Assembly: GCA_027491235.1 (NCBI GenBank)
Contig: JAIXWO010000021.1
Location: 620,001 to 684,000, forward strand
Length of the DNA stretch: 64,000 nucleotides
Direction: 5' to 3'
DNA from: Sphingomonadales bacterium
GTDB lineage: Bacteria > Pseudomonadota > Alphaproteobacteria > Sphingomonadales > Sphingomonadaceae
Shown here: in pieces, positions 1-64,000 of the stretch
Numbering within the stretch: position 1 is the stretch's first letter
Layout of the letters: every line of letters starts with the position of its first letter
The notes under the pieces: generated by a model
What the model saw: the letters and a program-made list of their open reading frames with translations, nothing else
What the model was told of the DNA's origin: nothing
The model's database searches: none
Position numbers and translations under genes: made by a program

Positions 1-140
1 TTGACCTCTCAACCCATCTAAGCCGCGCAGGCTAACTCAAATTTGCCGCAACGCAAAATAATTTAAGTTTTGAGTTGCAACTTGCAATCTAATTAAGTAG
101 GTAGTGATTCGCAACTTAAAAAACGAAAGGACCTCCCCTT

Positions 141-458
141 ATGCGTACCCTCATCGCTCTCGCAGCCCTCGCTACATCCGCCTCGCTGTTTGCAGGTTCT
201 GCGACCGAAGCATTCGCCGGCACCGCTGGCTATCGCCTCGTCCCGGCAACCGCCTTCAGCGCCGCCAACACCGTCGTCGCCCGTGATGTCCTTTGGAAGT
301 GCGCCGGCGAAGCCTGCGTTGCCACCAAGGCGACCAGCCGCCCAGAAATCGTCTGCTCTTCTGCAGCGCGTGAAATCGGCAAGATTTCGGCCTTCTCAGC
401 CAACGGCAAGGACTTCTCGGCCGAACAGCTGGCCAAGTGCAACGAAAAGGCCCGCTAA
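141..458 (+). CDS. Small secreted Cys-containing protein of the CC_3452-like family found in sphingomonads/caulobacters
   Basis: 105-aa ORF, signal peptide MRTLIALAALATSASLFAGSATEAFA, conserved-looking WKCAGEACVA...CSS...KC pattern; preceded by aaagga RBS-like sequence. Confidence 0.7.
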   Translation: MRTLIALAALATSASLFAGSATEAFAGTAGYRLVPATAFSAANTVVARDVLWKCAGEACVATKATSRPEIVCSSAAREIGKISAFSANGKDFSAEQLAKCNEKAR

Positions 459-527
459 GCGGCACGAACACAGACACAATAGACCCCGCCCGACGACACT
501 CCCTCATCTCCCGTCGGGCACTTAAAA

Positions 528-571
528 GGCAGCCGCGCAGGTATCCCCCGCACGGCTGCCTCTTTGTTTTT
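528..571 (+). terminator. Intrinsic terminator downstream of the 141..458 gene
   Basis: ggcagccg...cggctgcc stem followed by tctttgttttt. Confidence 0.75.
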
Positions 572-735
572 GGAGCATGTCTGCCGGTGCAAGATTGGCA
601 GCGCCTGTCATGACCACGTCATGCCCTATTGATAGCCATTGAGTCGCGACCCGGGAGTGTGGAATTCGAAAGAGTGTCGGCACCCCAAATAACTCGGCGT
701 CCCGTGCTGCCCCGCCCGGGGCGCCGATTTCGCTT

Positions 736-1194
736 CTAGAGGCCTTCGCCGCGCATCACAGGCGCGGTCTGCGCATCAAAGGCGGCAAAGCGCTCTCGCA
801 CCCCATCCGGTATCGGCTTTGGGCTATGCGTTTCCAGATCCACATTGACCTGAACCTCGGTCACCCGCGCGCGCAGATCCTCTCCACTGGTGCCGGCACC
901 ATGGAGTTCCATCAGGATCGTCATTGACGTCGTCCCGAACCGATCAATCCGACACCAGATGTCGATGAGTTCATCGGCCACGATGGGCTTGCGATAGGTG
1001 ACATCAGCATGGGCAACATGGAAATCCATCGGTCCCGCCCCGCCTTCACCCCGGAAATCGACAGCGCGCCAATACTCGGTCAGCCCGACGTCCCCATAGT
1101 CGAGATATCGCGCATTGAAGACGACCTTTTGCGGGTCCACTTCAGACCAACGCACACGAAAACGATAGCAAAAGGCAAAGCCGGGGACGCCCAT
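736..1194 (-). CDS. Acyl-CoA thioesterase (YbgC/4-hydroxybenzoyl-CoA thioesterase hotdog family)
   Basis: FRVRWSEVDPQKVVFNARYLDYGDVGLTEYWRA hotdog thioesterase motif. Confidence 0.85.
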   Translation of the reverse strand: MGVPGFAFCYRFRVRWSEVDPQKVVFNARYLDYGDVGLTEYWRAVDFRGEGGAGPMDFHVAHADVTYRKPIVADELIDIWCRIDRFGTTSMTILMELHGAGTSGEDLRARVTEVQVNVDLETHSPKPIPDGVRERFAAFDAQTAPVMRGEGL

Positions 1195-1199
1195 GGGAT

Positions 1200-2408
1200 T
1201 TAGTCCGCTTTGCCCGGAGGGGCATTGACGCCCATAGACTGCAGATATTTGCGGATGTTGCGCGCGGCCTGACGCAGGCGCTGCTCATTTTCGACCATCG
1301 CAATACGGACATAGCCTTCGCCGTCTTCGCCATAGCCAACGCCTGCCGCGACTGCGACCTTGGCTTCGGTGAGCAACTGCTTGGAGAATTCAAGGCTGCC
1401 CATGTCTTTCAGTGCCGGTGGCAAAGGTGCCCAGGCGAACATGGAGGCTTTGGGGCTGGGGATGTCCCACCCGGCACGGCCAAAGGATTCGACCATCACG
1501 TCGCGGCGCTTCTGGTAAAGCTCGCGGTTGGCGGCAACGATATCCTGCGGGCCGTTGAGCGCAGCGCAGGCGGCGGCCTGAATGGGGGTGAACGCCCCAT
1601 AATCCAGATAGCTTTTCACCCGCTTCAACGCGGCGATGAGCTGCTTGTTGCCGACCGCAAAGCCGACACGCCATCCGGCCATGGAGAAGGTTTTGGACAT
1701 GGACGTAAACTCGATCGCGACATCCTTCGCGCCGGGCACCTCAAGGATAGAGCGCGTCGGGTTGCCGTCAAAATAGAGTTCTGAATAGGCAAGGTCAGAA
1801 ATGATCCAGACCTTGTTCTCCTTCGCCCAGGCGACGAGCCGTTCGTAGAAGGCAAGGTCGACCGTCTCTGCCGTCGGGTTGGACGGATAGTTGACGATCA
1901 GCACAGACGGCCGCGGCACCGAATAGCGCATCGCCCGGTCCAGCGATTCCCAATAACGTTCATCGGGCGTGGTCGGGACAGAGCGGATGGTCGCGCCCGC
2001 AATGATGAAGCCAAAGGTGTGGATGGGGTAGCTGGGGTTTGGTGCCAGCACGACATCGCCGGGCGCCGTGATCGCGGTCGCAAGGCTCGACAGGCCTTCT
2101 TTCGACCCCATCGTCATGACAACTTCAGTTTCGGGGTCGAGGTCGACCTGAAAGCGACGACCGTAATAATTGGCCTGTGCGCGGCGGATGCCGGGGATGC
2201 CGGACGACGCCGAATAGCCATGCGCATCCGGCTTCATCGCGACTTCGCAAAGTTTTTCAATCACATGCGCAGGCGGCGGCAAATCTGGGTTGCCCATGCC
2301 GAGGTCGATAATGTCCTGTCCGTCCGCACGGGCGGCCGCACGCATCGCATTGACTTCAGCAATGACGTAGGGCGGCAGGCGCTTCATGCGGTAGAATTCT
2401 TCAGACAT
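1200..2408 (-). CDS. PLP-dependent class I/II aminotransferase (AlaC / LL-diaminopimelate aminotransferase-like)
   Basis: MSEEFYRMKRLPPYVIAEVNAMRAAARADGQDIIDLGMGNPDLPPP; SMSKTFSMAGWRVG PLP-Lys motif; internal start at 2408 preferred over ORF start 2507. Confidence 0.9.
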   Translation of the reverse strand: MSEEFYRMKRLPPYVIAEVNAMRAAARADGQDIIDLGMGNPDLPPPAHVIEKLCEVAMKPDAHGYSASSGIPGIRRAQANYYGRRFQVDLDPETEVVMTMGSKEGLSSLATAITAPGDVVLAPNPSYPIHTFGFIIAGATIRSVPTTPDERYWESLDRAMRYSVPRPSVLIVNYPSNPTAETVDLAFYERLVAWAKENKVWIISDLAYSELYFDGNPTRSILEVPGAKDVAIEFTSMSKTFSMAGWRVGFAVGNKQLIAALKRVKSYLDYGAFTPIQAAACAALNGPQDIVAANRELYQKRRDVMVESFGRAGWDIPSPKASMFAWAPLPPALKDMGSLEFSKQLLTEAKVAVAAGVGYGEDGEGYVRIAMVENEQRLRQAARNIRKYLQSMGVNAPPGKAD

Positions 2409-2488
2409 TGGCTTCTTTCGGTTGACGAATTTCGGCGCTATGCCATCCAAAGGGCGCTGCCGCAACTCAGGCCCGACGGGATGAATCG

Positions 2489-4078
2489 ATGACGTTTGAA
2501 CCGCCAAAGCCTGAACTCCCGGTCGATCCGCAAGCCGCCTACCACCAGATGATGGACATGCTGGGCCAGATGCTCGCCCCCATTGCGCAGGCTATGGAGA
2601 CGCAGGCGCCGCAAAAAGACCGCCGCTTTCAGGGTGCGGAATGGGATCATCCGCTCTTCGCGCTGGTGCGGCAGGGCTATGCCACCATGTCCGATCACAT
2701 GATGTCGCTTGTCGATGCCGTGCCTGTGACGGACGACCATGAACGCGCCAAACTGCGCTTTGCGATGCGCACGGTTGTTGATGCGATGAGTCCCGCAAAC
2801 TCCCCCTTCACCAATCCCCTCGCGCTGCAAAAGGCCGTGGAGACGAACGGCGCGAGCTTGATGACAGGCATGCAGCACATGATGGCCGACCTACAGAGCG
2901 GGCAGCTGACGCACACCGACCCTGAGGCCTTCAAGCTGGGCGAAAACATCGCCACGACGCCGGGCAAGGTCGTCTATCAAACGCCGCTCTTCCAACTGAT
3001 CCAATACACGCCTGCCACCGACAAGGTGCTGGCAACGCCGCTCGTCATCTTCCCGCCCTGGATCAACCGCTTCTACATCCTCGATCTGACGCCGCAGAAG
3101 AGTTTCATCAAATGGTGCGTCGATCAGGGCATCACGGTGTTCGTCGTCTCTTGGAAGTCGGCGGATGCCTCAATGGCGGACACGATATGGGACGATTACA
3201 TCGCCGCGCAGATGGAGGCGATCGACACCGTGCGCGATCTGTTGGGCGTCGAGGCGGCGCACACCATCGGTTACTGCGTGGCAGGCACGACTTTGGCGGC
3301 GACCCTTGCCGTGCTGGCGGCCAAAGGGCAGGCGAATAAGGTCAAGTCCGCGACGTTCTTTACCGCGCAAGTGGACTTCGCGAAGGCGGGCGAGCTGCTG
3401 AACTTTGTGGACGACGCGCAGATCAAGATGGTCGAAGGCATGGCGACCGACGGCTATCTCGATGGCCGCTTTCTCGCCGCGACCTTCAACCTGCTGCGCG
3501 GCAATGACCTGATCTGGAGCACCGTCGCCAAAAACTATCTGATGGGCGAACCCTATCCTGCGTTTGATCTGCTCCACTGGAATGGCGACGTCACCAACCT
3601 GCCCGCCAAATGGCATAAGAGCTATCTGTGCGATCTCTATCGCGACAATCTGCTGTCAAAGCCGGGCGCATTGTCTGCGCTCGGCGTGCCGATTGACCTG
3701 ACCAAGGTGAAGACCCCCAGCTTCATTCAGGCCGGCCGTGAAGACCATATCGCGCCTGCCGAAAGCGTGTGGGAATTGCGCAACCAGTTCACCGGAGACA
3801 ACACTTTCCTGCTTGCAGGCTCCGGCCATATCGCCGGTGTGGTGAACCCACCCTCGGCGCAGAAATATCAGTATTGGACGAATGACGCGCGGGTTGGGTC
3901 ATTCGCTGAGTTCATCGCGGGCGCCAGCGAGACCAAGGGCAGTTGGTGGCCCTATTGGCGTGGCTGGCTGACAGATCAGGCGCCGGAGACGGTTGCGGCC
4001 AAGGGCGCGCGCGTACCGGGTGAGGGCAAGCTCAAGGCAATCGAGGATGCGCCGGGGACGTATGTGAAGACGCGATAG
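2489..4078 (+). CDS. phaC: Poly(3-hydroxyalkanoate) synthase (class I PhaC-like)
   Basis: 529 aa; PPWINRFYILDLTPQKSFIKWCVDQG, lipase-like box GYCVAGT, SGHIAGVVNPP. Confidence 0.92.
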   Translation: MTFEPPKPELPVDPQAAYHQMMDMLGQMLAPIAQAMETQAPQKDRRFQGAEWDHPLFALVRQGYATMSDHMMSLVDAVPVTDDHERAKLRFAMRTVVDAMSPANSPFTNPLALQKAVETNGASLMTGMQHMMADLQSGQLTHTDPEAFKLGENIATTPGKVVYQTPLFQLIQYTPATDKVLATPLVIFPPWINRFYILDLTPQKSFIKWCVDQGITVFVVSWKSADASMADTIWDDYIAAQMEAIDTVRDLLGVEAAHTIGYCVAGTTLAATLAVLAAKGQANKVKSATFFTAQVDFAKAGELLNFVDDAQIKMVEGMATDGYLDGRFLAATFNLLRGNDLIWSTVAKNYLMGEPYPAFDLLHWNGDVTNLPAKWHKSYLCDLYRDNLLSKPGALSALGVPIDLTKVKTPSFIQAGREDHIAPAESVWELRNQFTGDNTFLLAGSGHIAGVVNPPSAQKYQYWTNDARVGSFAEFIAGASETKGSWWPYWRGWLTDQAPETVAAKGARVPGEGKLKAIEDAPGTYVKTR

Positions 4079-4097
4079 GCGTGAGTTTTCCCACCCG

Positions 4098-4256
4098 CGT
4101 CGCCCCGTGCTTGACACGGGGCTGGGCTAAACTTCGTCCAGTATCAGCCTATTTCTAGCCGGAGACCACCGCTCCCACAGCGTCAGCAGTTCGGGCATCA
4201 GGCCCAACGGGAAAGTGCAAGAACAGACAAGCCCCGTGTCAGGCACGGGGCGACGG
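4098..4256. repeat. REP-like paired-hairpin intergenic element (class A, copy 1)
   Basis: cgtcgccccgtgcttgacacggggc ... gccccgtgtcaggcacggggcgacg inverted termini; homologous to 17634..17790. Confidence 0.85.
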
Positions 4257-4264
4257 AGAGTGGT

Positions 4265-5143
4265 TTAGGCTGGTTGTCCTTGACGAACCGCCTGCTGCAC
4301 CATCCATCCGGCCCGCACGATCCGCTGCCGGAAAAGAGTCATTGTTCCGCGCAGCCGCTCGCCCGCGCCATTGAGCTTCGGGCTCCCCCACACCTTCACA
4401 CTATGCGGCAAAGCTGACAGCAGCACCGCCCCCGCCCGCAGGCCCCAGCTTGCCCTGCTCCCGCCATCGGCAAGATGCAGCGCGAAGCTCTCCTCGGTCA
4501 GCCGCAGCCATTTCTTGCGTAGTGCAGGCCAGTCGCTGCGGGTGGGGTGGGAGACGGCCATGGCGTCGACATAGACGAGGGTGAACCCGGCACGGACGGC
4601 GCGATGGCACCAGTCTTTATCTTCAGACAGGCCAACGCGGAAATCGCCCACCGCATCAAACACACGGCGCGTGGTCGCAAGGTTGGCGGTGACGGCAAAG
4701 CCCTGCTTTTCGATATAGTCCTTCTGCCGGAAGGCGAAGACGGTTTCAAACGCCTGCGCGCCGGTGCGCGGGGCACCCTCTCCAGCTGGCCCCTCGTCAA
4801 ACGAATCGACGCGGCCCGAGACGACATCACCCTTGGGCAGGGCGCTGATCGACTGCGCGACCCAATCGGGTGCAGGCACGCAATCGGCGTCGATGAAAAG
4901 CAAGGTCTCCGACGTCGTTTCCCGCACGCCCCGGTTGCGCGCGGCGGCGGCGCCCTTTTCCGGCTCGGTCACAAAGCGCGCCCAAGGGTGGGCGGCTTTT
5001 ATCGCTGTGAAATCCAGCCCGCTGTCATTGTCGACCACGACCACGTCAACGCCATTCACCTGCGGGGCAAGGCCGGTCAAGCACCGGTCCAGCCGCTCCA
5101 TATCGCGGTAGTGCGGGATGATGATGCTGGCCGTCATGCTCAA
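4265..5143 (-). CDS. Glycosyltransferase family 2
   Basis: ASIIIPHYRDMERLDRCLTGLAPQ...VVVDNDSG...AAARNRGV...LFIDADCVPAPDW. Confidence 0.9.
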   Translation of the reverse strand: MSMTASIIIPHYRDMERLDRCLTGLAPQVNGVDVVVVDNDSGLDFTAIKAAHPWARFVTEPEKGAAAARNRGVRETTSETLLFIDADCVPAPDWVAQSISALPKGDVVSGRVDSFDEGPAGEGAPRTGAQAFETVFAFRQKDYIEKQGFAVTANLATTRRVFDAVGDFRVGLSEDKDWCHRAVRAGFTLVYVDAMAVSHPTRSDWPALRKKWLRLTEESFALHLADGGSRASWGLRAGAVLLSALPHSVKVWGSPKLNGAGERLRGTMTLFRQRIVRAGWMVQQAVRQGQPA

Positions 5144-5718
5144 TGGGGCAGGTCGGACGGCTCAAACACAGGATTGCGGCTGCCCACGACCTTGGCCGGA
5201 GACCCGACAGCGAGCGCGAAGGCAGGGATGTCCCCCTTCACCACGCTGCCCGCGCCGATGACCGCGCCGTCGCCGATGCGTGTGCCGGGCAGGATCACCG
5301 CGCGTACGCCGATCCACACATCACGTCCAATGATGATGTCGGCCTCGTCCATCAGCTGCTTGGTGACGGGCGTGCCATCATTGTAGCGATAGGTCGCCGC
5401 CGTCACCATCACCTCGGGTCCGAACAGCACGTCATCGCCGATGACGATGCGGCCCGTCGATGGCCCCGCCCAGATGTGGCAGCGCGATCCGATGCGGACG
5501 CGGTCACCAATGGTGATGCGGTCGGGGTCCGCAAAAACGGCATCGGGGCTGATCGCGAGATCGCGGCCCTTGGTCACGCGACGTAGCGGCTGGACGTGCG
5601 AATAATTCCAGTAATTCAGCATCTTGATGCCGTGCAGATAGATGCGCGGATCAAGGAAGGACGCGATCAGGCGGAACGCCTTGCTGGCTTTGGAAAGCTG
5701 GTTCTTGCGGACCGCCAC
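5140..5718 (-). CDS. Hexapeptide-repeat acyltransferase (WcaF/NodL-like)
   Basis: left-handed beta-helix repeats IGDRVRIGSRCHIWAG, IIIGRDVWIGVRAVILPGTRIGDGAVIGAGSVVKGDIP; 4-nt overlap with GT2 gene. Confidence 0.88.
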   Translation of the reverse strand: MAVRKNQLSKASKAFRLIASFLDPRIYLHGIKMLNYWNYSHVQPLRRVTKGRDLAISPDAVFADPDRITIGDRVRIGSRCHIWAGPSTGRIVIGDDVLFGPEVMVTAATYRYNDGTPVTKQLMDEADIIIGRDVWIGVRAVILPGTRIGDGAVIGAGSVVKGDIPAFALAVGSPAKVVGSRNPVFEPSDLPH

Positions 5719-5776
5719 GCGTCACGCCCCCTGTTACGTCAACTGCGACGCACAAAGACCGACCATAAGGGGGAGA

Positions 5777-6478
5777 TCAAGTTAACTCGGCGTCATTCTC
5801 AGCTGCGTCTTCCGCGTCACCACGGCCCTTAAAGCCCGAGGCGATGACATACCATTCCGACGAATCCTTGCGGCTGGCAGGCGGCTTGGCGTGCTTCACG
5901 GCGGTGAAGTTGCGCTTGAGTTCGGCCACCAGATCATTGTCGGCGCCGCCTGCCAAAACCTTTGCGACGTAGACGCCGCCGGGCCGCAAAATCTCACAGG
6001 CGAAATACATGCCTGCCTCCACCAGAGCCATGGTCCGCAAATGGTCGGTCTGCGGGTGGCCCACGGTGTTGGCCGCCATGTCAGACAGCACAATATCGGC
6101 AGGGCCGCCCAGAGCTTCGGTCAGCCAAGCGGGTGCGGCATCATCCATGAAATCCATCTGCGTGATGATGACACCGTCAATTGGGTCCACCGGCAAAAGA
6201 TCGATGCCGACGACATGCGCCTTGGGGCAGGTGCGCCGCACGACCTGCGCCCAGCCGCCCGGCGCAATGCCCAGATCAACGACGCGCTTGGCGCCTTTCA
6301 GAAACCCGAAGCGTTCATTGAGTTCAATGAGCTTATAGGCCGCGCGGCTGCGATAGCCCTCCGCCTTGGCCTTCTTCACATAGGGGTCGTTCAGCTGGCG
6401 TTCGAGCCAACGGGTGGAGCCAACCTTGCGCCCCTTGGCGGTCTTGACGCGCGTCCTGCCGCCGGAACTGGTGCTCAT
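5777..6478 (-). CDS. rlmE: 23S rRNA (uridine-2'-O-)-methyltransferase RlmE (FtsJ)
   Basis: [36 protein letters not shown] ... [21 protein letters not shown]. Confidence 0.93.
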
Positions 6479-7554
6479 TTTCTTTCCCCTGCGGTCATCA
6501 ACTGACGCAAAATGCCTTCTCGGATGCCCCGGTCTGCCACGCCGACAAAGGGCGCGGGCCAGGCATCAAAAATCGTTTCAAGGATGGCGCAACCGGCGAC
6601 GACCAGGTCGGCACGCTCCGGCCCGATACAGGGCAGCTTGGCCCGTTCTGTCACCGATTGCTCGGCCAATTGGCGGCAGATGTCGCGCATCGCGGGCACC
6701 TCGACACGCAGGCCGTCGATCAGCTTGCGCTCATAATGGGTGAGGCCAAGGAACACGCTGGCGAGTGTTGTCACTGTGCCGCTCGTGCCGAGCAGACGGG
6801 GCGCTTCTGCGGCCGCGTCGGCCAGCCGGTCGGTAAAGGGGCCCATGGCCTCGCGCACCTTGGCGCACATCATTTCATAGGCAGCGGCACGGGCGGTGGC
6901 ATCATGGCTGTCATGCGGCACGCTCTCGCTGAGGGAGACGACCCCCCAGGGCAGGCTGCACCAGTCCAGCGTGCGGGGGTGCGGGCCGCTGGTATCCACC
7001 AGCACCAGCTCGGTCGATCCGCCGCCAATGTCGAAGATGAGCGCGGCGCCTTCGCCGTCTTCCAGAAGAATGTGGCAGCCGAGCACGGCCAGCCGCGCCT
7101 CTTCCTGCGGGGCGATGATATCCAGCTTGATGCCTGTTTCGCGGTAGACACGATCGACAAAGGTCTGCCCGTTTGTTGCCCGCCGACACGCTTCGGTTGC
7201 CACAGAGCGTGCCATGAAGACATTGCGTTTGACGAGCTTGTCCGCGCAGACGGAAAGGGCAGAGAGCGCCCGGTCCATCGCGGCCTGGCTGATTGCGCCA
7301 TTGGCTGCCAGCCCCTCGCCCAGACGCACGATTCGCGAAAAGGCATCCACCACGGTGAAACGGCTGCCCTCGGGCCGGGCAATCAGTAGGCGGCAGTTAT
7401 TGGTGCCAAGGTCGAGCGCGGCATAGTTACGGCGGGGCGGCGCGCGGTCACGCGGCGCAGTCTTCACCGCTTGGGATGTTGCCGCCTTACCCGTCCCCAC
7501 ATGATTCCGACGGGGTGGCGGCATCTGGGTGGGCTGGTCCACCATTGGCCGCAA
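6475..7554 (-). CDS. Ppx/GppA family phosphatase
   Basis: [16 protein letters not shown]..., [23 protein letters not shown] motifs; 4-nt overlap with rlmE. Confidence 0.92.
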
Positions 7555-7700
7555 ACTCTTTTATACTTCCGTCCGGGAAATGCCCGGCGGTACTTGGGGC
7601 CAAGACTAAGGGCAGACGGCGATTGCCGCAAGCTTTGCGACCTAAGTTGCGCACCCGTTGACAGAATCAGGTCAAAAACCTATCTGCCCGCCCTCACTGA

Positions 7701-7774
7701 TGCCCCGTCGTCTAACGGTAAGACTACGGACTCTGACTCCGTCTATTGAGGTTCGAATCCTCACGGGGCATCCA
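7701..7774 (+). tRNA. tRNA-Gln (CTG anticodon), CCA encoded
   Basis: tgccccg/cggggca acceptor stem, acgga-ctCTGac-tccgt anticodon arm, ggttcgaatcc T arm, tCCA 3' end. Confidence 0.95.
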
Positions 7775-7835
7775 ATTTCCGCAAATCGCAAATGAAGTTG
7801 AGGCCGGACGCCGTGTGCCCGACCCCTTATTGCTG

Positions 7836-8231
7836 CTAAGCGCCTTGCTTTGACAGACCCGCCCGCAGCCAGAGCAGAAGGCCGATTGTCACCGCTTCGA
7901 CGATGATTGGCTGGATCACGGCATCGCCGCCGCCATCCATGACGAGGCCGATAAAGCGGCCCGTGATGGCAACCCCGACAAAGACCAGCACCGCATTCAC
8001 CCACTGCACGCTTTGCCGGATCACGGCGATCAACATGCAGATGCCCATGCCGCCAAACAGGCCGGCAATGTCGGCGCGCACTGTTGCCCGACCGACCAAC
8101 CCCCCGGCGAGATCGGTGGTGGCAATGCCAAGTGCGGGGATGACCTGTTCCTGACCCAGCCAGAGGCCAAGCGCGAGGATGATTGAACCGAGTGCGGCGA
8201 CGCCGACGAGAATACGTGGAATGATGACCAT
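7836..8231 (-). CDS. DUF4345-like four-helix membrane protein
   Basis: 131-aa hydrophobic protein, ADIAGLFGGMGICMLIAV, GRFIGLVMDGG. Confidence 0.6.
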   Translation of the reverse strand: MVIIPRILVGVAALGSIILALGLWLGQEQVIPALGIATTDLAGGLVGRATVRADIAGLFGGMGICMLIAVIRQSVQWVNAVLVFVGVAITGRFIGLVMDGGGDAVIQPIIVEAVTIGLLLWLRAGLSKQGA

Positions 8232-8365
8232 GTTGAGACCCCTCCTGTTGTTTTGATCGCGGCCCGGTCTGCCACAGGGCGCGCCATTGTCAAACCTTGG
8301 GGGTGGATGCCTGACGTTCCCTTTGCGGTGGCAAGCGAAGCGGGAATCGCCTAGACTGGTCTCTT

Positions 8366-8899
8366 ATGACACGCCGACAGACACGCAGATTGGATTGGGG
8401 TTTCCCGCGCTGGCGCGGCTATGGCGCGGAAAGCGAAGCGGTGAAGGTGCGCCTGTGTGATCGACATGGCTGCGACTTGCCGGGGGATCGGCCTGCACCG
8501 AAATCACCCAATAGCCCCGAAAAATGGTGGTTTTGCGAAACGCATGCGGGCGAATATAACAAGAATTGGGATTACTTCGCCGGACTGACGGCCGAAGAAG
8601 CCGCCGAGCGTGAGGCCAATGAACGGCGCGATGCCTCGGGCTATCAGGATCCGAAACATTATGGCTGGGCGGGTCCCGGTGATGGCTCCCGCAGCCGCGA
8701 TGAACTCCGTGCGCTCGATGCGTTGGGGCTGGAGGTTGATGCCGAATTTGACGCAGTGCGCGTTGCCTGGCGCAAGCTTGCCAAGGAAAACCATCCGGAT
8801 GTGAAGCCCGGTGATGCCGCGGCCGCCGAGCGCTTCCGCCAGATCCAAGCCGCCTATGACGTGCTGCGCGCCGCTGAGGAGCGCCGTCTGGCGCTCTGA
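8366..8899 (+). CDS. J-domain-containing protein
   Basis: C-terminal AWRKLAKENHPDVKPGDAAAAERFRQIQAAYDVL includes HPD of DnaJ domains. Confidence 0.88.
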   Translation: MTRRQTRRLDWGFPRWRGYGAESEAVKVRLCDRHGCDLPGDRPAPKSPNSPEKWWFCETHAGEYNKNWDYFAGLTAEEAAEREANERRDASGYQDPKHYGWAGPGDGSRSRDELRALDALGLEVDAEFDAVRVAWRKLAKENHPDVKPGDAAAAERFRQIQAAYDVLRAAEERRLAL

Positions 8900-9298
8900 C
8901 TAGTCCTCAAGACTGTCGGGCACAGGGTCCTTGCCGGAGATTTCGCGGGCAAGCCGCTCACATTCACGAAAGTCCTGCAGGCCGGAAATTTCGAGGACGC
9001 CGCCTGCAATGGGCTCCCGCACGATGGGGGCGGTGAGTTCCTTGCCATTGAGCAGCACGGGCAGCGGCTGACCCGTCATGGACAGGGTGAGCTGATGCAG
9101 GCGGGAGGCCGCCGTTTCAGCCAGTGTGATCATCAGCACCGGCATACCGTCCACTGACGCCACAGCGCGGGCATCGAGGATCTCTGCTTCGGCAAAGCGT
9201 TCCGGCCCGATGCGGAAATCACGCGCCGCAAAGGCGGGAGATGCAGCCATGAGAGCTGCGAGAATCATCAGCAATCTGATCATGCGCGGTGCCCCCAA
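8900..9298 (-). CDS. Hypothetical secreted protein
   Basis: signal peptide MIRLLMILAALMAASPAFAARDF, 132 aa. Confidence 0.6.
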   Translation of the reverse strand: MGAPRMIRLLMILAALMAASPAFAARDFRIGPERFAEAEILDARAVASVDGMPVLMITLAETAASRLHQLTLSMTGQPLPVLLNGKELTAPIVREPIAGGVLEISGLQDFRECERLAREISGKDPVPDSLED

Positions 9299-9335
9299 AT
9301 CAATACATCCATCGTCCGCTTGGACGGAGGGACTG

Positions 9336-9743
9336 TCAACCCGCGACGCGGGCCGCGGTCTCGCGGATCAGGGCGATCATATTGGGGATGCCCTGCGTCC
9401 GGTTGGACGACAGCTGGTTCTTGAGATCAAATGGGGCGAGCGCGCCTTCGATGTCAGTCGCCAAAATCTCGGCGGCAGGCGCGTCCTGCACCGTCTTGAG
9501 CACCAGCGCGATGATGCCCTTGGTGATGGCGGCATTGCTGTCCGCCAGAAAGTGGAGGTGACCCCCGTCTTGCGCGGCGGGATAGACCCAGACGCTGGCG
9601 GAGCAGCCACGCACAAGCGTCGCGTCGGTTTTGAGCGCGTCGGGCATAGGCTCCAGCTCGCGTCCCAGATCGATCAAAAGGCGATAGCGATCGTCACCGT
9701 CGAGGAATTCATATTCCTCCTGAATATCGGACAGGCTGGTCAT
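9336..9743 (-). CDS. sufE: SufE family Fe-S/cysteine desulfuration protein
   Basis: DRYRLLIDLGRELEPMPDALK...LVRGCSASVWV. Confidence 0.92.
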   Translation of the reverse strand: MTSLSDIQEEYEFLDGDDRYRLLIDLGRELEPMPDALKTDATLVRGCSASVWVYPAAQDGGHLHFLADSNAAITKGIIALVLKTVQDAPAAEILATDIEGALAPFDLKNQLSSNRTQGIPNMIALIRETAARVAG

Positions 9744-9751
9744 AGGTTTCT

Positions 9752-11074
9752 CTAATGTGCGGTTTCGACGAGGATTTTGTCGATCTTGCGACCGTCCATA
9801 TCGATGATTTCAAAGCGGTAGCCTTGGTCGATGAAGGATTCCCCGGTGGTCGGGATGCGCTTCATGCGATCAAGAACGAAGCCGGCGACGGTTGCATAGT
9901 CGCGGTCTTCCTCAAGGCTAATGCCAATGCGTTCGGACAGGCCATCGGCGGTGGCCCAGCCGGAGACGAGCAGGCTGCCATCTTCGCGTTCAAAGATCGC
10001 CGGTTCCTCGCCATCATCCTGATCGGACACGAAGTCCCCGGCTATGGCAGAGAGGAGGTCGGCTGGCGTGACGATCCCTTCGAAATGCCCATATTCGTCA
10101 TGAACTAGGGCGACGGGCACATCCGCATCGCGCAGCACTTCCAACACGTCCATCGCATCGACCTGATCGGGGATGATCGGTGCGCGCTTCATCAGCGCCT
10201 TGAGGTCGAGCTTTTTGCCGGTGAGTTCGGCGGCCAGAAGATCGCGGGCAGAGACGACCCCAACAATTTCATCGACCGAGCCGCGCGCGATGAGCAGGCG
10301 GCTGTGCGGGGAGGCAAGGACGGCCTGATGGATTGTTTTGGCGTCTGCCTTTTCATCGAGCCAGTCAATTTCGGTGCGCGGCGTCATCACTTCACGCACC
10401 GGCCGGTCGGCAAGGCGCACGACGCCTGAAATAATGGCGCGTTCGCTTTCTTCGATCACCCCGGACTTAGATGCTTCCGCGACAATCAGGTGCAGCTCTT
10501 CCGCCGTCACATGATTTTCCGATTCGCGGTTCATGCCGAGGATGCGGAAGATGAGCGCACTGGTGCGATCGAGCAGCCAGACCAGAGGCGCTGTCACGCG
10601 CGACAGGACGACCATCGGCATCGCCATGACGACGGCAATCGGTTCCGGTGCCCGCAGGGCGAATTGCTTGGGCACCAGTTCCCCCACGATCAGCGAGGTG
10701 AAGGTGGTGAGGCCGACGACGAGCGTGAAGGAGATATCGTCAGACCATTGGGCCGGGACACCAAGAAGCAGGAGACGCTCTGCGACCGGTCCGCCAAGGC
10801 TGGCGCCGGAATAAGCACCCGCGATGATACCGATCAGCGTGATGCCGATCTGAACGGTGGACAGGAACCGCCCGGGATTGGATGCCAATAGCAGGGCGGT
10901 CTTTGCGCCGCGCAGCTGGCTCTTCTTCGTGATCGATTCCAATCGGGCCCGGCGGGCGGAGACAATGGCCAGTTCCGACATGGCCAAAACGCCGTTGAGC
11001 GCGATCAAGGCAAGGATGATCGCGATATCGCCCCAGGGGAACGGGGTCAGGGGAATGGGAAGGGCTGTGGCCAT
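9752..11074 (-). CDS. CNNM/hemolysin-family membrane protein with CBS and CorC-like domains
   Basis: LIALNGVLAMSELAIVSARRARLE, REVMTPRTEIDWLD, VPVALVHDEYGHFEGIVTPADLLSAIAG. Confidence 0.9.
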   Translation of the reverse strand: MATALPIPLTPFPWGDIAIILALIALNGVLAMSELAIVSARRARLESITKKSQLRGAKTALLLASNPGRFLSTVQIGITLIGIIAGAYSGASLGGPVAERLLLLGVPAQWSDDISFTLVVGLTTFTSLIVGELVPKQFALRAPEPIAVVMAMPMVVLSRVTAPLVWLLDRTSALIFRILGMNRESENHVTAEELHLIVAEASKSGVIEESERAIISGVVRLADRPVREVMTPRTEIDWLDEKADAKTIHQAVLASPHSRLLIARGSVDEIVGVVSARDLLAAELTGKKLDLKALMKRAPIIPDQVDAMDVLEVLRDADVPVALVHDEYGHFEGIVTPADLLSAIAGDFVSDQDDGEEPAIFEREDGSLLVSGWATADGLSERIGISLEEDRDYATVAGFVLDRMKRIPTTGESFIDQGYRFEIIDMDGRKIDKILVETAH

Positions 11075-11142
11075 TGGTTGCGGCGCTTATGGCAGATTCT
11101 AGGCCAAGGGCTCAAGTGGTCTGCGCAAAAGGTTCATTGTGC

Positions 11143-11595
11143 CTAACGTTTTGCGGCGAAGAACGCCCGCAGCTGGTCCGATGCTTGCGCCTCACCAAGG
11201 CCGGAATAGACATCGGGCCGGTGGTGGCAGGTTGGCTGGGTGAAGATGCGCGGTCCATGATCGACGCCGCCGCCTTTTGGGTCGGGCGCTGCATAATAGA
11301 CGCGGGCGATTCGCGCATGGGCGATGGCTCCGGCGCACATCGGGCAGGGTTCCAGCGTCACCCACAGATCGCAATCGTCGAGCCGTTCATTACCAATCGC
11401 GCGCGCTGCTGCCCGAATGGCCTCCATTTCCGCATGCGCCGTCGGGTCTTTCAACGCCCGCATCGCATTGGCGCAAGCGGCGATTTCCACGCCATTGCGC
11501 ACGATGACAGCCCCCACGGGGACTTCGCCGGCCAGTGCTGCCTCTTGCGCAAGATCCAGCGCGCGTTGCATGAAGGGGGAGAGAGGAATTTCCAT
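11143..11595 (-). CDS. tadA: tRNA-specific adenosine deaminase
   Basis: TAHAEMEAIR and LEPCPMCAGAIAHARI zinc/deaminase motifs. Confidence 0.93.
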   Translation of the reverse strand: MEIPLSPFMQRALDLAQEAALAGEVPVGAVIVRNGVEIAACANAMRALKDPTAHAEMEAIRAAARAIGNERLDDCDLWVTLEPCPMCAGAIAHARIARVYYAAPDPKGGGVDHGPRIFTQPTCHHRPDVYSGLGEAQASDQLRAFFAAKR

Positions 11596-11695
11596 GGGCC
11601 TGCCTTAAGCCTGCCTTTGGCTTGACGAAAGCACCTTCCACGGTTAGGTGCGCAGCCTTTCCGAATTCATTGATTCAACTTCAGGACGAACACAC

Positions 11696-11983
11696 ATGTC
11701 GCGCATTTGCGAACTGACTGGCAAGGGCCGCCAGGTGGGCAACAACGTTTCCCACGCGAATAACAAGACCAAGCGGACTTTCCTGCCGAACCTGCAGAAT
11801 GTCACGCTGATCTCCGAATCGCTTGAAAAGAGCGTTCGTCTGCGTGTTTCGACCAACGGTCTGCGTTCGGTTGAACATGTCGGCGGCCTCGACAACTGGC
11901 TGATCAAGACCTCGGACGAAAAGCTGAGCCTGAAGGCCCGTCGCCTGAAGCGCGAAGTCGCCAAGAAGGCGGTCGCCGCTTAA
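11696..11983 (+). CDS. rpmB: 50S ribosomal protein L28
   Basis: [34 protein letters not shown]; start at 11696 inside longer ORF. Confidence 0.96.
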
Positions 11984-12972
11984 TCTTTCAGCGCAAACTT
12001 CAGCAGGTAAGACTGCTGGAGTGGCCAGAAATTATCATCAGAGGCGAGCCAGATAATGGTTCGCCTCTTTTCTTGCGTCACGGCAAGAGCCTCAAAGTTA
12101 TCGACGAGTGTCGGCGCCTCCAGTCGGGCAATCTCTTTGCCTTTTAGGAGCATACCGGGGTGCACGGCCTTTGGCACGTCCATGATATACAGACGGTTGC
12201 GGAACCACTGCCGGGCCGAAAACAGGCGATAGAGCACAAGCAGGCGTCCATCAGGCAACTCCGCTGCATCAACCGGCAGATAGCCGGGCGGCCGGTCCAG
12301 GATCGCCGTGACCGGTTTGATCGCCGGGTTCAGGGGATCGCCTTTGAAGACGAGCACTGGCGTCAACTGCCCCGAATCATCGGGGTCTGCCTCTGCAAAG
12401 ACCAGCATCCGCCCATCGCGCAGCCGCACCATGGCTTCGGGTCCATAGGTGATCTGCCAATTTTTCATTTCCGGCCGCGCAATCCAGGTGGCACGCCCGC
12501 GCTCGCCGGAGAAGCGGCACAGCATGTTCGTGTTTTCCAGCCCGATCCAGCTTTGACTGCTCACAGGATCAACGGTGAACGATTCGGAATCCTGCTTTTC
12601 TTTGATCCAGTGAAAACCGCAGCCTTTGGGAATTTCCGAAATCCTGCCGGTGATCGCCGATCCGGTGGGGAATGGGATATCGAGCATGGCGCCTGCATCC
12701 GAGATCAGCCGCAGCCCGCCTTTGTGCGGCGCCATGGCGGACCAGCCCCCAAAATCAGGATGGTCCGCACGCATCGCCCAGCCCGCCAGATAAATAAGTT
12801 TCCCCGTCTGCCGTAAATGGTTCGAGTCCTTGGACAATTTTGTCGGCTCGAGTGCGATGCGTATCCATTGAGGGGCAATCGGCATCTGGCCAACCTTGGC
12901 CGATGACGCGCAGAAAAGGAGCACACAAAACAGCAGGGCAAGACTGGTCCGGCGCATCATCCCTTCCGCCAT
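11980..12972 (-). CDS. Esterase-like activity of phytase family protein
   Basis: signal peptide; [11 protein letters not shown]...[19 protein letters not shown]...[10 protein letters not shown] pattern of phytase-like family. Confidence 0.75.
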
Positions 12973-13145
12973 TAGCCGAACGACAGGCTATTCCTAGCCC
13001 CGCTCAATTCTGAACGGCGGCTAACGAACACATTCAGCAAAGGTCCAATCGGGCGTGGCCATAAGGCCAGTGTCGACGACGCCGGGATGATCCTGACACC
13101 GCCGACGTGTTTGGTCGATGCGTTGCGTCAAGTTGGAGAGGTTCG

Positions 13146-13586
13146 ATGAACAAGAAGCTGGTCAATCTGGGTGCTGCTGCCGCGATGGCAGTGACGACCC
13201 TTGTCCCCGCCGCACCTGCGTTCGCGCATGACCGTGGGCACGGCGACGACGGCTATTATCAGGAGCGTGGTTATGGCGATGGTTATTATGACCGGCGCGG
13301 CTATCGCGGGGTGCGCTATGACAGGCGGGGCGGACAGTATGATGGCCGATATGATGCCCGTTACGACAATGGCGGCAGCTATCGTGACCAGTCCTATCGC
13401 TATCGCGGTCAGCGCTGCGGCAAGGGCAAGACCGGACTGATCATCGGTGCAGTGGCCGGTGGCCTGCTTGGCCGGTCGATCGTCGGGTATCGTGGAGACC
13501 GCACGGCAGGCGCGATTGTCGGGGCTGGTGTCGGTGCCCTTGCGGGCCGCGCCATCGACAAATCCGATGATCGCGGACGCTGCTGA
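13146..13586 (+). CDS. Glycine-zipper 2TM-domain secreted protein with Tyr/Arg/Gly/Asp-rich linker
   Basis: signal peptide MNKKLVNLGAAAAMAVTTLVPAAPAFA; GLIIGAVAGGLLGRSIVG...AGAIVGAGVGALAGRAID glycine zipper. Confidence 0.85.
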   Translation: MNKKLVNLGAAAAMAVTTLVPAAPAFAHDRGHGDDGYYQERGYGDGYYDRRGYRGVRYDRRGGQYDGRYDARYDNGGSYRDQSYRYRGQRCGKGKTGLIIGAVAGGLLGRSIVGYRGDRTAGAIVGAGVGALAGRAIDKSDDRGRC

Positions 13587-13599
13587 TCAAGAATTCCTG

Positions 13600-13764
13600 A
13601 CCCCTCCCGATGGGCTGGCCCGTGTAGCATAGGGGCTTGCGTAACGCTCATCGGGAACCTGGTCCCGGTCTCGCCCAAGGGCAGGCCGGGCCTTCGTTGC
13701 AGATTGGATAGATCTGCAGCGGCAACGGGGGGAAGGGGCCCCAGGGTCGCGTACTTGGGGGGTA
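13600..13764 (+). ncRNA. Candidate structured RNA (family unassigned) preceding a strong terminator
   Basis: nested complementarity: cccgatg(13606-13612)/catcggg(13649-13655); cgttgcagat(13695-13704)/atctgcagcg(13712-13721); acccctc near 13600 can pair with ggggggt near 13757-13763. Confidence 0.35.
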
Positions 13765-13765
13765 G

Positions 13766-13800
13766 GGGCCGGACCGGTGTATTGGTCCGGCCCTTATTTT
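13766..13800 (+). terminator. Intrinsic terminator
   Basis: perfect 10-bp stem gggccggacc/ggtccggccc followed by ttatttt. Confidence 0.85.
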
Positions 13801-13830
13801 ATAAGGGCCAGCCAATTGCGCGCGCCAAAT

Positions 13831-14745
13831 TTACGGCGCGGGCATTGCCCCCACGAGGGTTTGCGGATCAATCCGCTCCTCATTCCATTTCATGCCCCAG
13901 TGCAGATGCGGCCCTGTCGCGCGCCCCGTCGCGCCGATGGCGCCGATCAGTTGGCCCTGCCGGACCACATCGCCCTTTTTCACATCGATGCGCGACAGAT
14001 GCAGGAACGCGCTGTTGAGCCCCCCGCCATGGTCGATCATCAGCAGATTGCCTTCCAGCGTGAAGGGGCTGGCGGCAGCGAGTGTTACGACGCCATTGGC
14101 AGGGGCGTAGACAGGTGCACCGGTGCCGCCTGCCACATCAACGCCATTGTGTGGCGCGCCCGGTTCTCCGGCGTAAATGCGTTGCGATCCAAACACGCCG
14201 CTGATGCGGCCCTTGGCGGGCCATATGAACCTCTGCCGCCAGCCATCGGCGTCCACGACCATGCGCCGTGCCGCGTTGATCTGTGCCAGCTCGCCGGGCC
14301 TGCGCGCCTGAAACTCGGCAGAGGGTTGGGAATAGCGGCGTAGCGTTTTCAGGTTTTCAATCCGCCATTGGCGGGGCGCTACACTGATCTTGTCCGTCAC
14401 GGCGCGCCCATCGGCCAGAAAGGCGGTAATGGTCGCTGTCGGTTGATGGTCCCGCCCAAAGCCGATGCCAAAGCGGCCATCGGCGGCAAAGCGGACGTCT
14501 GCGCCTTCAATAACCAGACGGACGGTGCCTTTGGGTGCCCAGCCGAGAGCATAGCTGCCCTGTTGTGCAGGCTGGTTCAACCGGAAGACGCCCAGAGCAA
14601 CGGGCGGGGCAGGTTCTGCGGGGCGCGCTGAGGGGAGGGGAAGGGCAGATTGGCTTGCGCGAACATTGGACGCTGGAGCGCCGATGCAGCTGCCCGGAAT
14701 TGTGCCCAGCAACAGGGCGACCAGCGCGGTCCGCAGCAGGATCAT
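13831..14745 (-). CDS. M23 family metallopeptidase (LytM-like)
   Basis: GAPHNGVDVAGGTGAPVYAPANGVVTLA...LLMIDHGGGLNSAFLHLSRIDVKKGDVVRQGQLIGAIGATGRATGPHLHWGM; internal start at 14745 before signal peptide. Confidence 0.9.
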   Translation of the reverse strand: MILLRTALVALLLGTIPGSCIGAPASNVRASQSALPLPSARPAEPAPPVALGVFRLNQPAQQGSYALGWAPKGTVRLVIEGADVRFAADGRFGIGFGRDHQPTATITAFLADGRAVTDKISVAPRQWRIENLKTLRRYSQPSAEFQARRPGELAQINAARRMVVDADGWRQRFIWPAKGRISGVFGSQRIYAGEPGAPHNGVDVAGGTGAPVYAPANGVVTLAAASPFTLEGNLLMIDHGGGLNSAFLHLSRIDVKKGDVVRQGQLIGAIGATGRATGPHLHWGMKWNEERIDPQTLVGAMPAP

Positions 14746-14939
14746 CCCTCGACGGCGGCTCTGGCTGCAATTTCGGCGGTAGAATAGGCTTCCTGCTTTG
14801 CGACACTCCAATAGCGTAGCGATTCGAGGGGGACGGGATGGCCCGTCTTTGCGCACACCACATGATCCCCTTGGGCCAGCACGCGAAATCCGTTCGCCAT
14901 GTAAAACAATCGAGCGGGGCGGCCTTGCGACATCAACAT
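14742..14939 (-). CDS. DUF2093 domain protein
   Basis: GDHVVCAKTGHPVPLESLRYWSVAKQEAY; 4-nt overlap with downstream M23 gene. Confidence 0.8.
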   Translation of the reverse strand: MLMSQGRPARLFYMANGFRVLAQGDHVVCAKTGHPVPLESLRYWSVAKQEAYSTAEIAARAAVEG

Positions 14940-14953
14940 TTGGTTTCCTTCAT

Positions 14954-16321
14954 TCAGAACAGATCAGGCTGTTCGGGCTTGTCCTTCACATAAGGCGCAG
15001 CGCCCGCGCGCTCAACCCGTGCGTCGACCGATCCATCGGCAAAGCGCAGGACCAGCGCCCCTGCGGCCTTGGCATCGGCGGCGGAGATGACTGTTCCCCC
15101 GGCGCGCCTTTCGACCCGGGCATAGCCGCGTTCCAGCACGCGATCCGGGTTGAGCGAGGTTGCGACGCGCCACAATTGATCAAGGCGGATGCGGGCATTG
15201 TCGAGCCGCTGCGACAACATGGTCGGGCGAAGCGCGCCTGCGACCTGAGCCAATTCCCCCCGCGCATCGGCAACGACATGTGACAGGCCACGCTTCAGCC
15301 GCTCCCCCATCTCATCCACCTTCTGGCTTTGCGGGCCGAGCAGTGTTTCGGGCGTCGGCAGGCGGCGCGTGGCATTGTCCAGCTTTTCGCCTGCCCGCTC
15401 GCGGTAGCGCTGGACGCAGCGCAAGGAGCGTGCGCCATAGCTCTGCAAGCCCGCCAGAAGCTCCGTACGCACCGGTACGGCCATTTCGGCAGCGGCAGTC
15501 GGCGTTGGGGCCCGCACGTCTGCAGCATGGTCACAGAGCGTCGTATCGGTCTCATGCCCGACAGCAGAGATGATGGGGATCGTGCAGGCGGCCACCGCCC
15601 GGACGACGACTTCCTCATTAAAGCCCCAAAGGTCCTCAATAGACCCGCCCCCGCGTGCGACGATGACGAGGTCGGGTCGGTCCACCCCTTGCATGGCGGA
15701 GAAGCCGTTGACGGCAGCGGCAACCTGTTCGGCAGAGCCCGGTCCTTGCACCAGCACCGGCCAGACGATCACCCGCGTCGGGCAACGGTCGGCAAGCCGG
15801 TGGAGGATGTCGCGGATGACGGCGCCGGTGGGCGACGTCACGACACCAATGGTGCGCGGCAGGAAAGGCAGGTCGCGTTTGCGTTCAGCCGAGAACAGCC
15901 CTTCGGCAGCGAGCTTGGCCTTGAGCTTTTCAAGGAGCGCGAGCAGCGCGCCCTCGCCCGCAATTTCCATCGTCTCAATGACGATCTGATATTTGGACCG
16001 GCCCGGATAGGTGGTGAGCTTGCCGGTGGCGATGACCTCGACGCCGTCCTGCGCGTTAAAGGCGAGCCGCGCTGCGCTCCCCTTCCACATGATGCCGTCG
16101 ATCACGGCGTTCTCGTCCTTGAGCGCGAGATAGAGATGGCCGGAGGCCGCGCGTTTGAAGCCCGAAATCTCGCCCCGGATGCGGACATGGGAGAAGCCCT
16201 GCTCCACATGGCGCTTCAGCAGGTTGGATATTTCACTGACGGACAGCGCACCTGCATTGTCGCCTGCGCGTTCCCCCGCTAACAGGCCCATCTTGCCTTC
16301 GGGCACATCATCAAAGGGCAT
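14954..16321 (-). CDS. xseA: Exodeoxyribonuclease VII large subunit
   Basis: [76 protein letters not shown]; start could also be 16333. Confidence 0.93.
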
Positions 16322-16331
16322 TTCGGCGGGC

Positions 16332-17603
16332 ATGAACATCCTTCTGATCGGGAGCGGCGGGCGTGAACATGCGCTGGCATGGAAGCTCACGCAATCTCCT
16401 TCCTGCGATACACTCTATGCCGCGCCCGGCAACCCCGGCATTGCCGAAGAGGCGACGCTGGTGGCGCTTGACGTGATGGATCATGCCGCTGTCATCGCCT
16501 TTTGTGCGGACAAGCTGGTTGGCCTGGTCGTCATCGGACCGGAAGCGCCTTTGGTCGATGGACTGGGGGATAGCCTGCGTGCAGCTGGCGTGCCGGTGTT
16601 TGGCCCCAATGCAAAGGCCGCGCAATTGGAAGGCTCCAAGGGCTTTACGAAAGACCTGTGCACGCGCGCGAACATCCCGACCGCAGGCTATGCGCGCCAT
16701 ACGGACAAGGCAGCGGCACTCGCTGATCTAGCGCGCTTCGGCCTGCCGGTCGTCATCAAGGCCGATGGCCTCGCTGCGGGCAAGGGCGTGATCATTGCCG
16801 AGACCGCAGCAGATGCCGCCGCTGCGATTGAAGACATGTTCGATGGCAGCTTTGGCGACGCCGGTGCAGAGGTCGTGATCGAAGAGTTCATGGTCGGCGA
16901 GGAAGCGAGCTTCTTCGCACTGACCGATGGCAAGAGCGTCGTTGCCTTTGGTTCGGCTCAAGATCACAAGCGCGTTGGTGATGGCGATGTCGGGCCGAAC
17001 ACCGGCGGTATGGGCGCCTACTCCCCCGCGCCGGTGCTGACGCCCGAACTTGAAGCCCGCGTGATGCGCGAGATTGTCGAACCCACCGTCGCGGCCATGG
17101 CGGCGGAGGGGAACCCCTATTCGGGTGTACTCTATGCCGGGCTGATGCTGACGGATCAGGGCCCCAAGCTGATCGAATATAATGCGCGCTTCGGTGACCC
17201 CGAATGCCAGGTGCTGATGTCGCGCTTCGAAGGCGATCTGGCGGCGCTGCTGCTCGCCATTGCGCAGGAACGGCTGGCCGAGGCCGAGGCGCCGCGCTTC
17301 TCAGACGATACCGCGCTCACCGTTGTGATGGCCGCCAAGGGCTATCCCGGCACGCCCGAAAAAGGTGGCGCGATCACGCTGCCCGCGCAGGCCGACGCCA
17401 AGATCTTCCACGCAGGCACCGCCATGAAGGATGGCCAGCTCGTCGCCAATGGCGGGCGCGTGCTCAACGTGACCGGACGCGGCAAGACCGCCACCGAAGC
17501 GCAGGCAAAGGCCTATGCGGCTGTGGACGCCATCGTGTTTCCCAGCGGGTTCTGCCGTCGTGATATCGGCTGGCGTGAGGTCGCGCGGGAGCGGGGGGCA
17601 TAG
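16332..17603 (+). CDS. purD: Phosphoribosylamine-glycine ligase
   Basis: [19 protein letters not shown]...[15 protein letters not shown]...[14 protein letters not shown]; start 16332 inside longer ORF. Confidence 0.95.
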
Positions 17604-17633
17604 GCGGCGGCGATAGATTCGCCTTCACTCACC

Positions 17634-17790
17634 CGTCGCCCCGTGCTTGACACGGGGCTTGGCTTAACCTCTGTCCGATTTCAGCCCCTTGGTTAGCCGC
17701 ATTTGAAGGCCAAAGGTTGGCCAATCGGGCATCATGCGAAATGAGTAGGTCCAAGAAAAGCCTAGCCCCGTGTCAAGCACGGGGCGACGG
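17634..17790. repeat. REP-like paired-hairpin intergenic element (class A, copy 2)
   Basis: cgtcgccccgtgcttgacacggggc ... gccccgtgtcaagcacggggcgacg inverted termini; homologous to 4098..4256. Confidence 0.87.
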
Positions 17791-17813
17791 GGAGGTTATG
17801 GGGCCTGAGGCCC

Positions 17814-18236
17814 TCACCCCTCGCGGTGATAGGGATGCCCGGCGATAATGCTCGTCGCGCGGTAGAGTTGCTCCACCAACATCGCGCGGGCCAGCATGTG
17901 CGGCCAAGTCGCCTTGCCGAACGCGATGCTCAGGCTGGCCGACGCGCGCTCCTCCGGCGTCAGGCCATCGGCCGCGCCGATCAGAAAGCGCAGCTCGCGC
18001 GTCCCCGTATCGCGCCAATGTTCGATCTTCTTGGCAAAGGCGGACGAGGTGAGTTGTTCCCCGGTCTCATCCATCGTCACGACGATTGTGCCAGGGGCGA
18101 CAGGTGGTTGTTTGCCGCCCATATCGGGCAATTCGGTGATCTGGAACGGCCAAGTGATGCGCTTGGCATAGCGCTCAATCAGATCAGCCTCAGGTCCGCG
18201 CCCGATCTTGCCGCGGGCGATGATGTGCAGCTTCAA
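17814..18236 (-). CDS. rlmH: 23S rRNA (pseudouridine1915-N3)-methyltransferase
   Basis: MKLHIIARGKIGRGPEADLIERYAKRI...FLIGAADGLTPE...EQLYRATSIIAGHPYHREG. Confidence 0.95.
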   Translation of the reverse strand: MKLHIIARGKIGRGPEADLIERYAKRITWPFQITELPDMGGKQPPVAPGTIVVTMDETGEQLTSSAFAKKIEHWRDTGTRELRFLIGAADGLTPEERASASLSIAFGKATWPHMLARAMLVEQLYRATSIIAGHPYHREG

Positions 18237-18613
18237 TTGGCGGGCGGGGCGTCACCAAACGCCCACATGCGCTCCAGATTGTAGAAGCTGCGCACTTCCG
18301 GGCGGAACAGGTGGATGATGACATCGCCGGCATCGATCAGCACCCAATCCGCCGTTTGCAGGCCTTCGACGCGGGCGAGAACGCCGAACTCGGTCTTCAT
18401 CTTCTGCTGAAGCTTTTGCGCCATGGAGGAGACCTGACGCGTCGACCGGCCGCTCGCGATCACCATATGGTCCGCGATGGCTGTCTTTCCGGCAAGCGGG
18501 ATCGAGATGGTTTCAACCGCCTGATCGTCTTCCAAAGACTGGAGAATCATCTTGTGAAGGGCGTCGACCGAATCGGTTGGAGCGGCGGCCTTACGTTTGG
18601 GGGAAGCGGACAA
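18233..18613 (-). CDS. rsfS: Ribosome silencing factor RsfS
   Basis: DHMVIASGRSTRQVSSMAQKLQ...ADWVLIDAGDVIIHLFRPEVRSFYNLERMW. Confidence 0.93.
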   Translation of the reverse strand: MSASPKRKAAAPTDSVDALHKMILQSLEDDQAVETISIPLAGKTAIADHMVIASGRSTRQVSSMAQKLQQKMKTEFGVLARVEGLQTADWVLIDAGDVIIHLFRPEVRSFYNLERMWAFGDAPPAN

Positions 18614-18622
18614 AATGGATCC

Positions 18623-19285
18623 TCAATATACCATGCGCCGCGTTATCGCGTCGCGTGTGGGGGTCTGGGAGAAGGGAAGCGCCCAATCGGGATGATCCCG
18701 TCGCAGCGCCGTTGCGGAGTGTTTATCGGGGCGAAAGCGCAACAGCACGAGCGCCGGCGGTCTCCACGTCGTCCAGTCGATCGCAGCATGTCGGGGTTGG
18801 ACGAATCCCCGCAGCCATCCCATTGCGCGGCTCGCACGGGCGACATCGTCATACCCCGGGCGGGCCAGAACTGCAATCGGCATCGTTTTGGCGATCCGCC
18901 GCCAGTCGCGCCACTGGTGGAACTGGGCGAGATTGTCGCCCCCCATCAGCCAGATGAAGGCGCGTTCGGGGTGGCGCTTCTTGAGCGCGGCAAGCGTGTC
19001 CACCGTGAAGCGGGTGCCGAGTTGCTGCTCGATCGCGGTTGGGCGGATGATGCTGCGCCGCGCCACTTTGCGTGCGGACCGAAGCCGAACCACAAGCGGG
19101 GCCATCCCCCCCTTTGGCTTCAGCGGATTGCCCGGAGAGACGAGCCACCAGACCTCATCCAGCCCCAGCGCCTTGGCCGCCAGCAAGCTGATGTGGCGGT
19201 GGCCCGCATGGGCAGGATTGAATGACCCGCCGAGAAGTCCGGTGCGGATCAGGGCCGGGTCTGCCCGGTGCCGCGCACGACCCAT
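18623..19285 (-). CDS. nadD: Nicotinate-nucleotide adenylyltransferase
   Basis: [19 protein letters not shown]...[12 protein letters not shown]...[22 protein letters not shown]. Confidence 0.92.
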
Positions 19286-20514
19286 TTATAGGTCGTCAGC
19301 CCTTCCAGTGCGACCGGCCCGCGCGCGTGGAGCCGGCCTGTGGCGATGCCGATTTCGGCGCCCAGCCCAAATTCACCGCCATCGGCGAACTGGGTGGAGG
19401 CGTTCCACATCACAATCGCTGAATCGACGCCGTTCAAAAAGGCTTCGGCGGCGCTCGCGTCTTCGGTGACGATGGCGTCGGTATGGTGGGAGCCGTTGGT
19501 GTTGATATGGGCAATTGCGGCCTCAACGCCGTCCACAAACGCGACCGAGCAGATCGCATCGAGATATTCGGTGGTCCAGTCTTCGTCACGCGCGGGTGTG
19601 ATGCGGGCGTCGAGCGCGCGCACCTCAGGCGTGCCACGCACTTCGCATCCGGCGTCGAGCAATGCCGCCACAACCGGTGTCGGATCCGCAAAATGACGGT
19701 CGATGAGGAGGGTCTCCATCGACCCGCAAATGCCGGTGCGCCGCATCTTGGCGTTGAGCGCAATATCGCGCGCCTTTGCGGGGTCAGCCTGCGGGTGGAT
19801 GTAGGTGTGGCAAATGCCGTCGAGGTGCGCGAGCACAGGCACGCGCGCTTCCTCCTGCACGCGGGCGACCAGCGCCTTGCCACCACGCGGAATGATGATG
19901 TCGATCAGGCCATGTGCTGCGAGCATGGCGCCGACAGCGGCGCGGTCCTGCGTCGGGACAAGCTGGATCGCGTCTTCGGGCAGGCCACCCTTGATGAGCC
20001 CGGCCCGCAGCGCGGCGTAAATGGCGCGGTTGCTGTGCACCGCCTCCGTCCCGCCGCGCAGGATGGCCGCATTGCCCGATTTAAGGCACAGGGCAGCAGC
20101 GTCTGCCGTCACATTGGGGCGGCTTTCATAGATGATGCCGATGACGCCCAGTGGCACCCGCACGCGGGAGAGGTGAAGGCCATTGGGCCGCACGGCTTCA
20201 TCAATCACCATGCCGACGGGATCACGCAGGACGGCGACGGCATCCACCGCTGCGGCGATGCCGTCCAGCCGCTCGGGTGTCAGGCGCAGCCGGTCCAGCA
20301 TGGCGCCGGACAGTCCAGCCTGTTCTCCGGCTTGAATGTCGCGTTGATTGGCCGCCAGAATCTCATCGGCGCGGGCCCGCAGTTCCGCAGCGGCGAGATT
20401 GAGCGCATCGGCCTTGCGCGCCACCGGCACATTGGCCAGCAAGGCGCTGGCGGCGCGTGCTTTTTGGCCCATTTCAGCAATCAGTTGCTGTGCGGTGTTG
20501 TCGCTCGTCTGCAT
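19249..20514 (-). CDS. proA: Gamma-glutamyl phosphate reductase
   Basis: [51 protein letters not shown]. Confidence 0.96.
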
Positions 20515-20589
20515 GGAAGCCGGTTAGCAAAGCGGCATTCAAAACGCAAAAGCGATGACAAGCGCGGGTCCGGCTGCAATACTTATCCC

Positions 20590-21849
20590 ATGGCGGGTGA
20601 TATTGAGGCAATGGGTGATGTTGTGACAGGCGGGCTGCTGGCCCGCGCTGTCGAACCACAGGCCGGTGAGGCGCATGAGGGCCAAGACGGCACCTGCCTC
20701 AATTGCGGTGCAGAGGTGTCCGGCGCCTTTTGCGCGGCCTGCGGACAGAAGCTGCATCTTCACCGCAGCTTGGGGGCATTCTGGCACGACCTGGCTCACA
20801 GCGTGTTCCATTTCGACGGGAAAATCTGGCGGACCTTGCCCTTGCTTGTCTGGAACCCCGGGCATCTGACGCGCCGTTACATCCATGGCGAGCGGGCGAA
20901 GTTTGTCTCGCCCTTTGCGCTCTTCCTGTTCAGCGTGTTCCTGATGTTCGCCATTTTCAGCTGGGTCACCCCCAAGGGGACGGCGACTGAAAAGGCCCCG
21001 ACGCCCAAGGAGGCGGTGGCCGCGCTGGATGAAGACAGGCAGGAACTGCGCACCAAGATAGAAGAGCTTGTCGTCCTGCGACGTAACGCCGAGGCGCGCC
21101 GTGCGCGGACGGACTGGATCGAAGGTGAAATCGGGCGGACGCGCGCGCTCCTCGCCAAAATTGAGCAGGATAGAAATATCGAGGTGTCTGCCGAGGCCCT
21201 CACCAAAAGGCGGCTGGCCGTGAACCAGCGTAAGATGGAAGCAGGCATTGCGGAGCTGGAAGCGCAGAAGGCCGACGCGCTCAAGGCCGGGCAGCCAATC
21301 GAGGACATTCAGAACGAGATAGATGGGCTAAAAACGGGGCTGGCGGTAATGACGGCCGCGTCTTCCAATGATGGCGATGGCGCGTTCAAGGTCGACAAAG
21401 TAAACCTCAATTTCGGCTGGCCGGCCATTCAGGAAGCGATCAAGCACGCGGCCAAAAACCCGCAACTGCTGATCTACAAGCTGCAGTCCAACGCTTATAA
21501 GTTCAGCTGGGCGCTGATCCCGCTGTCGACCCCGTTCCTCTGGCTGTTGTTTTTCTGGCGGCGGCAATTTTTCGTGTTCGATCACGCGGTGTTTGTCACC
21601 TACTCCATCGCCTTCATGATGATGCTGACGACGGTCTGTGTGGTCGCGATCCAGTTTCCGGCCACAGAAGTGATCGGCGGCTTGGCGCTCACCCTCTATC
21701 CGCTGGTCCATATGTATCGGCAGTTGAAGCAGGCCTATGGGCTCACCCGCTTCGGCGCGATCTGGCGCACGATGTTTCTATCAACCTTTGCGGTGACGGC
21801 GCTCAGCCTGTTCTTTGCCTTCATTCTGACCATGGGGCTCGCCGGCTAG
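20590..21849 (+). CDS. DUF3667 protein: N-terminal zinc ribbon, coiled coil, C-terminal membrane helices
   Basis: CLNCGAEVSGAFCAACGQKLHLHRSLGAFWHDL...DGKIWRTLPLLVWNPGHLTRRYIHGERAKFVSPFALFLF; start at 20590, upstream ORF part is antisense to proA. Confidence 0.85.
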   Translation: MAGDIEAMGDVVTGGLLARAVEPQAGEAHEGQDGTCLNCGAEVSGAFCAACGQKLHLHRSLGAFWHDLAHSVFHFDGKIWRTLPLLVWNPGHLTRRYIHGERAKFVSPFALFLFSVFLMFAIFSWVTPKGTATEKAPTPKEAVAALDEDRQELRTKIEELVVLRRNAEARRARTDWIEGEIGRTRALLAKIEQDRNIEVSAEALTKRRLAVNQRKMEAGIAELEAQKADALKAGQPIEDIQNEIDGLKTGLAVMTAASSNDGDGAFKVDKVNLNFGWPAIQEAIKHAAKNPQLLIYKLQSNAYKFSWALIPLSTPFLWLLFFWRRQFFVFDHAVFVTYSIAFMMMLTTVCVVAIQFPATEVIGGLALTLYPLVHMYRQLKQAYGLTRFGAIWRTMFLSTFAVTALSLFFAFILTMGLAG

Positions 21850-22437
21850 GATCCGCATCGTGATACGCCCGGCCTCCATCATCGGGGTGACGATGGCCGA
21901 CATCCGCGCCTGACGTTCGCCGGGCAAAGCGCGGGTGAAGAAGCTGTTGGCAATCACATCGGCCAATTGCAGGCCTGCGGCCCGGTGGCTGAGTTCAAGC
22001 TGCGCTGAACCACACGGGCCGACGAGGTCGCCAATGTCTGATCGGATGTGCGCTAAGGTGTCCGCCCCGTAGCGGCCATCATCAATGACCACCTTTGCGC
22101 ATTCGCCGGCAGCCGGCAGCATGGCGCCGACCACGTCTTCCAACAGGGCTGCATAGATGTCGATGTCATGGTCGCCGCGATCCATGCCCAGCGCGGGCCG
22201 CGTTGCTGAAAGCGCGATCCCGATTGTGGCCGTCGCATGCGATTTTTCAAGGAGCTCGAACAGCAGTCCGCGCTCGCCAAGGCCGATGCGGCTTCCCTTT
22301 ATCTCGCTCGTAATCCCTGTCACCGCCCGAAAGCGGGCAATGATCGCGTCTGCCTCTGCCGGATCAATGCAAAGGCCCGCGAGCGTCATGACATTGCGTC
22401 CGACGCCCCCGGACTCATCGCAATAGATTTCCGGCAA
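21781..22437 (-). CDS. DUF3800-like protein (putative RNase H-fold nuclease)
   Basis: IYCDESGGVGRNVMTLAGLCID ... IDDGRYG ... ELSHRAAGLQLADVIANSFFT. Confidence 0.65.
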   Translation of the reverse strand: MPEIYCDESGGVGRNVMTLAGLCIDPAEADAIIARFRAVTGITSEIKGSRIGLGERGLLFELLEKSHATATIGIALSATRPALGMDRGDHDIDIYAALLEDVVGAMLPAAGECAKVVIDDGRYGADTLAHIRSDIGDLVGPCGSAQLELSHRAAGLQLADVIANSFFTRALPGERQARMSAIVTPMMEAGRITMRILAGEPHGQNEGKEQAERRHRKG

Positions 22438-22443
22438 AAGGGG

Positions 22444-24387
<1,944 letters not shown>

Positions 24388-24448
24388 GTTTATTCCGCCT
24401 TTCGTGCGGCCTAGATAAGCACGCCAAACTTAATAACAATGCAAAGAA

Positions 24449-25411
24449 TCAGCAAATCCGCTCGTTTTTGCGGCGGGGTGGCGCTTTTTGGAATGTCCAG
24501 AAGTCGCCCCCTGAGCATTTGACCCCGGCAAGGGTGCAGACTTTGCGGGCCCAGAGCGCCCCAATCATCCGGTCAAGGTCATCGCTGCGGGGCGCGGCCC
24601 CTGGCATCACCTGAGCCATGCATTTTACGACAATGCGGCGGACAAGCTCATGCGGCAGGCCCTTGGCATCCAGCGAGACGATGCCGAGCGCAAGTGTACC
24701 GCGCCGCGACAGATAATCATCAGCCGCCCAGTCCAGAGCCTGATCTGCCGACGCAAGGGCCGACCCCGCCCGCACCGCACCGGCCGGATCCAGCCAGCTG
24801 GCCTGTTCCAGCGCCCGCCGCAACCGTGCGCGGTCATAGCGGTCATCATGATTTGAGGGGTCATCAACGGCCTCAATGCCCTGTGCTTTGAGCAGCGCGA
24901 CCAGCTCTGCCTTACGCCAGGCCATCAGCGGACGGGCGATGCGTCCGCGCAGCGTCCGGATGCCAGCCATGCCGCCCACGCCTGCCCCGCGATTGAGGCG
25001 CATGAGCATGGTTTCCAGCTGGTCATCGGCGTGATGTGCCGTGAGGATAAGGTCAAGCTCCAGCGCATCGGCCCATTTTTCCAGCACTTCATAGCGCTGC
25101 CTGCGGGCCCAGGCAGATGTGTTGCCGGGGGGCTTGGGCGGCAATGTGAGAATGCTGTGGCGGACGGCGAGCGCCTTGGCGATACCGGAGACATAGCGGG
25201 CTTCGGAGGCCGCTTCCGGGCGCAGGCCATGATCCACGGTCGCCGCCTCAACATGGTCCAGCGTTTTGGCGGCCAGCAACAGGAGGGCAAGGCTGTCCGG
25301 CCCGCCGGACACTGCAAGCCCGACGCGCTTTTTGCCGGATCCGGCAACAGCCCGAAAATCACGCAGAAAGCGGGTGGCGGCAGTTTCGTCGAGAGTGCGG
25401 ACCTGATTCAC
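24449..25411 (-). CDS. tilS: tRNA(Ile)-lysidine synthetase
   Basis: VGLAVSGGPDSLALLLLA PP-loop; LILTAHHADDQLETMLMRLNRGAGVGGMAG. Confidence 0.93.
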   Translation of the reverse strand: MNQVRTLDETAATRFLRDFRAVAGSGKKRVGLAVSGGPDSLALLLLAAKTLDHVEAATVDHGLRPEAASEARYVSGIAKALAVRHSILTLPPKPPGNTSAWARRQRYEVLEKWADALELDLILTAHHADDQLETMLMRLNRGAGVGGMAGIRTLRGRIARPLMAWRKAELVALLKAQGIEAVDDPSNHDDRYDRARLRRALEQASWLDPAGAVRAGSALASADQALDWAADDYLSRRGTLALGIVSLDAKGLPHELVRRIVVKCMAQVMPGAAPRSDDLDRMIGALWARKVCTLAGVKCSGGDFWTFQKAPPRRKNERIC

Positions 25412-25482
25412 AACCCAGAGTGTGCCGCGACCCGCCCTGAGATGTCACGCGCTTTATCGCCGCTTTGGCTAATTTTGTCGGA

Positions 25483-26457
25483 TCAGGCGGAACAACTCGC
25501 GTCTGTGCGGGCTTTGGCGACACGAGCCTTCAGGTCTGCGGCCGCGCTGGCCCCATAGACGTCCTTGAACTCGTCAAACACCTTGCAGGCATCGGGCAGC
25601 TTCTTGAGGCGCGTCAGAGCAACGCCCAGATAATAGAGGCTTTCCGACGCACGTTCACCCTTCGGATTTTTGGTGTAATTGTCATAAAAGGCAACCGACG
25701 CCAGCGCAGGTTTCCCTTCATCCAGATAGGCCCGGCCAAGAAGGTTCTGGGCAAAGCTCGCGCGCTTGTGCTTGGGATATTTGGCGGAGAATTCCTTCAG
25801 CTTCACCTGCGCTTCGGGGTAGAGCTTGGCCGTCCAGAGGCGGAAGCCATAGGTATAGGCATCTTCTGCTGCGTCGCCCGTCGCCGGGATCTCCACAGCG
25901 TCGACCAGCGCCTTGCGCTTGGGGTCTGTCTTTGCAGGCGTCACGGCTTTTGTGGTCGTGGCCGCAGGGGCGTCGACTTTGGGCTTGGTCGGGGCAGGCT
26001 TCAGCGTTTCGGCCACCGCTGCGGGGACGAGGGCGACAGGTTTTGCAACGAGCGGGGCGGCAGCGGGTGGCGCGACCTCGGGAACGATGGGCTCCAGCGT
26101 CTTCAGTCGCGCATCGGTTGTGCCCTGATAGGTCTTGAAGGCTTCCTCAAGCTTCTTCAGGCGATTGCCATCGGTCTCAACCTGTCCGGTCAGCATCTTG
26201 AGCTGCGCTTCAAGCGAGTCCACGCGGGCGCTTAGGTCGTTGAGCGGGGTGGAGGCGGGGGCCGCTCCGGCGTCGCCGGTATCCAGCGGGCCAATTTCCG
26301 GCTGCACAGGCACGCCTGTTGGAAAGACCTTGCGCTGAACGGCCTTCATTTCCTTTTCAAGTTTTCCAACCCGAAGTTCGACGGCACCGTCCTGCGCGGC
26401 CAAAGGCGCTGCAGCGACAGCCGACAACAGGGCAATCGAAATCAAAGCATGACGCAT
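25483..26457 (-). CDS. cpoB: Tol-Pal system protein CpoB (YbgF)
   Basis: signal peptide, coiled coil, C-terminal TPR region AEDAYTYGFRLWTAKLYPEAQVKLKEFSAKYPKHKRASFAQNLLGRAYLDEG. Confidence 0.88.
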   Translation of the reverse strand: MRHALISIALLSAVAAAPLAAQDGAVELRVGKLEKEMKAVQRKVFPTGVPVQPEIGPLDTGDAGAAPASTPLNDLSARVDSLEAQLKMLTGQVETDGNRLKKLEEAFKTYQGTTDARLKTLEPIVPEVAPPAAAPLVAKPVALVPAAVAETLKPAPTKPKVDAPAATTTKAVTPAKTDPKRKALVDAVEIPATGDAAEDAYTYGFRLWTAKLYPEAQVKLKEFSAKYPKHKRASFAQNLLGRAYLDEGKPALASVAFYDNYTKNPKGERASESLYYLGVALTRLKKLPDACKVFDEFKDVYGASAAADLKARVAKARTDASCSA

Positions 26458-26517
26458 GACTGGTTATTCCCCTCGCGACCTAATCTTGTTGATCTCTGAA
26501 CCAGAGTGGACCGGCAA

Positions 26518-27330
26518 TCAAGGCCGGGCCGCCGCACCTGTTGACGGCGGGGCGGTGGTTGCGGCTGCCGGTGCTGGCCTTGCGACCAGTGCGGGGCCAG
26601 TCAGCACGACGTCCTTTACGGTCGCCTCCGCTGGACCAAGCGCCGGAACAGCCTGTCCGCCGACTGTGACGGCAATCTGATCAGCCCGACCCGTCCGGAT
26701 CATCGGCGTGTCGGCGTCGGTGGGCACCGGATAGGTCTCGCCCTTCTTCTTCACGCCTTCAAACAGGACCTTGTCATTCTTGTCGTAGATGCGGAACCAG
26801 ACGTCATCTTGCGCCGTCAGCACAACAGGACCTGCGACCGGCTTGGGCTGCGGTGCGGCAATTGTGATGCTGTTGGCGGGTTCAGGTGCTTCAGTGGCGA
26901 TCGCTGCGGGCCCAGTTTCCAAGGCGCCGCTGCGCCATATGCCATAGCCCGCCGCGATCAGGATCACGATGAGGGCAGCACTCCAGGCAAGCCAGCGGGG
27001 CGGCACCCGGGCGGGATCGGCGATGTCGTCATCCAGCTGGGCGTGACGGTTTTCACCATCATGGCCGAGTTCAGCGCGGAGGCATTTGGCCAGCCCAACC
27101 TCATCGGCACCGACGGCGCGGGCATAGGCTTTCACGAAACCGACAGCATAAGTGATGGACGGTAAGGCGGAATAGTCGCCTGATTCTATGGCTTCGAGGT
27201 GACGCTGAGGGATTCGGGTTTTCGTGGCAATATCAGCCAGATCGAGGCCGACCGAAGTGCGCGCCGCTCTCAGCTTATCACCCACACGTTCAACAATGAG
27301 CGGATCTGACCCACCCTCGGCTTCGGTCAT
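26518..27330 (-). CDS. RodZ-like helix-turn-helix membrane protein with DUF4115 domain
   Basis: VGDKLRAARTSVGLDLADIATKTRIPQRHLEAIESGDYSALPSITYAVGFVKAYARAVG; single TM; DUF4115-like C terminus. Confidence 0.85.
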   Translation of the reverse strand: MTEAEGGSDPLIVERVGDKLRAARTSVGLDLADIATKTRIPQRHLEAIESGDYSALPSITYAVGFVKAYARAVGADEVGLAKCLRAELGHDGENRHAQLDDDIADPARVPPRWLAWSAALIVILIAAGYGIWRSGALETGPAAIATEAPEPANSITIAAPQPKPVAGPVVLTAQDDVWFRIYDKNDKVLFEGVKKKGETYPVPTDADTPMIRTGRADQIAVTVGGQAVPALGPAEATVKDVVLTGPALVARPAPAAATTAPPSTGAAARP

Positions 27331-27411
27331 TATATACTCCCCAACTACGCAGGCCCCGAACGCCGCTTTCCCAAGCTTGAACGCGGGTGTCAATGCCCTG
27401 CCAATTTGGTG

Positions 27412-29685
27412 CTAAACGATCTCTACATTCTTCTCTCGTGCCCACTCGATGAGAGTGGCCCTGATGTCTGCAGGCGGATGCGCCAACAGGGTTTCCATAA
27501 TTTCCTTGGTATCACAAATGTTTAGGGAGCGCACCATTGCTTTGACAGGCGCGATGGCTGCCGGTGTAATGGAAAGACGTTCGATGCCAATGCCAATAAG
27601 CGCCATCGCCTCCAGCGTTCTTCCGCCCATTTCTCCGCAAATTGTGACAGGCACGTCTGCTGCTTGGCATTCGCGAGTCACGCGGCGGATGAATCGAAGG
27701 ATCGCAGGCGACAGCCAGTCATAGCGCTCTGCCAGCTTAGGATTGGCGCGGTCAGCCGCGAACAGGAACTGCGTCAGGTCGTTGGTCCCAATTGACAGAA
27801 AATCGAGCTTAGGCAGGATCATGTCCAACGTTTCGGCAAGTGCCGGCACCTCCAGCATCGTCCCATATCGGATGCGGGTCGGGGTCGCGCGGCCCTGCTT
27901 TGCGATCCATTCCCGCTGGCGTTCAAAAATCGCGCGCGCTTCGTCAAATTCCCAAGGTTCGGACACCATCGGGAACATGACGCTGAGTGTGCGGCCCGCA
28001 GCTGCCTCCAGCAAGGCGCGCGCCTGTGCCTTCATGAGGCCGTCGCGTTCCAGTGCCAGGCGGATGGCGCGCCACCCCATGGCGGGGTTTTCTTCTTCGC
28101 CGGTGTCGATCCGCAGATAGGGCAGGGCCTTGTCTCCGCCGATATCGACAGTCCGGAAGATGACTGGCCGGTCGCCCGCCGCATCCAATACATCGCGGTA
28201 CAGGCGCTGCTGGCGTTCGCGCTGCGGCATGGTGGCGGATACGAGGAACTGGAATTCAGTGCGGAACAGGCCGATGCCGTCGGCACCTGTCACGTCGAGT
28301 TGGGCCACATCATCCCGCAGGCCGGCGTTCACCATCAGGGTGATGCGGGCATCATCCAAGGTGACGGGCGGCTGGTTGCGCATCGCGGCATAAGCGGCAC
28401 GCCGCTTCTGGGATGTTTCCAGCCGTGCCTCAAAGGCTTCCTCCATTGCGGCGCTGGGCCGGACAAAGGCAGAGGCCTTGCCGACGTCAAGAAGGACAAG
28501 ATCGCCTTCGCCGATGATACGTCGGACGTTGCGCACGCGGCCAAGAACAGGGACGCCCATCGCACGCGCGACGATGGTGACGTGCGCGGTCAGCGAGCCT
28601 TCTTCAAGGATGACGCCTTTCAGGCGCCGCCGGTCATATTCCAGCAGTTCGGCCGGCCCCAGGTTGCGGGCAATAAGGATCGTGTCATGGCGCAGACCCG
28701 CTTGTGCGGCAGACCCCAATTGGCCGGAGACGATACGGAGCAGGCGGTTCGCCATGTCTTCCAGATCGTGCATCCGGTCCGCCAGCAAGGGATCGTCGAT
28801 CTGACGCATCCGCATGCGGGTGCGCTGCTGCACGCGTTCAATCGCGGCCTCTGCAGTCAGACCACTGTCGATGGCTTCGTTGATGCGCCGACGCCAGCCT
28901 TCATCATAGGCGAACATCTTATACATCTCGAGCACTTCGCGATGCTCACCTTCGACGCCGAATTCGGCTTCGCTGGCCATGCGCTCAATCTGCTCGCGCA
29001 TCTTGTCAAAGGCGGCATAGACGCGGTGGCGCTCCGCTTCGGTGTCTTCAGCAACAGTGTGTTCAATGGTGACGCGCGGCTGGTGGAATACGGCACGGCC
29101 CGAGGCCATGCCATCGACCAGCTTAAGCCCGGACAGGCTATGGGCGGACGTGTCCTGCACCTTGGAACCGCGGCGTTCTTCATTATCGATCAGCCCGGCA
29201 TTGGCGATCAGTTCCGACAGAACCATGGCGACGGTTTGCAGCGCCTCAATTTCTTCCTCGGCATATTTGCGCGGGTCGACATGCTGGACGCAGACGACGC
29301 CGACGGCATCTTCCTTGCGGATGATGGGGACACCGGCAAAGCTGTGGAACAGGTCTTCGCCCGTTTCCGGCTTATAGGCAAAGTCCGGGTGGCTCGTCGC
29401 TTCGTCAAGGTTGAGCGTTGATATCTGTTCGGCAATTGTGCCGACCAGACCTTCGCCCAATGCCATCTTGGTGACGTGGACGGCCTCTTGCTTCAGGCCT
29501 TTGGTCGCGAAAAGTTCCAGCAAGCCATCGCGCCGCAGATAGATGGAGCAGACTTCGCTTTGCAGAACATCAGCGATGATGGCGACCACGCGGTTCAGCT
29601 TGGCCTGCGCACTGGTCCGCGCTGCCATCACTTCATGGAGGCGGGTCAAAATTTCCCGGGACGCGGAAGCGGCGCTGGCTGGCAT
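27412..29685 (-). CDS. ptsP: Phosphoenolpyruvate-protein phosphotransferase PtsP (PTS-Ntr enzyme I, GAF domain)
   Basis: N-terminal GAF domain, LTAHVTIVARAMGVPVL, GADGIGLFRTEFQFL, ICGEMGG. Confidence 0.94.
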   Translation of the reverse strand: MPASAASASREILTRLHEVMAARTSAQAKLNRVVAIIADVLQSEVCSIYLRRDGLLELFATKGLKQEAVHVTKMALGEGLVGTIAEQISTLNLDEATSHPDFAYKPETGEDLFHSFAGVPIIRKEDAVGVVCVQHVDPRKYAEEEIEALQTVAMVLSELIANAGLIDNEERRGSKVQDTSAHSLSGLKLVDGMASGRAVFHQPRVTIEHTVAEDTEAERHRVYAAFDKMREQIERMASEAEFGVEGEHREVLEMYKMFAYDEGWRRRINEAIDSGLTAEAAIERVQQRTRMRMRQIDDPLLADRMHDLEDMANRLLRIVSGQLGSAAQAGLRHDTILIARNLGPAELLEYDRRRLKGVILEEGSLTAHVTIVARAMGVPVLGRVRNVRRIIGEGDLVLLDVGKASAFVRPSAAMEEAFEARLETSQKRRAAYAAMRNQPPVTLDDARITLMVNAGLRDDVAQLDVTGADGIGLFRTEFQFLVSATMPQRERQQRLYRDVLDAAGDRPVIFRTVDIGGDKALPYLRIDTGEEENPAMGWRAIRLALERDGLMKAQARALLEAAAGRTLSVMFPMVSEPWEFDEARAIFERQREWIAKQGRATPTRIRYGTMLEVPALAETLDMILPKLDFLSIGTNDLTQFLFAADRANPKLAERYDWLSPAILRFIRRVTRECQAADVPVTICGEMGGRTLEAMALIGIGIERLSITPAAIAPVKAMVRSLNICDTKEIMETLLAHPPADIRATLIEWAREKNVEIV

Positions 29686-29759
29686 TTTACTGCGCTAGCA
29701 GTTTGTGAACGCGGATGCCAACGCGAAGAAATCGTATGTCGGTTAGGCGTCGCGACGCC

Positions 29760-30242
29760 TCAACCACCATCGCCATCCTTGTCTTCATTATCGGCATTTG
29801 GGTCTGGGTTTCCGGACATCGAGGGCAGTGGCGGACGCTTTGGAAACTTGCCGCCATTGCAGGCATAGACCATCGCCTGTTCGACCAGCGATCCCGGGGC
29901 GACAGGTTCATATTTCAGGGCCACATCTGCCCCCGCCCAATCGTGCGATCTCCGGCCATTCACGGTGCGCGCATAGGTCAATGTCGCAAGGGTGCGGCGC
30001 GCACAATCAAAGCTATAGCGCACGCGCTCCACGCTGCCCCGGCCTGCACTGTTCCGCATCTCGACAAAGACCTGCATCACCGGAAAATCGCGTAGGCCAA
30101 AGATCGGTGCCGAGGGTTTCAGGCTGGTCACGTCGACCAGGATCTGGCGACCGCCTTCATTTTCGCCGAGGACGACGAGCGCCTGCGCAAAGGCGGGCGC
30201 CGGGAAACTTGCCAGGAATAGCGAGAGGGCGACACGCTTCAT
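29760..30242 (-). CDS. Secreted protein, surface-adhesin E-like
   Basis: signal peptide MKRVALSLFLASFPAPAFAQ; VERVRYSFDCARRTLATLTYA pattern. Confidence 0.5.
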   Translation of the reverse strand: MKRVALSLFLASFPAPAFAQALVVLGENEGGRQILVDVTSLKPSAPIFGLRDFPVMQVFVEMRNSAGRGSVERVRYSFDCARRTLATLTYARTVNGRRSHDWAGADVALKYEPVAPGSLVEQAMVYACNGGKFPKRPPLPSMSGNPDPNADNEDKDGDGG

Positions 30243-31594
30243 GCAGCGGCGGTCGCCCTGCCGGGCACAGGCACGGGGTTGCCCTTAGCCGCCGCCCGCT
30301 TGGCCCCCTTGGCCAGTTCCTTCTTCAGGGCACGGCAATAATGATCAAAGTCGAGCTGGATCGTATGGCGGCGGGCCGCGTAATATTGGCCGGTATAATA
30401 GTCCTCATCCGCGGCAATGATGCGCTGCATCTCGTCGACAGCCGGTGGCAGATAGTCGCCCGCCAGATAGGCGCCGACCAGTTTGGATTGTTGTTCGGCA
30501 AAGTTGACGAGGGTCGGCACGGGTTGGGCGAGCCCCATGTAGAAAAGGTCGGGCACGCCCGGTTTCATGATGCGCTTGTAGAGGGGCGGCGGCCGGTTGT
30601 CGGCATCGGCGATCAGGCCGGGATCCTCAAAGAACGGGAATTTGATGTCATAGCCCGTTGCCCAGACGATCACGTCGATCTGCTCGCGGCTGCCATCGGC
30701 AAAGACGACGCCGTCACCGTCCAGCCGGTCAACACCGGGCTTCATGGTCAGGTCGCCGGAACCGGCGCGCAGCAGAAATTCGCCCGAGACAGTGCCGTGG
30801 CTTTCAAAGGGGGTGATTTCGGGTTCCGGCAAGCCATAGTCGCTCATCTTGCCAACCAGACCGCGGATCATCTTTTCACCCAGCTTCTGGCGCATCCATT
30901 TGGGCATCCAGGCGGGGGCCGGATTTTTGTCGAGCGGCTGCCCGCGATAATATTTGGGGAAGACCCAGACGCCGCGCCGGGCGGAGACGAACAGCTTCTC
31001 CGCAATCGGGCGCTGCGACAGTTCCGACGCGACATCCATTGCCGAATTGCCCATGCCGACGACGAGCACCCGCTTGCCGACGCAATTCACCGGTTCAAAC
31101 GGGCTGCGGTAATTGTGCGAATGGATCTGGGCGCCGGTGAAGGTGCCGGGATATTCGGGGATGCGTGCGGCCCAATGATGTCCGTTGGCAACCACCAGCG
31201 CGTCATAATCGCGCACCTCGCCGGTCGACAGCGTGATCGTCCAACCGCCGCCGGACTTCCGCTGCGCCTTTTCCACCCGCGTGTTGAACCGGATGTGCTT
31301 CCTCAAGTCGAAATGGTCGACATAGTCATGGAAGTATTGGAGCAGCTGCGCGTGGTGCGGATAATCGGGCCAATGCGCCGGGACAGGGTAATCTTCAAAG
31401 GCCAGCCGCCATTTCGACGTGTCGATATGCAGGCTTTTATAGCAGGCCGACATGCCGTTGGGATTGTTGTAATACCAGTTGCCACCGATGTTGTCGGAGG
31501 CCTCAAATATCTCAAACGGTATCCCGTAATCCTGAAGGCGTTTGGCAGTGGTAAAGCCGGAGCAACCGGCGCCGATAATGCAGACTTTGGGCAT
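30239..31594 (-). CDS. Flavin-containing monooxygenase (FMO-like)
   Basis: VCIIGAGCSGFTTAKRLQ, ASDNIGGNWYYNNPNG, VLVVGMGNSAMDVASEL; exact start uncertain (ORF to 31618). Confidence 0.85.
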   Translation of the reverse strand: MPKVCIIGAGCSGFTTAKRLQDYGIPFEIFEASDNIGGNWYYNNPNGMSACYKSLHIDTSKWRLAFEDYPVPAHWPDYPHHAQLLQYFHDYVDHFDLRKHIRFNTRVEKAQRKSGGGWTITLSTGEVRDYDALVVANGHHWAARIPEYPGTFTGAQIHSHNYRSPFEPVNCVGKRVLVVGMGNSAMDVASELSQRPIAEKLFVSARRGVWVFPKYYRGQPLDKNPAPAWMPKWMRQKLGEKMIRGLVGKMSDYGLPEPEITPFESHGTVSGEFLLRAGSGDLTMKPGVDRLDGDGVVFADGSREQIDVIVWATGYDIKFPFFEDPGLIADADNRPPPLYKRIMKPGVPDLFYMGLAQPVPTLVNFAEQQSKLVGAYLAGDYLPPAVDEMQRIIAADEDYYTGQYYAARRHTIQLDFDHYCRALKKELAKGAKRAAAKGNPVPVPGRATAAA

Positions 31595-31677
31595 GTTCAT
31601 GCTGGTAGAATGGCGCAAGCGTTGCGGATTGCAACCCTCAGAAGCATCAGCGGTCGGGCTTGGCGGGTCGCAACGGC

Positions 31678-32538
31678 TCAGATCGCGTTTACAGGAAGGC
31701 GCAGATAGACATGACCCTCAGACGTGGCCGGGGGCAGGTTTCCGGCCCGGATATTCACCTGAAGCGATGGCAGAATGAGGAGAGGTGCGGCCAACGTCTT
31801 ATCCCTCGCTTCCCGCATGGCGACGAAGGCCGCTTCGTCGATGCCATCATGGATGTGGATGTTGGCCGCGCGGTGATCCGCCACCGAGGCTTCCCAAGCG
31901 GGGGTGGGGCGCGTCTCTGGCGGGTAATCGTGCCCGGTAAAGAGCCGCGTGTCCTTGGGGAGGTTGAGGATCTTTCGGATGGAGCGATAGAGAGTCCGTG
32001 CGTCACCTCCGGGAAAATCGGCGCGCGCCGTCCCATAATCGGGCATGAACACGGTATCCCCGACAAAGGCAGCATCGCCGATGATGTAGGTGACGCAGGC
32101 AGGCGTATGCCCCGGTGTATGAAGGACTTTGATGGCGAAGTTGCCCAGGGGCAATTCATCGCCATCGCTGACGAGCCGATCAAAAACAGATCCGTCACGG
32201 GCCACGTCATCGGCTTCAAACAGGTCTGCGAAAATCGTCTGCACGTCGGTGATGTGCGCCCCGATGACGACCGGTGCGCCTGTCTTTTCGCGGATGTGAT
32301 GCGCGGCAGACAGATGGTCGGCATGGGCATGGGTTTCGAGAACGTATCGCAGATCAAGGCCTTGCGCGTGAACATAATCCAGAACGGCATCGGCAGACGC
32401 TGTGGAGATGCGCGCGTTGCGTGGCGAGAAATCGAGCACCGGATCAATGATCGCTGCGGCCCTACTGGCCGGATCATGCACGACATAGGTGATGGTGTTG
32501 GTGGCGGTGTCGAAAAAGCCGTGGACCTGAGGCTGCAT
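31678..32538 (-). CDS. MBL-fold hydrolase, persulfide dioxygenase-like (Blh/ETHE1-type)
   Basis: THAHADHLSAAHHIRE; VLHTPGHTPACVTYIIGD; FVGDTVFMPDYGTARADFPGG; FTGHDY. Confidence 0.85.
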   Translation of the reverse strand: MQPQVHGFFDTATNTITYVVHDPASRAAAIIDPVLDFSPRNARISTASADAVLDYVHAQGLDLRYVLETHAHADHLSAAHHIREKTGAPVVIGAHITDVQTIFADLFEADDVARDGSVFDRLVSDGDELPLGNFAIKVLHTPGHTPACVTYIIGDAAFVGDTVFMPDYGTARADFPGGDARTLYRSIRKILNLPKDTRLFTGHDYPPETRPTPAWEASVADHRAANIHIHDGIDEAAFVAMREARDKTLAAPLLILPSLQVNIRAGNLPPATSEGHVYLRLPVNAI

Positions 32539-32567
32539 GAAAATCGACTCCTTTGTCGCGGGTGATG

Positions 32568-32611
32568 TCTAAATATTAGGTATTGCTAAATTAGAATCAA
32601 GTAATATATTC
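32568..32611. promoter_or_regulatory. AT-rich repeat region in divergent promoter, candidate BigR/SqrR operator
   Basis: tctaaatattaggtattgctaaattagaatcaagtaatatattcc between divergent PDO-like and ArsR genes; AATAT..ATATT inverted and TAAATATTAG/TAAATTAGAA direct repeats. Confidence 0.45.
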
Positions 32612-32616
32612 CTATC

Positions 32617-32946
32617 ATGTTTGATCTTTCCCGCTTTGACCTGAGCCTTTTTGAAGACAGCGCCGGACGCGCCGCATCGCTGCTGCGCACCCTTGCCAAT
32701 GAACGACGGTTGATGATCCTGTGTCAGCTGGTGGACGGAGAAATGTCGGTTGGCGCGCTGCAGCCCCGCGTCGGCCTGTCGCAGTCCGCTTTGTCCCAGC
32801 ACCTCGCCTTGCTGCGCGAGGAAGGTGTGGTGGCGACGCGGCGTGAAGGGCAATCTATTTTCTACCGCGTCGCCGATCCGGCCGCGTTGCGCGTTCTCCA
32901 GACATTGGCCGAATTGTTCTGCCCCCCTGACATGAGGACTGATTGA
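32617..32946 (+). CDS. ArsR-family regulator, BigR/SqrR-like
   Basis: LLRTLANERRLMILCQLVDGEMSVGALQPRVGLSQSALSQHLALLREEGVVATRREGQSIFYRVADPAALRVLQTLAELFCPP, with two separated Cys. Confidence 0.88.
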   Translation: MFDLSRFDLSLFEDSAGRAASLLRTLANERRLMILCQLVDGEMSVGALQPRVGLSQSALSQHLALLREEGVVATRREGQSIFYRVADPAALRVLQTLAELFCPPDMRTD

Positions 32947-32947
32947 T

Positions 32948-33484
32948 ATGACCGCCACTCTGACGCCGCTTTCCCCGGAGGAGGTCAAGGCACGCCTTGA
33001 TGCCGGAGGTGCGGTTCTCATCGACATTCGTGAGCCGGATGAATTTGCCCGCAGCCATGTGCCGGGTGCCCGGTCCCATCCCCTTTCGGTTTGGGAAGCC
33101 GCGCATTTGACGGTCGATCCGGATGCCGATGTTGTCTTCACCTGTCGGTCCGGGATGCGCACTGCGGGGGCATGTGACCGTTTGGCCGCGCGCGTGACGG
33201 GCGATGCCTATGTTCTGTCCGGTGGTTTGGATGGCTGGACGAAGGCGGGCCTTCCTGTTGCAACCGACGCCAAAGCGCCGATGGAGATTATGCGTCAGGT
33301 CCAGATTGCCGCCGGCTCGCTGGTGCTGCTTGGCGTTGTGTTGGGCTTTGCGGTCGCACCGGCGTTTTTCGGGCTGTCCGCCTTTGTCGGCGCGGGCCTC
33401 ACCTTTGCCGGTGCCACAGGTTTCTGCGGCATGGCACGGCTGTTGATGCTGGCCCCTTGGAACCGCCGGCCGGTCACGGCCTGA
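32948..33484 (+). CDS. Rhodanese-like sulfurtransferase fused to DUF2892 membrane domain (YgaP-like)
   Basis: VLIDIREPDEFARSHVPGARSHPLS...VFTCRSGMRTAGACDRL; C-terminal TM pair FAGATGFCGMARLLMLAPWN. Confidence 0.9.
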   Translation: MTATLTPLSPEEVKARLDAGGAVLIDIREPDEFARSHVPGARSHPLSVWEAAHLTVDPDADVVFTCRSGMRTAGACDRLAARVTGDAYVLSGGLDGWTKAGLPVATDAKAPMEIMRQVQIAAGSLVLLGVVLGFAVAPAFFGLSAFVGAGLTFAGATGFCGMARLLMLAPWNRRPVTA

Positions 33485-34242
33485 TGCTGGACCCGCACCT
33501 CATCGCCGCAATTGGCGGGATGCTTGTCGGCCTTTTGCTGACGGTGTTTGGCGGCGGCGGGTCTGTGCTGGCAACGCCATGGCTGCTTTATGCGGTCGGG
33601 GTTGCCGACGTTCATATCGCGATTGGGACCTCGGCGGCGGCGGTCGCGGTTAACGCGGCAACAGGCCTTGCGGTGCAAGCGCGTGCCGGACGGGTGAAAT
33701 GGCCCTGTGCGTCCGTCTTTGCGCTGGCGGGTCTCGCCGGGTCTCTCATCGGCGCGCACCTTGGCAAGCAGGTCGATGGCGCACACCTCGTCAAATGGTT
33801 TGCCGTCGCGATGATCGCAATTGCTATCTCCATGGTCATCCCCCGCAAGTCGGAAGGTGATCCGTCCGTCCATCTTCAGCCTGCGATGGTGCTGAAACTG
33901 GCGCCGGTTGGGTTTCTCGCAGGGCTCGCCGCTGGATTTTTCGGGATAGGTGGTGGCTTTCTCATCGCGCCGGGGCTGATGGCCTCAACGGGGATGACAT
34001 TGGCCAATGCCGCCGCATCGTCGCTCGTTTCTGTGACGTTGTTCGGCGGCGCGACCAGTGCCTCCTATGCGCTGTCGGGCCAGATCGACTGGGGCCTTTT
34101 CGTAGCTCTCGTGATTGGCGGGGCCGGTGGTGCATTGCTCGGCGCGCCTGTCTCGCGTTGGTTCGCGCAGCGGATTGCGGCGGCGCGGCTGGGCTTTGCC
34201 GGGTTTGTTGTCGCAGTCGCGGTTTACATCCTGCTGCGGTGA
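33484..34242 (+). CDS. TauE/SafE family sulfite/anion exporter
   Basis: polytopic; FGGGGSVLATPWLLYAVGV, IGTSAAAVAVNA, GFFGIGGGFLIAPGLM; ATGA overlap with upstream gene. Confidence 0.9.
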   Translation: MLDPHLIAAIGGMLVGLLLTVFGGGGSVLATPWLLYAVGVADVHIAIGTSAAAVAVNAATGLAVQARAGRVKWPCASVFALAGLAGSLIGAHLGKQVDGAHLVKWFAVAMIAIAISMVIPRKSEGDPSVHLQPAMVLKLAPVGFLAGLAAGFFGIGGGFLIAPGLMASTGMTLANAAASSLVSVTLFGGATSASYALSGQIDWGLFVALVIGGAGGALLGAPVSRWFAQRIAAARLGFAGFVVAVAVYILLR

Positions 34243-34245
34243 GTG

Positions 34246-35517
34246 TCAGCGGACGACAGCGCCGCCCTTGATCACGCCCGCGACTGTTTCCAGCACACGC
34301 ACATTCTTCAGCGGGTCGCCATCAACGGCAATCATGTCGCCAAACTTGCCGACGGTGATGCTGCCCACATCCTTGTCGCGCATCATGACCTTGGCGGCGT
34401 CCAGCGTCGCGGCGCGGATCGCCTGAAGCGGCGTCATGCCATAGCGGACCATATAGGCGAATTGGCGCGCATTGAGTCCGTGCGGATAGACGCCGCTGTC
34501 GGTCCCAAAAGCAATCGGTGCGCCCATGGCCACGCCTTTGCGGAACATCTCGCGCTGGATGTCGGTCGTCTCGCGGTTCTTGCGCAGATATTCGGCGGGC
34601 CAGCCCTCTTTGGTGCCGATCTCCTCAATCCAGTCGCCATTATAGACATCCATGACGAGCCAGACGCCCTTGGCCTTGGCAAGCGCGAGGCCTTCTTCAT
34701 CAATGATGCTGGCATGTTCGATCGAACGGACGCCTGCGCGGATCGCGGCCTTGATGCCTTCGGCGCCGTGCGCATGGGCCGTCGCATAGCTGCCATGTTT
34801 GGCGGCGACCTCCACGGCGGTGCGCATTTGCTCTTCGGTCAATTCGGGCTGGCCGGGTTCGGTGCCGATGGCAAGGACCGCGCCGGTTGCGATGAGCTTC
34901 AGGAAATCGGCCCCGCCCTTGAACAGGGCTTCGGCCTTGTCGCGCGCTTCGGCGGCATTGGTCACAACGCCAAAGCGCATTTCGGGTGGCACGGTGCCGG
35001 GTGGCAGGCCGTTAATCTCGCCACCGCCACCGGGGATGGTGATGTAGGTGCCGACCACAGCCATGCGGGGGCCGGGGATCAATCCCTTGTCGATGGCGTT
35101 GCGCAATTTGACGTCGGAGAAGACACGGAACGTCCCCACATCGCGCGCCGTCGTGAACCCGGCCATCAACGTGTCGCGGGCATTTTTCGCCCCGATAAAG
35201 GCGCTCTCGGCCGGGCCAGTGGTGATCGGCTCGGCAATGTCCGCGCCTTGCCCAACATCGGCCAGATGGGTGTGCAGATCGATCAGACCGGGCAGGACAG
35301 TATATTTGCGCCAGTCGATGACCGTCGCGCCTTCGGGCGGCGTGCCGCATGTCGCGACGGAAGTGATCCTCTGATCAGTGATGGTGACGCACTGGCCCTT
35401 GCGGACCGCGCCGGTCTCAACATCGACCAGCCGACCCGTCTGAACATAGGTTGTGCCCGCCGCTGCACCAGATGCCGCAAGGGCGCCCAGCAGCAGGGCG
35501 AGCGCAACGGACCTCAT
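34246..35517 (-). CDS. Secreted amidohydrolase family protein
   Basis: signal peptide; VLPGLIDLHTHLADVGQ; YATAHAHGAEGIKAAIRAGVRSIEHAS; FGTDSGVYPHG. Confidence 0.9.
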   Translation of the reverse strand: MRSVALALLLGALAASGAAAGTTYVQTGRLVDVETGAVRKGQCVTITDQRITSVATCGTPPEGATVIDWRKYTVLPGLIDLHTHLADVGQGADIAEPITTGPAESAFIGAKNARDTLMAGFTTARDVGTFRVFSDVKLRNAIDKGLIPGPRMAVVGTYITIPGGGGEINGLPPGTVPPEMRFGVVTNAAEARDKAEALFKGGADFLKLIATGAVLAIGTEPGQPELTEEQMRTAVEVAAKHGSYATAHAHGAEGIKAAIRAGVRSIEHASIIDEEGLALAKAKGVWLVMDVYNGDWIEEIGTKEGWPAEYLRKNRETTDIQREMFRKGVAMGAPIAFGTDSGVYPHGLNARQFAYMVRYGMTPLQAIRAATLDAAKVMMRDKDVGSITVGKFGDMIAVDGDPLKNVRVLETVAGVIKGGAVVR

Positions 35518-37139
35518 GCCTGTTCGAGCACCTTACGGCCGGGACGGACGAGCATTTTGTGACCCGGCTTGGTGTTGAGCGACAGGTCCTTCACCGTGTC
35601 CATGAACACCCATTCATTGGTCGCCGCCTTGGGTGTCATCGACAGGTGCATATAGCCGCGGTTCGACGTGTCGACCCAGCGCAGCTCCTGCTTATTGTGG
35701 TCGAGAATGTCGCGCGCGATGCGCTTGGGGTCCACACCCACGGTCGAGGATTCCAAGCCGGGCGAAGATACGCTGTGCCCGCCAAACTCAACCCCGGCAG
35801 GGCGGCCGCCTTCGGGAAGGTCAAACGCCCAAGCATTGTGGCTATCGCCTGTGACGACGACGAGGTCGAGGTCGTTCTTCTGCGCAGCGGCAAGGATGCG
35901 GCTGCGCGCCTGCGGGTAGCCACCCCAATTGTCCAAATTATAGGGCAGGCCGGCTTTGCCCGCTGCAATGCCCTGCCGCGCGTAGTTTTTGCGGAAGTCG
36001 GGGACGTCATTGCCAAACCAGTTCATCGCTTCTTCAGGCGTATAGTTATAGCCCATGTTGGTGCCGGATCCGAACACGGTCCATGTTGCCTTTTGCCGCG
36101 CAAACTGATGGAACAGCCAGCTTTCCTGTTCGGTCCCCATCATCGTTGCCGAAGGGTCTTTCCAGGCGCCATCGCGGAATTCGGCAAAGGCCTTTGCCGG
36201 GTCAGGCGCACGCATCATCTCCCCCGCCCCATAAGGCTTGGTCCGCGCGATCATCCTTGTGTCCGTGCGGAAATAGGTGGCCAGATCACCGATCTCATAG
36301 GACTTCCAAGGCTGTTCGCCTACCGGCAGCCATTCGCGCCACACCTGCATGGCGGCATTGCGACGGACGGACCAATCGCCTTCATCGGACGTATGGTTTT
36401 GTGCGCCACCTTCCCAGCTGTCATTTGCGCCTTCGTGATCGTCCGTATTGGGGATCACCGGGAAATTGGCATGGAGCGCCTGCAACTGCGGGTCAGAGCG
36501 ATAGCTGGCATAGCGCAGCCGGTAATCGGTCAATGTAAAAATCTCTCCGGTCGGGAAAATCCGGGCCGCAAACTTGGCGCCGCCATCATATCCACCGCGA
36601 CCATATTCGTAGATATAGTCACCCATGTGGAGGACAAGGTCGATGTCGTCACGCGCGGCGGCATGGCCATAAGCGTTGAACTCGCCAAAGCCGAGGTTGG
36701 AGCAGGAGAAAATGGCGATGTTGAACTTGGATGTCTTGCCAACCGGCAGGGTCTTGGTCCGGCCGATGGGGGAGATGGTGCCGTCGGGCGCGATGAAGCG
36801 ATAAAAATAGGTGCGGCCCGGCTGCAACCCGTCAACCGTGACCTTCACAGTATGGTCGCGCCAGGGGCCAGTCACCATCTGACCACCGCTGACGATCTTC
36901 GTGAATTCGCGGCTCTCCGATACTTCGGCGCGCACCTTGGACGGGCTGCCGGTTGCACTGACATAACGGGTCCATAGCAGCATCGAATCCGGCCCCGGCT
37001 CGCCCGAGGCGACATTGTGCGTAAAGCCGGTGAGACCGAGCAACGTCTGTGCAGCAAGGCGCCCGCCCGGCAGCATCAGGCCGCCGAGGCCAAAGCCGGC
37101 AGTTGCGATCAGAGCGCGGCGGTCGATGCGAAATGTCAT
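35514..37139 (-). CDS. PhoD-like alkaline phosphatase (Tat-like signal)
   Basis: RRALIATAGFGLGGLMLPGG; FNIAIFSCSNLGFGEFNAYGHAAARDDIDLVLHMGDYIYEYGRGGY; VVTGDSHNAW. Confidence 0.9.
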   Translation of the reverse strand: MTFRIDRRALIATAGFGLGGLMLPGGRLAAQTLLGLTGFTHNVASGEPGPDSMLLWTRYVSATGSPSKVRAEVSESREFTKIVSGGQMVTGPWRDHTVKVTVDGLQPGRTYFYRFIAPDGTISPIGRTKTLPVGKTSKFNIAIFSCSNLGFGEFNAYGHAAARDDIDLVLHMGDYIYEYGRGGYDGGAKFAARIFPTGEIFTLTDYRLRYASYRSDPQLQALHANFPVIPNTDDHEGANDSWEGGAQNHTSDEGDWSVRRNAAMQVWREWLPVGEQPWKSYEIGDLATYFRTDTRMIARTKPYGAGEMMRAPDPAKAFAEFRDGAWKDPSATMMGTEQESWLFHQFARQKATWTVFGSGTNMGYNYTPEEAMNWFGNDVPDFRKNYARQGIAAGKAGLPYNLDNWGGYPQARSRILAAAQKNDLDLVVVTGDSHNAWAFDLPEGGRPAGVEFGGHSVSSPGLESSTVGVDPKRIARDILDHNKQELRWVDTSNRGYMHLSMTPKAATNEWVFMDTVKDLSLNTKPGHKMLVRPGRKVLEQA

Positions 37140-37270
37140 TTGGTTCAATCCCCTAAGGCTTTGCCGCACCTTGCGACGATCTTGAGGCGCCGGTCAACAT
37201 CCTCTGCGCGGTCGTATCGCGAATTGCTGTTGCAGGGCAATGACAAGGCCCTTCGCATCCCATGTGCCGA

Positions 37271-38065
37271 CTATAGCCGCGTCCTGAGGCTCCAGAGTTC
37301 GGGGAAGGCGCGCTTGGTGAGTGTTCCTTTGAGATAGGACGCGCCAGCGGTGCCGCCTGTTCCCGGCTTGCCACCGATCACGCGTTCCACGGTCAATATG
37401 TGCTTGTGCCGCCAGCTCGCCATCGCATCGTCCAGATCGACCAGCTTTTCGGCGAGTTGATAGAGGTCCCAATAGGTTTCCGGCGCGCGGTACACGTCCA
37501 GAAACGCGTCTTCGACGGCCTGAGACGGCACATGTGGCTGTGTGACATCGCGGTGCAGGACGTCATCCGGAATGGCAAAGCCTGCACGGGCGAGGGCGGC
37601 GATCACATCATCCCACAGGCCGGGTGCGTCCAGCGCGGTGCGCATCGCCGCCTGTGCGTCTGGCCGGTCATCCTGAAAGCGCAGGAAATTGCCGTCTTTG
37701 ATCCCCAGCAGATATTCGACGGTGCGGAACTGGTCCGACTGGAAGCCCGAGCTCGGCCCCAGCACATGGCGGAATTGGGTATAGTCGCTCGGCGTCATTG
37801 TGGAGAGCACGTCCCAACTCAGCGTCATCACCGCCTGAATGCGGCTGACGCGGGCGAGCGCCTTATAGGCGGGGACGAGCGCATCGGCCTTAACCTGTGC
37901 CTTGGCGAGGCGCAGTTCGCGGATGATCTGCTTGAGCCAAAGTTCCTTGGTCTGATGGATGATGATGAACAGCAGCTCGTCATCGGCATCGGATTGCGGA
38001 TGCTGGCAGGCGAGGAGGTTGTCGAGCGCCAGATAGCGCGCATAGGTCATGGTTGAGTCTGTCAT
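37271..38065 (-). CDS. kynA: Tryptophan 2,3-dioxygenase
   Basis: MTYARYLALDNLLACQHPQSDADDELLFIIIHQTKELWLKQIIRELR; GPSSGFQSDQFRTVEYLLG. Confidence 0.95.
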   Translation of the reverse strand: MTDSTMTYARYLALDNLLACQHPQSDADDELLFIIIHQTKELWLKQIIRELRLAKAQVKADALVPAYKALARVSRIQAVMTLSWDVLSTMTPSDYTQFRHVLGPSSGFQSDQFRTVEYLLGIKDGNFLRFQDDRPDAQAAMRTALDAPGLWDDVIAALARAGFAIPDDVLHRDVTQPHVPSQAVEDAFLDVYRAPETYWDLYQLAEKLVDLDDAMASWRHKHILTVERVIGGKPGTGGTAGASYLKGTLTKRAFPELWSLRTRL

Positions 38066-38104
38066 GACCCAGCCTAACGCTGCGCGCGACCCAGCGGAAG
38101 CGGC

Positions 38105-38899
38105 CTAGTTGCGGAAGCTGCTGTCGATCCGGTCGAGCTTGCGGAGCAGCGCCGGCCAAGCGAGGTGATCAGCGACCATGCTCATGCCCGGGCCATTGGA
38201 TTGTTGCTCCACCTTTTCCGGCGTTCCCTGCGGCGGGTTGTAAAGGCCGTCGCGTCCCGCGCTCAGCATCTTCACCTGTGCTTCGCACGCGCGTTCGAGG
38301 AAGTAGAGGCGCAGGAAGCACTGGGCGACGGTTTCGCCGACCGTCAGCGTGCCATGGTTGCGCAGGATCATCGCGTTCTTGGTGCCCATGTCCTCGACCA
38401 GCCTTTCGCGCTCCTCCAGATAGGTCGCGATGCCTTCATACTCATGATAGGCGACATCGTGCTTCGCGATCATAGCCGTTTGCGTGTGTGGCAGCAGCCC
38501 CTCCGCCATCGCGCTCACCGCCTGACCATGCGGCGTGTGGAGGTGCATGACGGCATGGGCGTCTTCGCGCGCCATATGCAGGGCGGAGTGGATGACGAAG
38601 CCAGCTGGATTGACGGGATGTGAGGTCGGCACGACGGGCTGGCCTTCGACATCAATCTTGACGAGTGATGACGCGGTGATCTCTTCAAACATCATGTCAT
38701 AGGGGTTGATGAGGAAGTGATGCTCCGGCCCCGGCACGCGCGCCGACAGATGCGTGAAGATCAGATCATCCCAGCCATAAAGCGCGACCAGCCGGTAGGC
38801 GGCAGCGAGATCAACGCGGACGGCCCATTCCTCCGCGCTGACAGCACCCCGGATGTGGTCGTCATTGGCGACGTTGTTGGTCTGCATCACTGTGGCCAT
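38105..38899 (-). CDS. Class II aldolase/adducin family protein
   Basis: LVALYGWDDLIFTHLSARVPGPEHHFLINPY; HAVMHLHTPHGQAVSAM; LRNHGTLTVG. Confidence 0.92.
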   Translation of the reverse strand: MATVMQTNNVANDDHIRGAVSAEEWAVRVDLAAAYRLVALYGWDDLIFTHLSARVPGPEHHFLINPYDMMFEEITASSLVKIDVEGQPVVPTSHPVNPAGFVIHSALHMAREDAHAVMHLHTPHGQAVSAMAEGLLPHTQTAMIAKHDVAYHEYEGIATYLEERERLVEDMGTKNAMILRNHGTLTVGETVAQCFLRLYFLERACEAQVKMLSAGRDGLYNPPQGTPEKVEQQSNGPGMSMVADHLAWPALLRKLDRIDSSFRN

Positions 38900-38999
38900 G
38901 TCTTCTCTCCGTGAATCTTGTTTTGGGGATTATCTAGATTGGCCGCGCGGAAGTAAAGCCAAGCCTCTTGCCCGTTCTGCCCGGGACGAACGGTGTCTG

Positions 39000-39608
39000 C
39001 TAGATGCGGGGGAGCAGCGCGGCCAACCAGCGTGCGGCAAGGGCTGTGGCTTCGTCCGGTGTGAAGGGCGCATTGCCCAAGCTTAACTCCAGCCAAAGTC
39101 CGTCGACCAATGCGGTGAGCGCAATGGCCGTCAGCCGGTGGTCGCTCCCCGGAGCATGGGCATCCAGCAGGCGCTCCAGCGTGATCCGGTTTTCGGCGTA
39201 AATCTCATCATGCAAACGCGCGATCTTGGCGTCGGTGCGCGTCAGACTCCAAAAGGCGAGCCATGTGGAGAGCAGGTCGGCATCGGCAATCGGCGGCGCA
39301 AAGCTGGCGGTGAGATAGGCGATCAGCCGCGCTTCGGGCGTCGGGTCGGCCGCTTCCACGGCGTCGTTGAGCGCGGCCTGAACCTGCGCGCCAACGGCCG
39401 CATATGTGTCGGCCACCAGCTCATCGATCCCGGAAAAATAGTGCCGCAATAGGCCGGGGGAGACGCCCGCTGCGGCGCAGATTTCCCGCACGGAGGTGCC
39501 GTGCACGCCTTTGCGCGCCAGCGTCGCGGCACAGGCGTCAATTAGCGCCAACCGCCGTTCATCGGCCGGGGCGCGGTGAAATTGTGCCCGTGGTTCCTTG
39601 GCTTGCAT
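39000..39608 (-). CDS. TetR-family regulator (BetI-like)
   Basis: LIDACAATLARKGVHGTSVREICAAAGVSPGLLRHYFSGIDELV; start at 39608. Confidence 0.9.
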   Translation of the reverse strand: MQAKEPRAQFHRAPADERRLALIDACAATLARKGVHGTSVREICAAAGVSPGLLRHYFSGIDELVADTYAAVGAQVQAALNDAVEAADPTPEARLIAYLTASFAPPIADADLLSTWLAFWSLTRTDAKIARLHDEIYAENRITLERLLDAHAPGSDHRLTAIALTALVDGLWLELSLGNAPFTPDEATALAARWLAALLPRI

Positions 39609-39622
39609 GGCGCTCACTCTCT

Positions 39623-39642
39623 TGTTATACAACCGTATAACA
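39623..39642. promoter_or_regulatory. Perfect palindromic operator candidate
   Basis: TGTTATAC-AACC-GTATAACA between divergent TetR and Rieske genes. Confidence 0.75.
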
Positions 39643-39652
39643 GGAAAACGCA

Positions 39653-40816
39653 ATGGCCACTGCATTCAAACCTTCAAACGAAAATGACGATCTGGACGGC
39701 TGGAGTCTGCCCGCCTGGACCTATCATGATCCCGAGTTCGCAGCGCTTGAGGTGGACCGAATCTTCCGGCGTGGCTGGCAGGTCGTCTGTCACGTCAGCG
39801 ACGTGCCCAATGCGGGGGATTGGCATAGCCTTGATTATATCGGCGAGAGCGTTCTTGTTGTGCGCGGGGCCGACAACCAAGTCCGTGCCTTCACCAATGT
39901 CTGCCGCCACCGGGGCAGCCGACTGGTCGATGGAGCCTCGGGCTGCGCGAAGAAGCTCATCTGCCCCTATCATGCCTGGACCTATGAACTCGATGGCCGC
40001 CTGACCGGCGTGCCCGACAGCGCGACTTACCCCGCGCTCGATAAGGACAAGGCAGGGCTCGTCCTCGTCGACATCGAAATCTGGCGCGGCTTTATCTTCG
40101 TCCGTCTGGAAAGCGGCGGACCCTCTGTGGCTGAGATGACGGCGCCCTATGAGGCAATGGTCGCCCCCTATCAGTTTGAGAAACTGGAAGCTCTGGGCCG
40201 CGTGACGATGCGTCCACGGAGTGTGAACTGGAAGAATGTCGGCGATAACTATTCGGACGGGCTGCACATTCCCGTCTCGCATCCCGGCCTGACGCGCCTG
40301 TTTGGCAAAAGCTACGGCGTGGAGGCGCAGCCGCATGTCGACCGGATGTGGGGCGATATGGAAGATCGTCCGTCCTCTAATTGGTCGGAACGGCTCTACC
40401 AAAAGCTTCTGCCGCCGGTCCCGCATCTTCCGGACGCAAGCCAGCGCCACTGGCTCTACTTCAAGCTTTGGCCCACGGTCGCTTTTGACATCTACCCCGA
40501 TCAGATTGACTTCATGCAGTGGCTGCCCACCGGCCCGACCAGCTGCGTGATCCGCGAGATCAGCTACGTCCTTCCCGATGACCGGCGCGAGATGCGCGCG
40601 GCGCGGTATCTGAACTGGCGGATCAACCGTCAGGTCAATGCTGAGGACACCGCCCTCATCACCCGCGTGCAGGAAGGGATGGCGAGCAAGACCTTCTCCA
40701 TGGGCCCGCTGTCCGACAAGGAAGTTTGCCTGAAAAGCTTCTGCCGCAAGATGCGCGAAATCATTCCCGAAGCCCGGCTGGAACAGCAACCGCCTGCCGG
40801 GTGGAGCCGCGGTTGA
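39653..40816 (+). CDS. Rieske non-heme iron ring-hydroxylating oxygenase, alpha subunit
   Basis: Rieske CRHRGSRLVDGASGCAKKLICPYHAWTYELDG; mononuclear Fe motif NYSDGLHIPVSHPG. Confidence 0.93.
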   Translation: MATAFKPSNENDDLDGWSLPAWTYHDPEFAALEVDRIFRRGWQVVCHVSDVPNAGDWHSLDYIGESVLVVRGADNQVRAFTNVCRHRGSRLVDGASGCAKKLICPYHAWTYELDGRLTGVPDSATYPALDKDKAGLVLVDIEIWRGFIFVRLESGGPSVAEMTAPYEAMVAPYQFEKLEALGRVTMRPRSVNWKNVGDNYSDGLHIPVSHPGLTRLFGKSYGVEAQPHVDRMWGDMEDRPSSNWSERLYQKLLPPVPHLPDASQRHWLYFKLWPTVAFDIYPDQIDFMQWLPTGPTSCVIREISYVLPDDRREMRAARYLNWRINRQVNAEDTALITRVQEGMASKTFSMGPLSDKEVCLKSFCRKMREIIPEARLEQQPPAGWSRG

Positions 40817-42033
40817 CGACAGACCTGCCCGTTGTGATTGTCGGAGGCGGTCCCGCAGGCATGGTTGCGGGCCTGCTCTTCGCGCGCGCCGGCGTGCCGA
40901 TTGTCATTCTTGAAAAGCATGCCGACTTCCTGCGCGATTTCCGGGGCGACACGGTGCACCCGTCGACGCTGGAGGTGTTCCATGAACTTGGCCTGCTGAA
41001 CGCGTTGTTGAAGCTGCCGCACACGCCCATCGACAGCGTTGGGCTGGACCTGAATGGGCGCCGATATGCCGTGGCGACGATGAAGCATCTTCGGGTGGCG
41101 GCTCCGTTCATTGCGATGATGCCGCAATGGGATTTGCTGAATTTCATCGCGGACTGTGGAACGCGGTATCCGACCTTCGATCTGCGCATGTCCACCGAGG
41201 CGACCGGGCTGGCACATGACGCAGCCGGACGTATCAATGGCGTGAAGCTGGCCGATGGAGGCTTTATCGAAGCGCGGCTTGTGATCGCGGCAGACGGGCG
41301 ACGATCTGTCCTGCGCGACGCTGCTGAATTGCCGCTCCATGATCTCGGCGCACCAATGGATGTGCTGTGGTTCCGGCTTCAAGTCCCTTCCGGTCAAGCC
41401 CAGGGGGAGGTGCCGCTCGGCAACATCACGCCTGATGGCATGGTTATTGCCATTCCGCGCGGGGATTATTGGCAGTGCGCCCGCATCATTGAAAAGGGCG
41501 CGTTTGCCAAGATGGAAGCCCGTGGCATTGCCGCCTTCCGCGATGAGATCACGCGCATTGCGCCGGGGCTGGCCGGCGGCGTCGACGCGCTGCACAGCTT
41601 CGACGACATCAAACTGCTTTCGGTCACGCTGGATCGGCTGACGCGCTGGTCATGTCCGGGCCTGCTGGCGATCGGCGATGCGGCGCACGCGATGTCGCCT
41701 GTGGGCGGCGTCGGCATCAACCTTGCCGTGCAGGATGCCGTCGCTGCGGCCAATGTTCTGGCCAAACCCTTGACCGATGGCGTGAACCCCGACCCGCTTT
41801 TGCCGCGTGTGCAGGCCCGCCGTTGGTCCGCAACGCGACGGATGCAGATGATCCAGCGGAACGCGCACGAACGGGTCATCTCGCCCATGCTGCGGGGGGA
41901 ACTTCGTTCCGCCCCTATGGCGATCCGACTGCTCGACACATTTCCACCTCTGCGCCGGATTCCGGGCCGTGTTATCGGCCTCGGCTTCGGACGGCAGCAC
42001 GTTCAATCTCCGCTTGCGAAAGAGTTTCAATGA
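40813..42033 (+). CDS. FAD-dependent aromatic hydroxylase-like monooxygenase
   Basis: LPVVIVGGGPAGMVAGLLFARAGVPIVILEKH; GDAAHAMSPVGGVGINLAVQDA; likely TTG start overlapping upstream stop. Confidence 0.88.
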   Translation: MTTDLPVVIVGGGPAGMVAGLLFARAGVPIVILEKHADFLRDFRGDTVHPSTLEVFHELGLLNALLKLPHTPIDSVGLDLNGRRYAVATMKHLRVAAPFIAMMPQWDLLNFIADCGTRYPTFDLRMSTEATGLAHDAAGRINGVKLADGGFIEARLVIAADGRRSVLRDAAELPLHDLGAPMDVLWFRLQVPSGQAQGEVPLGNITPDGMVIAIPRGDYWQCARIIEKGAFAKMEARGIAAFRDEITRIAPGLAGGVDALHSFDDIKLLSVTLDRLTRWSCPGLLAIGDAAHAMSPVGGVGINLAVQDAVAAANVLAKPLTDGVNPDPLLPRVQARRWSATRRMQMIQRNAHERVISPMLRGELRSAPMAIRLLDTFPPLRRIPGRVIGLGFGRQHVQSPLAKEFQ

Positions 42034-43634
42034 CCAAGAAATATGATGCCGTCATCATCGGCGCGGGCCATAATGGCCTTGTCTGCGCCTTCTACCTTGC
42101 CCAGGCCGGGCTGAAGGTCCGCATTGTCGAGCGCCGCGATATTGTGGGCGGGGCGGCGGTCACGGAGGAGTTCCACCCCGGCTTCCGCAACTCGGTTGCC
42201 AGCTACACGGTCAGCCTGCTGCAACCGCAGGTCATCCGCGACATGAAGTTGGAGGCCGAAGGCTATCGCGTGATCGAGCGGCCGATCTCCAACTTCCTCC
42301 CGCAGGAAGATGGCGGCTATCTGAAACTCGGCGGCGGGCTGGAGCGGACACAGGAAGAGTTCCGGCGCTTCTCCAAGCACGATGCCGATGCTCTGCCCGA
42401 TTATTATGACTCGCTGGAAGTCGTGGCCGACGTGCTGCGCGATCTGGCCATGAAGACACCGCCGAACCTTGGCGGTGGCATCAAGACGTTGATCGACGCT
42501 GCCCTGCAGGGGCGCAAGCTGGCGGGTCTCTCGCTCGAACGGCAGCGCGACGTGCTCGACCTGTTCACCAAGTCCGCGCGCACGCTGCTGGACAGCTGGT
42601 TTGAAAGCGAGGCGGTCAAGGCCGCCTTCGGTTTCGATGCCGTGGTCGGCAACTATGCCTCTCCTGACACGCCGGGCAGTGCTTATGTGCTGCTCCACCA
42701 CGTCTTTGGCGAAGTGAACGGGAAGAAGGGCGCCTGGGGCCACAGCATCGGCGGCATGGGTGCGATCACGCAGGCCATGGCGCGCGTCGTGACGGCGCTG
42801 GGTGTCGAGATCAGCCTTGAAGCGCCGGTCGCGCGCGTGCTCCTCAATGGTGGCAAGGCTGCGGGCGTGAAGCTCGTGAGCGGCGAGGAAGTCATCGCCG
42901 ACCGCGTGATTTCTAACGTCGGTCCCAAAATCCTTTACGACCAGATGTTTGACGAGGGCGATCTGGCACCCGAATTCAAGCGCCGCATGAAGGGCTTTAA
43001 GGTCGGATCGGGCACGTTCCGCATGAACGTCGCTTTGTCCGAATTGCCCAAGTTCACCTGCCTGCCTGAACCGGGCGAGCATCATCAGTCGGGCATCATC
43101 ATTGCGCCGACGCTCGATTATATGGATCAGGCGTTCATCGACGCGAAGGCCTATGGCTGGTCCAAGAAGCCGATTGTCGAAATGCTCATTCCGTCGATCA
43201 TCGATGACAGCCTTGCGCCTCCGGGCCAGCATGTCGCCTCACTCTTCTGTCAGCAGTTCGCGCCGGTCCTGCCCGATGGGCGCGACTGGGATGCCGAAGA
43301 AGGCAAGGCCGCCGATACGATCATCGACACCGTCGAAGCCCACGCACCCGGCTTCCGCGCCTCGATCCTTGGGCAGCAGGTGCTGTCGCCCAAGGGGCTG
43401 GAGCGGAAGTTCAATCTGGCGGGTGGCGACATCATGCACGGCAACATGTCGCTCGATCAGCTGTGGTCGGCGCGGCCGATGCTGGGTCACGGCGCCTATC
43501 GCGGACCGGTGGACGGCCTGTACATGTGCGGGGCCGGGTCGCATCCGGGCGGCGGTGTCACGGGTGCGCCGGGGCATAATTGCGCGCAGGAAGTGCTGGC
43601 GGATCGCAGCTTCTTCGGGCGGATTTTTGGCTGA
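42030..43634 (+). CDS. Phytoene-desaturase/CrtI-like FAD oxidoreductase
   Basis: YDAVIIGAGHNGLVCAFYLAQAGLKVRIVERRDIVGGAAVTEEFHPGF; ATGA overlap with upstream gene. Confidence 0.88.
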   Translation: MTKKYDAVIIGAGHNGLVCAFYLAQAGLKVRIVERRDIVGGAAVTEEFHPGFRNSVASYTVSLLQPQVIRDMKLEAEGYRVIERPISNFLPQEDGGYLKLGGGLERTQEEFRRFSKHDADALPDYYDSLEVVADVLRDLAMKTPPNLGGGIKTLIDAALQGRKLAGLSLERQRDVLDLFTKSARTLLDSWFESEAVKAAFGFDAVVGNYASPDTPGSAYVLLHHVFGEVNGKKGAWGHSIGGMGAITQAMARVVTALGVEISLEAPVARVLLNGGKAAGVKLVSGEEVIADRVISNVGPKILYDQMFDEGDLAPEFKRRMKGFKVGSGTFRMNVALSELPKFTCLPEPGEHHQSGIIIAPTLDYMDQAFIDAKAYGWSKKPIVEMLIPSIIDDSLAPPGQHVASLFCQQFAPVLPDGRDWDAEEGKAADTIIDTVEAHAPGFRASILGQQVLSPKGLERKFNLAGGDIMHGNMSLDQLWSARPMLGHGAYRGPVDGLYMCGAGSHPGGGVTGAPGHNCAQEVLADRSFFGRIFG

Positions 43635-43659
43635 GACTGTCGCAACGGCTTTTATAAGC

Positions 43660-43752
43660 CGTCTGTCCTGAGCTTGTCGAAGGACTGTTCTTCGCTTTTC
43701 CGCCTTGGGTGGAGAAAAGGACGGTGCTTCGACGAGCTCAGCACGAACGGAG
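43660..43752. repeat. REP-like inverted repeat element (class B)
   Basis: ctgtcctgagcttgtcgaaggac ... gtgcttcgacgagctcagcacgaacgg imperfect inverted repeats. Confidence 0.75.
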
Positions 43753-43772
43753 TTAGAACCTAAGTTCGGGGC

Positions 43773-44120
43773 CTATCCCGCCAGCGCTTGTCCCACGACT
43801 TCGGACAGCGACGCCGCAGTGAACGGCTTGGGCAAAAGCGGCCAGCCGCCAAAGGCTTCGGGTGGTGTGTCGCCAATGTCGCCACTCATATAGATGACGC
43901 GCAGTTCCGGGCGTTCGGCGTGGACGCGGGCGATGAAATCAGGGCCGCGCATGCCCGGCATCAGCACGTCGGTGACGACGAGCTGAATGTCATCGCGGCT
44001 GCTGCAAATGGTCAGGGCTTCGGTGCCGTCACAGGCCGACAAAACCTCATGCCCCATGGCAGACAAGGCGCCCGCCGTGGCGGTGCGGATGCGGGCGTCG
44101 TCGTCGACGACGAGGATCAT
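43773..44120 (-). CDS. Single-domain response regulator (receiver only)
   Basis: MILVVDDDARIRTATAGALSAMGHEV...VVTDVLMPGMRGPDF...PLLPKPFT; start 44120 overlaps stop of 44120..45322 gene. Confidence 0.88.
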   Translation of the reverse strand: MILVVDDDARIRTATAGALSAMGHEVLSACDGTEALTICSSRDDIQLVVTDVLMPGMRGPDFIARVHAERPELRVIYMSGDIGDTPPEAFGGWPLLPKPFTAASLSEVVGQALAG

Positions 44121-45322
44121 TACGAAATAATGCCTGTTGCCCGGCCCGCAATGGCGAACCGTTTCAGGATATCCGCGACCTGCTCCGACGTGTGTTCGGC
44201 GCAGAGCGAGCAGCGCAGCAGCGTCATACCCGCAGGCGTCGCCGGTGGACGCGCGAGGTTCACGTAAAGCCCGTTGTCGAGCAGCGCTTCCCACATCATC
44301 GCGCCGCGTTCGAGGTCCGGCATGATGACGGCGATGATTGCTGACTGGGGCGTTTCGGTGCCCAGCTTGAAGCCAAGATCGCGCAGACCCTTGTGCAGGG
44401 TCTTTGAATTTTCCCACAGATGCGCGCGCTTGTTGCTACCGTGCATCAGCTTGCGGATCGATGTGGCCGAACTCGCCATCACGCTCGGCGGCAGGGCCGC
44501 TGTGAAGACATAGGGACGGCAGACGAGGCGCATCACCTCAAATTTCGGGTGATTGGACACGCAGAAGCCGCCAACGGTGCCGACGGATTTGCTGAACGTG
44601 CCGATGATGAAATCGACATCGTCGATGACGCCCTGTTCCTCGGCAACGCCGCGGCCATGTTCCCCGATAAAGCCCATCGAATGCGCTTCGTCGACCAGCA
44701 CCATCGCGCCCGCTTCCTTGGAAACGCGGATCATCTCCTTGAGCGGCGCGACATCGCCGAGCATCGAATAGACGCCTTCCAGAACGACGAGCTTGCCCGC
44801 TTCGGGTGGCAGGCGCTTCAGTCGCTTTTCGAGCGCTTCGACATCATTGTGGCGGAAGGCAACAACTTCGGCATCGCCCATCTTGCACCCATCATAGATG
44901 GAGGCATGGCTGTCGATGTCGAGGATGATGTAATCCCCCTTGCCGGCAATCGTCGAAATGATGCCGAGGTTGGCCTGGTATCCCGTTGAAAACACCATGG
45001 CATGGTCCATGGCGTAGAATTCCTTGAGCGCCTCTTCGACATCGCGGTGGTCGCGGAAGGTGCCGTTGAGCACGCGGCTGCCGGTCGTGCCTGCGCCGAA
45101 TTCATCAAACGCTTTCTTGCCGGCTTCGATGACGTCGGGGTCGAACGTCATGCCCATATAGTTATAGGTGCCGAGCAGAATGGTCTCACGGCCATTGCAG
45201 ACAGCGACGGTCGGGGACTTCACCTCTTCCATCACGAGTGAGAAGGGATCACGCACGCCGGTGGCGAGCAGATTTTCACGCTGTTGGATCAGAGGATCAA
45301 ATTTCGAAAAAAGATCAGTCAT
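44120..45322 (-). CDS. spt: Serine palmitoyltransferase (alpha-oxoamine synthase)
   Basis: TYNYMGMTFDPDVIEAGKKAFDEFGAGTTGSRVLNGTFRDHRDVEEALKEF; DEAHSMGFIGEHGRG; GTFSKSVGTVGG; start could be 45331. Confidence 0.9.
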   Translation of the reverse strand: MTDLFSKFDPLIQQRENLLATGVRDPFSLVMEEVKSPTVAVCNGRETILLGTYNYMGMTFDPDVIEAGKKAFDEFGAGTTGSRVLNGTFRDHRDVEEALKEFYAMDHAMVFSTGYQANLGIISTIAGKGDYIILDIDSHASIYDGCKMGDAEVVAFRHNDVEALEKRLKRLPPEAGKLVVLEGVYSMLGDVAPLKEMIRVSKEAGAMVLVDEAHSMGFIGEHGRGVAEEQGVIDDVDFIIGTFSKSVGTVGGFCVSNHPKFEVMRLVCRPYVFTAALPPSVMASSATSIRKLMHGSNKRAHLWENSKTLHKGLRDLGFKLGTETPQSAIIAVIMPDLERGAMMWEALLDNGLYVNLARPPATPAGMTLLRCSLCAEHTSEQVADILKRFAIAGRATGIIS

Positions 45323-45441
45323 TTTTTTCATTCTTCCCGTTGCGTCGTGCCGACTTGGCCCCCGGCACCTTGCCAACCCAGACGCCCGTTCTGGCTGGCA
45401 TGACCCCGAAAAAACACGTCGGGGCGACGGAAATTAGAGGC

Positions 45442-45684
45442 TTAACTGCCCAGTTTGATCACGGCATCCACAAGCTGCCCGACCGTTTCAATTTCGGCCT
45501 GCATGTTCATGGTGATGATGATGTCAAATTCGTCTTCAACCGCGGCCACGAAATCCATGACCGTCAGGCTGTCCCATTCCAGATCATGCTGGAATGTCGT
45601 TGCGTCTGAGAGTTCCGTGCCTTTTTTGTTAAAGGGCGCGATCAGGTCGGCAACCTTGTCAAATACTGTCTGGCGATCCGTCAT
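45442..45684 (-). CDS. Acyl carrier protein (SPT-associated)
   Basis: 80 aa, DLEWDSLTVMDFVAAVEDEFDI phosphopantetheine DSL site. Confidence 0.9.
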   Translation of the reverse strand: MTDRQTVFDKVADLIAPFNKKGTELSDATTFQHDLEWDSLTVMDFVAAVEDEFDIIITMNMQAEIETVGQLVDAVIKLGS

Positions 45685-45810
45685 GTGTCTTCCTTAACGC
45701 GTTGGATACTAATGCCAAGCGATTGCGGCGCAAACGGGGCAGCACCCGGAGAACAACGGTGCTCCGGGGCCACTTTCGGCGTCAATTCGTCGCAGAAAAG
45801 CAGGTGGAGC

Positions 45811-46152
45811 TTAGTCGCCCTTGCCCGGCTCAGCCGAGAAGTACTTATCGAACTTGCCGTCTTCGCCCTTATGGTCGTCGGCGTCGGCAGGGGTCTGGTC
45901 ACCCTTGCGGGTTACGTTGGGCCATTCGGCGGAATAGCTGTTGTTCAGCTCGAGCCACTTTTCCAGACCGCTTTCGGTGTCGGGCAAGATGGCTTCCGCC
46001 GGGCATTCCGGTTCACACACACCGCAATCGATGCATTCGTTCGGGTTGATGACGAGCATATTCTCGCCTTCATAGAAGCAGTCGACGGGACAGACCTCCA
46101 CGCAATCCATGTACTTGCACTTGATGCAGGCTTCGGTGACGACATAGGTCAT
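45811..46152 (-). CDS. fdxA: 7Fe ferredoxin FdxA
   Basis: [47 protein letters not shown]. Confidence 0.95.
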
Positions 46153-46187
46153 TGCGGGTCCTCCGGAATGTGTAGTTTTGCGGTTCG

Positions 46188-46472
46188 TTAGATGGCGATA
46201 AGGGCGCCGTCAATCGGCTGCGGTGGGGCAATTTCGCGATAATGCCCCCGCGCCTCTTCTGCCGGGCCTCTCCTTTGGGGGAGGGCCTCCACCCGAATGA
46301 CATGGATGGCGCCATGCAGGGGGATGGTGATGACGCTGCCGGGACCGACATCGGTATGGGCGCGTTTCACATTTTGGCCATTGAGGCGGATGCGGCCTTC
46401 TCCCACAATTTGCTGCGCAAGCGTGCGGGTTTTGGTGAGCCGGGCGAAGAAGAGAAATTTATCGAGCCGCAT
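46188..46472 (-). CDS. S4-domain RNA-binding protein
   Basis: [48 protein letters not shown]. Confidence 0.92.
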
Positions 46473-46478
46473 AAACTC

Positions 46479-48986
46479 CTATCTCTTTAATTGGCCAAGC
46501 ACGGCGAAAGCCGCATTGACCGGGGTGGGGGCCTGGACACGCCGTGGGCGGCCGCGCCAGCGCCATTGGTTCGGCTGGATATTGCCCACAGGATGAAAGC
46601 CGATCGCCCGCATGATCCGGGCAAAGGTCTCGCTGCCGATGCCAAGCGACACGGCCATGGCGGGGTCGAGCATCGACGTTCGTTCTTTGCCGCGCGCATC
46701 ATGGGCGGCGCGCGCGATCCGTTCAACAAGGTCGATGCGCAGCATCTGGTCCCCAAAGCGGCGGTATCCGGCCAGCCGCGCGGCCTCAGCCAGCACAGGG
46801 GCCGGCTTGTCGAGCAGGCCAAGCCCGGCGAGCGGCCGCGGCGGCATCATCTGGCCTGCCCGAATGGCGGAAAGCGCCAGCCGCAGGCGGGTCGGCTCTG
46901 GCTTGAGCAGAACCGGCAAGAAAACATCAAGCGCGCCAATGGTCACACCAAGGCGCTGGAGAAACTGCCGCTGGCCCCGATCGAGCGACGCCAGTGCATC
47001 ATCGCTGGCCGCACGATCGAGCACGCCGCCATGTTCAGCCAGCTGGACCAAAATGCCCCGCAGGACAGGCGGCGTCTCCCGATCTGCGGCCACAGCCGAA
47101 ATCTTGTTAAGCGGCCCAAGCTTGCCGGTGATCATGCGGGCAACCCAGGCCTCAAGTCGTGCCTCGACAGCTGCGCGACTGGCCGGATCCACCCGCGACA
47201 AAGCGGGGCTCAAAAAGAGACGCGGGGTGACAAGTGTTTTGCCCGGTTTGAAACGGGCCAGCTCAACGTCTGTCCAGACAATGCGGACCGGTGTTCCGGG
47301 TTCGGTAATCAGGCTGAAAGCGCTGTCTGCGGCCTCGACGACCTTCTGCGCGCGCCGGGCGAATTCCTTGGGCAGGCGCAACTCAGCCGCAGCAAGCAGC
47401 CTCTTATGGTCTTTGCCCCGCGCGGCGGCATCGGGTGCAAAGGTGAAGCCATTCAGCGTCCCGATCATCTCCCCATCCACCAGAACCTCGCCATTGTCAT
47501 CAACCTGCACGTCGAGAAGGGCGGGATCATTGCTGACGGACTTCATCAGGATCGACGTGCGCCGGTCCACGAACCGTTCGGTTAGGCGCGCGTGAAGGGC
47601 ATCGGATAGTTTGAGTTCCAGCTCGCGGGTCCGCTCGGCCCATGTGGGCGCGTCAATCAACCAGTCAGCCCGCTGGGCGACATAGGCCCAAATGCGGACT
47701 TCAGAGATGCGGGCGGCAAGTGTTTCGACATCGCCCTGCACGCTATCCAGCCGCGCAATCTGGGCAGCAAACCAGGGGCCGGGGATATGGCCTGACCCTT
47801 CGGACAAGAAGCCGAAAATCTGGCTGACCATGCGGGAATGATGTTCTGCGCCCACCTTGCGGAAATCAGGCAGGCCGCAGGCGGCCCAGAGCCTTTGGAC
47901 CATGCGGGGCCCGCGCGCCCGGTCGATGACCATCCGGTCGTTGGACAGGATGCGCAGCACGGTCAGGTCGATAGAGTCCGGCGCAGCCCGCAGCACGGGG
48001 TTGTCGGGCCGGACGCCCAAGGACTGCGTCAGTGCGTCGACCGAGCCAAAATCAAGATCGCTGTTGCGCCACATCAGATGCTCGAGCGGTTTGAAGCGAT
48101 GCTCCTCAATCCGTTCAATCTCAATGTCTGAGAATGCCGCTTCATCCGGCCCGCCGGATAGAACGCCAAAGGTGCCGTCGCGCTGGTGACGCCCGGCGCG
48201 GCCTGCAATCTGCGCCATTTCCGAAAGATGCAGCCGCCGTTGGCGTTTGCCGTCAAATTTGGTGAGGCTGGCAAAGGCGACATGGCCGACATCCATGTTC
48301 AGCCCCATGCCGACGGCGTCCGTCGCGACCAGGTAGTCGACTTCGCCCGCCTGATACATGGCGACCTGCGCGTTGCGCGTGGCCGGCGACAAGGCGCCCA
48401 TGACAACCGCCGCGCCGCCGCGCGTCCGCCGCAGCATTTCGGCCACGGCGTAAACATGCTCGGCCGAGAAGGCGACGATGGCGGTGCGCGGTGGCAGGCG
48501 GGACAACTTCTTGCCGCCTGCATAAGTCAGCTGGGAAAAGCGGGGGCGGGTGATGATCTCTGCCTCGGGAAGCAGCGTGCGCACAAGGGGCTTCAGGCTT
48601 TCCGACCCGAGGATCATCGTTTCTTCGCGACCGCGGGCACGCAGCAATCTGTCAGTAAATACATGGCCGCGTTCGGCATCAATGCCGAGCTGCGCTTCAT
48701 CGAGCGCCACAAAGGCGACGTCCCGGTCGGTCGGCATCGACTCCGCTGTGCACAACAGCCAGCGCGCGTCGGGGGGGAGGATACGCTCTTCGCCGGTGAT
48801 CAGGCCGACATGCTTTGCGCCTTTGATGCGGACAACGCGGTCATACACTTCGCGTGCCAAAAGGCGCAAAGGGAAGCCCATGATGCCGCTGGAATGGGCA
48901 CATAGCCGCTCAACCGCGAGGTGCGTCTTTCCCGTATTGGTCGGCCCGAGAACGGCCGTAATCGCGGAACGCGCGCGTTGGCTCAT
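46479..48986 (-). CDS. SUV3-like DEAD/DEAH helicase
   Basis: ITAVLGPTNTGKTHLAVERL; DEAQ; TDAVGMGLNMDVGHVAF; QIAGRAGRHQRDGTFG; start at 48986 inside longer ORF. Confidence 0.93.
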   Translation of the reverse strand: MSQRARSAITAVLGPTNTGKTHLAVERLCAHSSGIMGFPLRLLAREVYDRVVRIKGAKHVGLITGEERILPPDARWLLCTAESMPTDRDVAFVALDEAQLGIDAERGHVFTDRLLRARGREETMILGSESLKPLVRTLLPEAEIITRPRFSQLTYAGGKKLSRLPPRTAIVAFSAEHVYAVAEMLRRTRGGAAVVMGALSPATRNAQVAMYQAGEVDYLVATDAVGMGLNMDVGHVAFASLTKFDGKRQRRLHLSEMAQIAGRAGRHQRDGTFGVLSGGPDEAAFSDIEIERIEEHRFKPLEHLMWRNSDLDFGSVDALTQSLGVRPDNPVLRAAPDSIDLTVLRILSNDRMVIDRARGPRMVQRLWAACGLPDFRKVGAEHHSRMVSQIFGFLSEGSGHIPGPWFAAQIARLDSVQGDVETLAARISEVRIWAYVAQRADWLIDAPTWAERTRELELKLSDALHARLTERFVDRRTSILMKSVSNDPALLDVQVDDNGEVLVDGEMIGTLNGFTFAPDAAARGKDHKRLLAAAELRLPKEFARRAQKVVEAADSAFSLITEPGTPVRIVWTDVELARFKPGKTLVTPRLFLSPALSRVDPASRAAVEARLEAWVARMITGKLGPLNKISAVAADRETPPVLRGILVQLAEHGGVLDRAASDDALASLDRGQRQFLQRLGVTIGALDVFLPVLLKPEPTRLRLALSAIRAGQMMPPRPLAGLGLLDKPAPVLAEAARLAGYRRFGDQMLRIDLVERIARAAHDARGKERTSMLDPAMAVSLGIGSETFARIMRAIGFHPVGNIQPNQWRWRGRPRRVQAPTPVNAAFAVLGQLKR

Positions 48987-49181
48987 CCCGGTCAGATTGC
49001 CATGATCTTGCCCATGCGCAAGGGCTAATCGACCTAGGTGACCAAAAGGGCAGTGCAACTCTTCGGCAATTTGGCACGGATGGCCGCTGCACACCTGTTT
49101 TGCCCAAACATAAGTTTGACATTAACCATTGGCGTTTACAGGTAGCGCAACGGGATCGCGGTCGGAAAGGCCAGAGCAAGC

Positions 49182-50684
49182 TTGTTTGAACGAAACGAAC
49201 ATGGTTTTGGCGCGTTTGGCGCGACGATGGCGTTGTCGCTCGATCAGGCCTTGCCGGTCCCGCATGATCTGACGACATGGTCCGGGCGGATCGACCATGT
49301 CGTTGACCGTCTCCATCATCTGGATCTTGTACCTGATCTTGGCGCCGATATCGGCACGGGCCGCTGGTTCCGTGGGCTCGCCACCTGTCTGGCCTTGTGC
49401 GGAGTCACTTTGGCGTTTGCGCCGGGTATTCATCCTCTTGTCGGCCGCGCGCCTGCGCCGGTTGAGGGTCGGGCCTGGGATGATAGCCGCGCACAGGCCA
49501 TCGCGCCGCTCGCTTATGGCGGCAATACCGGCAAACGGATGGCGGCGAACGATCTGGTCACGCCCCTGGCCGACGCGCCGGAACGCCCGACCATCGAACT
49601 CACAACAACCATCGGACAGGGCGACGGCTTTGCCCGTGTGCTGGAACGCGCCGGTGTCGCCGCAGGAGAGGCCAGTCGCGCCGCCTGGCTGGTGGCCTCG
49701 GTTGCGCCGCTGTCCGGCATTGAACCGGGCACGGTGATGCCCATTGTACTTGGCCCCCGCTCCTCGCGCAGCGTCGCCCGCCCGCTGCAGTCGCTGGATG
49801 TGCGCGCGCGTTTTGACTTGAACGTCCGCATTTCCAACGTCGGCGGCACTCTCCAAATGGTCCAGATGCCGATCAAGGTGGACAATACCCCGCTTCGGAT
49901 CGTCGGCCGTGTGGGGGATAGCCTTTATCGGTCTGCGCGTGCGGCAGGTGTTTCGGCGGGTGTCGCCCAATCCTTTATCCGTGCCATTTCCAGCAAGGTC
50001 GATTTTGACCGTGATCTGGCGTCCGATGCCCGCTTCGACATGATTGTGGAGCATCAGCGGGCGGAAACCGGCGAATCCAAAACCGGTAAACTGATGTACA
50101 TCGGCATCCATCGTGGCAACCGCGCGATCCGCATGATCCCCTGGACCATCGGCGGACGGACCGACTGGTATGATGCCGCAGGCGTCGGCCAACGCCGCGA
50201 GGGCATGGTGCGCCCGGTTGCGGCGGCGCGCATTTCTTCAGGTTTCGGTATGCGTTTCCACCCGCTGCTCGGCTATTCGCGCTTCCACAAAGGCACGGAC
50301 TATGCCGCGATGACGGGCACGCCGATCCGCGCTGTTACGGACGGCATTGTCACGCTGGCCGGATGGTCGGGGGGCTATGGCAATATGGTCAAGCTGTCGC
50401 ATGCCGGCGGTTTGGGCACCGGCTATGCCCATATGAGCCGCATCGCCGTGCGTCCGGGCGCACGCGTCGTGCAGGGGCAGGTCATCGGTTATGTCGGCAC
50501 CACCGGCCTGTCGACAGGGCCGCATCTCCATTTCGAAGTGTATCGCAACGGACAGGCGGTCAGCCTCAATTCGGTGAACTTTGCCTCATCCTCGCTGCTT
50601 TCGGGCAGGGAGTTGGAGGCGTTTCGTGCGCGGCTGCGCGCAATGTTGGCCATCCCCGTTTCGGGTGAAGGGCGCGATCTTTAG
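49182..50684 (+). CDS. M23 family metallopeptidase
   Basis: FGMRFHPLLGYSRFHKGTDYAAMTGTPIRAVTDGIVTLAGWSGGYGNMVKLSHAGGLGTGYAHMSRIAV...STGPHLHFEVYRNG. Confidence 0.92.
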   Translation: MFERNEHGFGAFGATMALSLDQALPVPHDLTTWSGRIDHVVDRLHHLDLVPDLGADIGTGRWFRGLATCLALCGVTLAFAPGIHPLVGRAPAPVEGRAWDDSRAQAIAPLAYGGNTGKRMAANDLVTPLADAPERPTIELTTTIGQGDGFARVLERAGVAAGEASRAAWLVASVAPLSGIEPGTVMPIVLGPRSSRSVARPLQSLDVRARFDLNVRISNVGGTLQMVQMPIKVDNTPLRIVGRVGDSLYRSARAAGVSAGVAQSFIRAISSKVDFDRDLASDARFDMIVEHQRAETGESKTGKLMYIGIHRGNRAIRMIPWTIGGRTDWYDAAGVGQRREGMVRPVAAARISSGFGMRFHPLLGYSRFHKGTDYAAMTGTPIRAVTDGIVTLAGWSGGYGNMVKLSHAGGLGTGYAHMSRIAVRPGARVVQGQVIGYVGTTGLSTGPHLHFEVYRNGQAVSLNSVNFASSSLLSGRELEAFRARLRAMLAIPVSGEGRDL

Positions 50685-50810
50685 CTCTCTTACCTGCTGA
50701 ATTTAGCGGGGTGTGATGGCCGTCACATTGCGAATCAGTTTCCACCAATATGGAGGTGAAGCGACCCAAGGCGCTTCCCTTTTCGGTCATTTAGGGGGCG
50801 CCCCCTCCTT

Positions 50811-50850
50811 GACGGCCCGGCAACTATCCCTGTCGGGCCGTCATTTTCTG
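50811..50850 (+). terminator. Intrinsic terminator
   Basis: gacggcccg (50811-50819) / cgggccgtc (50834-50842) followed by attttctg. Confidence 0.7.
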
Positions 50851-50875
50851 ACGGTCAACCGCATTGCCCCAGATC

Positions 50876-51745
50876 CTATCTTACCGCGCCCTGCCGCAGC
50901 AGGCGGGGCACAAGGAACAGCGCCGCCACCAAAGGAAAACGCCGCTGCCAGGGTTTGATCTCAATCTGCGTGCCGGCATGCCGGTTGATCTTCCAGGCGA
51001 GGTAATCAATCCCGCCTGAAAAGGTCAGGCTGGCCTTGGCGAGGCGCAGGACGCTTGCCCGCTTTCCGCGCTTGCGCAATTTGGTCCAGACGCGTTCTGT
51101 GGCCGGGCGGCTCATCGTTGCAGAGAGGGGGATGGCCGCGCCAAAGCGTGCATAGCGCGCCGGGTCTGCTTCAACGATAGAGCCGGACCGCGTCGTCTTT
51201 TCTGCGCGCAATTCGCATTGATAGGTCCGGGCAAAGCCTTCCTGCCAGACGATCATCGGGTCATGCGATGCCGCCACAGGCCGGGCGAGATCAAACAAGG
51301 TTGGCGCCGCCTTGGCGACCGCGTCCACAGCCCGGTCTCGCGCGGCGGCATCTTTCGACCAGACCAGCCGGGACGGTTGGGCAAAGCGCGCCCAGACGGA
51401 AACGGTGGTGGCGTCGGGTCTGTTGAGCGCTGCAAAGTCCGCCTCGCTCAGCACCGCATATTTGGCCGCAAGGCCATCTGCTGTGAACGGAAAGACATTG
51501 GGGGGGATCAGCCGGTTGGCGGTGGCGAGCCAGCGCTTTTCATAAGCCGATGGATAGTCCGACACGATCAGGTAGAAATCGAGCATCAGCCCATCAAGCC
51601 GCGCTTCGCGCAGGCAGGACCCGTAAAACAGCACGGCCCGCGCAGCATCACCGTAAAGGGCAGCGATGGCAGTTGCCATCTCGGTGACTTGGGGAAGGAC
51701 AGGGTGCGCCAGTTCTTCTTCAACCAGCGCGCGCAGCGCAGTCAC
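50876..51745 (-). CDS. Tam41/MMP37-like nucleotidyltransferase (candidate phosphatidate/lipid-phosphate cytidylyltransferase)
   Basis: AVLFYGSCLREARLDGLMLDFYLIVSDYPSAYEKRW...LAAKYAVLSEADFAAL...WARFAQPSRLVW. Confidence 0.5.
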   Translation of the reverse strand: MTALRALVEEELAHPVLPQVTEMATAIAALYGDAARAVLFYGSCLREARLDGLMLDFYLIVSDYPSAYEKRWLATANRLIPPNVFPFTADGLAAKYAVLSEADFAALNRPDATTVSVWARFAQPSRLVWSKDAAARDRAVDAVAKAAPTLFDLARPVAASHDPMIVWQEGFARTYQCELRAEKTTRSGSIVEADPARYARFGAAIPLSATMSRPATERVWTKLRKRGKRASVLRLAKASLTFSGGIDYLAWKINRHAGTQIEIKPWQRRFPLVAALFLVPRLLRQGAVR

Positions 51746-52710
51746 ACTGCCAGCTTGAGGAAGGGAATAGGCGGCGTGGAGCGGAGCACAATGGGTCGCC
51801 CTTCAATGGCCCTGAATGTTTCGCCATCCAGAATGACGCTGGTGCCGCAGCTTTCGATGCGGATAACATCGCCCTGCTGCACATGCACGCCGCGCACAGG
51901 TTCCCGGCCGAGCCTGCCGGCAATGGCGGCCCAGAGCGCGCGGACAAGTGCCGGGGCCGATTGCTCGATGGCGAGCAGCTTCAACCCCATCGCGCCGGGC
52001 GCGCTGGTCCGGCCGTTGAGCAGCAGCTTTTCCAAAGTCGTGACGATCAGGAAGGAGAAGCGGCGTGTTGCCTCTCCATCGCGGATCAACGAGACGGAGA
52101 CGGGGTTTGGCGCGGGCGGCAGCAGACGGCCATGCAGGCCAGAGATCATCGCGAATACAGCGGCAATCCCGGCAATCACATGGCACAGCCCGTTGGGCAG
52201 GCCGAGGGGATAGAGTTTTTCGCGGCAATAGAGAATTGTGTCAGCAAGGCCTGCGCCGCCCAGAAACATACCAAGGACAGGGCGGTTGCTATGTTCGCCC
52301 TCGGTCAGCGAAATGAGCTCCCGCTGGACGACATGGTCATGCAAGTCATGGCGTGCGGCCTCGACAATCCGCTCCAGCATCCCGATGGGATCCCCATCAG
52401 CCCCCAGATCAAGCGCGATCAGGTTGGTCTTGCCATTGGGCAGGACAGCGACCGGCGGCGGTGACGCGCCGAAATAACCGCCATGGTGAATTTCGGTCAG
52501 GGCGGCCTGCACCGTCCCATCGCCGCCATTGATGATCAGAATGCGCGGCTTGACCTGCGCAATGGAGGTGAGGGCGGCACCAATCTGGCTCGCATCCTCA
52601 ACCTCATAATGGAACACTTCGGGGTGTTGCGCGCAAAAGGAACGGATGCGCGGCAGGATGGCGCGGTTGCCCGTCGAATTCGGGTTCGAAAGCAGGGCAA
52701 CAAGCGCCAT
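51742..52710 (-). CDS. LCB5/YegS-type lipid kinase (diacylglycerol/ceramide kinase family)
   Basis: LSNPNSTGNRA...ILIINGGDGTVQAALTEI...VAVLPNGKTNLIALDLG; ATGA overlap with 50876..51745. Confidence 0.85.
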   Translation of the reverse strand: MALVALLSNPNSTGNRAILPRIRSFCAQHPEVFHYEVEDASQIGAALTSIAQVKPRILIINGGDGTVQAALTEIHHGGYFGASPPPVAVLPNGKTNLIALDLGADGDPIGMLERIVEAARHDLHDHVVQRELISLTEGEHSNRPVLGMFLGGAGLADTILYCREKLYPLGLPNGLCHVIAGIAAVFAMISGLHGRLLPPAPNPVSVSLIRDGEATRRFSFLIVTTLEKLLLNGRTSAPGAMGLKLLAIEQSAPALVRALWAAIAGRLGREPVRGVHVQQGDVIRIESCGTSVILDGETFRAIEGRPIVLRSTPPIPFLKLAV

Positions 52711-52712
52711 GC

Positions 52713-53204
52713 CTAGAGGTACCGCACCGTGATCGGCACAATGGTTGTGCCGTTGGCGACAGAGACCTGCACTTGGCTGGCCGGCGGCTTGCGTCCAAAC
52801 AGCACGGACATCAGCGAGAATTTCGGGTTGCCCGATGCGCCAATGCCGTCAGACCGGTCTGTATCGCCGTTCTTATTAATATCATGGCGGACATCGACGG
52901 CATAGGTGCCGGCCGCGCCAACGGGAACGCAAATTTCAATCGGGCCGGATGCCGGCACGTCATATTCATAGCGCTTATGCGCGAACTTCTTGTTGAAATA
53001 GGTGTCTGGGTCACCGGTGAAGGTGCGCACACGCACCGTGCCCGCACGACTTTTGAGGCCTGCCACACGGACGAGGATCGTCGGCTCGCGGCCGCCGGAA
53101 CACAGCGACGGGTTCGGGCCCAAAGCTTGGGCCATCCCGAATCCGGGTAAGCCCAAAGCCGCCGTTGCCAGCACCAACATTCCTTTACGCAACTTTGCCA
53201 TCAT
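52713..53204 (-). CDS. DUF2141 secreted protein
   Basis: signal peptide; VAGLKSRAGTVRVRTF...ICVPVGAAGTYAVDVRHDINKNGDTDRSDGIGASGNPKFS. Confidence 0.85.
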   Translation of the reverse strand: MMAKLRKGMLVLATAALGLPGFGMAQALGPNPSLCSGGREPTILVRVAGLKSRAGTVRVRTFTGDPDTYFNKKFAHKRYEYDVPASGPIEICVPVGAAGTYAVDVRHDINKNGDTDRSDGIGASGNPKFSLMSVLFGRKPPASQVQVSVANGTTIVPITVRYL

Positions 53205-53337
53205 TCTGACACCCTTGAAAAATGCATCGGGCCGTTTGCACTCACGGCCAGACTCACCTAATCCTCGTTGGCACGATCCATCTGGACTCCATTTGCGGCC
53301 AAATCATGGTCAGGAATCGACTGAATTCAGAAATACG

Positions 53338-54543
53338 ATGTTGACCTCCACTGACCGCTACATTGCGCGATTGATCGCTGTGCCGTTGTTTTCGACGCTC
53401 GTCATCGCGGCCATGCTGCTTGTGCTCGACAAAATGTTGCGCCTTTTTGATTTTGTGGCGCAGGAAGGTGGCCCCGTCAGCGTCATTTGGCGCATGCTGG
53501 CAAATCTGCTGCCCGAATACCTCTCGCTCGGCATTCCCATTGGTTTGATGCTCGGCATCCTGCTCGCATTCCGGAAGCTGGCAACGACGTCGGAGCTCGA
53601 TGTCTTCCGCGCCGTCGGCATGAGCTATGGGCGGCTTCTGCGCGTCCCCTATATCTTTGCCGGAGTGCTGGCGCTTGTGAACTTGGGCATTGTCGGCTTT
53701 GTTCAGCCCTATTCCCGCTATGCCTATGAGGGGTTGCGGTTTGAACTGCGCTCCGGTGCGCTTGGGGCCTCTATCAAGGTTGGGGAGTTTGCCCGCTTCG
53801 GCAAGCGGATGACGATGCGGATCGAACGGTCCGAAAATGGCGGACAGGATCTCTACGGCATTTTTGTGCGCGCGACGTCAAAGAACAATACCTCGCTGTC
53901 GGTCACGGCGGAGCGGGGGACGTTCATGGCGACGGATGACCCGGACGTCATCATTCTGCGCCTGAAAAATGGCGTGCTGGTGCATGATGCGCCAACCTAT
54001 ATCCAGCCCCGCGTGCTGACCTTCACGGCCCATGATCTGCCCATTGACCTTCCAAAGATTGAGGCGTTCCGTGGGCGCGGCGACAAGGACGGGGAATTGA
54101 CGATTCCGGAACTCGTCCGGGTCAGCCAGGACAAGAATACGCCGCTTGCCTTGCGACACCAAAGCCGCGCCAATTTCCATTTCCGGCTGGTCGAGGTCGC
54201 CATGATGCTGCTCTTGCCGTTGCTTGCTGTCGCGCTCGCAGTGCCGCCCAAACGGTCGTCTTCAGCGCTTGGTGTCTTCCTGTCGATCGTGATGGTTGTG
54301 ACCTATCACAAGATAAATGAATGGGCCGAAGGCATGGGATCGCTGAACAAGGTGGATCCCTTCTTCGCGCTGTGGACGCCGTTCCTCCTGTTTGCGGGCC
54401 TCATCTGCTGGATGTACTGGACGCTTGCCTATAAACCCGGTGGGCAGCCTATCGGTGCTTTGGAAAAGGGCTTTTCTGTCCTCGGCAAATCGATCCGCAA
54501 TCTCCTGGCCCGTAAACAGGCTAAAGGGATGCCGCCTGTATGA
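53338..54543 (+). CDS. lptF: LPS export ABC transporter permease LptF
   Basis: YIARLIAVPLFSTLVIAAMLLVLDKMLRLFDF...PEYLSLGIPIGLMLGILLAFRKLATTSELDVFRAVGMSYGRLL. Confidence 0.92.
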   Translation: MLTSTDRYIARLIAVPLFSTLVIAAMLLVLDKMLRLFDFVAQEGGPVSVIWRMLANLLPEYLSLGIPIGLMLGILLAFRKLATTSELDVFRAVGMSYGRLLRVPYIFAGVLALVNLGIVGFVQPYSRYAYEGLRFELRSGALGASIKVGEFARFGKRMTMRIERSENGGQDLYGIFVRATSKNNTSLSVTAERGTFMATDDPDVIILRLKNGVLVHDAPTYIQPRVLTFTAHDLPIDLPKIEAFRGRGDKDGELTIPELVRVSQDKNTPLALRHQSRANFHFRLVEVAMMLLLPLLAVALAVPPKRSSSALGVFLSIVMVVTYHKINEWAEGMGSLNKVDPFFALWTPFLLFAGLICWMYWTLAYKPGGQPIGALEKGFSVLGKSIRNLLARKQAKGMPPV

Positions 54544-55634
54544 GTGCGCAGTTTTTCCCGTCCAAGACGATGTCCCTCTATATGGGGCGGCTCTTTCTTG
54601 TGCGCAGCGTCGCGGTGCTGGCGGCTCTGGTCCTTGTCTTGCAGGCGCTTGATCTGCTGGGAGAGTCGGACAAGATTCTCGCGGTCCCCGGAAATGATAA
54701 TGGCGATATCTGGCGCTACGTGTCCATGCGGATGCCGCAGATCATCCAGCGGTTTCTACCTTTTTCGGTCCTCTTGGGCGCCCTCATCACCATGGTGACG
54801 CTCAACCAGAATAGCGAAGTGGTGTCGATGAAGGCGTCGGGGCTCTCCGCGCATCAGGTGCTTGCTCCGTTGATCATCGCAAGCATCGGGGTCGCCGCCA
54901 TCTCGTTTGCCTTTAATGAGCGGATTGTGACACGGGCGACGGCCACGCTGAACCGCTGGCAAAAGGTGGAATATGCCGCGATCCCGATGGACAGCCGGGT
55001 GCAATCTGACATTTGGGTCCGCGATGGAACGAACCTCATCAATGCCGGCAGCGTGCAGGGGCGCGGCATGGGCACGCGTCTGGCCGATATCACCATCTAT
55101 GATCGCAGCGGCGGGGAATTGAGCGCCATCATCAAGGCGAAGGCGGGGCGTCCGCAGGACACGGGTTGGCAGCTCGATGGGGCCAGCCGTTTCGATGTGA
55201 AGCGCGGCGTACGTGAAGATTTAGGCAAGGTCACCGCCGCTTCGGGCGTCCGTCCCGACCAGTTCACTCTGGCCAGTGTCGATCCCGACGGACTTTCTTT
55301 CCTGCAGCTTTGGGGCGCCATTGACGATCTGGAGGCCGCGGGTCGACCGACGCGGTCGCTCAAGGCATCGCTCTGGCATAAGATTTCCGGTCCGATGTCA
55401 ACCGTGCTGATGCCCCTGCTGGCGGCCGTTGCCGCCTTTGGGGTTGCCCGATCCGGCAAATTGTTCGTCCGCGCCGTCATCGGGATGGCGCTGGGCTTTG
55501 CTTATTTCGTCGCAGACAATTTCGGCCTCGCGATGGGAGACTTGGGCGTCTACCCGCCGCTGCTGGCGGCCTGGGGGCCGTTCTTCCTTTTCCTGCTTAT
55601 CGGCGAATATGTGCTGGTGAAGACCGAGGAGTAG
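54540..55634 (+). CDS. lptG: LPS export ABC transporter permease LptG
   Basis: MSLYMGRLFLVRSVAVLAALVLVLQALDLLGES...LLGALITMVTLNQNSEVVSMKASGLS; ATGA overlap with lptF. Confidence 0.92.
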   Translation: MSAQFFPSKTMSLYMGRLFLVRSVAVLAALVLVLQALDLLGESDKILAVPGNDNGDIWRYVSMRMPQIIQRFLPFSVLLGALITMVTLNQNSEVVSMKASGLSAHQVLAPLIIASIGVAAISFAFNERIVTRATATLNRWQKVEYAAIPMDSRVQSDIWVRDGTNLINAGSVQGRGMGTRLADITIYDRSGGELSAIIKAKAGRPQDTGWQLDGASRFDVKRGVREDLGKVTAASGVRPDQFTLASVDPDGLSFLQLWGAIDDLEAAGRPTRSLKASLWHKISGPMSTVLMPLLAAVAAFGVARSGKLFVRAVIGMALGFAYFVADNFGLAMGDLGVYPPLLAAWGPFFLFLLIGEYVLVKTEE

Positions 55635-55641
55635 CGGAGCC

Positions 55642-56784
55642 TTAACGCCCGCGCTGGAACGTGCTTCTCACCAACGTCGTCAACAGCCCCGGAAGCCCGG
55701 CATAGCTTGCGGCATGATAGCGCGAGGTCTCTGGCAGCGCGGCGACGAGACGGCGGTGCGCTTCGGCCAGCGAGTGATAGGGCAGCCCTGGCAGCAGATG
55801 GTGAAGCGCATGGTAGCGCAGCCCCACCGGTGCCCAAAGCGCGGGCAGGAAAGCAGGCGGCGGCACGTTGACGCTGTCGAGATATTGGCCGGTGACGGTC
55901 ATGACCTCGCCGTCATTCTCCCAAAGATGGGCGACCAGCGTGCGGAACTGGTTGATGACGACCACCCCTGCATGAATGGCGAGCGCAATGAGGAAGGCGC
56001 GCAGCGGGATGATGCCTGTGGCCACCAGCGTGATCAGCGTGATCGCCCATAGGCTCGCGGCGGTTTCCTGCACGATCCACATCCGGCGGAAATCCCCTTC
56101 GGGCATCCGCCTGCGATAGTCGGGATTGATCGATAGGCTCGAATAGCGCTCCACCACCGTGCGACGCAGGGTCGACGAGAGGAGCGACAATGGTGCCAGC
56201 AGGCCATAGCGGACCAGCACAGCAATCGGCCCGAGCGCCGACACGATCACAAACAGCGGCACCGTCCATGGCTTCATCAGCGCCAATGGCAGATATTCAG
56301 GGTCTTCCTTCGTGCCATAGCGCGTGCGGGCATGGTGCAGGCTGTGCACCCCTTCATACATGAAGGACGGCACCAGCAAAGGCACACCGATGAGCGCGTT
56401 CCAGGCAAAACGGAAGCCGGGCAACGCGGTCGGACGGATATGCGTCAGTTCATGAATGAACAGGCCCGCGCGATACAGCGTCGCAATGGCGAGCGCAGCC
56501 CAGCCGAGCAAGGCACCGGTCGTATCGGCCATGATGGCCATTGCCAAGGCGACATAGCCCACAAGCGTGCAGGCGAGAAAATCGGGCCAATAATATTCGG
56601 GCCGCGCGGTCGAAAGGTCGCGCGTCAATTCGGCGGCCGCGCGGATCATCGCGGCATCGTCGGGATGCTGTGAAAGCGGGATGGACGCCGTCTTGGGCGC
56701 GCCGGATGCAGTCGCTTCATCAGCCGAAAGGAGCGAGGTTTTCATATCGTTTCCAAATCTCTCTTGTCCCTTAGACGAGATCAT
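55642..56784 (-). CDS. Membrane fatty-acid desaturase
   Basis: histidine boxes HELTH, HSLHH, HALHH; start may be 56745. Confidence 0.88.
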   Translation of the reverse strand: MISSKGQERFGNDMKTSLLSADEATASGAPKTASIPLSQHPDDAAMIRAAAELTRDLSTARPEYYWPDFLACTLVGYVALAMAIMADTTGALLGWAALAIATLYRAGLFIHELTHIRPTALPGFRFAWNALIGVPLLVPSFMYEGVHSLHHARTRYGTKEDPEYLPLALMKPWTVPLFVIVSALGPIAVLVRYGLLAPLSLLSSTLRRTVVERYSSLSINPDYRRRMPEGDFRRMWIVQETAASLWAITLITLVATGIIPLRAFLIALAIHAGVVVINQFRTLVAHLWENDGEVMTVTGQYLDSVNVPPPAFLPALWAPVGLRYHALHHLLPGLPYHSLAEAHRRLVAALPETSRYHAASYAGLPGLLTTLVRSTFQRGR

Positions 56785-56864
56785 CGTGGCAGGATGATGG
56801 CGGTGGGGCGGCCGGCCTGCACTGGCGACTGTCCTTTGGCGCGTTTCATATCGCCCGACTCATA

Positions 56865-58094
56865 TTGGTTGCCTTGACATCGTTGCAAGAAGGCGGGACT
56901 TGGCAGCCTTCATTGCGGGCAGAGGGAACCGAGGCATTGACCCAGATCAGTTTGAGCGTCCGACCGGTCAAAACCAAGGCGGACCGCGCAGCCTTTGTGG
57001 ACCTGCCTTTCCGGCTTTACGCCAAGGATCCCAACTGGGTGCCGCCGCTGAAGGATGAGGTTTATGGCCTGATCACGCCGGGCAAAAATCCCTGGTTTGA
57101 ACATGGCGAGGCGCAACTCTTTTTGGCTGAACGCGGCGGGCAGGTTGTTGGCCGGATCACCGCGCATATTGATCAGCTTGCGCTCGCCCAACCGCCAGAA
57201 CAGGGCATGGGGCCGGGCGTCGGCTTTTGGGGTTTCTTGGAAGCCGAAGATGAAGAGGCCGGCAAGGCGCTCCTCGACGCGGCGGCAGACTGGCTCCGCA
57301 CCAAGGGCATGAACCGCGCCATGGGGCCGTTGAGCTTTTCCTATTGGGATGAAATCGGCCTGCTGGTCGATGGGTTCGATACGCCGCCTGTCGCTATGAT
57401 GGGCTTCAACGCCGCGTCCTATCAGGCATGGATTGAAGCATCCGGTTATGGAGGCGTGCAAGATCTTTTCACCTACGCCGTGCCGATTGCCGATGGCTTC
57501 CCTGAACTGGTCAATCGCCTTGTCGCGATGGGGGACAAGAGCGAGCGGATTCGCATCCGCCGCGTCGACAAAAGCCGTTTCGATGAAGAGGCCGCGCTCA
57601 TCATCGGCATATTGAATGACGCTTGGTCCGACAATTGGGGCTTCGTGCCGTTCACGCCGGCCGAAATTGCCTATGCGGGCAAGAAGCTGAAACCGATTGT
57701 CTATGAAGACCTGATCCGTGTGGCGGAGGTGGATGGTGAGCCTGTCGCCTTCATGATGACGATCCCGGATCTCAATGAGAAGACCAAAGGCTTCAATGGG
57801 GCGCTCTTTCCGTTCAATTGGGCCAAGCTGCTCTGGTGGCTGCGCGCGCCCAAGGTCCGCACCATGCGCGTCCCCCTGATGGGCGTGCTGAAAAAGCACC
57901 AGAGCTCACGCCTGGCCAGTCAGCTCGCGATGATGATGATCGAGTATATCCGGCGAGATGCAGTATCGAAATTTGGCGCGACACAGGGCGATTTCGGCTG
58001 GGTGCTGGCATCCAACGGCCCGATGCGCTCAGTGGGCGAAGCTGTGGGCGGCACGGTCAACAAGGTTTACCGCGTCTACGAAAAGGCAATCTGA
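56865..58094 (+). CDS. GNAT-like acyltransferase, candidate bacterial ceramide synthase
   Basis: VRPVKTKADRAAFVDLPFRLYAKDPNWVPPLKDEVYGLITPGKNPWFEHGEAQLFLAERGGQVVGRI; TTG starts at 56865 or 56937. Confidence 0.6.
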   Translation: MVALTSLQEGGTWQPSLRAEGTEALTQISLSVRPVKTKADRAAFVDLPFRLYAKDPNWVPPLKDEVYGLITPGKNPWFEHGEAQLFLAERGGQVVGRITAHIDQLALAQPPEQGMGPGVGFWGFLEAEDEEAGKALLDAAADWLRTKGMNRAMGPLSFSYWDEIGLLVDGFDTPPVAMMGFNAASYQAWIEASGYGGVQDLFTYAVPIADGFPELVNRLVAMGDKSERIRIRRVDKSRFDEEAALIIGILNDAWSDNWGFVPFTPAEIAYAGKKLKPIVYEDLIRVAEVDGEPVAFMMTIPDLNEKTKGFNGALFPFNWAKLLWWLRAPKVRTMRVPLMGVLKKHQSSRLASQLAMMMIEYIRRDAVSKFGATQGDFGWVLASNGPMRSVGEAVGGTVNKVYRVYEKAI

Positions 58095-58846
58095 TCGCCC
58101 GACGGCGCCATGATATGCGGCAAGGCCGCCGCGAGCGTTGAGTAATGCGACCCATCCATGATCTGGCGGACGCACGCCACATTGGGGAGCGCCTGTGCAA
58201 GCGCTTCGGCCATGGCGGGCGGCACCCAGTTATCCGCCGTGCCATACCAGATGGTGGTGGGCACGCCGACGCGGGCGAGCACGCCTGACCAAGGTGCCAC
58301 ATAAGCGGTGATCTCTGCCCGATAGGCGGCAGCGCCTCCGCTCAGGCACGTTTGCGCAACGGCAGACCAGTCGCGCCGGAAGGTCGGATCGGCGGCAAGC
58401 GGCGCGTCTTTTCCCTGCGACAAGGCAAACACCTGCCGCGCGAAGAAATCTGGCGCAATCCGGGCCACCAGCGCCTGCACACGCGTGACGAGACGAAACA
58501 GCCAAGGGTGGTTTCGCGCCATGCGGAAGATGGGGCCGCCTGCCATGTCCTTCAGAAAATCGCCCAGCTCGAGCGGTGCGGCAGGCGCAATCAGATGGAG
58601 ATGCGCAATCTGGGATGGATGGTCGGCGGCAAAGCGCATCGCGCCAAAAGCCCCGAGCGAAAAGCCAATCAGTGTGACAGGGGTTGCGCCGAACCGGGCT
58701 TTGATCTGGTCGGACACCGGCCCATCGCGCAGGTCCGGGGCAAAGGCGTCTACCCTCTCCGAAACCAGTTTGAGCTCGTCAGGGCCACCGGGCAGGCCGT
58801 GCAGGTAAACGAGCGGCGCCGCGGCATTCAATCCAGCACAATCCAT
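58076..58846 (-). CDS. Alpha/beta hydrolase
   Basis: PLVYLHGLPGGPDE...VTLIGFSLGAFGAMRFAADHP. Confidence 0.88.
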   Translation of the reverse strand: MDCAGLNAAAPLVYLHGLPGGPDELKLVSERVDAFAPDLRDGPVSDQIKARFGATPVTLIGFSLGAFGAMRFAADHPSQIAHLHLIAPAAPLELGDFLKDMAGGPIFRMARNHPWLFRLVTRVQALVARIAPDFFARQVFALSQGKDAPLAADPTFRRDWSAVAQTCLSGGAAAYRAEITAYVAPWSGVLARVGVPTTIWYGTADNWVPPAMAEALAQALPNVACVRQIMDGSHYSTLAAALPHIMAPSGDQIAFS

Positions 58847-59598
58847 GTTGCGGCATGGTCGCTCGCCTTTTCGCGGCCGCGATAGTCCTTGTCGACGCCC
58901 GCATCGACCAAACGGTCAGCGGCTTCAGGTGAGAGCATCAGATGGTCGATGCGGAAGCCTGCATCGCGCTGCCAGGCGCCGGCCTGATAATCCCAGAAGG
59001 TCCACAACCGTCCCTTGGGATGGCGTGCCTCCAGCGCATCAGTCAGGCCGAGCGCGGAGAGGCGGCGGAAGGCAGCGCGGCTTTCAGGCTGCATCAGCGC
59101 GTCGTCGATCATTGCCTTGGGGTTGGCGATGTCGTCGTCGGTTGGGATGACATTATAGTCACCTGCCAGCACGACAGGGATTTCGAGCGCCAGCAACTCC
59201 GCCGCCCGCGCGGTTAGCCGCTCGAACCAGCGCAGCTTGTAATCGAACTTCGGCCCCGGTTGCGGGTTGCCATTGGGCAGATAGATAGATGCCACGCGGA
59301 TGCCGAACGCATCGGCCTCGATATAGCGGCTGTGCTCATCGTCAGGCTCTCCGCTCAGGCCCTTTTGGACCTCAACGGGCCTTTCCCCGCGCGCAAGGAT
59401 AGCGACGCCGTTAAAGCCCTTTTGGCCATGGAAGACGCCGTAATAGCCAGCTGCCTCAATGTCAGCGACGGGCAGTGTCTCGTCGCTTGATTTGAGTTCC
59501 TGCAGGCAGACGATATCGGGCTTCTGTTCGTCCAGCCATTCGATCAGGCGGGGAAGACGGGCCTTGATGCCGTTGACGTTATAGGTGGCGATCCGCAT
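58828..59598 (-). CDS. xth: Exodeoxyribonuclease III
   Basis: MRIATYNVNGIKARLPRLIEWLDEQKPDIVCLQELKSSD; GDYNVIPTDDDI; KASDHAATWI. Confidence 0.95.
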   Translation of the reverse strand: MRIATYNVNGIKARLPRLIEWLDEQKPDIVCLQELKSSDETLPVADIEAAGYYGVFHGQKGFNGVAILARGERPVEVQKGLSGEPDDEHSRYIEADAFGIRVASIYLPNGNPQPGPKFDYKLRWFERLTARAAELLALEIPVVLAGDYNVIPTDDDIANPKAMIDDALMQPESRAAFRRLSALGLTDALEARHPKGRLWTFWDYQAGAWQRDAGFRIDHLMLSPEAADRLVDAGVDKDYRGREKASDHAATWIVLD

Positions 59599-59924
59599 CA
59601 GACAGAAAAGCTGGCGCCGCACCCGCAGCCGGAGGCCGCATTGGGGTTGGTGACGCGAAACGCGCTGCCGCCCAGCGATTCGACATAATCGACATGGGAG
59701 CCATCGAGCAGGTCGAGGCTCATCGGGTCCACGACGAGCTTTACGCCATCTGTTTCCGTCACCAGATCATCGGTGTCGATGCCCTCGGCAAGACCAAAAC
59801 GATACTGAAAGCCCGAACAGCCGCCGCCTTCAACCGACAGGCGCAACATCGCGGGTTTGCCCTGTTTGCTCGCGATAAAGGCGACACGCGCGGCAGCGCT
59901 TGGGGTCAGGTCAACGGTTTGCAT
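59598..59924 (-). CDS. Iron-sulfur cluster insertion protein (ErpA/IscA A-type carrier)
   Basis: LRLSVEGGGCSGFQYRFGL...NPNAASGCGCGASFSV three-Cys A-type signature. Confidence 0.93.
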   Translation of the reverse strand: MQTVDLTPSAAARVAFIASKQGKPAMLRLSVEGGGCSGFQYRFGLAEGIDTDDLVTETDGVKLVVDPMSLDLLDGSHVDYVESLGGSAFRVTNPNAASGCGCGASFSV

Positions 59925-59981
59925 GAGGTACAGATAGGCGCGACGGGCGTTCGGGGCAAGGCGCGCCAGCTGCCGGGGTAG

Positions 59982-60053
59982 GTGTCATTCCCGCGAACGC
60001 GAGAATCCAAGGGGCGTTAGAGAAGCTGGATTCCCGCTTTCGCGGGAATGACA
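59982..60053. repeat. REP-like inverted repeat element (class C)
   Basis: tgtcattcccgcgaacgcgagaatcca ... tggattcccgctttcgcgggaatgaca. Confidence 0.85.
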
Positions 60054-60075
60054 TAAGCAACGTGACGGTTAAGTC

Positions 60076-61257
60076 TTACTCAGCCTTGCCCGGACCACCG
60101 AGGGCGACATTGCCGGCGGCGCGACGTTCCATGGCCAACAGATAACCGTCGGTCCGCAGGAACGGCGTCGGGTTCACAGCGCGGCCGTCAAGGCGCACTT
60201 CATAGTGCAGATGGCTGCCCGTGGAACGGCCGGTTGAACCCATCAGTCCGATGAGATCACCGCGCTTCACGCGGGTTCCGGCGACTGCGCGGATTGCCGA
60301 GAGGTGGCCATAACGGGTCTGGATGCCCTTGCCATGGTCGATTTCAACAAGATTGCCATAACCGCCGACCCAGCCGGTGCGGCCGATGATGCCATCAGCC
60401 GTTGCATAGATCGGTGTGCCAACGGGGCCGGGAATGTCGACGCCGCTATGCATGGCAGCACCGCCACGGAACGGGTCGGACCGGACACCAAAGCCGCTGG
60501 TCAGCGAAATCGCGGTCGCAACCGGCTTTGCAGAAGGAATGGCAACCATCGCCTGCTCCAGCTGGTCGAGACGCTTCCAGCTGTTGAACAGCGCGCGGAA
60601 CTGGGCATCGGTCTTTTCAGAAGTCGGTGCCTTATAGTCCGCAGGAACAGGCTCATATGGGCCACCCATGGCAAGGCTCAAACGCTGCGGGTTGATACCC
60701 AACTTCGCGACGACGCCTGCCTTCATGCGATATTCGTTTTCGGTTGCAGCCAGCAGCTTGCCGGCAATGACGCTCTGCTTGGCAGCAACCGGCGCAAAGG
60801 CGGCTGCGATATCTGCGGACTGGGGCGACGTGCCAGCATCAGAGGGCAGCAACGTGGCCAAAGTCTTGGCGTCGCCCTTGCCTGCAAGAACGCTGGCGAG
60901 GAAAGCCTGACGCTTTTCAAGGCGTTCTGCATGGGTGCGCGCATCCTTGCGGATGGTCGCCACTTCGGCCTGAAGCGATGCCACGCGCGTTTCCATGGCG
61001 GAAACGGCGGCAGACTGTTCAGCATAGTTGGTGAGAGTCGACGAAACGGCGGGGGCGGAAATCGCCACGCCCGCGGCGCCTGCAATGCCGGATGTCGCGC
61101 ACAGGGCGAGACAAGCGGCGGCAAGGACCTGTGTGCGGGTGCTCAAAGCCACGCGGCGCATCGCTTTGCCGTCATGAAAGAACACTTCTTTCGGTCTAAA
61201 AAACTCACGTACGCGCTCCACTATCCCGGTCGCGGCCGTGAACGAAACGAACGTCAT
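60076..61257 (-). CDS. M23 family metallopeptidase
   Basis: FGVRSDPFRGGAAMHSGVDIPGPVGTPIYATADGIIGRTGWVGGYGNLVEIDHGKGIQTRYGHLSAI...STGSHLHYEVRLDG. Confidence 0.92.
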   Translation of the reverse strand: MTFVSFTAATGIVERVREFFRPKEVFFHDGKAMRRVALSTRTQVLAAACLALCATSGIAGAAGVAISAPAVSSTLTNYAEQSAAVSAMETRVASLQAEVATIRKDARTHAERLEKRQAFLASVLAGKGDAKTLATLLPSDAGTSPQSADIAAAFAPVAAKQSVIAGKLLAATENEYRMKAGVVAKLGINPQRLSLAMGGPYEPVPADYKAPTSEKTDAQFRALFNSWKRLDQLEQAMVAIPSAKPVATAISLTSGFGVRSDPFRGGAAMHSGVDIPGPVGTPIYATADGIIGRTGWVGGYGNLVEIDHGKGIQTRYGHLSAIRAVAGTRVKRGDLIGLMGSTGRSTGSHLHYEVRLDGRAVNPTPFLRTDGYLLAMERRAAGNVALGGPGKAE

Positions 61258-61350
61258 TATGTGACGACCCCCAAAACATTTCGACCCCGGCCCTACCGCT
61301 TTCGGTCTACGGTGGACCTTCTCTCAGCCGAGATGCTTAACACCGTCCTA

Positions 61351-62139
61351 TCATGCAAGTTCGGTGTAATATTCCCGCGTTAGACCGGCTTGGCTTCGCG
61401 CTGAGTCGTTGAATGGAGGCTTTAATGGCCCGGAAAAATGAGTCCGGACCAAGGATTTCCAATGCGCGACAGAAGCTAACCCTTGTGATTCGCATAAGTT
61501 TGAGAACCATTTGGACCCGACGCCGACATGGCGGATTTCATCCATGTAGATTCGATTCAAAATGGACGCACTGCGGGCATCGCCCATGCGGGTCAGACGT
61601 TCGATGGTCGCGGGGCTGACGTCGAGGCCACGGGCTTCGAGCACCATGGGGACAAGGGCCAGCCGGGCGAGCACATCGTGCCGCGTGTCCCAAGCCGTCT
61701 GCCATAGGCCGTCATGGGCCGGGTGCGCGCCATAATGGCTGCCAAGGGCGTTCAGGCGCCGCTCAATGAGCATGAAATGCATCGCCTCTTCAGCACCGAC
61801 AGAGAGCCAGTCTGTGATGAAGTCGCGGGGAAGGCCCGCGCCAAAGCGGCCCGCAATGTCAAAGGCCAAGTCAATTGCCGAGAATTCGATATGCGCAAAG
61901 GCATGCATCATCGCGACTTTGCTGGCGAGTGACCCGGCCCGCCTGCGGTGTGGCATCTTATTAGGGGGTAGCAATTCGGGATGTTCGGGCCGGCCGGGCC
62001 TTTCGGGCATGTCCACGTCAAAGACATGCGCCAGCCGCCCCGCCCGCCAATCGCGCGCGACAGCGCGGGCGCGCAGCACCTTCTCGCGCGGCTCGGTTGC
62101 TTCGAGAACCGATCGGATGGCAAGAGCAATGCTCGTCAT
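61351..62139 (-). CDS. DUF455 ferritin-like family protein
   Basis: MMHAFAHIEFSAIDLAFDIAGRF...VGAEEAMHFMLIERRLNALGSHYGAHPAHDGLW...IYMDEIRHVGVG. Confidence 0.88.
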   Translation of the reverse strand: MTSIALAIRSVLEATEPREKVLRARAVARDWRAGRLAHVFDVDMPERPGRPEHPELLPPNKMPHRRRAGSLASKVAMMHAFAHIEFSAIDLAFDIAGRFGAGLPRDFITDWLSVGAEEAMHFMLIERRLNALGSHYGAHPAHDGLWQTAWDTRHDVLARLALVPMVLEARGLDVSPATIERLTRMGDARSASILNRIYMDEIRHVGVGSKWFSNLCESQGLASVAHWKSLVRTHFSGPLKPPFNDSARSQAGLTREYYTELA

Positions 62140-62158
62140 GGCAAGCGATATGCCGCCA

Positions 62159-62620
62159 TTAGAGGGCCTTTGCCGCCTCCAGCACTGCAGCTGCGTGACC
62201 GGCTACTTTCACTTTGCGCCAGACATGGGCGACTTTGCCATCGGCGCCGATGAGGAAGGTCGCGCGTTCAATGCCCATGTAATTGCGGCCATACATCGAC
62301 TTTTCAACCCAAGTGCCAAAGGCCTCGCACACGGCGCCATCGGCGTCGCTGCCGAGCTCGACCTTCAAGTCATATTTGGTGGCGAACTTGGTGTGGCTCG
62401 CGACGGAGTCCTTGGAGATGCCGACGATGCTGGCACCGGCGGCTTCAAACTCACCAGCGAGGGCAGTGAATTCCTGTGCTTCCTTGGTGCAGCCGGAGGT
62501 ATCGTCCTTCGGATAGAAATAGAGGACGAGCTTGCGGCCCTGATAGCCTGCAACAGACCGGTCGCCGTCCGGCGTCGCAAAGGTCACGTTCGGTGCGGTA
62601 TCACCCTGTTCCAACATCAT
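62159..62620 (-). CDS. bcp: Thioredoxin-dependent peroxiredoxin (Bcp)
   Basis: LEQGDTAPNVTFATPDGDRSVAGYQGRKLVLYFYPKDDTSGCTKEAQEF. Confidence 0.94.
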   Translation of the reverse strand: MMLEQGDTAPNVTFATPDGDRSVAGYQGRKLVLYFYPKDDTSGCTKEAQEFTALAGEFEAAGASIVGISKDSVASHTKFATKYDLKVELGSDADGAVCEAFGTWVEKSMYGRNYMGIERATFLIGADGKVAHVWRKVKVAGHAAAVLEAAKAL

Positions 62621-64000
62621 CAGTCTCCTTGCGGGGCCGCAATGGCCATCCATGCACTGGCCACCCTCTGCCGCGTCACATCAAGCTCTGCAAGCAGGCC
62701 TTCCCATTCGGACATACCACAGGCCCGCGCGATGACGGGGCGGGTGATCTCCGGCGGGATGTCGAGCGTGGGGGCCATCAACCGGACGGTGACAAGCATC
62801 CGCGTCAGCAGGGCATGGGCCTCGATCATGAAGGGGTCGAGCAGCCCAAGGGCGACAAGCTCTCTGATGGCTTCGCTCAGGCGCGGGGTCAGGCCCTTGC
62901 CGGTGCGCAATTGGGTCACATGCGTCACGAATTCGAGATCAACGAGGCCACCTGCGGAGAGCTTGACGTCGAGCGGACCTTTGGGCTGTTTATGCGCCGC
63001 CATGTCGCCGCGCATCTTGGCGGCGTCCGCGATCAGCTTGGCGTCGTCGCGCGGGGCGGTCAGCACGCTGTCGATGATGGCCTGTGTCGCAGCGCGGGCC
63101 TGAGGCGCGCCATAAACGGGTCGCGCGCGGGTGAGCGCCATATGCTCCCATGTCCAGGCATCTTCCCGCTGATACTGCGCAAAGCCGTCGAGCGAGACGG
63201 ACAGTGGGCCATCATTGCCCGAGGGACGCAGGCGCGTGTCGACGTCATAGAGTGGCCCCGCCGCCGTCGCGACGGACAGGCCGTTGGTCACGCGCTGGGC
63301 AAGGCGGTTGAAATAATGGACGGCCCCCAAGGGCTTGGCGCCATCCGATTCGGCGGCAAAGTCGCCCGTGAACAGATAGATGAGATCCAGGTCCGACGCG
63401 TGGGTGAGTTCTGCCCCGCCCATGCGCCCCAGCGCGAGGATGACAAGCTCTCCGCCAGGCACCTTGCCATGGACCCGTTCATATTCACTAATGGTGGCAT
63501 CGGTGACGACTGTGATGGCGGCCTCTGCAATCCGTGCATAGCCTGCGGCCACATCAAGCGCATCATGGACCCCGCCGAGGAGCTGTACACCCAGCGCAAA
63601 GCGCATCTCCCCCACCACCCGGCGGACACGATCCAGCTTGTCTTCCAGCGTCTCGCCGCCGCGCAACTGGCTGGCCAATTCTTCCACGCTGCCCGGTGCG
63701 TCGAGGGCCGAGGCATCAATGAGCCGGTCGAGCATATCCGGGCGCCGCCCCAGCTGTTCAGCGAGCGTCGGCGCATGGCAGAGAATGTCGGCCAGCATGG
63801 CCAGCAAGGCGGGGCGCGCCTCCAGCAGCCGAAACAGATTGATGGCGCTCGGCAGGCGTTCCACGATGGTCGAGAATTGGTTGATCGCATGGAGCGGATC
63901 AGGTGCTTTTCCCAGCCCGTCGATCAGCTTGGGGAGGACCGCCTCCAGCGCCTCGCGCGCTGCAGGCGTGCGGAGCGCCCGGACTGTGCCGGATCGCCAA
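62620..64000 (-). CDS. glnE: Glutamine synthetase adenylyltransferase/adenylyl-removing enzyme (5' end outside window)
   Basis: DLDLIYLF, YDVDTRLRPSGNDGPL; frame stays open to the window edge (LPKLIDGLGKAPDPLHAINQFSTIVERLPSAINLF). Confidence 0.92.
   Translation of the reverse strand, partial: WRSGTVRALRTPAAREALEAVLPKLIDGLGKAPDPLHAINQFSTIVERLPSAINLFRLLEARPALLAMLADILCHAPTLAEQLGRRPDMLDRLIDASALDAPGSVEELASQLRGGETLEDKLDRVRRVVGEMRFALGVQLLGGVHDALDVAAGYARIAEAAITVVTDATISEYERVHGKVPGGELVILALGRMGGAELTHASDLDLIYLFTGDFAAESDGAKPLGAVHYFNRLAQRVTNGLSVATAAGPLYDVDTRLRPSGNDGPLSVSLDGFAQYQREDAWTWEHMALTRARPVYGAPQARAATQAIIDSVLTAPRDDAKLIADAAKMRGDMAAHKQPKGPLDVKLSAGGLVDLEFVTHVTQLRTGKGLTPRLSEAIRELVALGLLDPFMIEAHALLTRMLVTVRLMAPTLDIPPEITRPVIARACGMSEWEGLLAELDVTRQRVASAWMAIAAPQGD

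Follow-up and report, generated by a model that had tools for sequence, protein, structure and literature searches.

The window analysed here is a stretch of DNA of 64,000 nucleotides from the genome of a Sphingomonadales bacterium, and it contains two overlapping genes, encoding a lipid kinase and a nucleotidyltransferase (NT) with a Tam41-like fold, which are probably orthologous to cpgB and cpgC in the pathway to ceramide phosphoglycerate (CPG), with the Tam41-like protein making CDP-ceramide. In the proposed scheme, the kinase would use ATP to convert ceramide to ceramide-1-phosphate, the NT would transfer CMP from CTP to ceramide-1-phosphate, yielding CDP-ceramide and pyrophosphate, and a further transferase would displace CMP by glycerate or another head-group alcohol, giving an anionic phosphosphingolipid, e.g., CPG; translational coupling would hold the kinase and the NT at matched levels. 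The kinase step is proposed from the family membership of the protein and the Caulobacter assay of its counterpart, and the CDP-ceramide step from the fold and the genomic context of the NT. We infer the use of CTP, CDP-ceramide as the product and CPG as the end product in this organism.

Kinase/NT gene pair and probable identity of the kinase

Both open reading frames lie on the minus strand at the positions predicted earlier (Table 1), and the overlap of the kinase stop codon with the NT start codon is also present as four bases, except that the sequence is GTGA and not the ATGA of the original prediction. The DUF2141 gene ends 2 bases upstream of the kinase start and is likely the first gene of an operon DUF2141-kinase-NT. 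A DUF2141 gene is kept beside the kinase gene in most sphingomonad loci, and also in Roseomonas (L177) and Qipengyuania (L178); its product is a candidate accessory factor.

Table 1. Coordinates of the gene pair and of neighbouring features in the window.
Feature	Position	Strand	Details	Evidence
Serine palmitoyltransferase (Spt)	44120..45325	-		E 1.2e-208 to 2x8u, 2e-189 to 2jg2 (solved serine palmitoyltransferases)
Specialised acyl carrier protein, AcpR-like	45442..45684	-	directly upstream of Spt; same pairing in related loci	acyl carrier protein matches
NT, Tam41-like, probable CpgC orthologue	50876..51745	-	289 aa, GTG start	model, Foldseek, invariant residues, context
GTGA overlap	51742..51745	-	NT start GTG and kinase stop TGA	sequence
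Lipid kinase, probable CpgB-type ceramide kinase	51742..52710	-	322 aa, ATG start	PF00781 E 3.8e-13
DUF2141 protein	52713..53204	-		PF09912 E 1.3e-14
LptF permease	53161..54543	+	start codon uncertain, Pfam domain about 53356-54420	PF03739 E 6.5e-64
LptG permease	54540..55634	+		PF03739 E 4.2e-79
Fatty acid desaturase/hydroxylase family protein, possible ceramide-modifying enzyme	55642..56784	-		PF00487 E 7.7e-25
GNAT-family protein, probable bacterial ceramide synthase (CerS)	56865..58094	+		PF00583 E 2.6e-6

The four-base overlap occurs in 14 of the 47 sphingomonad loci having the kinase beside the NT, the remaining loci showing a spacing of 4 to 137 bases, with a single locus at 628; thus, the adjacency of the two genes is conserved, but their exact overlap is not. 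The NT is a genuine gene and not a chance reading frame, since relatives are found in 92 of 121 sampled genomes of the same family, with the kinase gene directly upstream and on the same strand in every case (92/92); in the same 121 genomes, only one partial kinase match was found without the NT.

The predicted succession of a lipid kinase and a Tam41-like nucleotidyltransferase is borne out by the match of the first protein to the Pfam model DAGK_cat, which is well over the cut-off, and by the fold comparison of the second described below. The window kinase contains the GGDG motif, invariant among 24 cluster-linked kinases, and has no CxxxCxxC motif of the kind found in eukaryotic ceramide kinases, the lack of which has been used as a criterion for a bacterial ceramide kinase (PMC10331486). 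It scored 221 bits against a profile of kinases that in other Alphaproteobacteria are encoded next to NT homologues, whereas one of the two other DAGK_cat proteins of the genome scored 32 bits and the other gave no match. Because of these scores and both motif features, the protein is probably the CpgB-type kinase of the genome; Caulobacter CpgB is a demonstrated ceramide kinase (PMC10331486). A single-sequence PDB search with the kinase revealed no match.

Tam41-like fold of the nucleotidyltransferase

The Tam41 assignment, made by eye in the original prediction, holds at the level of the fold, but it has no counterpart in Pfam: searches with the window NT against Pfam, even at E 10, and against NCBIfam gave no match, and this includes the Tam41 model PF09139. 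The same model is matched by 2 of 35 diverse NT relatives (best E 9.8e-7), and the relative L116 is slightly below its cut-off (23.2 vs. 24 bits). The comparison of the AlphaFold2 model of the NT, built from 26 relatives (mean pLDDT 88.3, pTM 0.86), with the PDB by Foldseek, proposed earlier as a check, placed Tam41 structures in all five top positions, the best match being the bacterial Tam41 7ecd with bound CTP-Mg (E 3.1e-7, whole length), followed by chains of the mitochondrial structures 6ig2/6ig4; the TM-scores were only about 0.4–0.5. Below Tam41, with weaker scores, came generic nucleotidyltransferases, those for aminoglycosides among them. The modelling supports a Tam41 fold for a protein that falls outside the Tam41 family as Pfam delimits it.

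Nine residues (Y41, G42, D56, K95, R120, P124, E178, R180 and E182) are invariant in the 35 diverse NT homologues. Across the first 210 positions, the profile of these homologues is collinear with 7ecd at a weak score (E 0.055), and the motifs YGS, IDLILIV, KYG, GRFxKP and SYSGDxR are in register in the alignment; in the PDB search with this profile, a generic nucleotidyltransferase scored similarly to 7ecd. The sole PDB match of a profile of close NT relatives, ribosomal protein S8, was rejected as spurious, and a single-sequence PDB search with an NT relative near the Pfam cut-off revealed no match. Of the three acidic residues usual in the nucleotidyltransferase fold, Tam41 has been reported to retain just one (PMC11646218). 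In the NT, the LDFY strand motif has a single acidic residue, the invariant D56, and in the window protein a Tyr stands where the second acidic residue would usually be; E178 and E182 are the other invariant acidic residues. The C-terminal 79 residues of the NT are strongly basic (18 K/R, 3 D/E), which would fit the C-terminal domain of Tam41, known to bind the membrane (PMC7018664).

In summary of this comparison, the NT resembles the Tam41 CDP-DAG synthases (the Firmicutes enzyme 7ecd and the mitochondrial 6ig2/6ig4) in the fold, the order of motifs, the basic C-terminal region and possibly the single acidic residue of the strand motif, and differs from them in sequence (12–16% identity only) and in setting, which is cardiolipin synthesis for Tam41 and a neighbourhood of sphingolipid genes for the NT. 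CdsA-type CDP-DAG synthases (PF01148) catalyse the same type of reaction as that proposed for the NT (CTP + lipid phosphate), but they are unrelated integral membrane proteins, encoded in this genome by a separate copy elsewhere.

Sphingolipid gene context

The gene pair is located about 5.5 kb from the Spt gene in the window, which also encodes several other proteins of likely relevance to sphingolipids (Table 1); Spt with its acyl carrier protein, the likely CerS and LptF/LptG, as well as the correspondence to cpgB-cpgC, were absent from the original prediction. The window GNAT protein shares 41–44% identity over ~380 aa with the GNAT proteins of the ceramide clusters L129, L130 and L132, and an AasR-like ligase (48% identity) is encoded elsewhere in the genome. 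The desaturase/hydroxylase family protein, homologues of which are found within the sphingolipid clusters L112 (36%) and L176 (38%), is a candidate ceramide hydroxylase or desaturase. The genome has no LptF/LptG pair other than that of the window, and a search of it, at an estimated completeness of 100%, revealed no LpxC; for these reasons, LptF/LptG may carry sphingolipids in place of LPS in an LPS-lacking organism.

Among the 80 nearest relatives of the NT, all had Spt (69) or the kinase (47), or both, in the fetched locus. In 33 Sphingobium-type loci, no kinase was found nearby even by profile search, and Spt and the acyl carrier protein are encoded about 2 kb from the NT in all of them; because of this arrangement, the tie of the NT to sphingolipid synthesis, as judged by gene neighbourhood, is independent of the kinase. 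Sampling of the wider class gave the NT in 34 of 289 genomes, and 29 distant alphaproteobacterial loci that were fetched contained the kinase (25/29) and Spt (21/29) within about 1.5 kb. Several larger loci have aasR-cerR-acpR-spt opposite NT-kinase, together with LptF-LptG, and in several of those clusters a gene for a CDP-alcohol phosphatidyltransferase (CpgA-like) lies beside the kinase gene, accompanied by a GNAT gene.

This context bears on the first of two routes named in the original prediction, an alternative synthesis of CDP-DAG, where diacylglycerol would be phosphorylated by the kinase to phosphatidic acid, from which the Tam41-like protein would make CDP-DAG. Characterised Tam41 enzymes, including the bacterial one, do make CDP-DAG (PMC11646218), and DAG is, in vitro, about as good a substrate of CpgB as ceramide is (PMC10331486). 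A canonical CdsA, the search for which had been suggested with the prediction, is, however, present in the genome (E 1.2e-54), and the linkage to Spt or a ceramide-kinase-like gene in 80/80 nearest relatives speaks against this route, as does the unchanged level of phosphatidic acid on cpgB deletion in Caulobacter (PMC10331486). A bypass of this kind is improbable, because a canonical CdsA is present and the pair is linked to sphingolipid genes, and that route can be set aside; the same consistent linkage favours the second route of the prediction, towards a ceramide-phosphate head group, and its comparison with Caulobacter.

Probable relation to the CPG pathway and the missing transferase

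In the Caulobacter cluster CC_1165-CC_1155, the ceramide kinase CpgB is encoded by CC_1160 and CpgC by CC_1161. CpgC is genetically required for the conversion of ceramide-1-phosphate to CPG and bears an InterPro domain that hints at a CDP-DAG synthase, NDP-activated ceramide having been raised as a possibility in 2024 (PMC11324152). The mechanism of CpgC was called "unidentified" in papers of 2025 and 2026 (PMC12275187, PMC13228409). Sphingomonas wittichii and Zymomonas mobilis were reported to have orthologues of most of the cluster genes; for the latter, CPG, and not CPG2, was predicted since CC_1159 (cpgA) is missing (PMC11324152).

The gene order of the alphaproteobacterial and plasmid clusters matches the published order of CC_1165-CC_1155, with the pair at the position of cpgB-cpgC, and comparison with Caulobacter by gene order and published descriptions suggests that the window pair is orthologous to cpgB/cpgC. 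Like CpgB-CpgC (CCNA_01218-01219, CC_1160-CC_1161), the pair comprises an adjacent lipid kinase and a protein resembling CDP-DAG synthases by domain, and the Caulobacter region likewise has Spt adjoining, with CerS, CerR, AcpR, AasR and copies of LptF/LptG. Unlike in Caulobacter, Spt is at a distance from the window pair, the LptF/G pair is the only one in the genome, and no CpgA-like gene was detected in the genome, which would limit the pathway to the CPG step.

Most of the pathway, including CpgA- and CpgD-like genes, is present on annotated plasmids from Pseudomonas, Diaphorobacter and Roseomonas, and the plasmid records examined label the NT homologues as hypothetical proteins only. Plasmid pPNP1 of Pseudomonas sp. 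JS425 (L175) contains aasR, cerR, acpR, spt, the kinase, the NT, CpgA- and CpgD-like genes and LptF/G; it and pDCB2 of Diaphorobacter sp. JS3051 (L176) are IncP plasmids with sphingolipid clusters, and one of them is predicted to be conjugative. Plasmid-borne clusters would permit horizontal spread of the pathway. The possibility that the NT corresponds to CpgD was considered and rejected; CpgD is a COG1213 enzyme (PMC12275187), and the plasmid clusters hold a separate gene of the phosphocholine-cytidylyltransferase family alongside the Tam41-like gene.

The enzyme that would use CDP-ceramide is the missing element of the scheme in this genome. A search with PF01066 (CDP-alcohol phosphatidyltransferase) detected only two proteins in the genome, which by their length are probably PgsA and PssA, and revealed no dedicated CDP-ceramide-using or CpgA-like transferase; because of this, the third enzyme appears to be missing or to come from another family. 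Two other readings draw on this result. The NT could act in the sphingolipid pathway without forming CDP-ceramide, by activating a small head-group phosphate or by joining phosphoglycerate to ceramide-1-phosphate directly, as would also agree with the original genetic model, where CpgC turns ceramide-1-phosphate into CPG in one step (PMC11324152). We regard such a role as unlikely: the fold of the NT is that of CTP:lipid-phosphate transferases, the small-molecule cytidylyltransferase of Caulobacter is the separate enzyme CpgD (PMC12275187), and the authors of the genetic study considered a direct condensation to be unfavourable in energy (PMC11324152). Alternatively, CDP-ceramide might be passed to the general PssA or PgsA, leading to ceramide phosphoserine/phosphoethanolamine or ceramide phosphoglycerol and not to CPG, which would suit a genome with two CDP-alcohol phosphatidyltransferases only and no detected CpgA-like gene; this seems very unlikely, as a divergent transferase may escape PF01066 and CPG is what the conserved context would lead one to expect.

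A second protein with a CDP-alcohol phosphatidyltransferase domain, distinct from the CpgA-like gene product, adjoins LptG in some clusters (L133:17615-18826 and L176:5896-7104), which makes it a candidate, in those species, for the missing transferase that would use CDP-ceramide. A broader proposal can be put forward, with about an even chance of being right, that CpgC-type proteins are a branch of Tam41 that switched from phosphatidic acid to ceramide-1-phosphate and makes CDP-ceramide, the activated intermediate for phosphosphingolipids of bacteria, which in the LPS-lacking sphingomonad would go to a transferase that does not belong to the known CpgA family. The idea of CDP-ceramide activation is not new, and the structural match of the predicted model is an independent support for it.

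Sphingomonads are known mainly for glycosphingolipids, and no report of CPG measured in sphingomonads was found in the literature. The CPG pathway enables some Gram-negative bacteria to live without lipopolysaccharide, and it affects polymyxin sensitivity in Caulobacter. For the conversion of ceramide-1-phosphate to CPG in this pathway, a Tam41 fold for CpgC offers a concrete chemistry, namely the CTP-dependent formation of CDP-ceramide; if this is true, the fold of a mitochondrial cardiolipin enzyme would be at work in bacterial sphingolipid synthesis.
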